Positions 1 through 41,849 of a stretch of 41,849 nucleotides of DNA are shown here, piece after piece. This DNA is from an uncultured Lachnospiraceae bacterium (GTDB lineage: Bacteria > Bacillota > Clostridia > Lachnospirales > Lachnospiraceae). The stretch covers positions 1-41,849 of the forward strand of contig CALWLN010000197.1 in assembly GCA_944381535.1 (NCBI GenBank), in the 5' to 3' direction. The position numbers were made by a program, and so were the translations under genes. The notes beneath the pieces are model-generated. The model saw nothing but the letters and a program-made list of their open reading frames with translations. It was not told where the DNA came from and did not search any database. Every line of letters begins with the position of its first letter. The stretch's first letter is position 1.

Positions 1-5
1 CGCTC

Positions 6-80
6 AAATCAAGACGCAACGGTACTAGGCTCGCCGCCCGTAAACGGTCGGTTCGCCAAGTGCCGGCGTCTTTCCATGGT
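6..80 (-). ncRNA. Candidate structured leader RNA, copy A
   Basis: On the minus strand this stretch folds into a long stem. The outer arms are GACGC (70 to 66) and GCGTC (17 to 13), reinforced by CGG/CCG. The inner arms are ACTTGGC (61 to 55) and GCCTAGT (30 to 24), and a short GC-rich hairpin sits in the apical part. CTTGATTT follows at 13 to 6. The same core and tail recur on the plus strand at 39097-39142, which is the main reason to call it an element. It begins just after a candidate extended -10 promoter, so it would form the 5' end of a transcript running left out of the window. I do not recognise the family, and a riboswitch or protein-binding leader is only inference. Confidence 0.45.
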
Positions 81-83
81 CTG

Positions 84-92
84 CTTATAACA
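84..92 (-). promoter_or_regulatory. Candidate extended -10 promoter for leader A
   Basis: On the minus strand the sequence reads TGTTATAAG, a TGn-extended -10. The expected start is around 77, immediately before the outer stem of leader A. No good -35 lies 17 bp upstream (GTAGCC), so this relies on the extended -10 alone. Confidence 0.3.
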
Positions 93-226
93 AATGTGCC
101 ATCCAGGGCTACGTTCCAGTCAAAAGCAAAAAAATTCAAATCTCTTGTGAAAACAAACAACTTTTTTCCCACCCAATGAAACGTAACGGTTTACAGGAAG
201 AGGAGAGCGACGCTCCTGAAATCCAG

Positions 227-255
227 TTGCAAAATCAGCGATAACCTAGTAAAAT
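227..255 (+). promoter_or_regulatory. Sigma-A-type promoter for the 296-628 gene
   Basis: TTGCAA (227-232), a 17-bp spacer and TAAAAT (250-255) give a plausible vegetative promoter. The expected start is near 262, about 35 nt before the TTG start codon at 296. The rest of 93-226 holds no gene I can support. Confidence 0.5.
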
Positions 256-295
256 GGATGTGAAGAAAATTGTTATATAAGGGGAGGAATCAAGT

Positions 296-628
296 TTGGC
301 AAAATATGTCAAAAACGTACACGGCAATTTCGACAATATCCTAGAGAAATTAGACAACGCCATTCTGTCCGGAAGCGTCTCCGCATCCTATGAGGACGGA
401 AGCGATTACCAAAAAGGAGATTTCCGCTGCGCTGTCAGAGTCTACGAGCGTTACAGCTACATCGGCTCCAACCGCGTCAGCATGACGCTGACCCTGGTGG
501 GTGAAAATCATCAATACAAGCTTATCATTATCACCTCCGGCGGAAGCCAGGGCATATTGTTTAAAGTCAACACTTGGGGCGAAGAGGCTTTTTTGAAAAA
601 GCTGGATGATATTCTGGAGGAACTATAA
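296..628 (+). CDS. Small conserved protein of unknown function (DUF6054-like?)
   Basis: This encodes a 110-residue soluble protein with no signal peptide or membrane segment. It starts at a TTG preceded by GGGGAGG about 8 nt upstream. The sequence looks like a small alpha/beta domain: a charged amphipathic N-terminus, a central strand-rich part (residues 40-95) with an RVYERYSYIG stretch, and an acidic C-terminal helix. It resembles what I remember as DUF6054, but I could not check this. Its end meets nth almost directly (stop 628, nth ATG 630), so the two are probably co-transcribed from the promoter at 227-255. No function can be assigned. Confidence 0.7.
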   Translation: MAKYVKNVHGNFDNILEKLDNAILSGSVSASYEDGSDYQKGDFRCAVRVYERYSYIGSNRVSMTLTLVGENHQYKLIIITSGGSQGILFKVNTWGEEAFLKKLDDILEEL

Positions 629-629
629 T

Positions 630-1271
630 ATGACAAAGAAACAATTGGCATTGGAAATCATAGAGAGACTGAAAAAAGAATACCCCGACGCGGGCTGCAC
701 CCTGGACTACGACCAGGCCTGGAAGCTTCTGGTAAGCGTGCGCCTGGCCGCCCAGTGTACCGACGCCAGAGTCAACGTGGTGGTGGAGAAGCTTTACGAA
801 AAATACCCGGATGTCAACGCCCTGGCAGAGGCGGATGTGGACGACATCGAGGCCATCGTCCGCCCCTGCGGCCTTGGAAGGAGCAAGGCAAGGGATATAA
901 GCGCCTGCATGAAGATCTTAAAGGAGCAGTACGGCGGCAACGTGCCCACGGAATTTGATGAGCTCTTAAAGCTCCCCGGCGTGGGAAGAAAAAGCGCCAA
1001 TCTGATCATGGGAGACGTTTTCGGCAAGCCGGCCATCGTAACCGACACCCACTGCATCCGCCTGTGCAACCGCATGGGCCTGGTGGACAACATCAAGGAG
1101 CCCAAGAAGGTGGAGATGGCTCTGTGGAAGATCATCCCACCGGAGGAAGGCAGTGATTTCTGCCACCGCCTGGTGTACCACGGAAGAGATGTCTGCACTG
1201 CCAGAACCAAACCATTCTGCGATAAATGCTGTCTTGCCGATATTTGTCAAAAAAACGGCGTGGACAAATAA
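630..1271 (+). CDS. nth: Endonuclease III, DNA glycosylase/AP lyase
   Basis: This 213-residue protein matches the usual length of endonuclease III, which removes oxidised pyrimidines and nicks the resulting abasic site in base-excision repair. The helix-hairpin-helix LPGVGRKSA carries the expected catalytic Lys121, and VTDTH carries the catalytic Asp139. Four C-terminal cysteines (189, 197, 200, 206) form the 4Fe-4S cluster site. Their spacing is C-x7-C-x2-C-x5-C, one residue longer in the first gap than the C-x6-C of E. coli Nth. I chose the ATG at 630, preceded by TGGAGG, over an upstream ATG that overlaps the previous gene. Confidence 0.95.
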   Translation: MTKKQLALEIIERLKKEYPDAGCTLDYDQAWKLLVSVRLAAQCTDARVNVVVEKLYEKYPDVNALAEADVDDIEAIVRPCGLGRSKARDISACMKILKEQYGGNVPTEFDELLKLPGVGRKSANLIMGDVFGKPAIVTDTHCIRLCNRMGLVDNIKEPKKVEMALWKIIPPEEGSDFCHRLVYHGRDVCTARTKPFCDKCCLADICQKNGVDK

Positions 1272-1334
1272 GGAAGGTATTCATGCCCGGTCAAAACGCC
1301 GGGGCTTATCCCCAGAATCAGAGAAATTGCAAGG

Positions 1335-1363
1335 GAATAAGACATGTTTCTTCCTCATATAGT
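1335..1363 (+). promoter_or_regulatory. Possible sigma-E-like (sporulation) promoter before yqfC
   Basis: GAATAAG (1335-1341), a 14-bp spacer and CATATAGT (1356-1363) resemble the mother-cell sigma-E consensus with correct spacing. In Bacillus, yqfC-yqfD is a sigma-E target. The weak point is position: the start would fall at about 1370, on the yqfC ATG at 1369, implying a leaderless message. Confidence 0.3.
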
Positions 1364-1368
1364 GAATT

Positions 1369-1650
1369 ATGGGAAAACAGAAACGAAACCGGGTAAAATC
1401 AAATATTGTGGAGTCCCTGGAACTGCCCAAGGACCTGATGTACGGAGCCGTCATCGTGACGGTCACCGGCAGGACGGAAGCCCTGATTGAGAATTACCGG
1501 GGAATCATCGAATATACCTGTGAAAAAATACGGCTGCAGACCAAAGGCTGCCAGGTGGAGATTCGCGGGAAGCGTCTGCTCATCCAATATTATACCAATG
1601 ATGAGATGAAAGTGACCGGATTTATCCATGAAATTATCTATGATTCATAA
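1369..1650 (+). CDS. yqfC: Sporulation protein YqfC (YabP/YqfC family)
   Basis: This 93-residue protein has the YabP/YqfC hallmarks. There is a basic N-terminus, an LPKD motif near residue 20, a central GAVIVTVTGR strand, and the ENYRGIIEYT segment followed by a K-rich strand and YYTNDEMKVTG. Family members are made in the mother cell during sporulation, and their biochemical role is not well defined. It sits 11 bp before yqfD, the standard pairing. No Shine-Dalgarno sequence is visible before the ATG, which is unusual beside its neighbours, but the start agrees with what I recall of Bacillus YqfC. Confidence 0.9.
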   Translation: MGKQKRNRVKSNIVESLELPKDLMYGAVIVTVTGRTEALIENYRGIIEYTCEKIRLQTKGCQVEIRGKRLLIQYYTNDEMKVTGFIHEIIYDS

Positions 1651-1661
1651 GGAGAGGCCAT

Positions 1662-2933
1662 ATGTTTGCAGACAAACTAAAATATATGCAGGGCTACGTC
1701 AGGGTACGGCTTGCCGGCTACGCTCCGGAGCGCTTTTTGAACCTGTGCGCCAATCATGACATTTTAATCTGGAATCTTTTATACCGGGAGGACCACTACG
1801 AATTCTGTATCAGTATCAAAGGTTTCCGGAAGCTTCGGCCTATCTTAAGGAAAACCAAGACAAGGATTGTGATCTTACAGCGGTACGGTCTGCCCTTCGC
1901 CCTGTACCGGTACCGGAAACGAAAACTCTTTTTCGGTGGAATGGCCGTCTGCATGGCGGCTCTTTACACCATGTCCCTGTTTATCTGGAATATCGATGTA
2001 TCCGGCAATCTCCACCGGACCGACAGCGCCATCATTAAATTTCTGGAAGAAAAGCATGTATATCATGGTATCCGAAAAAGCAAACTAGACTGTGTGGCCT
2101 TAGAGGAGCTTTTGCGAAGCGAGTATGAGGATATCATCTGGGCCTCGGTGAAGATACAGGGCACAAGACTGATGATCGATCTAACGGAAAATCTCGTCTC
2201 CAATTCGGCGGGGGAGACGGTGGTGGAGGATACGCCCAGCAATCTGATCGCCGCAAAGGATGCCGAGATTTATAGCATTATTACAAGACGCGGCATGCCC
2301 CTTGTCAAAAAAGGAACGGCGGTAAAGCAAGGAGATCTGCTGGTGGAAGGGAGGATTCCCATTTACAATGACAGCGCGGAGCTTGTAAATTACCAGTATT
2401 GTTACGCTGACGCGGATATTCTCGGAATCACGAGCTACACCTATCAGGATGTTTTCCCGCTTGCGTATGAGGACAAGGTTTTTACCGGGGAAGAAAAAAA
2501 TTCCTATGAGCTTTTAATGTTTCAGAAACAGTTCCGGCTTCCCTTCGGAGAAAATGATTTTGCAATGAGCGATACCTTCAGCCGGTCCCTTCCTCTGAAG
2601 CTTGGGGAAAGCTTCTATCTGCCTTTTGTGCTCACCAAAAAAGTGGCGAAAGAGTACCGGATGGAGCCAAAAATCTACTCCAAAACAGAGGCCGAAACCC
2701 TTGCCGGGAACAAATTGAAGGATTTTTGTGAAAAATTAGAACAAAAAGGGGTTCAAATTATTGAAAATAATGTTATGATAGTAGCAGATGGAAAAATCTG
2801 CATGGCGTCCGGTGAGATCAAGGTCATCGAACCTGTGGGAATCCGGCAGGCCGGCGTCGTGGAAGATATCCAGGCAGATGATATACAAAAGGAAGGACAG
2901 GAGACGAATGAGTCTGACGGAAACGACAATTAA
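1662..2933 (+). CDS. yqfD: Sporulation protein YqfD
   Basis: This 423-residue protein fits the YqfD family, a membrane protein needed for efficient sporulation. It has a basic cytoplasmic N-terminal domain (about 1-85) with a YRYRKRKLFF stretch, one membrane segment at about residues 90-110, and a long extracytoplasmic region with FIWNIDVSGN directly after the membrane. The start has an AGGAGAGG ribosome site 6-7 nt upstream. The 3' end overlaps the next gene by 26 nt, so translation is probably coupled. Together with yqfC it indicates a spore-forming lineage. Confidence 0.92.
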   Translation: MFADKLKYMQGYVRVRLAGYAPERFLNLCANHDILIWNLLYREDHYEFCISIKGFRKLRPILRKTKTRIVILQRYGLPFALYRYRKRKLFFGGMAVCMAALYTMSLFIWNIDVSGNLHRTDSAIIKFLEEKHVYHGIRKSKLDCVALEELLRSEYEDIIWASVKIQGTRLMIDLTENLVSNSAGETVVEDTPSNLIAAKDAEIYSIITRRGMPLVKKGTAVKQGDLLVEGRIPIYNDSAELVNYQYCYADADILGITSYTYQDVFPLAYEDKVFTGEEKNSYELLMFQKQFRLPFGENDFAMSDTFSRSLPLKLGESFYLPFVLTKKVAKEYRMEPKIYSKTEAETLAGNKLKDFCEKLEQKGVQIIENNVMIVADGKICMASGEIKVIEPVGIRQAGVVEDIQADDIQKEGQETNESDGNDN

Positions 2934-3942
2934 TATACCCGTGTCACACATGGCCAACGTGTTCGGCCAGTTTGACGCATATATGAAGAAGATTGAGCGG
3001 GCCTTTCACGTCACGGCGGTCATGCGGGAGGATGGCATGAAGCTCCTGGGGAACCAGCGTGACATTGACAAAGCCACACGCGTATTTTCCCAGTTGCTGG
3101 AGTTGTCCAGACGGGGAAACCAGATTACGGAGCAGAACGTGGATTATGCCATTTCTCTGACCTTCGAGGAGAAGGAGAGTTCCCTTGCGGAAATTGACAA
3201 GGATCTGATCTGCCACACCATAAGCGGCAAGCCGGTGAAGCCAAAGACCCTGGGCCAGAAGTCCTACGTGGACCAGATTCGTGAGAAAATGATCGTCTTT
3301 GGCATAGGGCCTGCCGGAACCGGCAAGACTTATCTTGCCATGGCCATGGCCATCACGGCCTTTAAGAACGAGGAGGTCAGCCGTATTATCCTTACCCGTC
3401 CGGCCATCGAGGCGGGGGAAAAGCTGGGCTTTCTGCCCGGGGATCTGCAGAGCAAGGTTGACCCTTACCTAAGGCCCCTCTACGACGCCCTTTATCAGAT
3501 CATGGGTGCGGACAGCTTCTTGAAAAATATGGAAAAGGGCCTTATCGAAGTGGCCCCCTTGGCCTACATGCGCGGCCGGACTTTGGACAACGCCTTTATC
3601 ATTTTAGACGAGGCCCAGAACACTACGCCTGCTCAGATGAAAATGTTTTTGACAAGAATCGGCTTCGGCTCCAAGGTGGTCATCACCGGGGACGCTACCC
3701 AGAAGGATTTGGCTCCCGGAGCTACCTCGGGCCTGGATGTGGCCCTCAAGGTCCTTAAGAAGGTGGATGATATCGGTATCTGCCAGCTTACCAGCAGAGA
3801 CGTGGTGCGCCACCCTCTGGTACAGAGAATCGTCAAAGCCTACGAGGAATACGAGAAGAAGGAACTGAAGAATAAAAGCAACCCGGAAGCTAGGGGAAAT
3901 AAAAAGTCCAGGGGACAATACGAGGGCAGAAGGCAGACTTAG
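2908..3942 (+). CDS. PhoH family ATPase (PhoH-like)
   Basis: This 344-residue protein is a PhoH-like cytoplasmic P-loop ATPase. The N-terminal third resembles the KH-like region of PhoH proteins (VMREDGMKLLGNQRDI). The Walker A motif GPAGTGKT is near residue 135, and the Walker B IILDEAQN follows about 95 residues later. PhoH proteins are thought to act on RNA, and proximity to ybeY fits that idea, but the substrate is not established. I chose the ATG at 2908 (MSLTETT), inside the yqfD tail, because GGAAGGACAGGAG precedes it; a longer in-frame reading would overlap yqfD extensively. Confidence 0.93.
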   Translation: MSLTETTINIPVSHMANVFGQFDAYMKKIERAFHVTAVMREDGMKLLGNQRDIDKATRVFSQLLELSRRGNQITEQNVDYAISLTFEEKESSLAEIDKDLICHTISGKPVKPKTLGQKSYVDQIREKMIVFGIGPAGTGKTYLAMAMAITAFKNEEVSRIILTRPAIEAGEKLGFLPGDLQSKVDPYLRPLYDALYQIMGADSFLKNMEKGLIEVAPLAYMRGRTLDNAFIILDEAQNTTPAQMKMFLTRIGFGSKVVITGDATQKDLAPGATSGLDVALKVLKKVDDIGICQLTSRDVVRHPLVQRIVKAYEEYEKKELKNKSNPEARGNKKSRGQYEGRRQT

Positions 3943-3954
3943 GAGGCGAAGGAT

Positions 3955-4452
3955 ATGACGATAACACTGGAAAATGAAAGCGGACGGGAATTTGATTTTC
4001 CCTGTGAACAGCTCGCCGCGGAGGTGATCGAGGCAGCCCTGGAGGCGGAGGACTTTCCCTTTGAGGCGGAGGTCAACGTCCTTTTGGTGACAAACGAGGA
4101 AATACACCGTATCAACCGTGAACAACGGGGAATTGACAGTCCCACGGACGTCCTGTCCTTTCCCATGATCGCCTACCCGGCACCCGGAGATTTCTCAAAG
4201 GTGGAGGAAGAGGACGACAACTTTAACCCGGAGACCGGAGAAGCTCTTCTGGGGGATATTATCCTAAGTTCGGACAAGGTGAAGGAGCAGGCTCGGGAGT
4301 TTGGACACAGTGAGCGGCGGGAATTCGCCTTTCTGATCGTGCACAGTATGCTGCATCTGATGGGCTACGATCATATGACGGAGGCGGAAGCAGCTGTCAT
4401 AGAGGAAAAACAGAGGAATATCCTGAACATGGTTGGGATTTTCAGAGAATAA
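3955..4452 (+). CDS. ybeY: Endoribonuclease YbeY, 16S rRNA maturation
   Basis: YbeY is a zinc-dependent endoribonuclease involved in 16S rRNA 3'-end maturation and ribosome quality control. This 165-residue protein has the metal-binding signature HSMLHLMGYDH with His130, His134 and His140, plus the upstream family motif PTDVLSFPM. It lies 12 bp after the phoH-like gene, the arrangement usual in Firmicutes, with an AGGAGG site before the ATG. A moderately acidic insertion (residues about 76-93) precedes the conserved LLGDIILS segment. Nothing critical appears to be missing. Confidence 0.96.
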   Translation: MTITLENESGREFDFPCEQLAAEVIEAALEAEDFPFEAEVNVLLVTNEEIHRINREQRGIDSPTDVLSFPMIAYPAPGDFSKVEEEDDNFNPETGEALLGDIILSSDKVKEQAREFGHSERREFAFLIVHSMLHLMGYDHMTEAEAAVIEEKQRNILNMVGIFRE

Positions 4453-4509
4453 GAAGCTTCCTGCACAGGATTTAAAAATGGAGAATCCCGTTGAAAAAGC
4501 GGGAGCTTC
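4453..4509 (+). other. Leader hairpin before the DUF3048 gene
   Basis: GAAGCTTCC (4453-4461) can pair with GGGAGCTTC (4501-4509) through nine consecutive pairs including one G-U. A competing small hairpin uses CCCG (4487-4490) and CGGG (4500-4503). No U-run follows, so this is not a terminator. It lies just after the ybeY stop and before the ribosome site of the next gene. Any regulatory role is inference. Confidence 0.3.
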
Positions 4510-4527
4510 GAAGAAAGGTGGTATTTT

Positions 4528-5658
4528 ATGAGACAGAAACTATGGTCGGCTTTGGCAGCGTCCCTCTTGGCGGTTTTGCTGCTTGCCGGGTGCGGACAGC
4601 AGGAAAAAGGCGAGCTGATCGCAATGCCCCCCGCCGTGGAAACACCGGAGCTGGAAATAGAAGCGGTGGAGGAAATGGTATCGACGGAGGGAAAAGCAAA
4701 AAGCTATCTCACCGGAGAGTGGATTGACGAGGAGATTGCGGGAAACCGTCCTTACGCCATCATGATCGGCAATACCAGCGATGCGCTGCCCCAGTATGGT
4801 ATTTCTCAGGCGGATGTGATCTACGAGGTGCCGGTGGAGGGCTCCTATACCCGTCTGATGGCGATTTTTCAGGACCTTCGGGGAGTGGACAAGATTGGCT
4901 CCATCCGAAGCTGCCGTCACTACTTTATCTATTTTGCCCAGGAATTTGACGCTATCTACGTGCATTTTGGGCAGGCACTGTATGCGGAGCCCATTCTGGC
5001 CAGGGACAGCGTCCACAATATCAGCGGCATGGATTACAGCGTTGAGAGCGCGTTTTACCGGGACTCCGGCCGGAAGTCTCCCCACAACGTCTTCACCACC
5101 GAGGAAGGACTGAAAAACGCTGCCGAGACAAAGGGCTACCGGACCACCTATGAGGATGGCTATAAGGGCCATTACCTTTTTGCGGCAGATAACGTGCCAG
5201 TGGAACTGACCGGTGGCCAGGAAGCCCTGGTGGTAAGCCCGGGCTATCTTGTGAACAAGCCCTGGTTTGTCTACAACGACGAGGACGGCCTGTATTACCG
5301 ATATGAGTTCAAGGAGGAGCAGACGGACGGGGCCACGGAGGAGCAGCTTAAGGTAAAAAACATTCTCGTTCAGTACTGTGACTGGAGAAAGGCCGATGAC
5401 AATGGCTATCTGGATATCGATACCATGCCATCCGGCGGCCAGGGCAAGGGGAAATATATTACCAACGGAAAAGTCATTGACATCACCTGGACCAAGGAGA
5501 GCGAAAGCTCGCCCGCCCGCTACTTTGACGAATCCGGCAAAGAAATTATTTTGAACCAGGGGAAAACCTGGGTATGTGTGATCCGGGACACCTATGCGGA
5601 CCGATTTGCGGTATATAAGACCCAGGAGGAACTCTTAGAGGCACGGGCCGCCGAGTAA
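4528..5658 (+). CDS. DUF3048 domain lipoprotein (YerB-like)
   Basis: This 376-residue protein starts with a lipoprotein signal peptide (hydrophobic stretch then LLAGC, lipidated Cys at about 22). It continues with an acidic linker and a DUF3048 domain: NRPYAIMIGN, QADVIYEVPVEGSYTRL, GSIRSCRHYF and SPHNVFT are all characteristic. The family is widespread in Firmicutes, and in Bacillus the member YerB is an extracellular lipoprotein of unclear function. The ATG follows AAAGGTGG. It would be processed by LspA, encoded later in the window. The C-terminal third includes the WTKESESSPARYFDESGKEI segment common to these proteins. Confidence 0.9.
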   Translation: MRQKLWSALAASLLAVLLLAGCGQQEKGELIAMPPAVETPELEIEAVEEMVSTEGKAKSYLTGEWIDEEIAGNRPYAIMIGNTSDALPQYGISQADVIYEVPVEGSYTRLMAIFQDLRGVDKIGSIRSCRHYFIYFAQEFDAIYVHFGQALYAEPILARDSVHNISGMDYSVESAFYRDSGRKSPHNVFTTEEGLKNAAETKGYRTTYEDGYKGHYLFAADNVPVELTGGQEALVVSPGYLVNKPWFVYNDEDGLYYRYEFKEEQTDGATEEQLKVKNILVQYCDWRKADDNGYLDIDTMPSGGQGKGKYITNGKVIDITWTKESESSPARYFDESGKEIILNQGKTWVCVIRDTYADRFAVYKTQEELLEARAAE

Positions 5659-5687
5659 GGCAACCCACAGAGGATAGAGGATTATTT

Positions 5688-7367
5688 ATGAAAACAAACA
5701 GAAAAAGCGAATCCAATTTTCTGGTGCAAGGCTCCATATTGGCCATTGCGTCCATCGTAAGCAGAATGATTGGATTGATCTACCGGATTCCCCTGACAGC
5801 CATCATCGGAGACGTGGGAAATGATTATTACGGGGCAGCCATGGAGGTCTACAGCATCCTTTTGCTGATCTCCTCCTACAGCCTGCCTCTGGCTGTTTCA
5901 AAGCTGGTTTCCACCAGGCTGGCCAAAGGCCAGCGAAAAAACGCGTATCGTGTTTTCAAGGGAGCGCTGTTGTTTGCGGCCATTTCTGGCGCAATTGCGG
6001 GATTGATCGTCTATTTCGGCGCCGGAGCGATCACGAATCTGCTGAAAACGCCCTTGAGTATTTTTGCGCTGCAGGTGCTGGCGCCCACCCTGTTTGTGGT
6101 GGCCATTCTGGGGGTGATCCGCGGTTTCTTCCAGGGCATGGGAACCATGATGCCCAGCGCCATATCCCAATTGATCGAGCAGATTGTCAATGCGGTGGTC
6201 AGTATCTGGACCGCCTATATGCTGTATGGCTACGGAGCCAGAATCGGCGCGGTCTTAGGCGTTGCCAATCACTACGGGGAAGCCTACGGCGCGGCGGGAG
6301 GAACCATCGGAACCGGCGCCGGAGCGCTGTTTGCCCTGGGCTTTGTGCTGTTCGTATTTATCATTTACCGCCCCATTTATAAGCGGCAGATGAGACGCGA
6401 TGTGTTAAGTAAGGAAAAGGAGAGCTACGGCCAGGTATTTCAGGTGCTGATTCTCACCATCATCCCGGTGCTTTTAAGTACCACCATCTACAATATCAGC
6501 TCCATCATCGACCAGGGAATTTTTAAGAATATCGCCCACATACAGGAATATGAAGAAGTGGCCTACAGTACCATGTGGGGCGTATTCAGCGGGAAATACA
6601 AGACGCTGATAAACGTACCCATAGCGCTGGCTTCTGCCTTGGCGGCCTCCAGTGTGCCCAGTATTGCCACAGCCTTCGCCTCCGATGATATGAAGCTGGT
6701 GAAGCGGAAAGTACATTCGTCCATTCGTTATATCATGGTGATTGCTTTCCCTTGCGCAGTGGGGATGGCTGTGTTGGCCGGTCCGATCATCAACCTTTTA
6801 TATCCGGCCAGCAGCGAGGCGGGACAGGAGGCTAATCAGCTGGCGGCCAACCTGTTAATAGCGGGAGCAGTATCCATTCTGTTTTACTCTCTGTCCACCT
6901 TGTCAAACGCCATTCTGCAGGGCATCAATCGAATGAAAACGCCGGTGACCAATGCAGTCATCGCTCTTATTTTACATATCGGCGTTTTGCTTTTGCTGAT
7001 GCTGGCTTTTGACTGGAATATCTATGCGGTGGTGATAGCAAATACCTTTTTCTCACTGGTGATGTGTATTTTCAACGGCCTGGCCATTCACAAATACATT
7101 CATTACCGGCAGGAGGTCCTTAAGACCTTTGTGATCCCTGCCATTGCCTCTGGGCTGATGGGAGTAGCTGTATACGGAGTTTGCTATGGACTGCGCCTTT
7201 TAACCGTAAGCAACGCAGTGGCTACGATAATTTCCATCTGCGTGGGTGTGGCGGTATACGGCGTTTTCCTGCTTCTGCTTAAGGGAATTGACGCGGAAGC
7301 TCTGAAATCCTTCCCTGGCGGAGGTGTTCTGGTGAAAATAGCCAGGAAACTGCGTTTACTGAAATAA
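5688..7367 (+). CDS. Lipid-linked oligosaccharide flippase, SpoVB/MurJ type
   Basis: This 559-residue integral membrane protein belongs to the MOP/MATE superfamily (polysaccharide biosynthesis, SpoVB/YtgP branch). About 14 hydrophobic segments run along its length. The start SNFLVQGSILAIASIVSRMIG and the motif YRIPLTAIIGDVGNDYYG are typical. Relatives flip undecaprenyl-linked precursors such as lipid II, or act in spore cortex synthesis. From sequence alone I cannot separate a vegetative MurJ-like role from a sporulation SpoVB-like role. It starts 29 bp after the DUF3048 gene behind a weak AGAGGAT site. Confidence 0.88.
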   Translation: MKTNRKSESNFLVQGSILAIASIVSRMIGLIYRIPLTAIIGDVGNDYYGAAMEVYSILLLISSYSLPLAVSKLVSTRLAKGQRKNAYRVFKGALLFAAISGAIAGLIVYFGAGAITNLLKTPLSIFALQVLAPTLFVVAILGVIRGFFQGMGTMMPSAISQLIEQIVNAVVSIWTAYMLYGYGARIGAVLGVANHYGEAYGAAGGTIGTGAGALFALGFVLFVFIIYRPIYKRQMRRDVLSKEKESYGQVFQVLILTIIPVLLSTTIYNISSIIDQGIFKNIAHIQEYEEVAYSTMWGVFSGKYKTLINVPIALASALAASSVPSIATAFASDDMKLVKRKVHSSIRYIMVIAFPCAVGMAVLAGPIINLLYPASSEAGQEANQLAANLLIAGAVSILFYSLSTLSNAILQGINRMKTPVTNAVIALILHIGVLLLLMLAFDWNIYAVVIANTFFSLVMCIFNGLAIHKYIHYRQEVLKTFVIPAIASGLMGVAVYGVCYGLRLLTVSNAVATIISICVGVAVYGVFLLLLKGIDAEALKSFPGGGVLVKIARKLRLLK

Positions 7368-7396
7368 ATTGAATAAAATACCAGAATATGGCGGAT

Positions 7397-7474
7397 ACTA
7401 ATGTACTGGCATGTTGATAATCAGGCAGATAGACAGGTACGTTTTCCATATTATCAGCGTTCCGGTACATCAGT
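7397..7474 (+). other. Long imperfect hairpin in the spacer before the BofC-like gene
   Basis: The 21-nt arm at 7401-7421 pairs with 7450-7470 at 20 of 21 positions (three G-U pairs and one C/U mismatch). After one mismatch, three more pairs extend it to 7397-7399 and 7472-7474. The loop is 28 nt. There is no U-run on either strand, so it is not a normal intrinsic terminator. It ends about 8 nt before the AAAGGAG of the next gene. Confidence 0.55.
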
Positions 7475-7492
7475 TTATTAAAGGAGCGTATC

Positions 7493-7891
7493 ATGAAAAA
7501 ATCAACCGGTATCCGCCTGTTTCTGATTCTGGCAGTGGTTTTATGCGGCAGCGCCTATACCATTGGCTATTATTACAGTGTCCGTCAATCGGAAAAGGAG
7601 ATGGCAAAAGAACAGGCGCTTTTAGAGGCACAGCGGGCAGAGGAAACGCTCGAAGAGGATAAGCGTCCAAACAGCCAGGAGAGCGCTGCGGAGGCTGTCT
7701 CTTACGAATACGTGCTGGGCGAGCAGGACGGCTATGTGATCGTGTATTATGCGGACCAAAAGACGGTCTACTCCATCACGGACATTCCCGTTAAATACTT
7801 ATCCTCCGAGCTGCAACGTGAAATTTCCGAGGGAAAGCCCATTTCCGGCGAGGAGGAGCTGTACAATTTCCTGGAAAGCCACTCCAGCTAA
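7493..7891 (+). CDS. Small membrane-anchored protein with BofC-like C-terminus
   Basis: The 132-residue product has an N-terminal membrane anchor or signal (residues 8-28, FLILAVVLCGSAYTIGYYY). A charged, Glu-rich, probably coiled region follows (33-60). The C-terminal domain contains GYVIVYYADQKTVYSITDI and ends with YNFLESHSS. That last domain reminds me of the C-terminal part of BofC (bypass of forespore C), and similar small proteins are common in this family, but the link is weak. The ATG follows AAAGGAG with good spacing. It is probably extracytoplasmic. The function is unknown; a spore or envelope role is inference. Confidence 0.75.
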   Translation: MKKSTGIRLFLILAVVLCGSAYTIGYYYSVRQSEKEMAKEQALLEAQRAEETLEEDKRPNSQESAAEAVSYEYVLGEQDGYVIVYYADQKTVYSITDIPVKYLSSELQREISEGKPISGEEELYNFLESHSS

Positions 7892-7893
7892 GC

Positions 7894-7931
7894 TTGAATC
7901 TTTTCGGAAAATATGCTATACTTCTTTCCGA
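7894..7931 (+). promoter_or_regulatory. Promoter with overlapping palindrome before the BaiN-like gene
   Basis: TTGAAT (7894-7899), a 17-bp spacer and TATACT (7917-7922, preceded by TGC) make a strong sigma-A-type promoter with a start near 7929. A perfect 7-bp inverted repeat, TCGGAAA (7904-7910) and TTTCCGA (7925-7931), brackets the -10. This placement would suit a repressor operator, which is inference. Confidence 0.6.
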
Positions 7932-7983
7932 GATTTGCCATGGAAATGCAGTTTGGCAGACGCAGCAGAGGAAAGAGAGTGCC

Positions 7984-9249
7984 ATGAACCAGGCTTATGA
8001 TGTCGTCGTTGTGGGTGGCGGCGCCGCCGGAATGACCGCAGCCATCAGCGCGGCCAGAACCGGCGCGAAGACCGCCATCCTGGAACATATGGAGTGTGCG
8101 GGAAAGAAGATCCTGTCCACCGGAAACGGAAAATGCAATTTTACCAATCAAGCGCAGGGTGTGGAGTATTACAGAGGCCAGGACCCTGCCTTTGTATTGC
8201 CCGCATTGCGGCAGTTCGGTCTGAGGGAGACGCTGAACTTCTTCCGGGAAATCGGCGTCTGGCCCAGAGAAAAACGGGGCGGATATTATTATCCCGCCAG
8301 CGAACAGGCCTCTTCCGTGCGGGAGGCGCTTTTGCTGGAACTAAAGCGCCTCGGAGTGAAGCTTCACTGTGAGGTTGGAATTCGCAAAATCCGAAAGTTA
8401 GAGGACGGATTCCTCTTTGAGACCAAGCAGGGCATGTTTCAAAGCCGTGTCTGCGTGATCGCTACCGGCGGGAAAGCCGCGAAAAAGACGGGAAGCGACG
8501 GCAGCGGAATTCCATATATTGTGGGATTCGGACATAAGGTAGCGGATTTTGTGCCTGCCCTTGTCCAAATGCAGGGAAAACAGTCATTTTTTAAAGAGCT
8601 TGCAGGAATTCGCTCAGATGCTGCAGTGCGCCTTCTGATAGATGGCACGCCTGTCTGCCAGGACCGGGGAGAGGTTCAACTGACGGAATTCGGCGTCTCC
8701 GGGATTCCGGCTTTTCAGGTAAGCCGCTATGGCGTGCTGGCCTTAAGGGAACAGAGAAGGGTACAGGCAAGCCTGGATTTTGCGCCGGATGTGACGGAGG
8801 AGGAGCTGACTGCCTACTGCTTAAGGCAGAAGAGGCGAAACCCCTCCGAGGCGGTAAAAAATATATTCCCGGGCCTGTGGAATCAGAAGCTGGTTCCGGT
8901 GCTCCTTCGGGAAGCGGGGGTTGCGGGGGAAACTCCCCTGGCCCGGTGCAAAGAGGAGGATTTTGCGCGGATAAGCGCCGCAGGAAAAGGCCTGGTCATT
9001 GATATCATCGGCAGTAAATCCTTCGATTCCGCCCAGGTCTGTGCCGGCGGCGTACTCACTACGGAAATCCACCCCGAAACCATGGAATCCAGGCTGGTGT
9101 CGGGGCTATACTTTGCTGGAGAAGTGGTGGATATCGACGGCATGTGCGGCGGCTACAACCTGCAATGGGCCTGGTCCAGCGGGTGGGTGGCCGGAAAGCA
9201 TGGCGGAGAAAAGGCGCAATCGGCAAATAATCGGAAGGAAGTTTCATGA
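7984..9249 (+). CDS. NAD(P)/FAD-dependent oxidoreductase, HI0933/BaiN-like family
   Basis: This 421-residue flavoprotein starts with a dinucleotide-binding fold (YDVVVVGGGAAGMTAAISAA). It then has the family motif CAGKKILSTGNGKCNFTN at about residues 38-55. Near the C-terminus GLYFAGEVVDIDGMCGGYNLQWAWSSG completes the FAD site. The family includes HI0933 and the enzyme annotated as BaiN in bile-acid-converting clostridia. Family membership alone does not show bile-acid activity, and no other bai genes are present here. The ATG at 7984 follows GAGGAAAGAGAG and lies about 55 nt after the predicted start of transcription. Confidence 0.9.
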   Translation: MNQAYDVVVVGGGAAGMTAAISAARTGAKTAILEHMECAGKKILSTGNGKCNFTNQAQGVEYYRGQDPAFVLPALRQFGLRETLNFFREIGVWPREKRGGYYYPASEQASSVREALLLELKRLGVKLHCEVGIRKIRKLEDGFLFETKQGMFQSRVCVIATGGKAAKKTGSDGSGIPYIVGFGHKVADFVPALVQMQGKQSFFKELAGIRSDAAVRLLIDGTPVCQDRGEVQLTEFGVSGIPAFQVSRYGVLALREQRRVQASLDFAPDVTEEELTAYCLRQKRRNPSEAVKNIFPGLWNQKLVPVLLREAGVAGETPLARCKEEDFARISAAGKGLVIDIIGSKSFDSAQVCAGGVLTTEIHPETMESRLVSGLYFAGEVVDIDGMCGGYNLQWAWSSGWVAGKHGGEKAQSANNRKEVS

Positions 9250-9274
9250 TTCATAAACAAAATGGAGGAAACTC

Positions 9275-10870
9275 ATGATTCGTATCAAGCAGCTTAAAGT
9301 TCCCGTAAAGCATACGGCGGAGGATATTTTGCGAAAAGCTGCCAAAATGTTGAAGGTATCGGTGGACAGGATTTCTGACTACCGAATTGTCAGACGTTCC
9401 ATCGATGCCAGAAAGAAGTCGGAGGTGTGCTACGTCTATACCTTGGACGTCTGTGTGGCACAGGAACGGAGCGTTCTGAAAAAAGTTTACAGTAACAATA
9501 TTATGTTAACCAATGAACCGGAATACCAATATCCGCAAAGGGGAACCATCCCCCTCAAACATTCTCCGGTGATCGTGGGGAGCGGACCGGCGGGCCTGTT
9601 TTGCGCTTATGCCCTAGCACAAATGGGCTATGGTCCCATTGTCATTGAGCGGGGAAAGGACATGGAGGCCCGAAAGCGGGATGTAGAACTGTTTTGGAGA
9701 GAAAATCGTCTGGATCCCGAGTCCAACGTACAGTTTGGGGCGGGAGGAGCGGGAACCTTCTCCGACGGGAAGCTGAATACGCTGGTAAAGGATGAGCATG
9801 GCAGGAGCCGGAAGGTTCTTGATACCTTTATCAGATGCGGCGCTCCCGAAGCCATCGCTTATGACAGTAAGCCCCACATCGGTACGGACATTCTCGCTGA
9901 TGTGATTCAAAGGATGCAAAAAGAGATCATCGCCATGGGCGGAACCTTCCTCTTTGAAACCCACCTGGAGGGATTTGTGTGGGAAAATGGAAAAGTCGCC
10001 GGGGTGCGGTGCTGCCGAAATCAACTCCTGGAGACGGAAGCGGTGGTCCTGGCCATCGGACACAGCGCCAGAGACACCTTTCAGATGTTGCTTGAGGAAG
10101 GTTTTTCCATGGAAGCCAAGGCTTTCGCCGTGGGGCTTCGGGTGGAACATCCCCAGGCCTTTATCGATGAGCATCAGTACGGACGGGAGGCCATGAAGTT
10201 CCTGGGGGCGGCTCCCTACAAGTTGGCGACCAAGCTTCCCAACGGACGGGGCGTGTACTCCTTTTGCATGTGCCCCGGCGGCTATGTGGTCAACGCCTCC
10301 TCGGAGCCGGGACGACTTGCCGTCAACGGCATGAGCTACAGCGGGCGCAAGGGGCCAAACGCCAACAGCGCCATTATCGTCACGGTGAACCCGGAGGATT
10401 TCAAGGGAACGGGTCCCTTATCTGGTGTGGAATTTCAACGGCGGCTGGAGGAAAAGACCTACGCCCTGGGAGGCGGACGGATTCCTCAGCAGTTATTCGG
10501 CGATTTTGAACAGGGAAAAGAGAGCGACGGCTACGGCAGCTTTGAGAGCTGTACCAAAGGGCAGGCATCCTTCGGACCCATTCACGAGCTCTTTGAACCG
10601 GCCCTTCGGGAATCCTTTGTGGAGGGAATGCATCGGTTCGGGGGAGTGATACGGGGATTTGACCGTCCCGACTGTATTCTTTCCGGCGTGGAGAGCCGGA
10701 CCTCATCCCCGGTGCGGATTCTTCGGAATGAGGAATTCGTAAGCAGCAAAAGCGGTGTGTATCCCTGCGGGGAGGGCGCCGGATACGCCGGAGGGATCAT
10801 GTCCGCGGCCATGGACGGTTTGAAGGCTGCGGAGGCGATCATTCGCAAATTTGTCAGAAAAGGAGAGTAA
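9275..10870 (+). CDS. Uncharacterised FAD-dependent dehydrogenase (COG2509 type)
   Basis: The 531-residue protein has an N-terminal domain of about 90 residues (MIRIKQLKVPVKHTAEDIL, then a strand-rich YVYTLDVCV region). A FAD-binding fold follows at about residue 98 (PVIVGSGPAGLFCAYALAQMG). The segment ESNVQFGAGGAGTFSDGKLN and the C-terminal GEGAGYAGGIMSAAMDGLKAA are typical of this uncharacterised dehydrogenase family. The substrate is unknown. It lies 25 bp after the BaiN-like gene with AATGGAGG before its ATG and is probably co-transcribed with it. It is followed after 2 bp by mutS. Confidence 0.88.
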   Translation: MIRIKQLKVPVKHTAEDILRKAAKMLKVSVDRISDYRIVRRSIDARKKSEVCYVYTLDVCVAQERSVLKKVYSNNIMLTNEPEYQYPQRGTIPLKHSPVIVGSGPAGLFCAYALAQMGYGPIVIERGKDMEARKRDVELFWRENRLDPESNVQFGAGGAGTFSDGKLNTLVKDEHGRSRKVLDTFIRCGAPEAIAYDSKPHIGTDILADVIQRMQKEIIAMGGTFLFETHLEGFVWENGKVAGVRCCRNQLLETEAVVLAIGHSARDTFQMLLEEGFSMEAKAFAVGLRVEHPQAFIDEHQYGREAMKFLGAAPYKLATKLPNGRGVYSFCMCPGGYVVNASSEPGRLAVNGMSYSGRKGPNANSAIIVTVNPEDFKGTGPLSGVEFQRRLEEKTYALGGGRIPQQLFGDFEQGKESDGYGSFESCTKGQASFGPIHELFEPALRESFVEGMHRFGGVIRGFDRPDCILSGVESRTSSPVRILRNEEFVSSKSGVYPCGEGAGYAGGIMSAAMDGLKAAEAIIRKFVRKGE

Positions 10871-10872
10871 TT

Positions 10873-13521
10873 GTGGCAGAATTTACACCCATGATGAGAC
10901 AATATCTGGAGACGAAAAAAGAATACCCGGACTGTATTCTTTTTTACCGGTTGGGGGATTTCTATGAGATGTTCTTCGAGGACGCGCTGACGGCCTCCAG
11001 GGAACTGGAGATCACGCTGACCGGAAAGGACTGCGGACAGGAGGAGCGCGCGCCCATGTGCGGCATTCCCTATCATGCCGTGGAAGGCTATTTAAACAAA
11101 CTGGTATCCAAAGGCTACAAGGTAGCTATCTGTGAGCAGATGGAGGACCCGAAACAGGCCAAGGGACTGGTGAAGCGGGAGGTGGTGCGGATCGTAACGC
11201 CGGGAACCAACCTCAATACACAGGCGTTGGATGAGAGCCGGAATAATTATATCATGTGTATCGTCTACCTGGAGGACCGCTATGGTGTCGCCACCTCGGA
11301 CGTCACCACAGGGGATTATTACGCCACGGAACTGGATTCGGAGCGGAAGCTTTTGGACGAACTGGCCCGGTTTGCTCCCTCGGAAATTATCTGCAACGAA
11401 TCCTTCTATATGAGCGGTCTTGATCTGGATGATCTGAAAAACCGGCTGGGAATCGTCGTGTATGCTTTGGAACCCTGGTATTTCAGTGACGAGACGGCCC
11501 AGGGCGTGCTGCTTCGTCATTTTAAAGTAAACAACCTTGCCGGACTGGGCCTTACGGATTACAGCTGCGGTACCATTGCCGCCGGAGCCCTTTTGCAGTA
11601 TCTCTATGAGACTCAGAAAAACTCCTTGAGCCACCTTACACACCTCAGTCTGTACAGCACCGGAAAATATATGATCATTGACAGCTCCACCCGCCGGAAT
11701 CTGGAACTGGTGGAAACCCTGCGGGAGAAGCAGAAGCGAGGTTCTCTATTGTGGGTGCTGGATAAAACGAGAACCGCCATGGGCGCCAGAATGCTTCGAA
11801 GCTTCGTGGAACAGCCCTTGATCAATAAGAAGGAAATTGAGGAGCGCCTGAATGCCATTGAGGAATTAAACCGGCAGGCCTTAAACCGGGAGGAACTTCG
11901 GGAATACTTAACTCCCATCTACGATATGGAACGGCTGGTGAGCCGCGCTACATACCAGACTGCAAATCCTCGGGATCTGATTGCCTTTAAAAGCTCCCTT
12001 TCCATGCTTCCCCATATTAAAACCCTGCTGGGGGAATTTCAGTGCGGGGAATTAAAAGCGTTGCAGGAGGAATTGGACCCCCTTGATGATTTATATCAGC
12101 TGTTGGAAGCTTCTATCCTGGACGATCCTCCTATTTCTATTCGGGACGGAAACATTTTAAAGGAGGGCTACAATGAGGATGTGGACAAACTCCGCCATGC
12201 GAAAACCGAGGGAAAAACCTGGCTCATGGAACTGGAAGCCAAGGAACGGGAGAAGACCGGGATCAAGAATCTTCGTATCAAATACAATAAGGTGTTCGGC
12301 TACTATCTGGAGGTGACCAACTCTTACAAAAATATGGTGCCGGATTACTATACCCGGAAGCAGACGCTGGCCAACGCCGAGCGCTATATCACCCCGGAAT
12401 TAAAGGAACTGGAGGACATGATTCTGGGAGCCGAAGACAGGCTGGTGTCTCTGGAATATGAACTTTTCCGGGAAGTGCGTGAAAAAGTGGCAGGTGAGGT
12501 GCTTCGGATTCAAAAGACCGCCAAGGCGGTGGCCCGCGTTGACGTTTTTGCCTCTCTGGCCCTGGTAGCGGAGCGGAACAATTACTGCCGGCCCAAGATC
12601 AACGAGCGCGGCGTCATCGACATCAAAAACGGCCGTCATCCGGTGGTGGAAAAGATGATTCCCAACGATATGTTCATCGCCAACGACACCTACCTTGACA
12701 ACGACAAGAAACGGATTTCCATTATCACCGGCCCCAACATGGCCGGAAAATCCACCTATATGCGCCAGACCGCATTGATCGTGCTGCTGGCACAGATTGG
12801 CAGCTTTGTTCCGGCGTCGGAGGCCAATATCGGTATCGTGGATCGGATCTTTACCCGGGTGGGAGCTTCCGACGATCTGGCTTCAGGGCAGAGTACCTTC
12901 ATGGTGGAGATGACGGAGGTGGCCAATATCTTGCGGAACGCCACCCCAAACAGTCTTCTGGTCCTGGACGAAATCGGCCGGGGAACCAGCACTTTCGACG
13001 GCCTTGCCATTGCCTGGGCCGTGGTGGAGCATATCAGCAATCCCAGGCTTCTGGGGGCGAAAACCCTCTTTGCCACCCACTATCACGAGCTGACGGAGCT
13101 GGAGGGCAAGCTTCACAACGTGAACAATTACTGCATTGCCGTCAAGGAAAAGGGCGACGACATTGTATTCCTGCGGAAGATCGTGCCCGGCGGGGCGGAC
13201 AGAAGCTACGGAATTCAGGTGGCCAAGCTGGCCGGCGTACCGGAATCGGTCATTGAACGGGCCAAGGTTATCGCCAGCGAGCTTTCCGCCAACGATATCT
13301 CAGAGACCGTCAGCAGCCTTGCCGCAGCACAGGCTTCCCCGGCAAAGAGCTCCAAAAAGAAGCCGGATGAGGTGGACTTAAGCCAGATTTCCCTGTTTGA
13401 TACGGTAAAGGACGACGATATCATTCGGGAAATAAGGGACATGGATTTGAGCAACATAACGCCCATAGAGGCCATGAACAAATTATTCCAGATTCAGAGC
13501 AAGATCGAGAACCGCTGGTAA
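10873..13521 (+). CDS. mutS: DNA mismatch repair protein MutS
   Basis: MutS recognises mismatches and small loops and recruits MutL. This 882-residue protein has the usual length. The mismatch-binding Phe30-Tyr31-Glu32 lies in GDFYEMF. The ATPase Walker A GPNMAGKST is at residues 620-628, followed by LVLDEIGRGTSTFDG and the ATHYHEL motif. The C-terminal tail (SNITPIEAMNKLFQIQ) resembles the dimer/beta-clamp region of the family. The start is GTG, with AAAGGAGAG in the tail of the previous gene as ribosome site. mutL follows after 17 bp. Confidence 0.98.
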   Translation: MAEFTPMMRQYLETKKEYPDCILFYRLGDFYEMFFEDALTASRELEITLTGKDCGQEERAPMCGIPYHAVEGYLNKLVSKGYKVAICEQMEDPKQAKGLVKREVVRIVTPGTNLNTQALDESRNNYIMCIVYLEDRYGVATSDVTTGDYYATELDSERKLLDELARFAPSEIICNESFYMSGLDLDDLKNRLGIVVYALEPWYFSDETAQGVLLRHFKVNNLAGLGLTDYSCGTIAAGALLQYLYETQKNSLSHLTHLSLYSTGKYMIIDSSTRRNLELVETLREKQKRGSLLWVLDKTRTAMGARMLRSFVEQPLINKKEIEERLNAIEELNRQALNREELREYLTPIYDMERLVSRATYQTANPRDLIAFKSSLSMLPHIKTLLGEFQCGELKALQEELDPLDDLYQLLEASILDDPPISIRDGNILKEGYNEDVDKLRHAKTEGKTWLMELEAKEREKTGIKNLRIKYNKVFGYYLEVTNSYKNMVPDYYTRKQTLANAERYITPELKELEDMILGAEDRLVSLEYELFREVREKVAGEVLRIQKTAKAVARVDVFASLALVAERNNYCRPKINERGVIDIKNGRHPVVEKMIPNDMFIANDTYLDNDKKRISIITGPNMAGKSTYMRQTALIVLLAQIGSFVPASEANIGIVDRIFTRVGASDDLASGQSTFMVEMTEVANILRNATPNSLLVLDEIGRGTSTFDGLAIAWAVVEHISNPRLLGAKTLFATHYHELTELEGKLHNVNNYCIAVKEKGDDIVFLRKIVPGGADRSYGIQVAKLAGVPESVIERAKVIASELSANDISETVSSLAAAQASPAKSSKKKPDEVDLSQISLFDTVKDDDIIREIRDMDLSNITPIEAMNKLFQIQSKIENRW

Positions 13522-13538
13522 AGAAGGAAGGTGGCAGT

Positions 13539-15641
13539 ATGCCTCAGATAGAAGTGTTGGACCAACAGACCATTGATAAAATTGCTGCCGGCGAGGTCAT
13601 TGAGCGGCCGGCCTCCGTGGTAAAGGAGCTGGTGGAAAACGCCATAGACGCCATGGCCTCCGCGGTCACCGTGGAGATCAAGGAGGGCGGCATTTCCTTT
13701 ATCCGCATTACGGACAACGGCTGCGGTATTGAAAAGGAACAGGTACCCCTGGCCTTTCTGCGTCATTCCACCAGCAAGATCCGCAGCGTGGAGGATCTGA
13801 TGACCGTATCCTCCCTGGGGTTTCGCGGGGAAGCTCTTTCCAGTATCGCGGCGGTCTCCCAGGTGGAGCTGATCACCAAAACCACTTCCACCGTCAGCGG
13901 CGTCCGCTACGTGATCGAGGGCGGGAAGGAAAAACTGTCGGAGGAGATCGGGGCCCCGGAGGGAACCACCTTTCTGGTGCGGAATCTTTTCTACAACACT
14001 CCGGCCCGGCGGAAATTTTTAAAAACTCCCCAGACAGAGGCCGGATATATCAGCGATCTGATAGAGCGCATGGCCCTGTCCCACCCGGAGGTCTCCTTTA
14101 AATTCATTGTCAACAACCAGGTGAAGCTTCACACCTCCGGCAACTCCAATTTAAAGGAAATCATCTACCATATTTACGGCCGGGACATTGCCGCAAATCT
14201 CATTGAGATTAAAACAGAGAACGACTTTCTCTCCATGGAGGGCTTTATCGGAAAGCCTCTGATTTCCAGGGGAAACCGGAACTTCGAGAGCTACTTTGTC
14301 AATGGCCGGTATGTAAAGAGCAGTCTGATCGCAAAGAGCATTGAGGAAGGCTACAAAACCTTCGTCATGCAGCACAAATATCCCTTTACGGTGCTGCACC
14401 TGTCCATCCGGGGAGAACTCCTGGATGTGAATGTCCATCCCACAAAAATGGAGCTGCGCTTCGGCAATCAGGAGCAGATTTATGATACCATCGTAAACAC
14501 CATCCGGGAGGCCATCAACCAGAGTGAACTGGTCTATCAGGTGGAACTCTCCCGGAAAAACAAGCAGCAGGAAGAAAAGAAAGGGGCGGGCCAGGTGCTG
14601 AAAAGCATCCCGGAGCCCTTCGAGAAGAAGCGGCTGACCTCTATCCAGGAGGCGGTGCGAAAGGACAGTCCCTATGAGAGAAAATATGCGGAGCGGCCGG
14701 CCGCAGAAACCGGTGGGATACAAGGACAGACGCAGGAAAACAGAACCGCACAGCCTCAAAAGCGGGAATCGGCGGGCGGTCCCAAGGGGACGTATCAGCA
14801 GTCTACCATCGCCGATTTGCTGGTGCGGGAGGAAGCCGCTCCTTATGGGCAGGGAAAGTTGCAGGGAAGTCCGTCCCGTGACATGGCTTCCACAGGCGTT
14901 TCGGCTCAGGATACGGCGGCCCTTTCCGGCAATTCGGCCGATGCGGCTCCGGAGCGTTCCCCGGCCGGAGATACGGCTTCGGAGAACGCTCCGGTTCGGG
15001 ATACCGCTTCCGTTGCGTCTTCTTCTGCCAGCCCGCATCGGAAGCTACTGTCCCCGGAATCGTTGAAATACCACACCATTATCGGCCAGGTCTTTGATAC
15101 CTACTGGCTGGTACAGATGGAGGACAGTCTCTACATCATCGACCAGCACGCCGCCCATGAGAAGGTCCTCTACGAGCGCGCCATGGCCTCCCTGCGGGAG
15201 AGGGAATACACCTCCCAGGCCATTTTCCCGCCTATCCTTCTGTCCTTGTCCATGCAGGAGGAGGCGCTTTTGAAAAAATATATGGAATATTTTATCCGCA
15301 TCGGCTTCGTTATTGAGCCCTTTGGCGGGAAGGAATACGCCGTCACCTCCGTGCCGGGAAACCTCTTTGGTCTGAACGAAAAAGACTTAATGCTGGAAAT
15401 GCTGGACGGGCTGGCTGCCCTTAAGGGCAATGAGACGCCGGAAATCATTCTGGAAAAAATCGCTTCCATGTCCTGTAAGGCGGCGGTGAAGGGGAATCAG
15501 CGGTTGTCCAGGGAGGAGATTACACATCTGATCGAGGAACTCTTAACGCTGGAGAATCCTTATCACTGCCCCCACGGACGGCCAACCATCATCTCCATTT
15601 CAAAATATGAACTGGAAAAGAAATTTAAGCGGGTGTTGTAG
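13539..15641 (+). CDS. mutL: DNA mismatch repair protein MutL, endonuclease type
   Basis: This 700-residue MutL has the GHKL ATPase N-terminus (IAAGEVIERPASVVKELVENAIDA; DNGCGI; STSKI; GFRGEALSSIA). The C-terminal domain carries DQHAAHE at residues 535-541 and a CPHGRP motif near 677. Those two motifs mark MutL proteins with metal-dependent nicking activity, expected in a bacterium without MutH. The linker (about residues 380-510) is low in hydrophobics and contains degenerate repeats of a D-T/M-A-S type. The stop shares one base with the GTG start proposed for miaA. Confidence 0.98.
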   Translation: MPQIEVLDQQTIDKIAAGEVIERPASVVKELVENAIDAMASAVTVEIKEGGISFIRITDNGCGIEKEQVPLAFLRHSTSKIRSVEDLMTVSSLGFRGEALSSIAAVSQVELITKTTSTVSGVRYVIEGGKEKLSEEIGAPEGTTFLVRNLFYNTPARRKFLKTPQTEAGYISDLIERMALSHPEVSFKFIVNNQVKLHTSGNSNLKEIIYHIYGRDIAANLIEIKTENDFLSMEGFIGKPLISRGNRNFESYFVNGRYVKSSLIAKSIEEGYKTFVMQHKYPFTVLHLSIRGELLDVNVHPTKMELRFGNQEQIYDTIVNTIREAINQSELVYQVELSRKNKQQEEKKGAGQVLKSIPEPFEKKRLTSIQEAVRKDSPYERKYAERPAAETGGIQGQTQENRTAQPQKRESAGGPKGTYQQSTIADLLVREEAAPYGQGKLQGSPSRDMASTGVSAQDTAALSGNSADAAPERSPAGDTASENAPVRDTASVASSSASPHRKLLSPESLKYHTIIGQVFDTYWLVQMEDSLYIIDQHAAHEKVLYERAMASLREREYTSQAIFPPILLSLSMQEEALLKKYMEYFIRIGFVIEPFGGKEYAVTSVPGNLFGLNEKDLMLEMLDGLAALKGNETPEIILEKIASMSCKAAVKGNQRLSREEITHLIEELLTLENPYHCPHGRPTIISISKYELEKKFKRVL

Positions 15642-16621
15642 TGAAAAAACTTGAGGATATGAAACAGGTGTTGCAGATGAAAAAGCCTTTGATTATATTA
15701 ACTGGCCCCACGGCGGTGGGAAAAACCGAACTTTCCATCGAGCTGGCAAAGGCCGCGGGCGGCTCCGTCATTTCCGCGGACTCCATGCAGGTCTACCGCC
15801 ACATGGACGTCGGTTCCGCCAAAATAAAGCCGGAAGAAATGCAGGGAATTCCCCATTACCTCATAGACGCCCTGGAGCCATGGGAAGAGTTTCACGTGGC
15901 GCGGTTTCAGGAGATGGCGAAAGGAGCTCTTGGGGAAATCTATGACCGGGGCAGGATTCCCATTGTGGCCGGAGGCACCGGCTTTTACATTCAGGCCCTT
16001 CTGTACGACATTGATTTTACAGAGGAGGCACAGGATACGGCATATCGGAAGGAACTGGAAGATGTGGCCCGGGAAAATGGCGCGGAATATCTCCATGAAA
16101 AGCTTCGTCAGGTGGACGAGGCCTCCGCCCGGGAAATCCATGCCAACAATGTCAAGCGTGTGATTCGCGCCCTGGAATTTTATCATCTCACAGGACGAAG
16201 GATATCGGAGCACAACGAGGCCCAGCGGCAGAAGGAATCTCCCTACCGGTTTTGCTATTTTGTGCTGAGTGACGACAGGGAGCGCCTGTATGAGCGGATC
16301 AACCGCCGGGTGGATGTCATGATAGCGTCGGGCCTGGTGGAAGAGGTGCAAAGCTTAAAGCGCATGGGCTGCACCCGGGATATGGTCTCCATGCAGGGGC
16401 TGGGCTACAAGGAGATTCTGGATTATCTGGAAGGACGACATTCTCTGGAGGAAGCCATCTATCTCATCAAACGGGATACCCGTCATTTTGCCAAGCGGCA
16501 GTTGACCTGGTTTCGCCGGGAGAGGGAAGTTCTATGGCTGAACAAGCCGGACTTTGACTACGACAACCGGAAAATTTTGGAATATATGGAACAGAAACTG
16601 ACAGAAAAGAAGCTTTTGTAA
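15641..16621 (+). CDS. miaA: tRNA dimethylallyltransferase MiaA
   Basis: MiaA adds a dimethylallyl group to A37 of tRNAs that read codons starting with U. The P-loop ILTGPTAVGKTELS, the motif SADSMQVYRHMDVGSAKI, GGTGFYIQAL, and the C-terminal RDTRHFAKRQLTWFRRE are diagnostic. The start is uncertain: GTG at 15641 overlaps the mutL stop, while ATGs at 15659 (after TTGAGG) and 15677 (MKKPLIILTG, the typical N-terminus) are also possible. The mutS-mutL-miaA order is common in bacteria. The length (314-326 residues) is normal with any of these starts. Confidence 0.96.
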   Translation: MKKLEDMKQVLQMKKPLIILTGPTAVGKTELSIELAKAAGGSVISADSMQVYRHMDVGSAKIKPEEMQGIPHYLIDALEPWEEFHVARFQEMAKGALGEIYDRGRIPIVAGGTGFYIQALLYDIDFTEEAQDTAYRKELEDVARENGAEYLHEKLRQVDEASAREIHANNVKRVIRALEFYHLTGRRISEHNEAQRQKESPYRFCYFVLSDDRERLYERINRRVDVMIASGLVEEVQSLKRMGCTRDMVSMQGLGYKEILDYLEGRHSLEEAIYLIKRDTRHFAKRQLTWFRREREVLWLNKPDFDYDNRKILEYMEQKLTEKKLL

Positions 16622-16645
16622 CAACTATAATAGGAACGGTGAAGT

Positions 16646-17920
16646 ATGAAAGAAAAATATTTAGAACTGGGGGTCAGCGAGAAGGTCTTTGACTTTGGCG
16701 CTCAGATTGAGCGGGAACTGAAGGAGCGGTTTGCGGCTATCGATGAAACTGCGGAATATAATCAGCTGAAGGTGATCGCGGCCATGCAGAAGCACCGGGT
16801 CAGCGCCGAGTGCTTTATGGCCACCAATGGCTACGGCTACAACGATCTGGGCCGGGATACTTTGGAGGAGGTTTACGCAAGCTGCTTTTTGGCGGAGGCC
16901 GCTTTGGTGCGTCCACAGATCACCTGCGGCACCCACGCCCTGGCCCTGGCGCTGTTGTCCAACCTGAGGCCGGGAGATGAACTCCTTTCCCCGGTGGGCA
17001 AGCCCTACGATACGCTGGAGGAGGTCATCGGAATCCGGCCCTCCAAAGGTTCTTTGGCGGAGTACGGCATCACCTACCGCCAGGTGGATCTGCTCCCCGA
17101 TGGAAGTTTTGACTATGAAAATATCAGAAAGGCTGTCAATGAGCGTACCCGGCTTGTGACCATCCAGCGCTCTAAGGGCTATCAGACCCGTCCCACCCTG
17201 TCCGTGGCCCGTATCAAGGAACTGATTTCCTTTTTGAAGGCGATAAAACCGGAGCTTCTGGTGATGGTGGACAACTGCTACGGGGAATTTGTGGAGCGCG
17301 CGGAGCCTGTGGAGGCCGGAGCGGACATGATGGTGGGCTCCCTTATCAAGAATCCCGGCGGGGGCTTAGCGCCTGTGGGCGGCTACATTGTGGGCAAAAA
17401 GGAGTGTGTGGAGAATGCGGCTTACCGTCTGACCTCCCCGGGACTGGGAAAAGAGGTGGGCGCTTCCCTGGGCGTCATCCAGTCTTTCTACCAGGGACTG
17501 TTTCTGGCTCCCACAGTGACCGCCGGGGCTCTGAAAGGCGCCATTTTTGCCGCAAATCTCTATGAACGGCTGGGCTTTCCCGTATTTCCGGGTGGTTCGG
17601 AGTCCCGCCACGACATCATCCAGGCGGTGACCTTGCAAACGCCGGAGCGTCTGATCGCCTTCTGCAAGGGAATCCAGGCAGCTGCCCCGGTGGACAGTCA
17701 TGTGACTCCGGAGCCATGGGATATGCCCGGCTATGACAGCCCGGTGATCATGGCAGCGGGGGCTTTTGTGCAGGGTTCCTCTATTGAGCTGAGCGCCGAC
17801 GGGCCTCTGCGCCCTCCCTACGCCGTGTATTTTCAGGGAGGTCTGACCTGGTATCACGCCAAGCTGGGAATTCTTATGTCCCTGCAGAAGCTGTACGAGG
17901 CCGGACTGGTGGAATTGTGA
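16646..17920 (+). CDS. PLP-dependent protein, methionine gamma-lyase/aluminium-resistance family
   Basis: This 424-residue protein belongs to the Cys/Met-metabolism PLP enzymes known as the aluminium-resistance or YnbB group (COG4100). Visible signatures are SAECFMATNGYGYNDLGRD near the N-terminus, RPQITCGTHALALAL, the MVDNCYGEF Asp that would hold the PLP nitrogen, and MMVGSLIKNPGGGLAPVGGY with the likely PLP-binding Lys. Annotated activities range from methionine gamma-lyase to none proven, so the substrate is left open. It lies 24 bp after miaA, probably in the same transcript. The product is cytoplasmic. Confidence 0.88.
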   Translation: MKEKYLELGVSEKVFDFGAQIERELKERFAAIDETAEYNQLKVIAAMQKHRVSAECFMATNGYGYNDLGRDTLEEVYASCFLAEAALVRPQITCGTHALALALLSNLRPGDELLSPVGKPYDTLEEVIGIRPSKGSLAEYGITYRQVDLLPDGSFDYENIRKAVNERTRLVTIQRSKGYQTRPTLSVARIKELISFLKAIKPELLVMVDNCYGEFVERAEPVEAGADMMVGSLIKNPGGGLAPVGGYIVGKKECVENAAYRLTSPGLGKEVGASLGVIQSFYQGLFLAPTVTAGALKGAIFAANLYERLGFPVFPGGSESRHDIIQAVTLQTPERLIAFCKGIQAAAPVDSHVTPEPWDMPGYDSPVIMAAGAFVQGSSIELSADGPLRPPYAVYFQGGLTWYHAKLGILMSLQKLYEAGLVEL

Positions 17921-17965
17921 AGACTGTTTCACAAAAAAATAACAAAACTTTAAGAAAGAAAAACG

Positions 17966-17994
17966 TGTACATCAAAGCGGACTTGTGATAAAAT
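17966..17994 (+). promoter_or_regulatory. Promoter upstream of radC
   Basis: TGTACA (17966-17971), a 17-bp spacer and TAAAAT (17989-17994) form a reasonable sigma-A-type promoter in an AT-rich spacer. Transcription would start near 18001, about 57 nt before the radC ATG. It could also supply the mreB operon downstream. Confidence 0.5.
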
Positions 17995-18057
17995 AAAATG
18001 TAAAACTTTTTCTTTGTGGATAAGAACCGCCTCTGGCGGGGAGTGGAAAGGAAAAGT

Positions 18058-18747
18058 ATGCAACATCTTACCATGAAAGAACTGCCGGAATCGGAGCGGC
18101 CCTATGACAAATTTTTAAACGGCGGCGTGACGAGCCTATCGGACGCGGAGCTTCTGGCCATTATTCTTCGAAACGGCAGCAAGGGAAGGACGGCGCTTCA
18201 GCTTGCCCAGGATGTGCTTTTAAAGGAGCAGCAGAACCTTCTCAATTTGAACCGGCTCTCTTTAAAGGAGCTGGCCGGGATACCGGGCATCGGACAGGTG
18301 AAGGCCATTCAGCTGAAATGTATCGCCGAGCTGGCCAAGCGGATGTCCCAAACTACATACCGGAAGAATCTGAAGCTGGACGAGCCAGGAATCATCGCCG
18401 AGTATTATATGGAGCGGCTTCGCCATGAGACAAGGGAAACACTTTTACTGGCCATGTTCGACGTCAAGTGCAATTTTCTGGGAGACGAAGTGCTCTCGGT
18501 GGGCACGGTGAATTCTTCTCTGGTTTCCCCCAGAGAGATTTTCTTAAAGGCCCTTCGCTGCCAGGCGTTTTACATTGTTTTGCTTCATAATCATCCCAGC
18601 GGGGAGGCCACCCCAAGCCCGGAGGATTTGCGCGCCACCAGGCGGGTGCTGGAATGCGGCAATCTGTTGGGCATTGCTCTGGCGGATCACATTATCATCG
18701 GAGACAACAGCTATACCAGCTTAAGAGAGAGCGGGAGCTTAGAATAA
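18058..18747 (+). CDS. radC: RadC/JAB-domain protein
   Basis: This 229-residue RadC-family protein combines an N-terminal helix-hairpin-helix-like region (LAGIPGIGQVKAIQLKCIAELAKR, about 75-100) with a C-terminal JAB/MPN metalloprotease-like domain. The JAMM residues His177, His179 and Asp190 are present in HNHPSGEATPSPED. The historical DNA-repair label is doubtful, and the biochemical role of bacterial RadC is unsettled. I chose the ATG at 18058, preceded by GTGGAAAGGAAA, over an in-frame ATG at 18016 without a ribosome site. Placement next to mreB is common in Firmicutes. Confidence 0.94.
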   Translation: MQHLTMKELPESERPYDKFLNGGVTSLSDAELLAIILRNGSKGRTALQLAQDVLLKEQQNLLNLNRLSLKELAGIPGIGQVKAIQLKCIAELAKRMSQTTYRKNLKLDEPGIIAEYYMERLRHETRETLLLAMFDVKCNFLGDEVLSVGTVNSSLVSPREIFLKALRCQAFYIVLLHNHPSGEATPSPEDLRATRRVLECGNLLGIALADHIIIGDNSYTSLRESGSLE

Positions 18748-18800
18748 GGTACACCCGGATGTCCGACCAGGACAAGAACAGTGAAAGGAACAAAAATAAG

Positions 18801-19820
18801 ATGTCAAATAATATTTACGGAATTGATTTGGGGACCTGTAATCTGAAAATTTTCTGCAAGGCTACGGGAAAAGTGATCAATGAGAAGAACACCGTTGCCA
18901 TTGTGAACAAAAATCAGCTTTATTCTTTCGGGAACGACGCGTATGCAATGTATGAGAAGGCGCCGGAATCCATTCAGGTATCTTTCCCGGTGGTAAACGG
19001 CGTGATTGCCGACTACAACAATATGCAGACCATGATTGGCGAGCTTTTGGAAAAACATATGAAAAGCCGTATCAAGGGAGCGGAATTTATCGTGGCTGTG
19101 CCCACAGACATTACCGAGGTGGAGAAGAAAGCGTTCTTTGATCTGTTCTATAAGAGCCGGTTCAAGCCCAGGAATGTACTTCTCTGTGAGAAGCCCATCG
19201 CCGACGCAGTGGGACTTGACCTGGATGTAAATTCTCCCACCGGATATATGATTGTGGACATCGGCGCGGACACCACGGAGATTTCCGTGATCTCTCTGGG
19301 GGGACTTGTCTTAAGCGAACTCCTTCATTTCGGCGGCAAACGGCTGGACGAGTCCATCATAAGCCACCTGAAACGCAATTTCAGCCTGGTGATCGGACAG
19401 AAGACTGCCAGTTTCTTAAAGGAGACCATCGGCTGCGCCCTTCCCGGGGGGGAAGAGAAATCCGCCGTGATCGTAGGACGGGACGTGGTCAGCGGACTGC
19501 CCATTGAGATGGAGATTACCACCTCCGTTGTCTACGAGGCTATCAAAGAAAATTTGAACAGTATGTGTACCTCCATCAAGATGATTCTGGAGAAAACGCC
19601 GCCGGAACTGGCCCGGGATATCATCCGCTCCGGCATTTATCTGACCGGAGGAGCCTCCCAGATTTCCTATCTGGACGATTTGTTCGCTCAGATCACCAAT
19701 ATCCGGGTGAACACCTGCGATTACCCGGAAGAGACCGCTGTTCGGGGTTTAAATAAAATTATTTCCGATGAAAAATACCGGAAACTGACCTTCAACATGA
19801 AAACCATCATTTTAAGATAG
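18801..19820 (+). CDS. mreB: MreB-family actin-like rod-shape protein
   Basis: MreB-type proteins polymerise under the membrane and guide lateral wall synthesis. This 339-residue protein has the actin-fold nucleotide motifs IYGIDLGTCNLKIF (phosphate 1), GYMIVDIGADTTEISVISLGG (phosphate 2) and GIYLTGGASQISYLDDLF (adenosine). It is divergent from canonical MreB, which reads DLGTANT in the first motif. I prefer the ATG at 18801 with AAAGGA upstream, although an in-frame ATG at 18759 could add 14 hydrophilic residues. It opens the cell-shape cluster, followed by mreC after 5 bp. Confidence 0.92.
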   Translation: MSNNIYGIDLGTCNLKIFCKATGKVINEKNTVAIVNKNQLYSFGNDAYAMYEKAPESIQVSFPVVNGVIADYNNMQTMIGELLEKHMKSRIKGAEFIVAVPTDITEVEKKAFFDLFYKSRFKPRNVLLCEKPIADAVGLDLDVNSPTGYMIVDIGADTTEISVISLGGLVLSELLHFGGKRLDESIISHLKRNFSLVIGQKTASFLKETIGCALPGGEEKSAVIVGRDVVSGLPIEMEITTSVVYEAIKENLNSMCTSIKMILEKTPPELARDIIRSGIYLTGGASQISYLDDLFAQITNIRVNTCDYPEETAVRGLNKIISDEKYRKLTFNMKTIILR

Positions 19821-19825
19821 AGGTT

Positions 19826-20701
19826 ATGACATTGAAAGTAAGACGGAAACCGAAATCGAAATTAAACCTGCCAACTAGATACGTCCTGCTGATTTTGACC
19901 GGTGTCTGTGTGTTGGCGCTGTTCTTAAGCTTTACCCTGAATTTAAACGGCGGTCCTTTAAAGACCGTGGCCGGGTATGTATTTGTCCCCATGCAGCGAG
20001 GCATCAACACCCTGGGATCCTGGATTTCCGACTCTGTAGAGGGCTTTCAGTCCAAGCAGGAGCTGCTTGCGGAAAATGAGGCGCTGCAATCACGGGTGGA
20101 CGAGTTGACCACGGAGCTTAACACTCTGCGTCTGGAACAGTACGAGCTTGACAATCTGCGGGAGCTGTTTGAGTTGGATCAGAAATATCCCAGCTATGAA
20201 AAGGTGGGGGCCAGAGTGATCAGCAACGATGGCGGAAACTGGTTTTCCACATTTCTCATCGACAAGGGCGAAAACGACGGCATTGAGGTAGACATGAACG
20301 TCATAGCCGGAAGTGGCCTGGTGGGGATTGTGGTGGACGTTGGACCCAATTACGCCAAGGTGCGCTCCATCATCGATGATACCAGCAGCGTCAGCGCTTC
20401 CACCGTAACCACCGCGGATTACTGTATTGTAAACGGCAATCTCGAGACCATGAACGAACAGCAGGTGATTGAATTTTCCAATCTCAATAACGAGGAATCG
20501 GCCATTGAGATTGGAGAACAGATAGTGACATCAAACATCAGCGACAAATATTTGCCCGGGATCCTCATCGGCTATATACAGACTCTACAGCAGAACGCCA
20601 ACAACCTCACCTGCTCGGGTACCATCACCCCGGCGGTGGATTTTGAGCATCTGGACGAGGTGCTGGTGATTCTGGAGAAAAAACAAACAGCACAAGAGTA
20701 G
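19826..20701 (+). CDS. mreC: Rod-shape-determining protein MreC
   Basis: MreC is a bitopic membrane protein linking MreB filaments to wall-synthesis enzymes. This 291-residue protein has a basic N-terminus, one membrane helix at residues 20-37 (YVLLILTGVCVLALFLSF), a coiled coil (about 72-110, KQELLAENEALQSRVDELTT), and the MreC beta-barrel domain. The barrel includes GARVISNDGGNWFSTFLIDKG and GLVGIVVDVGPNYAKVRSIID. Gene order mreB-mreC-mreD with short spacers supports the call. The ATG follows a weak GAGGTT. Confidence 0.96.
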   Translation: MTLKVRRKPKSKLNLPTRYVLLILTGVCVLALFLSFTLNLNGGPLKTVAGYVFVPMQRGINTLGSWISDSVEGFQSKQELLAENEALQSRVDELTTELNTLRLEQYELDNLRELFELDQKYPSYEKVGARVISNDGGNWFSTFLIDKGENDGIEVDMNVIAGSGLVGIVVDVGPNYAKVRSIIDDTSSVSASTVTTADYCIVNGNLETMNEQQVIEFSNLNNEESAIEIGEQIVTSNISDKYLPGILIGYIQTLQQNANNLTCSGTITPAVDFEHLDEVLVILEKKQTAQE

Positions 20702-20708
20702 GAATGGT

Positions 20709-21227
20709 ATGAGACGAAAAATCGTAGTTCTATTGATTATAATCGTATGCTTTTTATTACAGACAACCGTGTTCCAGGCCCTGGCCTTTGCATCTATCTC
20801 CCCAAATCTGCTGGTGGTGGTAGTTTCCGCCTTCGGCTTTATGCGGGGCCGGAAGGAGGGCATGTGGATTGGCTTCTTCTGTGGCCTTCTTTTGGATATT
20901 TTTTACGGAAGTAGGATTGGGTTTTACGGGCTGGTTTATATGTACATCGGCTATCTCAACGGCTTATTCCGGAAACGTTTTTTTCCGGACGACATCAAGC
21001 TGCCGCTGATCCTCATAGCCGCCAGTGATTTGGCCTGCAATCTCATCGTGTACCTGTTCCAGTTTTTTATGCGGGGGAGATTCCAGTTCGGCTATTACCT
21101 TCTGCGCATCATTTTACCGGAGCTTGTGTACACCATACTGGTTACTGTATTTTTATATTTTGCGATTCTTAAGATTAATCAGAAGCTGGAACGGATTGAA
21201 AAAAGGAGTGCAAGAAAATTTGTTTAA
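20709..21227 (+). CDS. mreD: Rod-shape-determining protein MreD
   Basis: MreD is a small polytopic membrane partner of MreC. This 172-residue protein is almost wholly hydrophobic with about five membrane segments. It contains the LLVVVVSAFGFMRGRKEGMWIGFFCGLLLDIFYG region, whose G-rich end is a family feature, and a basic C-terminal tail. It begins 7 bp after mreC, and its 3' end overlaps the proposed TTG start of the PBP gene by 8 nt, so translation is probably coupled. Confidence 0.92.
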   Translation: MRRKIVVLLIIIVCFLLQTTVFQALAFASISPNLLVVVVSAFGFMRGRKEGMWIGFFCGLLLDIFYGSRIGFYGLVYMYIGYLNGLFRKRFFPDDIKLPLILIAASDLACNLIVYLFQFFMRGRFQFGYYLLRIILPELVYTILVTVFLYFAILKINQKLERIEKRSARKFV

Positions 21228-24138
21228 AGAAATCAAGGATGTTGTAAAAAAAATTATAAAGTCACGGCTGTTTGCGCTGGGTGTCATCATGGTTCTCCTC
21301 TTTGCCATTTTGCTGCAGCGGGTCTTTTCCCTGCAGATTGTACACGGGCAGGAGTATGCGGACGAGTACACACTGCTGATTGAAAAGGAGCAGACCACTA
21401 CCGGGACCCGGGGCAATATTTCTGACAGGAACGGAAAGCTTCTGGCTTACAATGAACTGTCCTATACCGTAACCATTGAGGACAGCGGCACTGATTACAG
21501 TAACAGCCGGGAGAAAAATGCCAGCTTGAACAACGAGATTTACGAGCTGATTGAGATTATTGAAAGAAATGGTGATTCCATTGTTAGTGATTTTTCCATC
21601 ACCCTAAACGAACAGGGAGAATTCGAGTTTACCGTCAGCGGTACCTCCCTGCAGCGGTTTCGGGCGGATGTCTACGGTTACCAGACCATTGACGAGCTAA
21701 GCGAGAACCAGCATAAGCTCGGCTATGAGGAGTCAGAAGCCACCGCCCAGCAAGTGGTGGATTTCCTGCGCTCGGATGATATGTTCGGCATCCGCCTGGC
21801 AGGGACGGACACCTTAAGCGAGCGGGATGAACAGTACGGACAGCAGCTATTTTCCGCGGAGGATCTTTTGAAAATCCTCACCATCCGCTATGGCATGCAT
21901 CAGAGCAGCTACCGCAGATATATTACGACGGATGTGGCCACCAACGTATCGGATGAGACCGTAGCCGCGATCAAGGAGAACTCCGCCCGTCTGGAGGGTG
22001 TGGATGTGAAGGAAGATACCATCCGCGTCTATGCCGACAGCAAATATTTTTCCAATATCGTGGGATATACAGGAAAAATTTCCCAGGAGGAATACGATGA
22101 ACTGTCCCAGGAGAACGAGGACTATACTCTGACAGATATTGTTGGAAAATCGGGAATTGAGCAGGAGATGGAGACGGTGCTCCAGGGTTCAAAGGGGTAC
22201 GAGTGCTTCTACGTGGACAACGTGGGACGTGTGGTGGAAATGAAGGAGTATGAGGAAGCCACCGCCGGAAAGGACGTTTATCTGTCCATCGACGCCGATC
22301 TGCAGATTGCCGTGTACGATTTGCTGGAACAGCAGATTGCCGGTATCGTTTACTCCAAGATTCGCAACATCAAGGAGTATAATGCCACAAGCAGCTCCAG
22401 CGCTTCGGATATTGTCATTCCCATCGATGACGTGTATTTTGCGCTGATCAACAACAATGTCATTGATATCGATGATTTCGCCGCTGATGATGCCAGCGGC
22501 GTGGAAAAGACCGTATACCAGTCCTTCTTAAGCCGCAGGGACGCCGTGCTTTCGGAAATCAACAGCCAGTTAAGCTCCGGCAGTGCCGCTGCCTTTGAGG
22601 ATTTGGGCGACGATATGCAGGCATACATGAACAATATCATAACTATGCTCAGTGATAATAAAATTCTGAATACGGAAGCCATCGATACTCAGGATGAGGT
22701 CTATGACAACTGGCGCAGCCAGACCATCAGCCTTGGGGAATATCTGCAGCACGCAGTCGCCATGGAGTGGATTGACATTACCGGTTTTGAAACGGATTCC
22801 AAATATTCCGACTCCCTGGAGATTTATGAAGCATTGCTTTCCTATATAGAGCAACAGCTCACTTCAAGCAAGGATTTTGCCAAACTTATTTATAAGTATA
22901 TGATTCGGGACGAATTGGTAAACGGCAGTCAGATCTGCCAGATTTTATTTGAGCAGGGCCTTCTTGAATACAATGAGGAGGACTACAACGGACTTGTAAA
23001 CGGCTCCACCGACCCTTACAACTTTATGCGGGAGAAAATCCGGAATCTGGAGATTACGCCGGCTCAGCTGGCTTTGGACCCCTGCAGCGGCTCCAGCGTC
23101 ATCATCAATCCCCAGACAGGGGAGGTGCTGGCCTGCGTATCCTATCCCGGCTATGACAGCAACCGTCTGGCCAACAATATGGATTCCGAGTATTTTAATA
23201 ATTTAAGGGTTGATTTGACCTCGCCCATGTACAGTAAGGCCACCCAGGAGCAGACAGCTCCCGGCTCCACCTACAAGCCGGTGATTGCGGCGGCGGCCCT
23301 GACAGAAGGGTATATTACCCCCACAGATGAAATCGAGGATAAGGGCGTCTTCGAGCTGGTGGAAGACGGCCCCAAGTGCTGGCTGTGGCCCAGCGGAACC
23401 CACGGCAGCATCAATGTGTCCGAGGCCATCCGGGATTCCTGTAACTATTTCTTCTATACCTTAGGCTACAACATGAGTCTGGACGAAAACGGTTCTTATT
23501 CGGAGCAGAAGGGCATTGACACCATCACGAAATACGCGGAAATGTTCGGGTTGGGAGAACCCACCGGGATTGAAGTGCCGGAGAATAGTCCACAGATTTC
23601 GGACGAATTTCCCATCACCACCGCCATCGGACAGGGAAATAATAACTACACCACCTCGGAGCTTGCCCGGTACACGGCGGCCATTGCCAGCAGCGGCAAG
23701 GTATACCAGCTGACGCTTCTGGACAAGGTAACGGATTCCGATGGAACCATGATAGAAGATTACGGTCCCGAGGTAAAGAGCACCATGGATACCATTGCTG
23801 ACAGCACCTGGGATGCCATTCACACCGGTATGCGGATGGTAATTGAAAATCATGCGGCTTTTGAAGGCTTTTCCGATACCGTTGCCGTAGCCGGCAAGAC
23901 CGGTACCGCACAGCAGATTACCACCCGGCCAAACCATGCGCTTTTTATTGGCTATGCGCCCTATGAGAACCCCACGCTGGCCATTGCCACGCGTATCGCG
24001 TACGGCTACACCTCGGCCAACGCAGCGGAGGTATCGCGCTATATTATGGAATATTATTTCAATCTAACCGATACGGAGCAGCTGCTGGACGGTCAGGCGG
24101 AGGATGTACAGGACAGCGCAAACAGCTTTACTGACTAG
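21220..24138 (+). CDS. mrdA: Penicillin-binding protein 2 (elongasome transpeptidase)
   Basis: This 972-residue class B PBP cross-links peptidoglycan during elongation with RodA. An N-terminal membrane anchor (about residues 15-35) precedes the dimerisation/pedestal region. The transpeptidase motifs are SxxK in APGSTYKP (about residue 683), SCN in RDSCNYFFY (about 740) and KTGT in AGKTGTAQQ (about 892). A stretch of about 245 residues, encoded by roughly 22345-23085, is inserted between DADLQIAVYDLLEQQ and SGSSVIINPQTGEVLA, which are nearly adjacent in typical PBP2. The start is TTG at 21220, preceded by AAAAGGAG; no better start exists in frame near the membrane anchor. Confidence 0.93.
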   Translation: MFKEIKDVVKKIIKSRLFALGVIMVLLFAILLQRVFSLQIVHGQEYADEYTLLIEKEQTTTGTRGNISDRNGKLLAYNELSYTVTIEDSGTDYSNSREKNASLNNEIYELIEIIERNGDSIVSDFSITLNEQGEFEFTVSGTSLQRFRADVYGYQTIDELSENQHKLGYEESEATAQQVVDFLRSDDMFGIRLAGTDTLSERDEQYGQQLFSAEDLLKILTIRYGMHQSSYRRYITTDVATNVSDETVAAIKENSARLEGVDVKEDTIRVYADSKYFSNIVGYTGKISQEEYDELSQENEDYTLTDIVGKSGIEQEMETVLQGSKGYECFYVDNVGRVVEMKEYEEATAGKDVYLSIDADLQIAVYDLLEQQIAGIVYSKIRNIKEYNATSSSSASDIVIPIDDVYFALINNNVIDIDDFAADDASGVEKTVYQSFLSRRDAVLSEINSQLSSGSAAAFEDLGDDMQAYMNNIITMLSDNKILNTEAIDTQDEVYDNWRSQTISLGEYLQHAVAMEWIDITGFETDSKYSDSLEIYEALLSYIEQQLTSSKDFAKLIYKYMIRDELVNGSQICQILFEQGLLEYNEEDYNGLVNGSTDPYNFMREKIRNLEITPAQLALDPCSGSSVIINPQTGEVLACVSYPGYDSNRLANNMDSEYFNNLRVDLTSPMYSKATQEQTAPGSTYKPVIAAAALTEGYITPTDEIEDKGVFELVEDGPKCWLWPSGTHGSINVSEAIRDSCNYFFYTLGYNMSLDENGSYSEQKGIDTITKYAEMFGLGEPTGIEVPENSPQISDEFPITTAIGQGNNNYTTSELARYTAAIASSGKVYQLTLLDKVTDSDGTMIEDYGPEVKSTMDTIADSTWDAIHTGMRMVIENHAAFEGFSDTVAVAGKTGTAQQITTRPNHALFIGYAPYENPTLAIATRIAYGYTSANAAEVSRYIMEYYFNLTDTEQLLDGQAEDVQDSANSFTD

Positions 24139-24156
24139 TTTTTGGAGGTTTATAAG

Positions 24157-24843
24157 ATGGCACAGACAGTAGTACTGAAAAGCAATAAATACGGCATAAA
24201 CCTGATTCTGGACAATGAGGTGGATTTTGAGAAGCTTCTTTCCGATATCATCGCCAAGTTTGAGGAGGCTGAAAGCTTTTTCAAAAACGCGAAGATGGCC
24301 CTCTCCTTTGAGGGGCGTCCACTTACCGACGAGGAACAGTACCGGATTGTCCAGGCCATCAGTGAGCACAGCAGTGTTTCGATTCTCTGTATCATTGACA
24401 ACGACAGGCTGCGGGAGCAGGCAGTGAAAGAGATCATCGAGGAACAGGAGGCGGACAATGCCATACGGACGGGGCAGTTCTACAAGGGAACTCTTCGTTC
24501 CGGCCAGCTTCTGGAATGTGAGACAAGCATTGTGATTCTGGGGGATGTCAATCCGGGAGCCAAGGTCATTTCCCGGGGCAACATTGTGGTCTTAGGCTCC
24601 TTAAAGGGCAACGCCTACGCAGGGGCCTCCGGCAACGATACGGCCTTTGTGGCAGCTTTGGACATGGATCCCGTGCAGATAAAGATCGGCGACGTCATAG
24701 GCCGCAGCGCAGACAGGGCTATGTGGTCCGCGAATAAAAAGAAAAAAAAGACAGAACCGGTGGTGGAACCGCAGGTTGCAGTGGTAAAGGACGGAAACAT
24801 TTTTATCGAACCGATTACCAGAGGTCTTTTAAATAACTTATAA
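24157..24843 (+). CDS. minC: Septum-site-determining protein MinC
   Basis: MinC inhibits FtsZ assembly away from midcell. The 228-residue protein has the short N-terminal FtsZ-interacting domain (VVLKSNKYGINLILDNEVDFEKLL) and the C-terminal beta-helical domain (LVECETSIVILGDVNPGAKV-like region at about 120-190, with GNIVVLGSLKGNAYAGASGN). A basic KKKKKTE stretch follows before the C-terminus. I chose the ATG at 24157, preceded by TTGGAGG, over one five codons upstream. It is followed by minD and minE in the standard order. Confidence 0.95.
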   Translation: MAQTVVLKSNKYGINLILDNEVDFEKLLSDIIAKFEEAESFFKNAKMALSFEGRPLTDEEQYRIVQAISEHSSVSILCIIDNDRLREQAVKEIIEEQEADNAIRTGQFYKGTLRSGQLLECETSIVILGDVNPGAKVISRGNIVVLGSLKGNAYAGASGNDTAFVAALDMDPVQIKIGDVIGRSADRAMWSANKKKKKTEPVVEPQVAVVKDGNIFIEPITRGLLNNL

Positions 24844-24868
24844 ATGGAATGTTCAGGAGGAAAAAAGT

Positions 24869-25663
24869 ATGAGCGAAGTAATCGTAATAACATCCGGCAA
24901 GGGCGGTGTTGGCAAAACCACCACCACAGCCAATGTCGGCACCGGGCTGGCACAGCTTGATAAGAAGGTGGTTTTGATCGACACTGATATCGGACTTCGG
25001 AATCTGGATGTGGTGATGGGGCTGGAAAACCGGATTGTGTACAATCTGGTGGACGTGATCGAGGGAAGCTGCCGGATGAAACAGGCGCTGATCAAGGATA
25101 AGCGGTATTCCAACCTGTTTCTTCTGCCTTCCGCCCAGACCCGGGATAAGACGGCAGTGACGCCGGAGCAGATGCGGAAGCTCACCGATGAGCTGCGGGA
25201 GGAATTTGACTATATCATTCTGGACTGCCCGGCCGGGATTGAGCAGGGCTTTAAAAACGCCATCGCCGGCGCGGACCGCGCGCTGGTGGTAACCACGCCG
25301 GAGGTTTCCGCCATCCGCGACGCGGACCGCATCATCGGTCTCCTGGAAGCCAACGAGATAAAACAGATTCAACTGTTTGTAAACCGTCTCCGCATGGATA
25401 TGGTCAACCGGGGCGATATGATGTCCATTGACGATGTGAAGGAAATTCTGGCTATCGACTTGATCGGCGCAGTGCCGGACGATGAGCAGATCGTCATCTC
25501 CACCAACCAGGGAGAACCTCTGGTGGGACGGACCGATACCATGGCCGGGATGGCGTACGCAAATATCTGCCGTAGACTGACAGGAGAAGAAGTGCCCTTG
25601 ATGAATTTAAACGTCAAGAGCGGCGTATTTGCCAAACTGGCAAGCTTGTTCAAAAAAAATTAG
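24869..25663 (+). CDS. minD: Septum-site-determining ATPase MinD
   Basis: MinD is a membrane-cycling ATPase that recruits MinC. This 264-residue protein has the deviant Walker A GKGGVGKTTTTANVG at the N-terminus, VVLIDTDIGLRNLDVVMGLE, and FDYIILDCPAGIEQGF. The C-terminus ends in an amphipathic stretch (VFAKLASLFKKN), which fits the membrane-targeting sequence. AGGAGG lies before the ATG. Presence of minE next door implies an oscillating-type Min system rather than a DivIVA-only arrangement. Confidence 0.97.
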   Translation: MSEVIVITSGKGGVGKTTTTANVGTGLAQLDKKVVLIDTDIGLRNLDVVMGLENRIVYNLVDVIEGSCRMKQALIKDKRYSNLFLLPSAQTRDKTAVTPEQMRKLTDELREEFDYIILDCPAGIEQGFKNAIAGADRALVVTTPEVSAIRDADRIIGLLEANEIKQIQLFVNRLRMDMVNRGDMMSIDDVKEILAIDLIGAVPDDEQIVISTNQGEPLVGRTDTMAGMAYANICRRLTGEEVPLMNLNVKSGVFAKLASLFKKN

Positions 25664-25675
25664 GAGGAAATCACT

Positions 25676-25963
25676 GTGGGATTAATGGACTTTTTCAGGA
25701 AAAAAAATTCCGGTGATATTGCCAAGGACCGACTGAAATTATTGTTGATTTCCGACCGCGCAAACTGCTCACCGGACATGATGGAGCAAATAAAAAACGA
25801 TATCATCCAGGTGATATCCAAATACATGGAAATTGACGCGGAGGGTCTGGATATTCAGATCACCCAGACGGAATCTGATGGAAATAACGGTAGTGTGCCT
25901 GCGCTGTATGCCAATATTCCCATCAAGGATATGCACCACAGCGCCAAGAACCTCAAGGCCTAA
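25676..25963 (+). CDS. minE: Cell division topological specificity factor MinE
   Basis: MinE stimulates MinD ATPase and drives release from the membrane. The 95-residue protein has the N-terminal amphipathic start MGLMDFFRKKNSGDIAKDRLKLLLI, typical of MinE, and a C-terminal topological domain (MEQIKNDIIQVISKYMEID). The start is GTG at 25676 with AGGAGG upstream, 12 bp after the minD stop. The length is close to that of other MinE proteins. Confidence 0.95.
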   Translation: MGLMDFFRKKNSGDIAKDRLKLLLISDRANCSPDMMEQIKNDIIQVISKYMEIDAEGLDIQITQTESDGNNGSVPALYANIPIKDMHHSAKNLKA

Positions 25964-25974
25964 GGACGACAGCT

Positions 25975-27099
25975 ATGTTGAAACAGTATCAATGGAAACG
26001 GATACCCATCCGGCTTCTGCTTTTTGTATTTACATTAAATATCATAGGAATTGCCGTTATCGGAAGCGCCGAAGCTTCGGTACAGGACAAACAGATTCTG
26101 GGGATGATTCTCGGTATTTTCGCCATGGCTGTGGTAGCGCTGTTTGATTATTCCTTTATTTTGAAGTTTCACTGGCTGATTTACGCGGGAAATATCGGAT
26201 TATTATTGCTGGTAAGATTCTTTGGTTCCGACGGTTTGGGCGCCCAGCGCTGGTTTGAAATCGGCAGCTTCCGGTTCCAGCCCTCCGAAGTATCCAAGAT
26301 ATGTATCATCCTGTTTTTTGCCTGGTATTTCGCAAAATACCAGGAGAAGATCAATAACTGGAAGGTGATAATAGTCTCCGGAGTGTTGATTTTTATTCCC
26401 TGGTTTCTGATTATGGACCAGCCGGATCTGTCCACCAGTATTGTGGTAGCGCTGATTTTCTTAAGTCTTCTTTTTATCGCAGGCTTAAGCTACAAAATTA
26501 TCGGCGCGGTGCTGGCCGTGGTGATCCCGGCGGCAGCCATATTTTTGTATCTGGTTCTGCAGCCCGGGCAGGAGATTTTAGAGGAATATCAGCTAAACCG
26601 TATCCTGGCCTGGCTGGACCCGGAGAAATACACGGATAATGCCCAGCAGCAGCAAAACGCCATTATGGCCATCGGCTCCGGGCAGCTGTTTGGAAAAGGG
26701 TTAAACAATGAGGGAACCTTTTCAGTGAAAAATGGAAACTGGATTCCCGAGCCCCAGACCGATTTTATCTTTGCGATTGTGGGGGAAGAATTGGGTTTCG
26801 TCGGCGCGGCAATTGTAATACTTTTACTCTTGCTAATTGTGCTGGAATGTATTATCATTGGAAGAAAAGCAAAAGATTTATCCGGAAAGCTGATCTGCGG
26901 CGGGGTGGCCACGTATATCGGGTTTCAGGCTTTTATAAATCTCTGTGTGGTAACTGGTTTGATGCCCAACACGGGACTGACCCTCCCGTTTGTCAGCTAC
27001 GGTCTGACCTCCCTGGTCAGCCTGTATATTGCCATTGGGCTGGTAATCAATGTCGCACTGCAACCGAAAAAATATAGAATGGGGGATCATTATTCATGA
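25975..27099 (+). CDS. rodA: RodA/FtsW/SpoVE-family peptidoglycan glycosyltransferase
   Basis: SEDS proteins polymerise glycan strands from lipid II. This 374-residue protein has about ten membrane segments and the family motifs GSDGLGAQRWFEIGSFRFQPSE, PDLSTSIVVALIF and the C-terminal TGLMPNTGLTLPFVSYG. Location in the mre/PBP2 operon favours RodA over FtsW. It starts 11 bp after minE. Its stop overlaps the mgsA ATG by 4 nt (ATGA), so the two are translationally coupled. Confidence 0.94.
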   Translation: MLKQYQWKRIPIRLLLFVFTLNIIGIAVIGSAEASVQDKQILGMILGIFAMAVVALFDYSFILKFHWLIYAGNIGLLLLVRFFGSDGLGAQRWFEIGSFRFQPSEVSKICIILFFAWYFAKYQEKINNWKVIIVSGVLIFIPWFLIMDQPDLSTSIVVALIFLSLLFIAGLSYKIIGAVLAVVIPAAAIFLYLVLQPGQEILEEYQLNRILAWLDPEKYTDNAQQQQNAIMAIGSGQLFGKGLNNEGTFSVKNGNWIPEPQTDFIFAIVGEELGFVGAAIVILLLLLIVLECIIIGRKAKDLSGKLICGGVATYIGFQAFINLCVVTGLMPNTGLTLPFVSYGLTSLVSLYIAIGLVINVALQPKKYRMGDHYS

Positions 27100-27491
27100 A
27101 CGTAGGACTGATTGCGCATGACGCAAAGAAAAAACTAATGCAAAATTTCTGTATCGCATACCGGGGGATTCTGATGAAGCATAATCTCTATGCCACCGGA
27201 ACCACCGGAAGATTGATTGAAGAGGTGGCCAACCTCTCTGTCCACAAATATCTGGCCGGTCATCTGGGAGGCGCGCAGCAGCTTGGCGCGCAGATTGAGC
27301 ATAATCAGATGGATATGGTTATTTTTCTGCGGGACCCCTTGTCCCCAAAATCTCACGAGCCGGATGTCAATAATGTGGTTCGGCTGTGCGATACCTATAA
27401 TATTCCCTTGGCTACAAATCTGGCAACCGCTGAATTGCTGGTCAAGGCATTAGACAGAGGAGATCTTGAGTGGCGTGAGATGTATCGTTAA
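27096..27491 (+). CDS. mgsA: Methylglyoxal synthase family protein, atypical active site
   Basis: Methylglyoxal synthase converts dihydroxyacetone phosphate to methylglyoxal. The fold is clear over 131 residues: IAHDAKKKLM (Asp9), LYATGTTGRL (phosphate site), VIFLRDPL (Asp80), SHEPDV (His87, Asp90) and NIPLATNLATAELL. However, the LSGPxGGDQQ signature reads LAGHLGGAQQ. The residue aligned with E. coli catalytic Asp71 is Ala60 (GCG, 27273-27275), and that aligned with Ser65 is Ala54. Activity is therefore doubtful, or this is a specialised subfamily. It overlaps rodA by 4 nt and the dac gene by about 17 nt, which ties it to the cell-wall operon. Confidence 0.88.
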   Translation: MNVGLIAHDAKKKLMQNFCIAYRGILMKHNLYATGTTGRLIEEVANLSVHKYLAGHLGGAQQLGAQIEHNQMDMVIFLRDPLSPKSHEPDVNNVVRLCDTYNIPLATNLATAELLVKALDRGDLEWREMYR

Positions 27492-28467
27492 AAAACTTAC
27501 CGTACTTCTGCTCATTGTCTCTCTCATGGCTGTCCCCATTGGCTGCGGAGAGGAGGTTTCCTTTGAGCAGAAGTATGATATCGTAAAGACAACAGAACAA
27601 TATGGTATCGGTATGTCCGGTACTCCCTCCGATACCGCCTTTTTCGCTGAATCCTTTGCGGTAGGCGGCAATGAAAATCAGTTGTCAGAGGGGGTGGCAA
27701 GCGAACTTTCGCAAGCTTCGGCCCTAATCGACCTGGGGAGCAACACCATCATCCATGCCAATAATATTCATGAGCGACTGTATCCTGCCAGCACCACCAA
27801 GATTCTCACCGCCTATATAGCGCTGAAATACGGTGACCTTGCGGCCACCACCACCGTCAGTGAGGAGGCTTTGAATCTGGATGAGGATTCCTCCCTCTGT
27901 GGCTTGTCCGCCGGGGATGTGATCTCTCTGGAGGAGTTGTTATATGGCCTTATGCTGCGCAGCGGAAATGACGCGGCCAGCGTAATTGCGGAGATGATTT
28001 CCGGCAGCAGCGAAGGGTTTGCCGAACTGATGAATCAGGAGGCTCTGGCTTTGGGCGCTACCAACTCTCACTTTGTGAATCCCCACGGGCTTCAGGACGA
28101 ACAGCATTACACCACAGCCTATGATCTGTACTTGATTTTCAAGGAAGCTGTCAAAAATGATACCTTTCTTAAAATCATCGGTACCGAGACCCACATGACT
28201 GCCTACACCAACAGTCAGGGTGAAGCGGTAGAAAGAGAATGGCAAAATTCCAACCGGTATCTCACAGGAGATCAGACGGTGCCGGAGGGCATTACCATCC
28301 TTGGCGGTAAGACCGGCACCACCAGCGACGCCGGGTCCTGCCTGGTGTTGTTAAGTGAGAATACGAACGGAACTTACTATATCTCCATCGTATTGAAAGC
28401 GGATGGCAGAGATAATCTGTATTCTCTGATGACGGAATTGTTGACGAAAGCGGCTGCCTCGCAATAA
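27475..28467 (+). CDS. D-alanyl-D-alanine carboxypeptidase, DacF/PBP5 type
   Basis: Family S11 enzymes remove the terminal D-Ala of peptidoglycan pentapeptides. With a GTG start at 27475 the protein has 330 residues. A signal peptide ends in a lipobox-like VPIGC at about residue 24. The active-site motifs are STTK (Ser106 to Lys109), SGN (163-165) and KTG (279-281). A TTG at 27466 is an alternative start but sits too close to AGAGGAG. DacF-type members act in sporulation or vegetative wall maturation; which applies here is not shown. It is the last gene of the mre-min operon. Confidence 0.9.
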   Translation: MRCIVKKLTVLLLIVSLMAVPIGCGEEVSFEQKYDIVKTTEQYGIGMSGTPSDTAFFAESFAVGGNENQLSEGVASELSQASALIDLGSNTIIHANNIHERLYPASTTKILTAYIALKYGDLAATTTVSEEALNLDEDSSLCGLSAGDVISLEELLYGLMLRSGNDAASVIAEMISGSSEGFAELMNQEALALGATNSHFVNPHGLQDEQHYTTAYDLYLIFKEAVKNDTFLKIIGTETHMTAYTNSQGEAVEREWQNSNRYLTGDQTVPEGITILGGKTGTTSDAGSCLVLLSENTNGTYYISIVLKADGRDNLYSLMTELLTKAAASQ

Positions 28468-28555
28468 CTTTGCGGGAGGCGTGCCGCCTATTTCTGACTA
28501 CTTTTCCCCGGCAGCCACCGCTTCGAATTGTTTCAAAAAAAATGTAAATTAATGA

Positions 28556-28584
28556 TTGTTTTTTGTGTAGATATGTACTATAAT
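28556..28584 (+). promoter_or_regulatory. Promoter for the 28691-29110 P-loop gene
   Basis: TTGTTT (28556-28561), a 17-bp spacer and TATAAT (28579-28584) form a strong sigma-A-type promoter. The start is expected near 28591, leaving a leader of about 100 nt. Confidence 0.65.
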
Positions 28585-28604
28585 TAATCTATATCAAAGA
28601 AGTG

Positions 28605-28653
28605 ATTTTGTCTAAAATACACGACAAAATTCTGCTTGCGCTCAGAATTTTTT
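28605..28653 (+). promoter_or_regulatory. Transcription attenuator in the P-loop gene leader
   Basis: AAAATTCTG (28626-28634) and CAGAATTTT (28643-28651) form a perfect 9-bp stem with an 8-nt loop, ending in six T residues (28648-28653): a compact terminator. An upstream perfect 8-bp pair, ATTTTGTC (28605-28612) with GACAAAAT (28623-28630), uses the same AAAAT, so the two hairpins exclude each other. This is the geometry of antiterminator versus terminator. The signal that would choose between them is unknown. Confidence 0.5.
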
Positions 28654-28690
28654 GATGGATGGACAAAGTCAAGACTAGGAGGAGATTGCC

Positions 28691-29110
28691 ATGATACAAA
28701 TTATTGCAGGAGAAAAAGGAAAAGGTAAAACAAAGCATTTGCTTGAGAGAGTGAACAATGCGGTAAAAACAGCCAACGGCAGTATCGTCTATCTGGACAA
28801 GAGTTCCAAACACATGTTTGAGTTAAATAATAAGATTCGTTTGATTAATGTGTCTGATTTCCCTATTTCTAATTGTGATGAGTTCTTAGGTTTCTTATGT
28901 GGAATCCTTTCACAGGATCATGACCTTGAGGCCATGTATTTAGACAGTTTCCTGACAATTTCGGCAATAAAAGATGAAGAGATATGTCACGCGATCGAGA
29001 AGCTTGACATTATCAGCAGCACGTTCCAGGTGGACTTTGTTCTCAGCGTATCCAGGAATGAGAACCAGCTCCCCGAGTGCGCCAGGGCTAAGATTGTCGT
29101 TTCTTTATAA
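28691..29110 (+). CDS. Small P-loop nucleotide-binding protein of unknown function
   Basis: This 139-residue protein begins with a P-loop, IIAGEKGKGKTKHLLERV (Walker A GEKGKGKT at residues 7-14). A plausible Walker B-like strand ends in MYLDSFL around residue 80, and a last strand (DFVLSVSRN) near 116. It is much shorter than most ATPases, so it may be a single-domain ATP- or GTP-binding protein. Similar proteins in related bacteria are sometimes labelled PilT-like, but I see no PilT-specific motif. AGGAGG precedes the ATG. It is monocistronic, with its own promoter and attenuator-like leader, and is closed by a strong terminator. Confidence 0.8.
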   Translation: MIQIIAGEKGKGKTKHLLERVNNAVKTANGSIVYLDKSSKHMFELNNKIRLINVSDFPISNCDEFLGFLCGILSQDHDLEAMYLDSFLTISAIKDEEICHAIEKLDIISSTFQVDFVLSVSRNENQLPECARAKIVVSL

Positions 29111-29124
29111 AAAGGTTGGTGAAA

Positions 29125-29182
29125 AAAGAGAGGGTGCCCCTTTCTATGGAATGAAAAATCATAGAAAGGGGTACCCTTTTTT
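29125..29182. terminator. Bidirectional intrinsic terminator
   Basis: AGGGTGCCCCTTTCTATG (29131-29148) pairs with CATAGAAAGGGGTACCCT (29160-29177) over 18 positions with one G-U. T6 follows on the plus strand and an A-run precedes the left arm. It separates the convergent genes 28691-29110 and 29199-29411 and should stop transcription from both sides. Confidence 0.88.
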
Positions 29183-29198
29183 GAATGAGGGTCTTTTC

Positions 29199-29411
29199 TT
29201 ATGCGTGTTCCATTGAGCGAATACGGCCAAAAGCGCTGATGAGGTATAAGCCGCTGATGCCCACAAGCGCATATATGATTCTGGACAACCATGACATTTC
29301 GCCGAACAGAAATGCCACCAGGTCAAAGCGGAAGAAGCCGATAAGGCCCCAGTTGACGGCTCCGATAATAACCAGCGCCAGCAGGGTATAATCAAGTCCT
29401 TTGGTATTCAT
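29199..29411 (-). CDS. DUF378 (YuzA-like) small membrane protein
   Basis: This 70-residue protein has two membrane segments (LDYTLLALVIIGAVNWGLIGFF and a second around IIYALVGISGLYLISAF). GAVNWGLIGFFRFDLV and the closing GLYLI are signatures of DUF378, a family of small membrane proteins with no known function. I set the start at the ATG at 29411, preceded by AAAGGAGG on the minus strand, rather than an upstream in-frame ATG. It is monocistronic and convergent with the P-loop gene. Confidence 0.88.
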   Translation of the reverse strand: MNTKGLDYTLLALVIIGAVNWGLIGFFRFDLVAFLFGEMSWLSRIIYALVGISGLYLISAFGRIRSMEHA

Positions 29412-29505
29412 AGTATATGCCTCCTTTTCATGGTGTAAATCTTCTATCCATGTATAGTATTTCATAAATTTTCGTAACTATTCAATAAGGCTGAAAATTT
29501 GAACA

Positions 29506-29534
29506 TTGAGTTATGCAAACGCCTGTGGTATAAT
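29506..29534 (+). promoter_or_regulatory. Promoter driving the 29541 hairpin transcript
   Basis: TTGAGT (29506-29511), a 17-bp spacer and TATAAT (29529-29534) make a strong sigma-A-type promoter with a start near 29541. It lies about 250 bp before the HlyD-like gene and directly before a terminator-like hairpin. Confidence 0.6.
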
Positions 29535-29540
29535 GTCCAA

Positions 29541-29625
29541 GAAAGCAATGAGCAGTGCGAAAAAAGCGGAACAGAAGATGTGTTGTGCTTGCACATAAAC
29601 AGCTTCTGTTCCGCTTTTTTCAGTA
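29541..29625 (+). ncRNA. Candidate short RNA or attenuated leader
   Basis: Downstream of the promoter a perfect 19-bp inverted repeat, GAAAAAAGCGGAACAGAAG (29559-29577) and its complement (29603-29621), forms a hairpin ending in TTTTTT. The 25-nt loop contains its own small stem (ATGTG/CACAT). Transcription would therefore yield an RNA of about 80 nt, with readthrough reaching the HlyD-like gene. Whether the RNA has its own function is unknown. The tight promoter-to-terminator spacing is what suggests an sRNA or attenuator. Confidence 0.5.
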
Positions 29626-29780
29626 GGGCGAATGCCCGTGAGCGCGAAGGAGCAAAGCGGATTCGCGCTTGCACTGCGGCGCAGAGGGCAGCAGCAAAGC
29701 GGATTCGCGCTTGCACTGCGGCGCAGAGGACAGCAACAAAGCGGATTCGCGCCTGCACTGCGGCGCAGAGGGCAGCAACA
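29626..29780 (+). repeat. 42-bp tandem repeat array with nested palindromes
   Basis: Three consecutive 42-bp units occupy 29652-29693, 29694-29735 and 29736-29777, nearly identical. Each contains the palindrome CTGCGGCGCAG and a TTCGCGC segment that can pair with AGCGCGAA at 29641-29648. GGGCGAATGCCC (29626-29637) precedes the array. Because 42 is a multiple of three, both strands stay open through it and give repetitive spurious reading frames. The array ends 11 bp before the HlyD-like start codon. It looks like an interspersed-repeat family, but its copy number elsewhere cannot be seen. Confidence 0.8.
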
Positions 29781-29788
29781 ATAACAGG

Positions 29789-31192
29789 ATGGTAATACCT
29801 TTGGCAGGAAAAAAGAACAAAAAAATTGTAAAATATAAAAAACCCTTCCAATTTAATATCGGGATTGCCGTTTTTGCAGTGATATTTCTCTATCTGCTCT
29901 ATTATGTTTTTGACTTTTTTACCACGGAGCAGATTTCGGTTTATGAAGTAACCCAGGGAAGTATCGCCCAGGACAATGTGTTTGAGGGACTGATTCTCCG
30001 GGATGAGACCGTTTATTACGCCACAGACAGCGGATATGTCAATTACTATTATAAGGACGGTACCAAGGCCAACGCAGGAAGCTATGTGTACTCCGTGGAC
30101 GAGACAGGAGAGTTCTACAACCAGATGATAGCAGCGGATAACGGTCAGCTTCTGATTTCCGACGAGGGCTATGCGCAGTTGGAGTCGGTGGCGAAGCAAT
30201 TTCTCTCCTCATACTCGGACATGGAGTTTCAGCAGGTGTACCAATTCAAATATGATATGGAAGCAGCTTTGGTGGAGGCCATAAATTCCAACGCCCGCAG
30301 CGAAATCGGTGCTGCCGTAGCGGATGTGGCGGCAGCCGGTCTCCATGCCTATACGGCGGAGTCGGCCGGCGTAGTGGTATATCACACGGACGGTCTTGAG
30401 GATGTGACGGTGGACACCTTTACCCCGGATATGTTCGATAAAGGAAATTATCAGAAGGAAAACTTTTTGAACCGGGAGACGGTCTCTGCCGGGGAACCGG
30501 TCTATAAAATGATTAACAGTGAAATCTGGCAGGTGGTGATTCCTATTGATGAAAGCCTTGCCTCGGATTTGGCTGAGGAAACCAACGTCCAGGTAGAATT
30601 TCAGAAGGACAAGTCTACCGCCTGGGGAACCTGTCAACTGTTGTCCAGGGATGACCAGAATTATCTGGTGCTGGAATTTCAAAATTCCATGATTCGCTTT
30701 GCCACAGACCGGTATGTGGAACTTGAGCTTCTTCTGACAGATACCTCGGGACTTAAGATTCCCAATACCGCCATCACCACCAAGGACTTTTTCACCATTC
30801 CCAAGGAATATGTCACCAAGGGCGGCGATTCGGACTCGGACGGTCTTTTGATTGAACGAACCGATGAGAACGGAAATACCTCTACGGAGTTTGTGTCAGT
30901 AACACTGTTTTACGAGACGGAAACCTCCTATTATCTGGACAGCAACGATATAGCTAAGGGAGACGTGGTACTGAAGCCTGATTCCACGGAACGTTATGTG
31001 CTGAACGAACAGCATTCCCTGGAGGGGGTTTATAATATCAACAAGGGCTATGCGGTATTTAAGCGTATTGAAAAGCTTTTTGAGAACGAGGAGTACACCA
31101 TTATTAAGAGCGGTACCTCCTACGGGATTTCCGCCTATGACCATATCGCTCTTGACAGCAGCACCGTTTCGGAGGATGACATTATACATTAA
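29789..31192 (+). CDS. HlyD-like (membrane fusion type) envelope protein
   Basis: The 467-residue product has a basic N-terminus (KKNKKIVKYKKPFQFN), one membrane segment (about residues 25-42, IGIAVFAVIFLYLLYYVF), and a long extracytoplasmic part. That part has HlyD/biotinyl-lipoyl-like sections (ISVYEVTQGSIAQDNVFEGLILRDE; SAGVVVYHTDGLED). Such proteins are recurrent neighbours of yggS-sepF in Lachnospiraceae, as I remember. No ABC transporter partner is nearby, so an export role is not supported. I use the ATG at 29789; upstream starts would translate the tandem repeat. The ribosome site there is weak (AACAGG), perhaps because the repeat displaced it. Confidence 0.8.
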   Translation: MVIPLAGKKNKKIVKYKKPFQFNIGIAVFAVIFLYLLYYVFDFFTTEQISVYEVTQGSIAQDNVFEGLILRDETVYYATDSGYVNYYYKDGTKANAGSYVYSVDETGEFYNQMIAADNGQLLISDEGYAQLESVAKQFLSSYSDMEFQQVYQFKYDMEAALVEAINSNARSEIGAAVADVAAAGLHAYTAESAGVVVYHTDGLEDVTVDTFTPDMFDKGNYQKENFLNRETVSAGEPVYKMINSEIWQVVIPIDESLASDLAEETNVQVEFQKDKSTAWGTCQLLSRDDQNYLVLEFQNSMIRFATDRYVELELLLTDTSGLKIPNTAITTKDFFTIPKEYVTKGGDSDSDGLLIERTDENGNTSTEFVSVTLFYETETSYYLDSNDIAKGDVVLKPDSTERYVLNEQHSLEGVYNINKGYAVFKRIEKLFENEEYTIIKSGTSYGISAYDHIALDSSTVSEDDIIH

Positions 31193-31211
31193 ATAGCAAA
31201 GGAGTTCAACA

Positions 31212-31904
31212 ATGTTAAAGGAAAATTACGCACAGGTACTTAACAATATTAAAACCGCATGTGAGAAAGCCGGCAGGCAGGTTTCTGAAGTAACCTTAAT
31301 TGCTGTGGGCAAAACAAAACCGGTGTCCATGCTTGCGGAGGTCTATGAGGTCGGCGCCCGGGATTTTGGAGAAAACAAGGTCCAGGAGCTGACAGAAAAA
31401 CAGGAGCAGCTTCCCAAGGATATTCGCTGGCATATGATCGGGCATTTGCAGCGAAACAAAGTAAAGTATCTGATCGGAAAGACGGCCTTGATCCATTCCG
31501 TGGACAGCTTCCGTCTGGCGGAGGAAATCAGCCGCCAGGCCGTAAAGGAGCAGGTGACGGTGGATATTCTGGTGGAGGTAAATATCGCCGGGGAGGAGTC
31601 CAAATTCGGCACCACAGGCGAGGAGGCCACTGCGCTGGTTGAGCAAATTGCCGTCTTGCCCGGCGTTCATATCAGGGGCCTTATGACAATAGCGCCTTTT
31701 GTGGAAAATCCCGAAGAAAATCGTTTATATTTTCGGAAAATGAAAGAATTATCTGTTGACATAATGAAAAAAAACATTGATAATGTAGATATGGATGTTC
31801 TGTCTATGGGAATGACCGGAGACTACATGGTTGCCATCGAAGAGGGCGCTACCATGGTCCGCGTGGGAACCGGCATTTTCGGGGAAAGAAATTACAGCAT
31901 TTAG
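31212..31904 (+). CDS. yggS: YggS/YlmE family PLP homeostasis protein
   Basis: These proteins bind pyridoxal phosphate and help keep vitamin B6 and amino-acid pools balanced; no reaction is established. This 230-residue protein has the PLP lysine in AVGKTKP (Lys34), then FGENKVQEL, WHMIGHLQRNK, and the closing LSMGMTGDYMVAIEEGATMVRVGTGIFG. Location just before sepF matches the ylmE-sepF order of Gram-positive division clusters. AAAGGAG lies before the ATG. Confidence 0.96.
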   Translation: MLKENYAQVLNNIKTACEKAGRQVSEVTLIAVGKTKPVSMLAEVYEVGARDFGENKVQELTEKQEQLPKDIRWHMIGHLQRNKVKYLIGKTALIHSVDSFRLAEEISRQAVKEQVTVDILVEVNIAGEESKFGTTGEEATALVEQIAVLPGVHIRGLMTIAPFVENPEENRLYFRKMKELSVDIMKKNIDNVDMDVLSMGMTGDYMVAIEEGATMVRVGTGIFGERNYSI

Positions 31905-31918
31905 CAAGGAGAATAGTC

Positions 31919-32473
31919 ATGGGAGTACTGGATAAATTTCTAAATGTAATGCGTCTGAATCCGGACGATGAGGATGATTTTTATAATGAGGATTACTATG
32001 AGGATGATTATGAGGAGGATGAGGTAAAGCCTCCCAGGAAAAGTAAGCGAAATAAGTCAAAGGACTATTATGAGGAGGATGACTATCAGGAAGAGGACCG
32101 TAAAGTCACCTCCATAAAAGAGAAACCTGTCAAAACAACACCCAAGGTGACCCCGATTACGAGGAGCGCCAGAAAGCAGGGATCCGGTATGGAAGTATGT
32201 GTGATTAAGCCGACCTCGGTGGAGGATGCCAGAGAGATAACTGAGACCTTACTGTCCAATCGGACCGTCGTTCTCAATGTGGAAGGGCTGGACCTTGAGA
32301 TTGCCCAGCGCATCATTGATTTTACCTCCGGTTCCTGTTTCGCCATCAGTGGAAATCTGCAGAAGGTTTCCAATTACATATTTATCATTACACCGCCCAG
32401 CGTGGATGTGTCGGGAGATTTTCTGAATATGGTGGACTCCCTGGACACCTCAGGCATTCGGACGGATTATTAA
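31919..32473 (+). CDS. sepF: Cell division protein SepF
   Basis: SepF tethers FtsZ to the membrane and organises the septal ring. The 184-residue protein has an N-terminal amphipathic membrane-binding segment (MGVLDKFLNVMRL), an acidic Tyr/Asp/Glu-rich linker (about 16-60), and the C-terminal SepF domain. The domain is recognised by VCVIKPTSVEDAREI, NRTVVLNVEGLD and ISGNLQKVSNYIFIITP. The order yggS, sepF, ylmH is the classical Gram-positive division neighbourhood. Confidence 0.95.
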   Translation: MGVLDKFLNVMRLNPDDEDDFYNEDYYEDDYEEDEVKPPRKSKRNKSKDYYEEDDYQEEDRKVTSIKEKPVKTTPKVTPITRSARKQGSGMEVCVIKPTSVEDAREITETLLSNRTVVLNVEGLDLEIAQRIIDFTSGSCFAISGNLQKVSNYIFIITPPSVDVSGDFLNMVDSLDTSGIRTDY

Positions 32474-32476
32474 GAG

Positions 32477-33235
32477 ATGGTTATGACAAGGGACGAGAGT
32501 ATGCTTTACAAGCGCCTGGTGGATTTGTCAAGACAGGCCCTGAATAAGGGGATTCCCACCTTCAGCGACTTTTTGAACTTAAACGAACAGAATATTTTCC
32601 ACTCCTGTATTCCGGAGCTTTCCACAGACTTTCAGATATGGGGCGGGTACGAATATGCAGAGCGTCAGATGATAGCATTTCTTCCTGAGGCTCTTCTGTT
32701 TGACTGGGAGTATCCCCTGGTCTTATGTAAAATAGAACTGTTAAACCACAGATTTGCGGAACCCTTATCTCACCGGGACGTACTGGGAAGTCTCATGAGC
32801 CTTGGTATCGAACGAAGTAAGATCGGCGATATTCTGGTGAAGGACAACCGGATTTATGTGTTCTGACATGAGAAAATCAGCAGCTTTCTGATGGAGGAAT
32901 TGACGAGAATCCGTCACACTACGGTGGTCGTTTCCCTGGCAGAGCTTAAGGACTCCGATATCCGTCCGAACTTGAAGCAGGAGGAAACAACGGTGAGCTC
33001 CAACCGCCTGGACGCCCTTCTGGCCTCCATGTGCCACCTGTCCAGGGGACAGGCTGCGGAGCTGATTCAGAAGGGACTTGTGTTTATCAACGGAAAACAG
33101 ATGTCCGGCGGCAGTGTGAGCGTAAAGCCAGAGGAAATCATCTCCGTGCGTGGCATGGGACGATTCCGTTTTGAGGATTTGCTTGGAGAGACGAAAAAGG
33201 GACGCATACGGATCCGGTATTCCAAATACATCTGA
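32477..33235 (+). pseudogene. ylmH: YlmH S4-domain RNA-binding protein, interrupted by in-frame TGA
   Basis: Two in-frame pieces together make a normal YlmH of about 252 residues. The N-terminal piece (32477-32866) has GGYEYAERQMIAFLPE and LSHRDVLGSLMSLGIERSKIGDI and ends at YVF followed by TGA (32864-32866). The C-terminal piece resumes in the same frame with HEKISSFLMEELTRIRHTTV and carries the whole S4 RNA-binding domain (SSNRLDALLASMCHLSRGQA, then GLVFINGK). From memory, homologues read YVFCHEK, so the TGA replaces Cys. It may be a nonsense mutation, a sequencing error or, less likely, recoding. An ATG at 32891 could restart the S4 half. YlmH relatives act in ribosome rescue or quality control. 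Confidence 0.8.
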
Positions 33236-33263
33236 GATAAAAAGAAAGAGAGGATAGAACCTT

Positions 33264-34373
33264 ATGAGCCATATCATTCCGGTAACCTATGAGGGAAAAC
33301 CATGCTATGAGATTCATTTGGAGCAAAGCTTCGACATACTGCCAGAATTGCTGCGAGCCCTCGGATACGGACAAGAGCGGAAGCTCTGCATTGTCACGGA
33401 CACGAATGTGGCGCCGCTATATGCCTCCTCACTCCGGGAGCTATTGGAACAGCATTTTTCCCTCTGCACGGTCCATGTGATACCGGCAGGAGAGGATTAC
33501 AAGAACACCGACACGGTGGGTACAGTATATGAACATCTCATCCAAAAGGGCTTTGACCGTAAGGACCTGTTGCTGGCCCTGGGGGGCGGCGTCGTGGGGG
33601 ATCTGACTGGCTTTGCGGCGGCCACTTATCTGCGGGGCATTGACTTCATCCAGCTTCCCACTACCTTGCTGGCCCAGGTGGACAGCAGTATCGGCGGGAA
33701 AACCGGCGTGGACTTTTTACAGTATAAAAATATGGTGGGGGCTTTCTATATGCCCAAATTGGTGTATATGAACCTGTCCACCCTTCTTTCTCTGCCCAAG
33801 CGGCAATACCTGTCCGGCATGGGTGAAATCCTAAAGCACGGACAGATTAAGGATGGCACATACTTTGCGGAAGTTTCCGACCATGCGGAAGCGATATTGA
33901 ATCAGCAGCTCGATATTCTGCGGAAAATTATCTACGGAAGCTGTGTCATCAAGCGGGATGTGGTAGAACGAGACCCTAAGGAGCAGGGGGAGCGGGCTCT
34001 TTTGAACTTTGGACATACCATCGGCCATGCCGTGGAAAAGCTGTCTGGATTTTCCTTACTCCACGGCGAGTGCGTGGCGCTCGGTATGGTGGGAGCCGCC
34101 TATTTGTCCTGGCGGTATGGAAGCTATCAGGAGGAAGATTACCGGTATCTCAGGGAAGTCCTTAAGCGTTTCCAGCTTCCGGTTATGCTGGCGGACGCTG
34201 CGTTTTCTCCGGAAGAAGTGCTGGCGGCCACAAAGCTGGATAAAAAAATGGATTCCGGCAAGGTGAAATTTGTTTTGCTGAAGAAACCGGGGGAAGCGTA
34301 CCTAACCAGGGAATTAAATGATGAACAGATTCTGGAGGGAATTCAGGTTCTGTTTCAGGAGGATTCGAAATGA
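33264..34373 (+). CDS. aroB: 3-dehydroquinate synthase
   Basis: AroB converts DAHP to 3-dehydroquinate, the second step of the shikimate pathway, using NAD and a divalent metal. The 369-residue protein shows ALGGGVVGDLTGFAAATYLRGI, QLPTTLLAQVDSSIGGKTGVD, metal-ligand regions around GMGEILKHG, and NFGHTIGHAVEKLSG with HGECVALGM. No other aro gene is nearby. It begins 28 bp after ylmH behind AGAGAGG, and its stop overlaps the lspA ATG by 4 nt. Confidence 0.97.
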   Translation: MSHIIPVTYEGKPCYEIHLEQSFDILPELLRALGYGQERKLCIVTDTNVAPLYASSLRELLEQHFSLCTVHVIPAGEDYKNTDTVGTVYEHLIQKGFDRKDLLLALGGGVVGDLTGFAAATYLRGIDFIQLPTTLLAQVDSSIGGKTGVDFLQYKNMVGAFYMPKLVYMNLSTLLSLPKRQYLSGMGEILKHGQIKDGTYFAEVSDHAEAILNQQLDILRKIIYGSCVIKRDVVERDPKEQGERALLNFGHTIGHAVEKLSGFSLLHGECVALGMVGAAYLSWRYGSYQEEDYRYLREVLKRFQLPVMLADAAFSPEEVLAATKLDKKMDSGKVKFVLLKKPGEAYLTRELNDEQILEGIQVLFQEDSK

Positions 34374-34900
34374 GAAAACAAACGATGAAAAGCTATATCT
34401 TTGCCGCATGTATGGTGGTCCTGTTGGTAGCCTTCGACCAGGTGACAAAGTTTTTGGCTGATCTGAATTTAAATCCCCAAAAGGGCGGCAGCGATGTTAT
34501 TCTTTGGGACGGGGTTTTCCGGCTCCATTATCTGGAGAATCGCGGCGCAGCTTTTGGTATCCTGCAGGGGCAGAAAATTTTTCTGGTGCTCATTACCGCC
34601 ATTGTCTTTCTGGTCATCTGTTGGATTTATGTAAAACTGCCCTTTGAAAAGCGTTTTGTACCCGCCCGCTGGCTTGCCATCTTCATCATGGCCGGAGCTA
34701 TCGGGAATTTTATTGACCGCATGCTTTTGGGCTATGTGATCGATTTCTTTTATTTTGAACTCATAAACTTTCCGGTTTTTAATGTGGCGGATATCTATGT
34801 GACCTGTTCCGTCATCGTTTTTGTAGTGCTGTTTCTGTTTTATTATAAGGAAGCGGATTTTGCGCGCATTTTTCCTTCGAGAAAGAGAAAGGCGGAGTAA
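34370..34900 (+). CDS. lspA: Lipoprotein signal peptidase (signal peptidase II)
   Basis: LspA cleaves the signal peptide of prolipoproteins after lipid attachment to the +1 Cys. This 176-residue protein has four membrane segments and the conserved acidic motifs DQVTKF (near residue 23), GNFIDR (near 116), VIDFF (near 125) and FNVAD (near 141), plus LENRGAAFGIL. The DUF3048 lipoprotein of this window is a likely substrate. It overlaps aroB by 4 nt and rluD by 1 nt, so the three are translationally linked. Confidence 0.97.
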   Translation: MRKQTMKSYIFAACMVVLLVAFDQVTKFLADLNLNPQKGGSDVILWDGVFRLHYLENRGAAFGILQGQKIFLVLITAIVFLVICWIYVKLPFEKRFVPARWLAIFIMAGAIGNFIDRMLLGYVIDFFYFELINFPVFNVADIYVTCSVIVFVVLFLFYYKEADFARIFPSRKRKAE

Positions 34901-35814
34901 TGGAGCAGTTTCAGGAATTTGAAGTAGGGATTGAGGAAGGGAAGGAGCGTCTGGACAAATATCTGGCCAGTCTCTACCCGGCCCAATCCCGTTCTTTTTT
35001 TCAAAAATTAATTACGGAACAGCGGGTGTCGGTAAACGACGTCCCCCGGAAGGCAAACTACCGGCTGAACCCCGGAGATACCGTGACTGTGGCGATTCCG
35101 GAAGCCCAGGAGGTGAAAATCCTGCCGGAAAATATTCCTCTTGACATTCTCTACGAGGATTCGGACGTACTGATCGTCAACAAACCCAAGGGAATGGTGG
35201 TTCACCCCTCAGCTGGCCATGTGTCGGGAACGTTAGTCAACGCCGTTTTGTATCACTGCAGAGATAGCCTCTCCGGTATCAACGGAGAAATCCGTCCGGG
35301 AATTGTTCACCGAATTGATATGGATACCACCGGAGCGCTCATTGTGTGCAAAAATGACGCCGCCCACGCCTGCATTGCAGAGCAGATCAAGGAGCACACG
35401 GTCACCCGCAGATACCGGGGCATTGTAAAAGGCTGCGTGAAGGAGGATTCCGGCGTTGTCGAAGGGAATATCGGCCGTCATCCGGTGGATCGGAAAAGGA
35501 TGGCCATGAATGTCAAAAACGGAAAGCCGGCGGTGACCCATTATAAGGTGTTGAAGCGTTTTTCTAAATATACCTACCTGGAATTTGAACTGGAGACGGG
35601 GCGGACCCATCAGATCCGGGTTCACATGGCAGGTATCGGACATCCCCTTTTGGGAGATGAGGTATATGGAAATGGGAAAGAACCCTTTCGGCTCCAGGGC
35701 CAGACCCTTCACGCCATGGTGATTGGCTTTGTTCATCCCACAACGAAAGCTTACATGGAATTTGAGGCGCCATTGCCGGAATATTTTCTGGAATTACTGG
35801 AGAAATTGCAGTAA
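34900..35814 (+). CDS. rluD: RluD-family rRNA pseudouridine synthase
   Basis: RluA/RluD-family enzymes convert specific uridines of 23S rRNA or tRNA to pseudouridine. The 304-residue protein has an N-terminal S4 domain (ERLDKYLASLYPAQSRSFF) and a catalytic domain with GMVVHPSAG and HRIDMDTTGALIV, in which the HRID Asp is catalytic. ETGRTHQIRVHMAGIGHPLLGDEVYG closes the core. The lspA-rluD pairing is frequent in Firmicutes. The exact target position cannot be told from sequence. Confidence 0.95.
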   Translation: MEQFQEFEVGIEEGKERLDKYLASLYPAQSRSFFQKLITEQRVSVNDVPRKANYRLNPGDTVTVAIPEAQEVKILPENIPLDILYEDSDVLIVNKPKGMVVHPSAGHVSGTLVNAVLYHCRDSLSGINGEIRPGIVHRIDMDTTGALIVCKNDAAHACIAEQIKEHTVTRRYRGIVKGCVKEDSGVVEGNIGRHPVDRKRMAMNVKNGKPAVTHYKVLKRFSKYTYLEFELETGRTHQIRVHMAGIGHPLLGDEVYGNGKEPFRLQGQTLHAMVIGFVHPTTKAYMEFEAPLPEYFLELLEKLQ

Positions 35815-35854
35815 TAATGAATTTGGTAATAATACACAAATTTTCTGGATTGTA

Positions 35855-35883
35855 TATACATTTTTCGTCTTTTGTGTTATAAT
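35855..35883 (+). promoter_or_regulatory. Promoter for the cytidylate-kinase-like gene
   Basis: TATACA (35855-35860), a 17-bp spacer and TATAAT (35878-35883) preceded by TGT form an extended -10 promoter. Transcription would start near 35890, about 60 nt before the ATG at 35949. Confidence 0.55.
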
Positions 35884-35948
35884 AAACAAAGATAAGATAT
35901 ATCACTTGTCATTATATTAGAATTGTATCGCAGAAAGGTGGGATTTGT

Positions 35949-36575
35949 ATGGAGAATTTTGTAATTACCATTGGCAGAGAATTTGGCAGCGGAGGTATGG
36001 ATATCGGACGCCTGCTTTCGGATAAGCTGGGGGTCAATCTGTACGACAAGGAACTGCTGAAGCTGGCAGCCAAGGAGAGCGGACTGTGCGAGGAGATTTT
36101 CCACAATCATGACGAGAAACCGACCAGCAGCTTTTTGTATTCTCTTGTGATGGATACCTATTCTGTCAACGGATATACGGCTTCCTCCTATCTGGATATG
36201 CCCCTGAATCACAAGGTCTTCCTGGCCCAGTTTGATGCCATCAAGAATCTGGCTAAGAAGGAATCCTGTATCATTGTGGGACGCTGCGCGGATTATGCCC
36301 TGGCGGAACATCCCAATTGCCTCAATGTTTTCATTCATGCGAATAAGGAATTTCGTATCAAGCATTTGATGGAGGAATACCAGTGGACCGCTGACAAGGC
36401 AAAGGATATGATACAGAAGACCGACAAAAAGCGGGCCAGCTACTATAATTATTATTCGAATAAGAAATGGGGCAGCTGCGCCAGCTATCATTTGACTCTG
36501 GACAGCAGCCAGCTTGGATTCGAGGGGTGCATGGAAATGATATTGAAGTATATGGAGATTAAGAAAATGCGGTAA
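35949..36575 (+). CDS. Cytidylate-kinase-like family protein
   Basis: The 208-residue protein belongs to the cytidylate-kinase-like P-loop group. It starts FVITIGREFGSGGMDIGRLLSDKLGV, a variant P-loop (GREFGSGG), and continues with YDKELLKLAAKESGL and the lid-like KRASYYNYYS. The family is distinct from the essential Cmk, and its substrate is unknown. It has its own promoter and AAAGGTGG ribosome site. It is convergent with the recombinase gene, separated by the palindromic element at 36580-36733. Confidence 0.88.
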   Translation: MENFVITIGREFGSGGMDIGRLLSDKLGVNLYDKELLKLAAKESGLCEEIFHNHDEKPTSSFLYSLVMDTYSVNGYTASSYLDMPLNHKVFLAQFDAIKNLAKKESCIIVGRCADYALAEHPNCLNVFIHANKEFRIKHLMEEYQWTADKAKDMIQKTDKKRASYYNYYSNKKWGSCASYHLTLDSSQLGFEGCMEMILKYMEIKKMR

Positions 36576-36579
36576 CGGT

Positions 36580-36733
36580 CTATAGTAAACGACAAATGTC
36601 ATAAAGAAAACATTTATGACGTTTCCTGCGCCGATTTTTGCTGCGTGTAAACGCAGAAATTTCCACACAAAAATCGTGCGCATCCCCCGGAGGGGCTATA
36701 GTAAACGACAAATGTATTTGTCGTTTACTATAG
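36580..36733. repeat. 154-bp MITE-like palindromic element
   Basis: The 18-bp sequence CTATAGTAAACGACAAAT occurs at 36580-36597 and, inverted, at 36716-36733, forming perfect terminal inverted repeats. A further direct copy at 36696-36713 pairs with the right end as a near-gapless palindrome. Inside are GTCATAAA/TTTATGAC (36598-36605/36613-36620) and GCGCCGATTTTTG/CAAAAATCGTGCGC (36628-36640/36668-36681), which encloses CTGCGT/ACGCAG. TA flanks the TAGTAAACG core on both sides, which could be a TA target duplication as in IS630/Tc1-type elements. It contains no gene and may also end transcription of both flanking genes. Confidence 0.65.
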
Positions 36734-36755
36734 AAGCGCTGGCTTTGCTTTGCTC

Positions 36756-37817
36756 TTAATCTTTCTGAAAAATACTCCCGGAAAACTTCCCGGCCAGGCG
36801 CCGGCGTTCGTCATCGGTTGCAGCGTAGTGCTGGCGGGTGGTTTCCACGCTTTTATGGCCCAGAGCGTCAGCCACCAGGTAGATATCGCCGGTTTCCTTG
36901 TATAAATTGGTGCCATAGGTGCTCCGAAGCTTATGGGGTGTGATTTTCTTATTGATACTGGCTGCGTTGCTGTATTTTTTTACCAGCTTCTCCACGGCCC
37001 GGGTGGTGAGCCGGGTATATTTCAAGGAGAGAAACAAGGCGTCAGCGTGTTCGGGGGCCGCCTTTTCGGCGAGAGAGGGCCGCTCCAGTTCCAGATATTC
37101 CATCAAAGCCGCCGAAACCTCGTCACCGAAGTACACCGTAGACTCATTCCCGCCTTTTCGAACCACACGAACACAATTGTACTTGAAATTCACATCCTTG
37201 ACATCCATTCCCACCAATTCCGAAACACGAACACCTGTTCCGAGTAGAAGAGTGAGAATAGCAGTATCACGGTACTTTGTCTTTTCATGGAGGGCAAGCT
37301 GCCGGTCGGTGAGGGAATTGCCTTGTTCCGCAGCGGTAAGCAGATCAGATACCTCGTCCTTGTCCAGATGAATGATGTTGTCCTTATGTTTCTTGGGCGT
37401 CTCGATCATGGATGGCGCGTTTGTGGTGATAAATTCTTTTTTGAAAAAATAATTATACATGGTCCGGAGGGACGATAATTTTCGTGATTTTCCTTTTTCG
37501 CCGTTGGTTTTTTCCGTTCCTTCAGCGTTTTCATAGAAGGAAAGGTAAGCTAAGTATTCCTCAATGTCCGTGGGCGTCATTTGGTCCAAAACGGTGATGG
37601 GAATATCATGCATGGATTGTTTGGCGTACACGGGATTATTTTGCTGTATAAACTGAAAAAACAGACGCAGATCGTATGCGTAAGCCAGACGGGTCCTGGA
37701 GGACGTATTCCTGGTATCAAGATACCGGAAGTAGTCGCCGCAGAACTTGGGAAGTTCCTTTAAAAGCGCGTTCAGTTTGCGTTTGTTCTCTAAATTGATT
37801 TTGTCCGTATATTCCAT
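36756..37817 (-). CDS. Tyrosine recombinase, XerS-like
   Basis: The 353-residue protein has an N-terminal SAM-like core-binding domain (about 20-135) and a catalytic domain with the full set Arg197 (GTGVRVSEL), Lys221 (VVRKGG), His295 and Arg298 (PHKLRST), His321 (LGHKSV) and Tyr331 (RQHYA). It should therefore be active. Length and domain style recall the single-recombinase XerS type, and no phage or transposon genes surround it, so a chromosome-dimer resolution role is more likely than a phage integrase. That is inference. I set the start at 37817 after AATAGGTG. An 8-bp inverted repeat lies just upstream (37831-37862). Confidence 0.85.
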   Translation of the reverse strand: MEYTDKINLENKRKLNALLKELPKFCGDYFRYLDTRNTSSRTRLAYAYDLRLFFQFIQQNNPVYAKQSMHDIPITVLDQMTPTDIEEYLAYLSFYENAEGTEKTNGEKGKSRKLSSLRTMYNYFFKKEFITTNAPSMIETPKKHKDNIIHLDKDEVSDLLTAAEQGNSLTDRQLALHEKTKYRDTAILTLLLGTGVRVSELVGMDVKDVNFKYNCVRVVRKGGNESTVYFGDEVSAALMEYLELERPSLAEKAAPEHADALFLSLKYTRLTTRAVEKLVKKYSNAASINKKITPHKLRSTYGTNLYKETGDIYLVADALGHKSVETTRQHYAATDDERRRLAGKFSGSIFQKD

Positions 37818-37830
37818 GATTTCACCTATT

Positions 37831-37862
37831 TCAGTTCGCAAAATCAACATTTCACGAACTGA
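37831..37862 (-). promoter_or_regulatory. Inverted repeat in the recombinase leader
   Basis: TCAGTTCG (37831-37838) and CGAACTGA (37855-37862) are perfect 8-bp arms separated by 16 bp, immediately upstream of the recombinase ATG and overlapping its ribosome-site region. It could be an operator or a leader hairpin that masks translation. It does not fit a Gram-positive LexA box. Confidence 0.4.
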
Positions 37863-37959
37863 TACATATCTCTTTCTACAACTCTTTCTATGTCACAAGC
37901 CCCGGAATTTGCCGTTCCTTTGTACTTTTTATCTTTGTCGAAGCTTTCCAAAATACAAT

Positions 37960-38406
37960 TTATAATACATCGGAATCCAGTACTATGGTAAAGGGACCGT
38001 CATTACACAGAGAAATTTTCATTTCCGCTCCAAATTCACCGGTCTGTACCACAGGGATTTCTTTTTTACATTCCTCGATGATGTATTCATATAATTCCCT
38101 GGCCAGGGTCGGATTCCCTGCATTGATAAAGGAGGGTCGGTTGCCCTTTTTGCAGTCTGCGTATAAGGTAAATTGGGAAACCAGCAAAAGCTGTCCGTCC
38201 ACGTCCTTTAAAGCCAGATTTGTCTTTCCCTCCGTATCTTCAAAAATACGTAAACAAATGAGTTTTTTTACCATTTTATCGGCAATCACCCTGGTATCCT
38301 CATTGGAAACGCCAATCAACACCAGAAATCCCTTTTGAATGGCTCCCACCACAGACTGGTCAATGGTCACGGAGGCCTCTGTCACTCTCTGAATCACAAA
38401 TCTCAT
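37960..38406 (-). CDS. dtd: D-aminoacyl-tRNA deacylase
   Basis: Dtd hydrolyses D-amino acids mischarged on tRNA. The 148-residue protein has the canonical start MRFVIQRVTEASVTI, the catalytic-site motif SQFTLYADCKKGNRPSF, and the NDGPFTIVLDS segment that contains the Gly-Pro loop. The start at 38406 follows AGGAGAG; a longer in-frame reading would overlap the neighbour. It lies 10 bp after the isochorismatase-family gene and is probably co-transcribed with it. Confidence 0.96.
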   Translation of the reverse strand: MRFVIQRVTEASVTIDQSVVGAIQKGFLVLIGVSNEDTRVIADKMVKKLICLRIFEDTEGKTNLALKDVDGQLLLVSQFTLYADCKKGNRPSFINAGNPTLARELYEYIIEECKKEIPVVQTGEFGAEMKISLCNDGPFTIVLDSDVL

Positions 38407-38416
38407 AATTACTCTC

Positions 38417-38947
38417 CTACACAATCTCAATCTGGCACATTTCCATGGCCTTAAGCGCATTCAGATGACTATCCGGCGTCACTCCGGCACAGCAAGCGGA
38501 ATCCACAAGAATGGGAACCTCCGGCAAAAACGCTTTGATCAGCAAGGCATTGGAAATCACACAGATATCCGTGCACAGACCGCACAGCGTGATGGAACTT
38601 ATTCCGCCGAATTCTTTTATTTTCTCGCATAAATAGATGGCCAGCTCTTTCGAGCCAAAAGTAATTTTGTCAAAGGTCACAGCGTCTTTCTGTACTCTCA
38701 ACTCTTCCAGCGCAGGGTGAAGCTCCCAGCCCTGTGTCCCACGGATACAATGGGAAATGGGAAGCTTTTGGCCCTCGGCTGTCTCCGGATAGTGCTCCGT
38801 ATGGGTATCCCTGGTAAATATCACAGGGCCGTCAAAAGACTGGACCTTTTTCACTACTCTTCCCACGATAGCCTCCGCCTCCCTGGTTCCCAGGCTTCCG
38901 CTGATGAAATCGTTTTGCATGTCTATGACAATTAAAATATTTTTCAT
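38417..38947 (-). CDS. Isochorismatase-family cysteine hydrolase (nicotinamidase-like)
   Basis: This 176-residue protein has the Asp-Lys-Cys triad of the family: Asp9 in VIDMQNDF, Lys94 in FDKITFGS and Cys125 in CGLCTDICV. The cis-peptide region LCTDICVISNA and the metal-ligand-like DTHTEHYP segment point toward a nicotinamidase-like enzyme rather than an isochorismatase. The substrate cannot be proven from sequence. AGGAG lies before the ATG. The gene is divergent from the TtcA-like gene across a 214-bp spacer that carries a promoter for each side. Confidence 0.9.
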   Translation of the reverse strand: MKNILIVIDMQNDFISGSLGTREAEAIVGRVVKKVQSFDGPVIFTRDTHTEHYPETAEGQKLPISHCIRGTQGWELHPALEELRVQKDAVTFDKITFGSKELAIYLCEKIKEFGGISSITLCGLCTDICVISNALLIKAFLPEVPILVDSACCAGVTPDSHLNALKAMEMCQIEIV

Positions 38948-39039
38948 GACAATTCTCCTTTTTTGTTACTGGTCACGAAGTAAAAACGGAATATTACATT
39001 CGCAGAGTAAAAAAACAGTAACCCCTTTTCACTATTCTT

Positions 39040-39068
39040 AGTTTAGCACACTATTCTATATGTGGCAA
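39040..39068 (-). promoter_or_regulatory. Promoter for the isochorismatase-dtd operon
   Basis: On the minus strand TTGCCA (39068 to 39063), a 17-bp spacer and TAAACT (39045 to 39040), preceded by TGC, make an extended -10 promoter. The start is near 39033, about 85 nt before the ATG. Its -35 overlaps the -35 region of the divergent promoter. Confidence 0.45.
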
Positions 39069-39080
39069 TGCGAAAAAATG

Positions 39081-39089
39081 TGGTATAAT
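39081..39089 (+). promoter_or_regulatory. Extended -10 promoter for the TtcA-like gene
   Basis: TGGTATAAT (39081-39089) is a TGn-extended consensus -10, with no good -35 at 17 bp (TGTGGC at 39061). The predicted start at 39096-39097 coincides with the first base of leader element B. Confidence 0.55.
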
Positions 39090-39096
39090 AGTTTCT

Positions 39097-39142
39097 ACTT
39101 GGCGAAGTATTGCCGAGCCTAGTTTATACTTGATTTACAGCG
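39097..39142 (+). ncRNA. Candidate structured leader RNA, copy B
   Basis: ACTTGGC (39097-39103) and GCCTAGT (39117-39123) pair with one U/U mismatch around a 13-nt loop that begins GA and ends CGA. CTTGATTT (39129-39136) and AGCG (39139-39142) follow. Copy A on the minus strand near 6-70 shares both arms, the GA and CGA loop edges, CTTGATTT and the AGCG. The element would be the 5' end of the TtcA-like mRNA, 20 nt before its ATG. Unlike copy A it has no outer stem. I do not recognise the RNA class. Confidence 0.5.
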
Positions 39143-39161
39143 AAAGAAAGGATTTCCAGAC

Positions 39162-39866
39162 ATGAAACTACAACAGCTTTTAAGTCAGCTGCGGCAGGCT
39201 ATAGATGATTTTGATATGATCGCAGACAATGATACCGTTGCTGTGGGCCTTTCCGGTGGAAAGGACTCTATGACGCTGCTTTACGGGTTAAAACAATTAC
39301 AGCGCTTTTATCCCAAAACATTTCGGCTTACCGCCATCACGGTGGATCTTGGCTTTGAGACGTATGATTTAAAGGCTATGCAACAATTCTGCAGCCAGCT
39401 GCAGGTTCCTTACCGTGTCGTAACCACGCAGATTGCGGATATTGTCTTTCAGGCCCGAAAAGAATCCAATCCCTGCGCGCTCTGTGCAAAAATGCGAAAA
39501 GGCGCGCTGAATCAGGCTCTCTTGGAGGAGGGAATCCACACAGTTGCCTACGCCCACCACCGGGATGATTTTATCGAAACCATGCTTCTGTCACTGCTGT
39601 TTGAGGGAAGCTTCCACTCCTTCGCACCGAAAACCAAACTGGAGCAGACGGGTATCACGGTTATCCGTCCCATGCTGTACGTGCGGGAGGCGGATGTGAA
39701 AGGCTTCTGCAATAAATACCAAATTGCCGTCACCAAAAGTCCCTGTCCTATGGACGGGCACACCAGACGGGCCTATGTAAAACAGCTGATAAAACAGTTA
39801 AATACGGAGAACCCCGGTGTTAAGGACCGCCTGTATGCGGCAGCTTTCAAGCTTTACCGCTCCTAA
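39162..39866 (+). CDS. TtcA-like tRNA-thiolation-type ATPase
   Basis: The 234-residue protein belongs to the PP-loop ATPases of the TtcA/TilS group. It has SGGKDS at residues 31-36, a CxxC pair Cys105 and Cys108 (NPCALCAKMRKGAL), and a third Cys195 (KSPCPMDGHTRR). These match the three cysteines that hold the Fe-S cluster of TtcA, which makes 2-thiocytidine in tRNA. The protein is shorter than E. coli TtcA, so the exact target is uncertain. AAAGGA precedes the ATG, and its leader carries element B. The 3' end overlaps the convergent plsC by 4 bp. Confidence 0.88.
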   Translation: MKLQQLLSQLRQAIDDFDMIADNDTVAVGLSGGKDSMTLLYGLKQLQRFYPKTFRLTAITVDLGFETYDLKAMQQFCSQLQVPYRVVTTQIADIVFQARKESNPCALCAKMRKGALNQALLEEGIHTVAYAHHRDDFIETMLLSLLFEGSFHSFAPKTKLEQTGITVIRPMLYVREADVKGFCNKYQIAVTKSPCPMDGHTRRAYVKQLIKQLNTENPGVKDRLYAAAFKLYRS

Positions 39867-40597
39867 TATGGTCTGGAAAAGCTGTACTGGGCCACTACCT
39901 CGCTGATACGCTCCTTCACCAGCCTGGCAATCTCCACGGTCTTTAAGCCTTGGTAATCCTTATAATACAGAGGCTTTAAAAAATGAACCTGGGTGGTTAC
40001 CTTTCCCAGTCCCAGGGAAAGGCTGTTAAAGGGCTTATAGGAATCGATAAGGGCCACCGGGACAATAGGAGCCTTGGCTTTCACGGCGCATTTAAAGCTT
40101 CCGGCCTTGAAGGTGCCTATGGTATTTTTGTTGTTAAATTCGTATCCGCCCTCCGGAAAGATAATATACTTGCGTCCTTCCTTCACTTCCCGGGCGACTT
40201 CATTGATAACGGTCATGGCCTGTCTCACATCCTCCTTGTTAAGACGCTTGGCCTGGCACAGATCAATGATTTCTTTCACCAGAATGGTATGGGATTTATT
40301 CTCGTCCATGACGAAGGTACAGGGCTCTTTGTGGGAAACCATGATCCCCAGTACATCATATTTTCCCTGATGGTTGGGATACATGACATATCCCCCCTCT
40401 TTGGGAAGATTCTCCTCTCCGTAGGACCGGGTATGAATACGTCCGGTTCGTTTTACTACATTAATTACATGGCGCACTAAATTATATCGTTTCTGTTCCG
40501 AATACTTTTCCGGATGTCTTGCCTGATAACGCATCTTAGGAATCATATAAGGAGCCCGATATAAGTTCATTAATATCACATAAAAGAATTTAAACAT
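39863..40597 (-). CDS. plsC: 1-acyl-sn-glycerol-3-phosphate acyltransferase
   Basis: PlsC adds the second acyl chain to lysophosphatidic acid in phospholipid synthesis. The 244-residue protein has the catalytic NHxxxxD motif NHQGKYD (His76, Asp81) and the glycerol-phosphate-binding FPEGG at residues 147-151. A hydrophobic N-terminal stretch is consistent with membrane association. The ATG follows a weak AGGAG on the minus strand, with a strong promoter about 30 nt upstream. It runs convergently into the TtcA-like gene with a 4-bp overlap and no terminator between them. Confidence 0.93.
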   Translation of the reverse strand: MFKFFYVILMNLYRAPYMIPKMRYQARHPEKYSEQKRYNLVRHVINVVKRTGRIHTRSYGEENLPKEGGYVMYPNHQGKYDVLGIMVSHKEPCTFVMDENKSHTILVKEIIDLCQAKRLNKEDVRQAMTVINEVAREVKEGRKYIIFPEGGYEFNNKNTIGTFKAGSFKCAVKAKAPIVPVALIDSYKPFNSLSLGLGKVTTQVHFLKPLYYKDYQGLKTVEIARLVKERISEVVAQYSFSRPY

Positions 40598-40626
40598 AAA
40601 CTTATCTCCTAACCCACTATGATACT

Positions 40627-40655
40627 ATTATAGACAATAACCCGAAAAAAGACAA
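40627..40655 (-). promoter_or_regulatory. Promoter for plsC
   Basis: On the minus strand TTGTCT (40655 to 40650), a 17-bp spacer and TATAAT (40632 to 40627) form a near-consensus sigma-A-type promoter with a start near 40620, giving a leader of about 23 nt. Confidence 0.65.
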
Positions 40656-40686
40656 CAAAATACACCAAAAAATTCGGCGTATTTTG
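40656..40686 (-). terminator. Terminator of the LysM-VOC-GNAT gene set
   Basis: On the minus strand CAAAATACGCC (40686 to 40676) pairs with GGTGTATTTTG (40666 to 40656) over 11 positions with one G-U. The T-rich TTGTCTTTTTT follows, which also contains the plsC -35. It would end transcription of the GNAT gene. Confidence 0.55.
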
Positions 40687-40722
40687 CGGAACTGGCTTCT
40701 GAACAGTAACGGGAAAACCCAT

Positions 40723-41151
40723 CTATAGCTCCTTTTCCATTTGAATATAAGCTCCTTCCTGAAAAACAACCCGAAAGCCAAATGCCTGGTAAATGGAAAC
40801 TGCCGGATGAAGCGTTATTCTGGTATCTAAAAAAAGTGTATGACAATCTTGTTTTTTAGCAAAGTCTGCAACTGTTTTAAGTAAAACTCTGGATATTCCC
40901 CTGCTTCTATATTCCTCTCGGATGAATAGTCGCTTCACTTCACCTACACCAACCGCTTTTCTTCTGAATGCGATACAACCTATCGGAAGATTATCCACAT
41001 ATGCAACCCAGGCTTTTTCAATATGTTCATTTTTACTATAGCGTGTATAATACTTTTTATCATCCCCCAAAAAATGAATCATATAATCATCATATTCCGA
41101 AAAAAGCTGCAAAACGCATAAATCCGTGGTATTCATAGAATATATTTTCAT
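40723..41151 (-). CDS. GNAT-family N-acetyltransferase
   Basis: The 142-residue protein has the GNAT core: a strand ending in GEVKRLFIREEYRSRGISRVLL holds the acetyl-CoA pyrophosphate loop (R-S-R-G-I-S, with Ser where Gly or Ala is usual). This is followed by LKTVADFAKKQDCHTLFLDT and a C-terminal YQAFGFRVVF. The substrate is unknown. Its ATG overlaps the stop of the VOC gene by 4 nt (ATGA), so the two are co-translated and may belong to one stress or resistance function; that is inference. Confidence 0.9.
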   Translation of the reverse strand: MKIYSMNTTDLCVLQLFSEYDDYMIHFLGDDKKYYTRYSKNEHIEKAWVAYVDNLPIGCIAFRRKAVGVGEVKRLFIREEYRSRGISRVLLKTVADFAKKQDCHTLFLDTRITLHPAVSIYQAFGFRVVFQEGAYIQMEKEL

Positions 41152-41648
41152 AAGCGTCCCTTAAAAATAATTTCTTCCTCCTCATAATAACTGTCCCTTA
41201 AAATAGCTTCTCCTTCCTCATAATTTCCGGTAATTTCTATAATGTTCTCATCGAAATCCTTCAAACAAAAGTACCAGTAAGGTTGTCCGGCATTTATATA
41301 CCTTATATCTGTCAATTCTGATCCAAGCCCCAGCTCCTTGATTCTTTCATACTCTTTCTTTAAGTTGTCAGCGCAAAGATTTATCACGATTTTTCCTGAA
41401 TCTCTGCTATTGGCAATTCGCACCATATCATCATAAGTGCTCCATTCACTGCCTTTATGAATTACATCCTCTGGATGTTCCACATCATAATAGCCATTCA
41501 TAATAGATAATCCAAAACCATCAATCTGAAAACATGCGAATCGTGTCTTGTTCTGTGAGACCACATCCCGCTCAAATAGTTTCCGATAAAACTCCAGGGC
41601 CTTATTAAAATTTCGTGAAATGAAATAAACAGTTCCGTATGTAATCAT
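41148..41648 (-). CDS. VOC (glyoxalase/bleomycin-resistance) family protein
   Basis: This 166-residue protein has two beta-alpha-beta-beta-beta halves typical of the vicinal-oxygen-chelate fold. The first half is YGTVYFISRNFNKALEFYRKLF with FACFQIDGFGLSI. The second includes GKIVINLCADNLKKEYERIKELG and the closing YWYFCLKDFDENIIEITG, whose Glu is a possible metal ligand. The substrate is unknown. The start at 41648 follows AAAGAGGTG on the minus strand; an in-frame ATG at 41666 overlaps the LysM gene. It follows the LysM gene by 14 bp. Confidence 0.88.
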   Translation of the reverse strand: MITYGTVYFISRNFNKALEFYRKLFERDVVSQNKTRFACFQIDGFGLSIMNGYYDVEHPEDVIHKGSEWSTYDDMVRIANSRDSGKIVINLCADNLKKEYERIKELGLGSELTDIRYINAGQPYWYFCLKDFDENIIEITGNYEEGEAILRDSYYEEEEIIFKGRL

Positions 41649-41662
41649 CAATAACACCTCTT

Positions 41663-41849
41663 TCATTCAAGAAATTCGCCGGAATAATAAGGAATCGTCA
41701 GATATTGGCCAGCGTGTATGTCATCCGGCCCCAGGTGGTTCAACTCCTTGATCTCACGGATATAATCCTGGATGGAATCATACTCTGAAGTCCTGTGGGC
41801 TTCCGCAATCGACCACAGCGTATCGCCCTTCTCAATTCGAATACTGGTA
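41663..41849 (-). CDS. LysM-domain protein, C-terminal fragment (5' end outside window)
   Basis: The minus-strand frame ending at the stop 41665-41663 gives about 61 residues: TSIRIEKGDTLWSIAEAHRT, then an Asp-rich middle and AGQYLTIPYYSGEFLE. GDTLWSIA and QYLTIP are hallmarks of a LysM peptidoglycan-binding domain. The N-terminus lies beyond the right edge. In Firmicutes such short LysM proteins near lexA include the division inhibitor YneA, but lexA is not visible here, so YneA is only a possibility. Confidence 0.75.
   Translation of the reverse strand, partial: TSIRIEKGDTLWSIAEAHRTSEYDSIQDYIREIKELNHLGPDDIHAGQYLTIPYYSGEFLE

Follow-up and report, generated by a model that had tools for sequence, protein, structure and literature searches.

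The 41,849-nucleotide window analysed here is one complete contig, out of 241, of the genome of an uncultured Lachnospiraceae bacterium and contains two copies of a short hairpin, one in the leader of a TtcA-like gene and one on the opposite strand at the contig end (Table 1). The locus raises the question of whether the shared hairpin is a genuine RNA family and what it may do at the 5′ end of an mRNA. A first-pass annotation had described a two-copy motif of ACTTGGC-GA and CGA-GCCTAGT arms, and both copies are present as described; the inner stem pattern did not occur in 100 dinucleotide shuffles of the window. The count of two does not hold, as the same genome contains 27 exact copies of a tight pattern and 42 of a looser one, and one of the window copies is part of a transposon-like repeat. 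The hairpin at 39097–39123 (H1) represents a real, structured, Lachnospiraceae-wide family, with many more copies and covarying arms, as the annotation had supposed.

Table 1 Features of the window associated with the two hairpin copies
Feature	Position	Strand	Basis
−35-like hexamer GTGGCA	39062..39067	+	Consensus scan: spacer 16, 10/12 matches
TGn-extended −10 box TATAAT	39084..39089	+	Sequence and scan; spacing to hairpin same as in other leader-class copies
Leader hairpin H1	39097..39123	+	Sequence, covariance-model match, placement; family covariation
Remaining leader ACTTGATT	39124..39146	+	By eye; probably the gene's own flank, outside the motif
Shine-Dalgarno-like AAAGGA	39147..39152	+	By eye
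PP-loop ATPase gene, TtcA-like	39162..39866	+	PF01171, E 4.6e-23
MITE-like repeat, cut by contig end	1..187	−	Outer inverted repeat ending at 187, by eye
Hairpin core within the MITE-like repeat	24..61	−	Pattern, covariance-model match

The annotation had been unable to match the motif to a known class, and Rfam 15 agrees: at the gathering cut-off no family was found in the whole window or in 20 loci, and there was no match at up to E 10 for positions 38990–39170. Of 61 relatives searched, 15 have a loose pattern of the hairpin, all of them among the 37 of the same family and none among the 24 of other families, and a reversed control pattern was not found in the same 61 genomes. A covariance model (R1) was built on 37 sequences selected by the loose pattern, which include the plus-strand copy of the window, the repeat being represented by other loci (L001 among them). 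The two window copies match R1 at E 9e-10 and 9e-7; H1 is a weak member of the family, with 34.8 bits and its outer pairs lost. At a threshold of E 0.01, and with the best 20 candidates per genome scored, R1 matches 119 of 299 genomes of the family. In a class-wide sample it matches 6 of 196 genomes, five of which are family members; the sixth match is marginal (E 0.007), close to chance expectation. The family is apparently undescribed: no published description of the motif was found in the literature within reach, which did not extend to most subscription papers or to the supplements of a large-scale prediction of candidate RNAs from the human microbiome (PMC8040213). That study covers the same habitat and may include the motif; the palindromic examples with a stated host in its section 8 are from Bacteroidetes, unlike the hairpins described here.

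The core of the hairpin is an ACUU-R-GC/GC-Y-UAGU stem, interrupted by a U-U mismatch and topped by a tandem G-A/A-G step that adjoins the stem. The apical part is replaceable and ranges from a 9-nt loop to long hairpins. In H1 the stem is ACUUGGC/GCCUAGU with the U-U mismatch, a tandem GA-GA and a 9-nt apical part. The tandem GA step corresponds to r(GGCGAGCC)2, a sheared motif known for its stability. The best 150 of 170 R1 matches in 100 loci, corresponding to 118 distinct rows, were fitted to the model for structural alignment. Changes on both sides were found in seven of nine stem pairs, which bears out the annotation's claim that the arms pair around a variable loop, and 89.6% of cells pair vs 77.5% in shuffles. 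Among 22 two-hairpin units picked by hand (18 with a promoter and four without, several leader copies being left out), 16 of 24 pairs covary vs a shuffle mean of 8.0, and none of 500 shuffles reaches 16. Paired cells and the covariation score exceed both shuffles and slid controls; the number of pair types shows no excess over shuffles (408 of 500 for the 118 rows and 82 of 500 for the two-hairpin units).

Most invariant letters of the stem are not a free result, because the model was trained on pattern-selected sequences. The mismatch was left free in a search of 120 genomes for ACTN...NAGT, in which T stands opposite T in 149 of the 150 places listed; 62 of the 150 belong to two genomes of one genus. 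The total for the reversed control was 13 matches vs 201. The U-U mismatch is present in both hairpins of all 22 two-hairpin units, and the tandem GA is near-invariant while the flanking pairs covary. A pseudoknot between loop and linker was considered, in which the H1 loop AAGTAT could pair with a downstream ATACTT, and GGTRT with ATACC in other leaders. It was dropped, as loops differ within genome G287 against a constant linker, ATATATGCC, and the ATACTT of H1 also occurs in a sister-species leader that lacks the hairpin.

The two window copies are of different kinds: the plus-strand copy is a leader, and the minus-strand copy is part of a transposon-like repeat. Complete repeats are 310–319 bp long and have inverted ends starting with GTTACTG; the four that were delimited by script are all flanked by identical 8-bp sequences, indicative of target duplication. 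They have the inverted ends and target duplication of miniature inverted-repeat transposable elements (MITEs), the window's own copy being cut off. The minus-strand copy resembles bacterial MITEs in these features, and leader copies show no such ends. Of the 27 tight-pattern copies in the genome, 23 have the long apical part of the near-identical repeat, to which the minus-strand copy belongs, and four, including the plus-strand copy, have a short one. In two loci of the same genome (L066:1538-1581, minus strand; L067:1555-1598, plus strand) a core copy lies in frame inside a long ORF, which is not interrupted. A tyrosine recombinase gene (PF00589) is located at 36756–37850 on the minus strand of the window, with no link here to the hairpins. 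The annotation had placed the two copies before different genes; no gene is visible after the minus-strand copy, because the window is the whole contig and this copy reads off its end.

The leader form is defined by its position relative to a promoter. Within 22 nt upstream of 226 distinct hairpins, a −10-like hexamer (TATAAT or one of four close variants) was found for 33; the other 193 are without a −10 box at that spacing. All 33 belong to one spacing class, with 7 nt (24 copies) or 8 nt (nine copies) from the −10 box to the C of the stem, the distance expected for a predicted start on the first nucleotide of the stem. In the window 7 nt separate TATAAT from A39097, the predicted +1 or one nucleotide off, and the consensus scan gave two promoter-like sites vs a shuffle mean of 0.8. 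Both copies had been said to sit directly after a TGn-extended −10 box; this is correct for the plus-strand copy and not for the repeat copy, in which the −10-like word TGTTATAAG ends 22 nt ahead of the hairpin. The 33 leader copies come from eight genomes of seven genera, with 14 from G287 alone, which contains tandem arrays. In 24 of 25 leader copies the nearest downstream ORF, called mechanically, runs in the same direction, a count that leaves out five more copies overlapping an opposite-strand ORF. The genes behind the leaders encode a PP-loop ATPase, YigZ, thymidylate synthase, EF4/LepA, threonylcarbamoyl-AMP synthase, GlgA, a response regulator and others; they are unrelated and have no pathway in common. 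The PP-loop ATPase of the window scores 188 bits with the NCBIfam TtcA model, under its cut-off of 272, and its named best relatives include Oliverpabstia.

Leaders usually contain a second hairpin about 45 nt downstream of the first. The extended stem of the second hairpin uses the GGTAT of the next −10 box, and TATAAT or a one-mismatch form of it follows in 20 of 25 units. Tandem arrays have a period of 91 bp in G287 and G304 and of 102 bp in G026. In the last unit of two arrays (L128 and L156), the 5′ half of hairpin 1 is fused to the 3′ half of hairpin 2, which suggests that the two hairpins have recombined. Three loci of genome G005 (L061, L063 and L086) carry a further hairpin repeat, GGGTTCGCGAAGCGGTTCCTATAAT, adjoining −10-like words.

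The presence of the leader hairpin differs between orthologous genes. R1 found no hairpin in any of the nine orthologues of the TtcA-like gene with readable leaders, namely eight named relatives (59–67% identity) and an 88%-identical copy from a sister species; one locus that starts inside the gene (L179) was left out. The sister-species leader reads TATAAT-ACTTGATCATAG (also given as TATAAT-ACTTGATC) and has no hairpin. The unit is present in one of five same-genus genomes at thyA and likewise in one of five at yigZ. In three aligned leader pairs the upstream DNA is alignable as far as the −10 box and divergent beyond it. An orthologue test in G287 found no genus mate and hence no empty site, and the thyA leader of the window's own genome is not a clean empty site, because another repeat sits there. 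A palindromic repeat, TATAGTAAACGACAAATAAATTTGCCGTTTACTATAG, and near forms of it are found in leaders and spacers of this genome, upstream of thyA (L208) and downstream of a hairpin (L005). Loss instead of gain is possible in the sister species, because a decayed remnant may remain in its leader. We infer that the hairpin cassette was gained at existing −10 boxes, with insertion as the putative route, and lost again in evolution.

The same comparison bears on two further proposals of the annotation. It had included CTTGATTT and AGCG in the motif; the sister-species leader appears by eye to carry this tail without a hairpin, and the tail is no longer counted as a third block of the motif. When the two leaders were aligned globally, the CTTGATTT and AGCG words did not fall together. 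The tail probably belongs to the flank of the gene itself, and its resemblance to the repeat seems to be fortuitous. A ligand-binding riboswitch had also been suggested, and a structured 5′ leader ahead of coding regions would suit one. It is now close to refuted, because the downstream genes are unrelated and the leader is missing from most orthologues examined; the mismatched stem, the small variable loop, the failure to see a conserved expression platform and the lack of an Rfam match likewise speak against it. Of the three functions that the annotation had put forward, a start-site element is the best fit, as the leader class stands at the predicted start site in 33 of 33 copies by its −10 spacing.

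Copies of the core also occur outside leaders. The core is found in operon spacers, which by eye include those of ribosomal protein operons, and after stop codons, and in many genomes long quasi-palindromes, with arms specific to each copy, are centred on it. These arms are about 20 to 120 nt long, mutually complementary and different from copy to copy within a genome (L056, L083, L084, L038, L105, L143 and L168); they look as if they were co-evolving or copied across. Copies inside genes, which the annotation had counted against a family along with a lack of further copies or of covariation, do exist: 16 of 132 non-leader copies and 11 of 25 repeat copies lie in mechanical ORFs, mostly on the opposite strand. 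In two genomes the motif is positioned just 5′ of 16S rRNA genes (L042 and L051 in G010; L161 and L162 in G296). It is on the antisense strand there, and a function as an rRNA leader was rejected; in a 5.4-kb stretch at one of these sites, that place is the sole match (E 0.017). The hairpin might act on RNA polymerase directly, as a signal for antitermination or pausing, in the manner of the put RNA of phage HK022. Two hairpins right at the 5′ end of a transcript and copies within operons would be in keeping with such a signal; copies after stop codons and in repeats would not, and the 25-nt core pattern has no match among viral contigs. This explanation is highly improbable. Carriage by phages was rejected on the same viral-contig result.

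Outside leaders, with the second hairpins of leaders counted here, ORFs are co-directional in 69 of 107 cases downstream and 65 of 100 upstream (p 0.004). This bias, the invariant U-U and near-invariant tandem GA among covarying pairs, and the sharing of one core by leaders, operon spacers and repeats would be explained if the hairpin were the binding site of a Lachnospiraceae RNA-binding protein or nuclease that controls the decay, processing or translation of many mRNAs. The U-U mismatch and the tandem GA step also point to a partner of the hairpin. A site of this kind is nevertheless rather unlikely: it has no candidate protein, its presence is not kept gene by gene between orthologues, and 180 of the 299 family genomes sampled are without a match among the best 20 candidates scored per genome.

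The hairpin could instead be a selfish REP- or MITE-like DNA element, recognised as DNA by a transposition or recombination enzyme, with its +1 position a mere result of insertion into melted −10 DNA or of a −10 box within the element. The transposon-like repeat with its 8-bp target duplications, the long complementary arms, the −10-like words that follow second hairpins and the presence or absence among orthologues agree with this. The ratio of G-U to A-C on the motif strand divides the copies: for the repeat in the two genomes of one genus it is 22 vs 27, without RNA-strand bias, and in the 36 arm pairs outside that repeat it is 65 vs 38 (p 0.01, relatedness uncorrected), with 18 vs 6 in the two-hairpin units (relatedness uncorrected). 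The excess of G-U may thus lean to RNA outside the repeat and not within it. Mobilisation by a Y1 (IS200/RAYT) transposase is unsupported, since its presence does not track the hairpin: Y1 genes are absent from 6 of 13 motif-bearing genomes, and none of 20 Y1 loci has a hairpin nearby. Together with the orientation of 24 of 25 leader copies into genes, these observations make a selfish element unlikely.

The reading that we favour, tentatively and at a little below an even chance, is that the leader form is a portable 5′-terminal hairpin that shields the 5′ ends of unrelated mRNAs and is gained at existing −10 boxes. The hairpin would begin with the +1 nucleotide of a promoter of the sigma-70 type and would in many cases be followed, 45 nt on, by a second hairpin with an extended stem that ends in a fresh −10 box; the transcript would carry a base-paired 5′ end. 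Such an end may hinder 5′ pyrophosphate removal and 5′–3′ decay, which would stabilise unrelated mRNAs. Purified B. subtilis RppH requires the 5′ end to be unpaired over at least two nucleotides and to have G as the second (PMC3997798). A role as a portable protector is proposed because an ACUU start inside the stem would meet neither need. The best fold of H1 is in another register and still leaves just one 5′ nucleotide free. With z −0.58, the 65-nt leader of H1 has no stability beyond that of shuffles. Three other leader stretches were folded, and the modelled structure was obtained for one (z −3.6) and not for the other two. These folds, the weak family score of H1 and the 193 hairpins without a −10 box at the leader spacing speak against a protector, as does a sequence conservation that exceeds the need of a generic 5′ stabiliser; because of this excess constancy, a protein partner and DNA-level mobility are still to be considered. 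A possible but doubtful combination of the two themes is a mobile RNA cassette that targets promoter −10 elements: it would enter at the transcription bubble, leave a −10 box on both sides, provide unrelated mRNAs with a new start and a standard structured 5′ end, and form the 91–102-bp arrays by repeated entry or unequal exchange.

Several known systems resemble parts of this picture. The stabilising stem-loops of the E. coli ompA and B. subtilis aprE leaders, to which PMC3997798 refers, likewise lie at the mRNA 5′ end or a few nucleotides from it; they are single-gene leaders, whereas the present family places one conserved motif before unrelated genes and in non-leader elements, and its stabilising effect is putative. 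REP and BIME palindromes have the same form of a short, imperfect hairpin in which a mismatch is conserved, and they too are scattered between genes; unlike them, the family is without an associated Y1/RAYT gene in the 20 loci and in 6 of the 13 genomes given above, and its leader form is fixed at the predicted +1. Correia, BOX and bcr1 elements are mobile, structured and in places promoter-bearing interspersed repeats, and in these respects are alike. The hairpin differs from them in being restricted to one bacterial family, in having a core common to several element types with different ends, and in the fixed distance of the −10 box.

If the protector reading is correct, the Lachnospiraceae, which are a major part of the gut flora, would share a movable module that gives unrelated mRNAs a standard 5′ end. 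One short sequence would then connect mobile DNA with promoter evolution and with mRNA stability, and the hairpin could be used as a small building block to adjust expression in commensals that are difficult to engineer.
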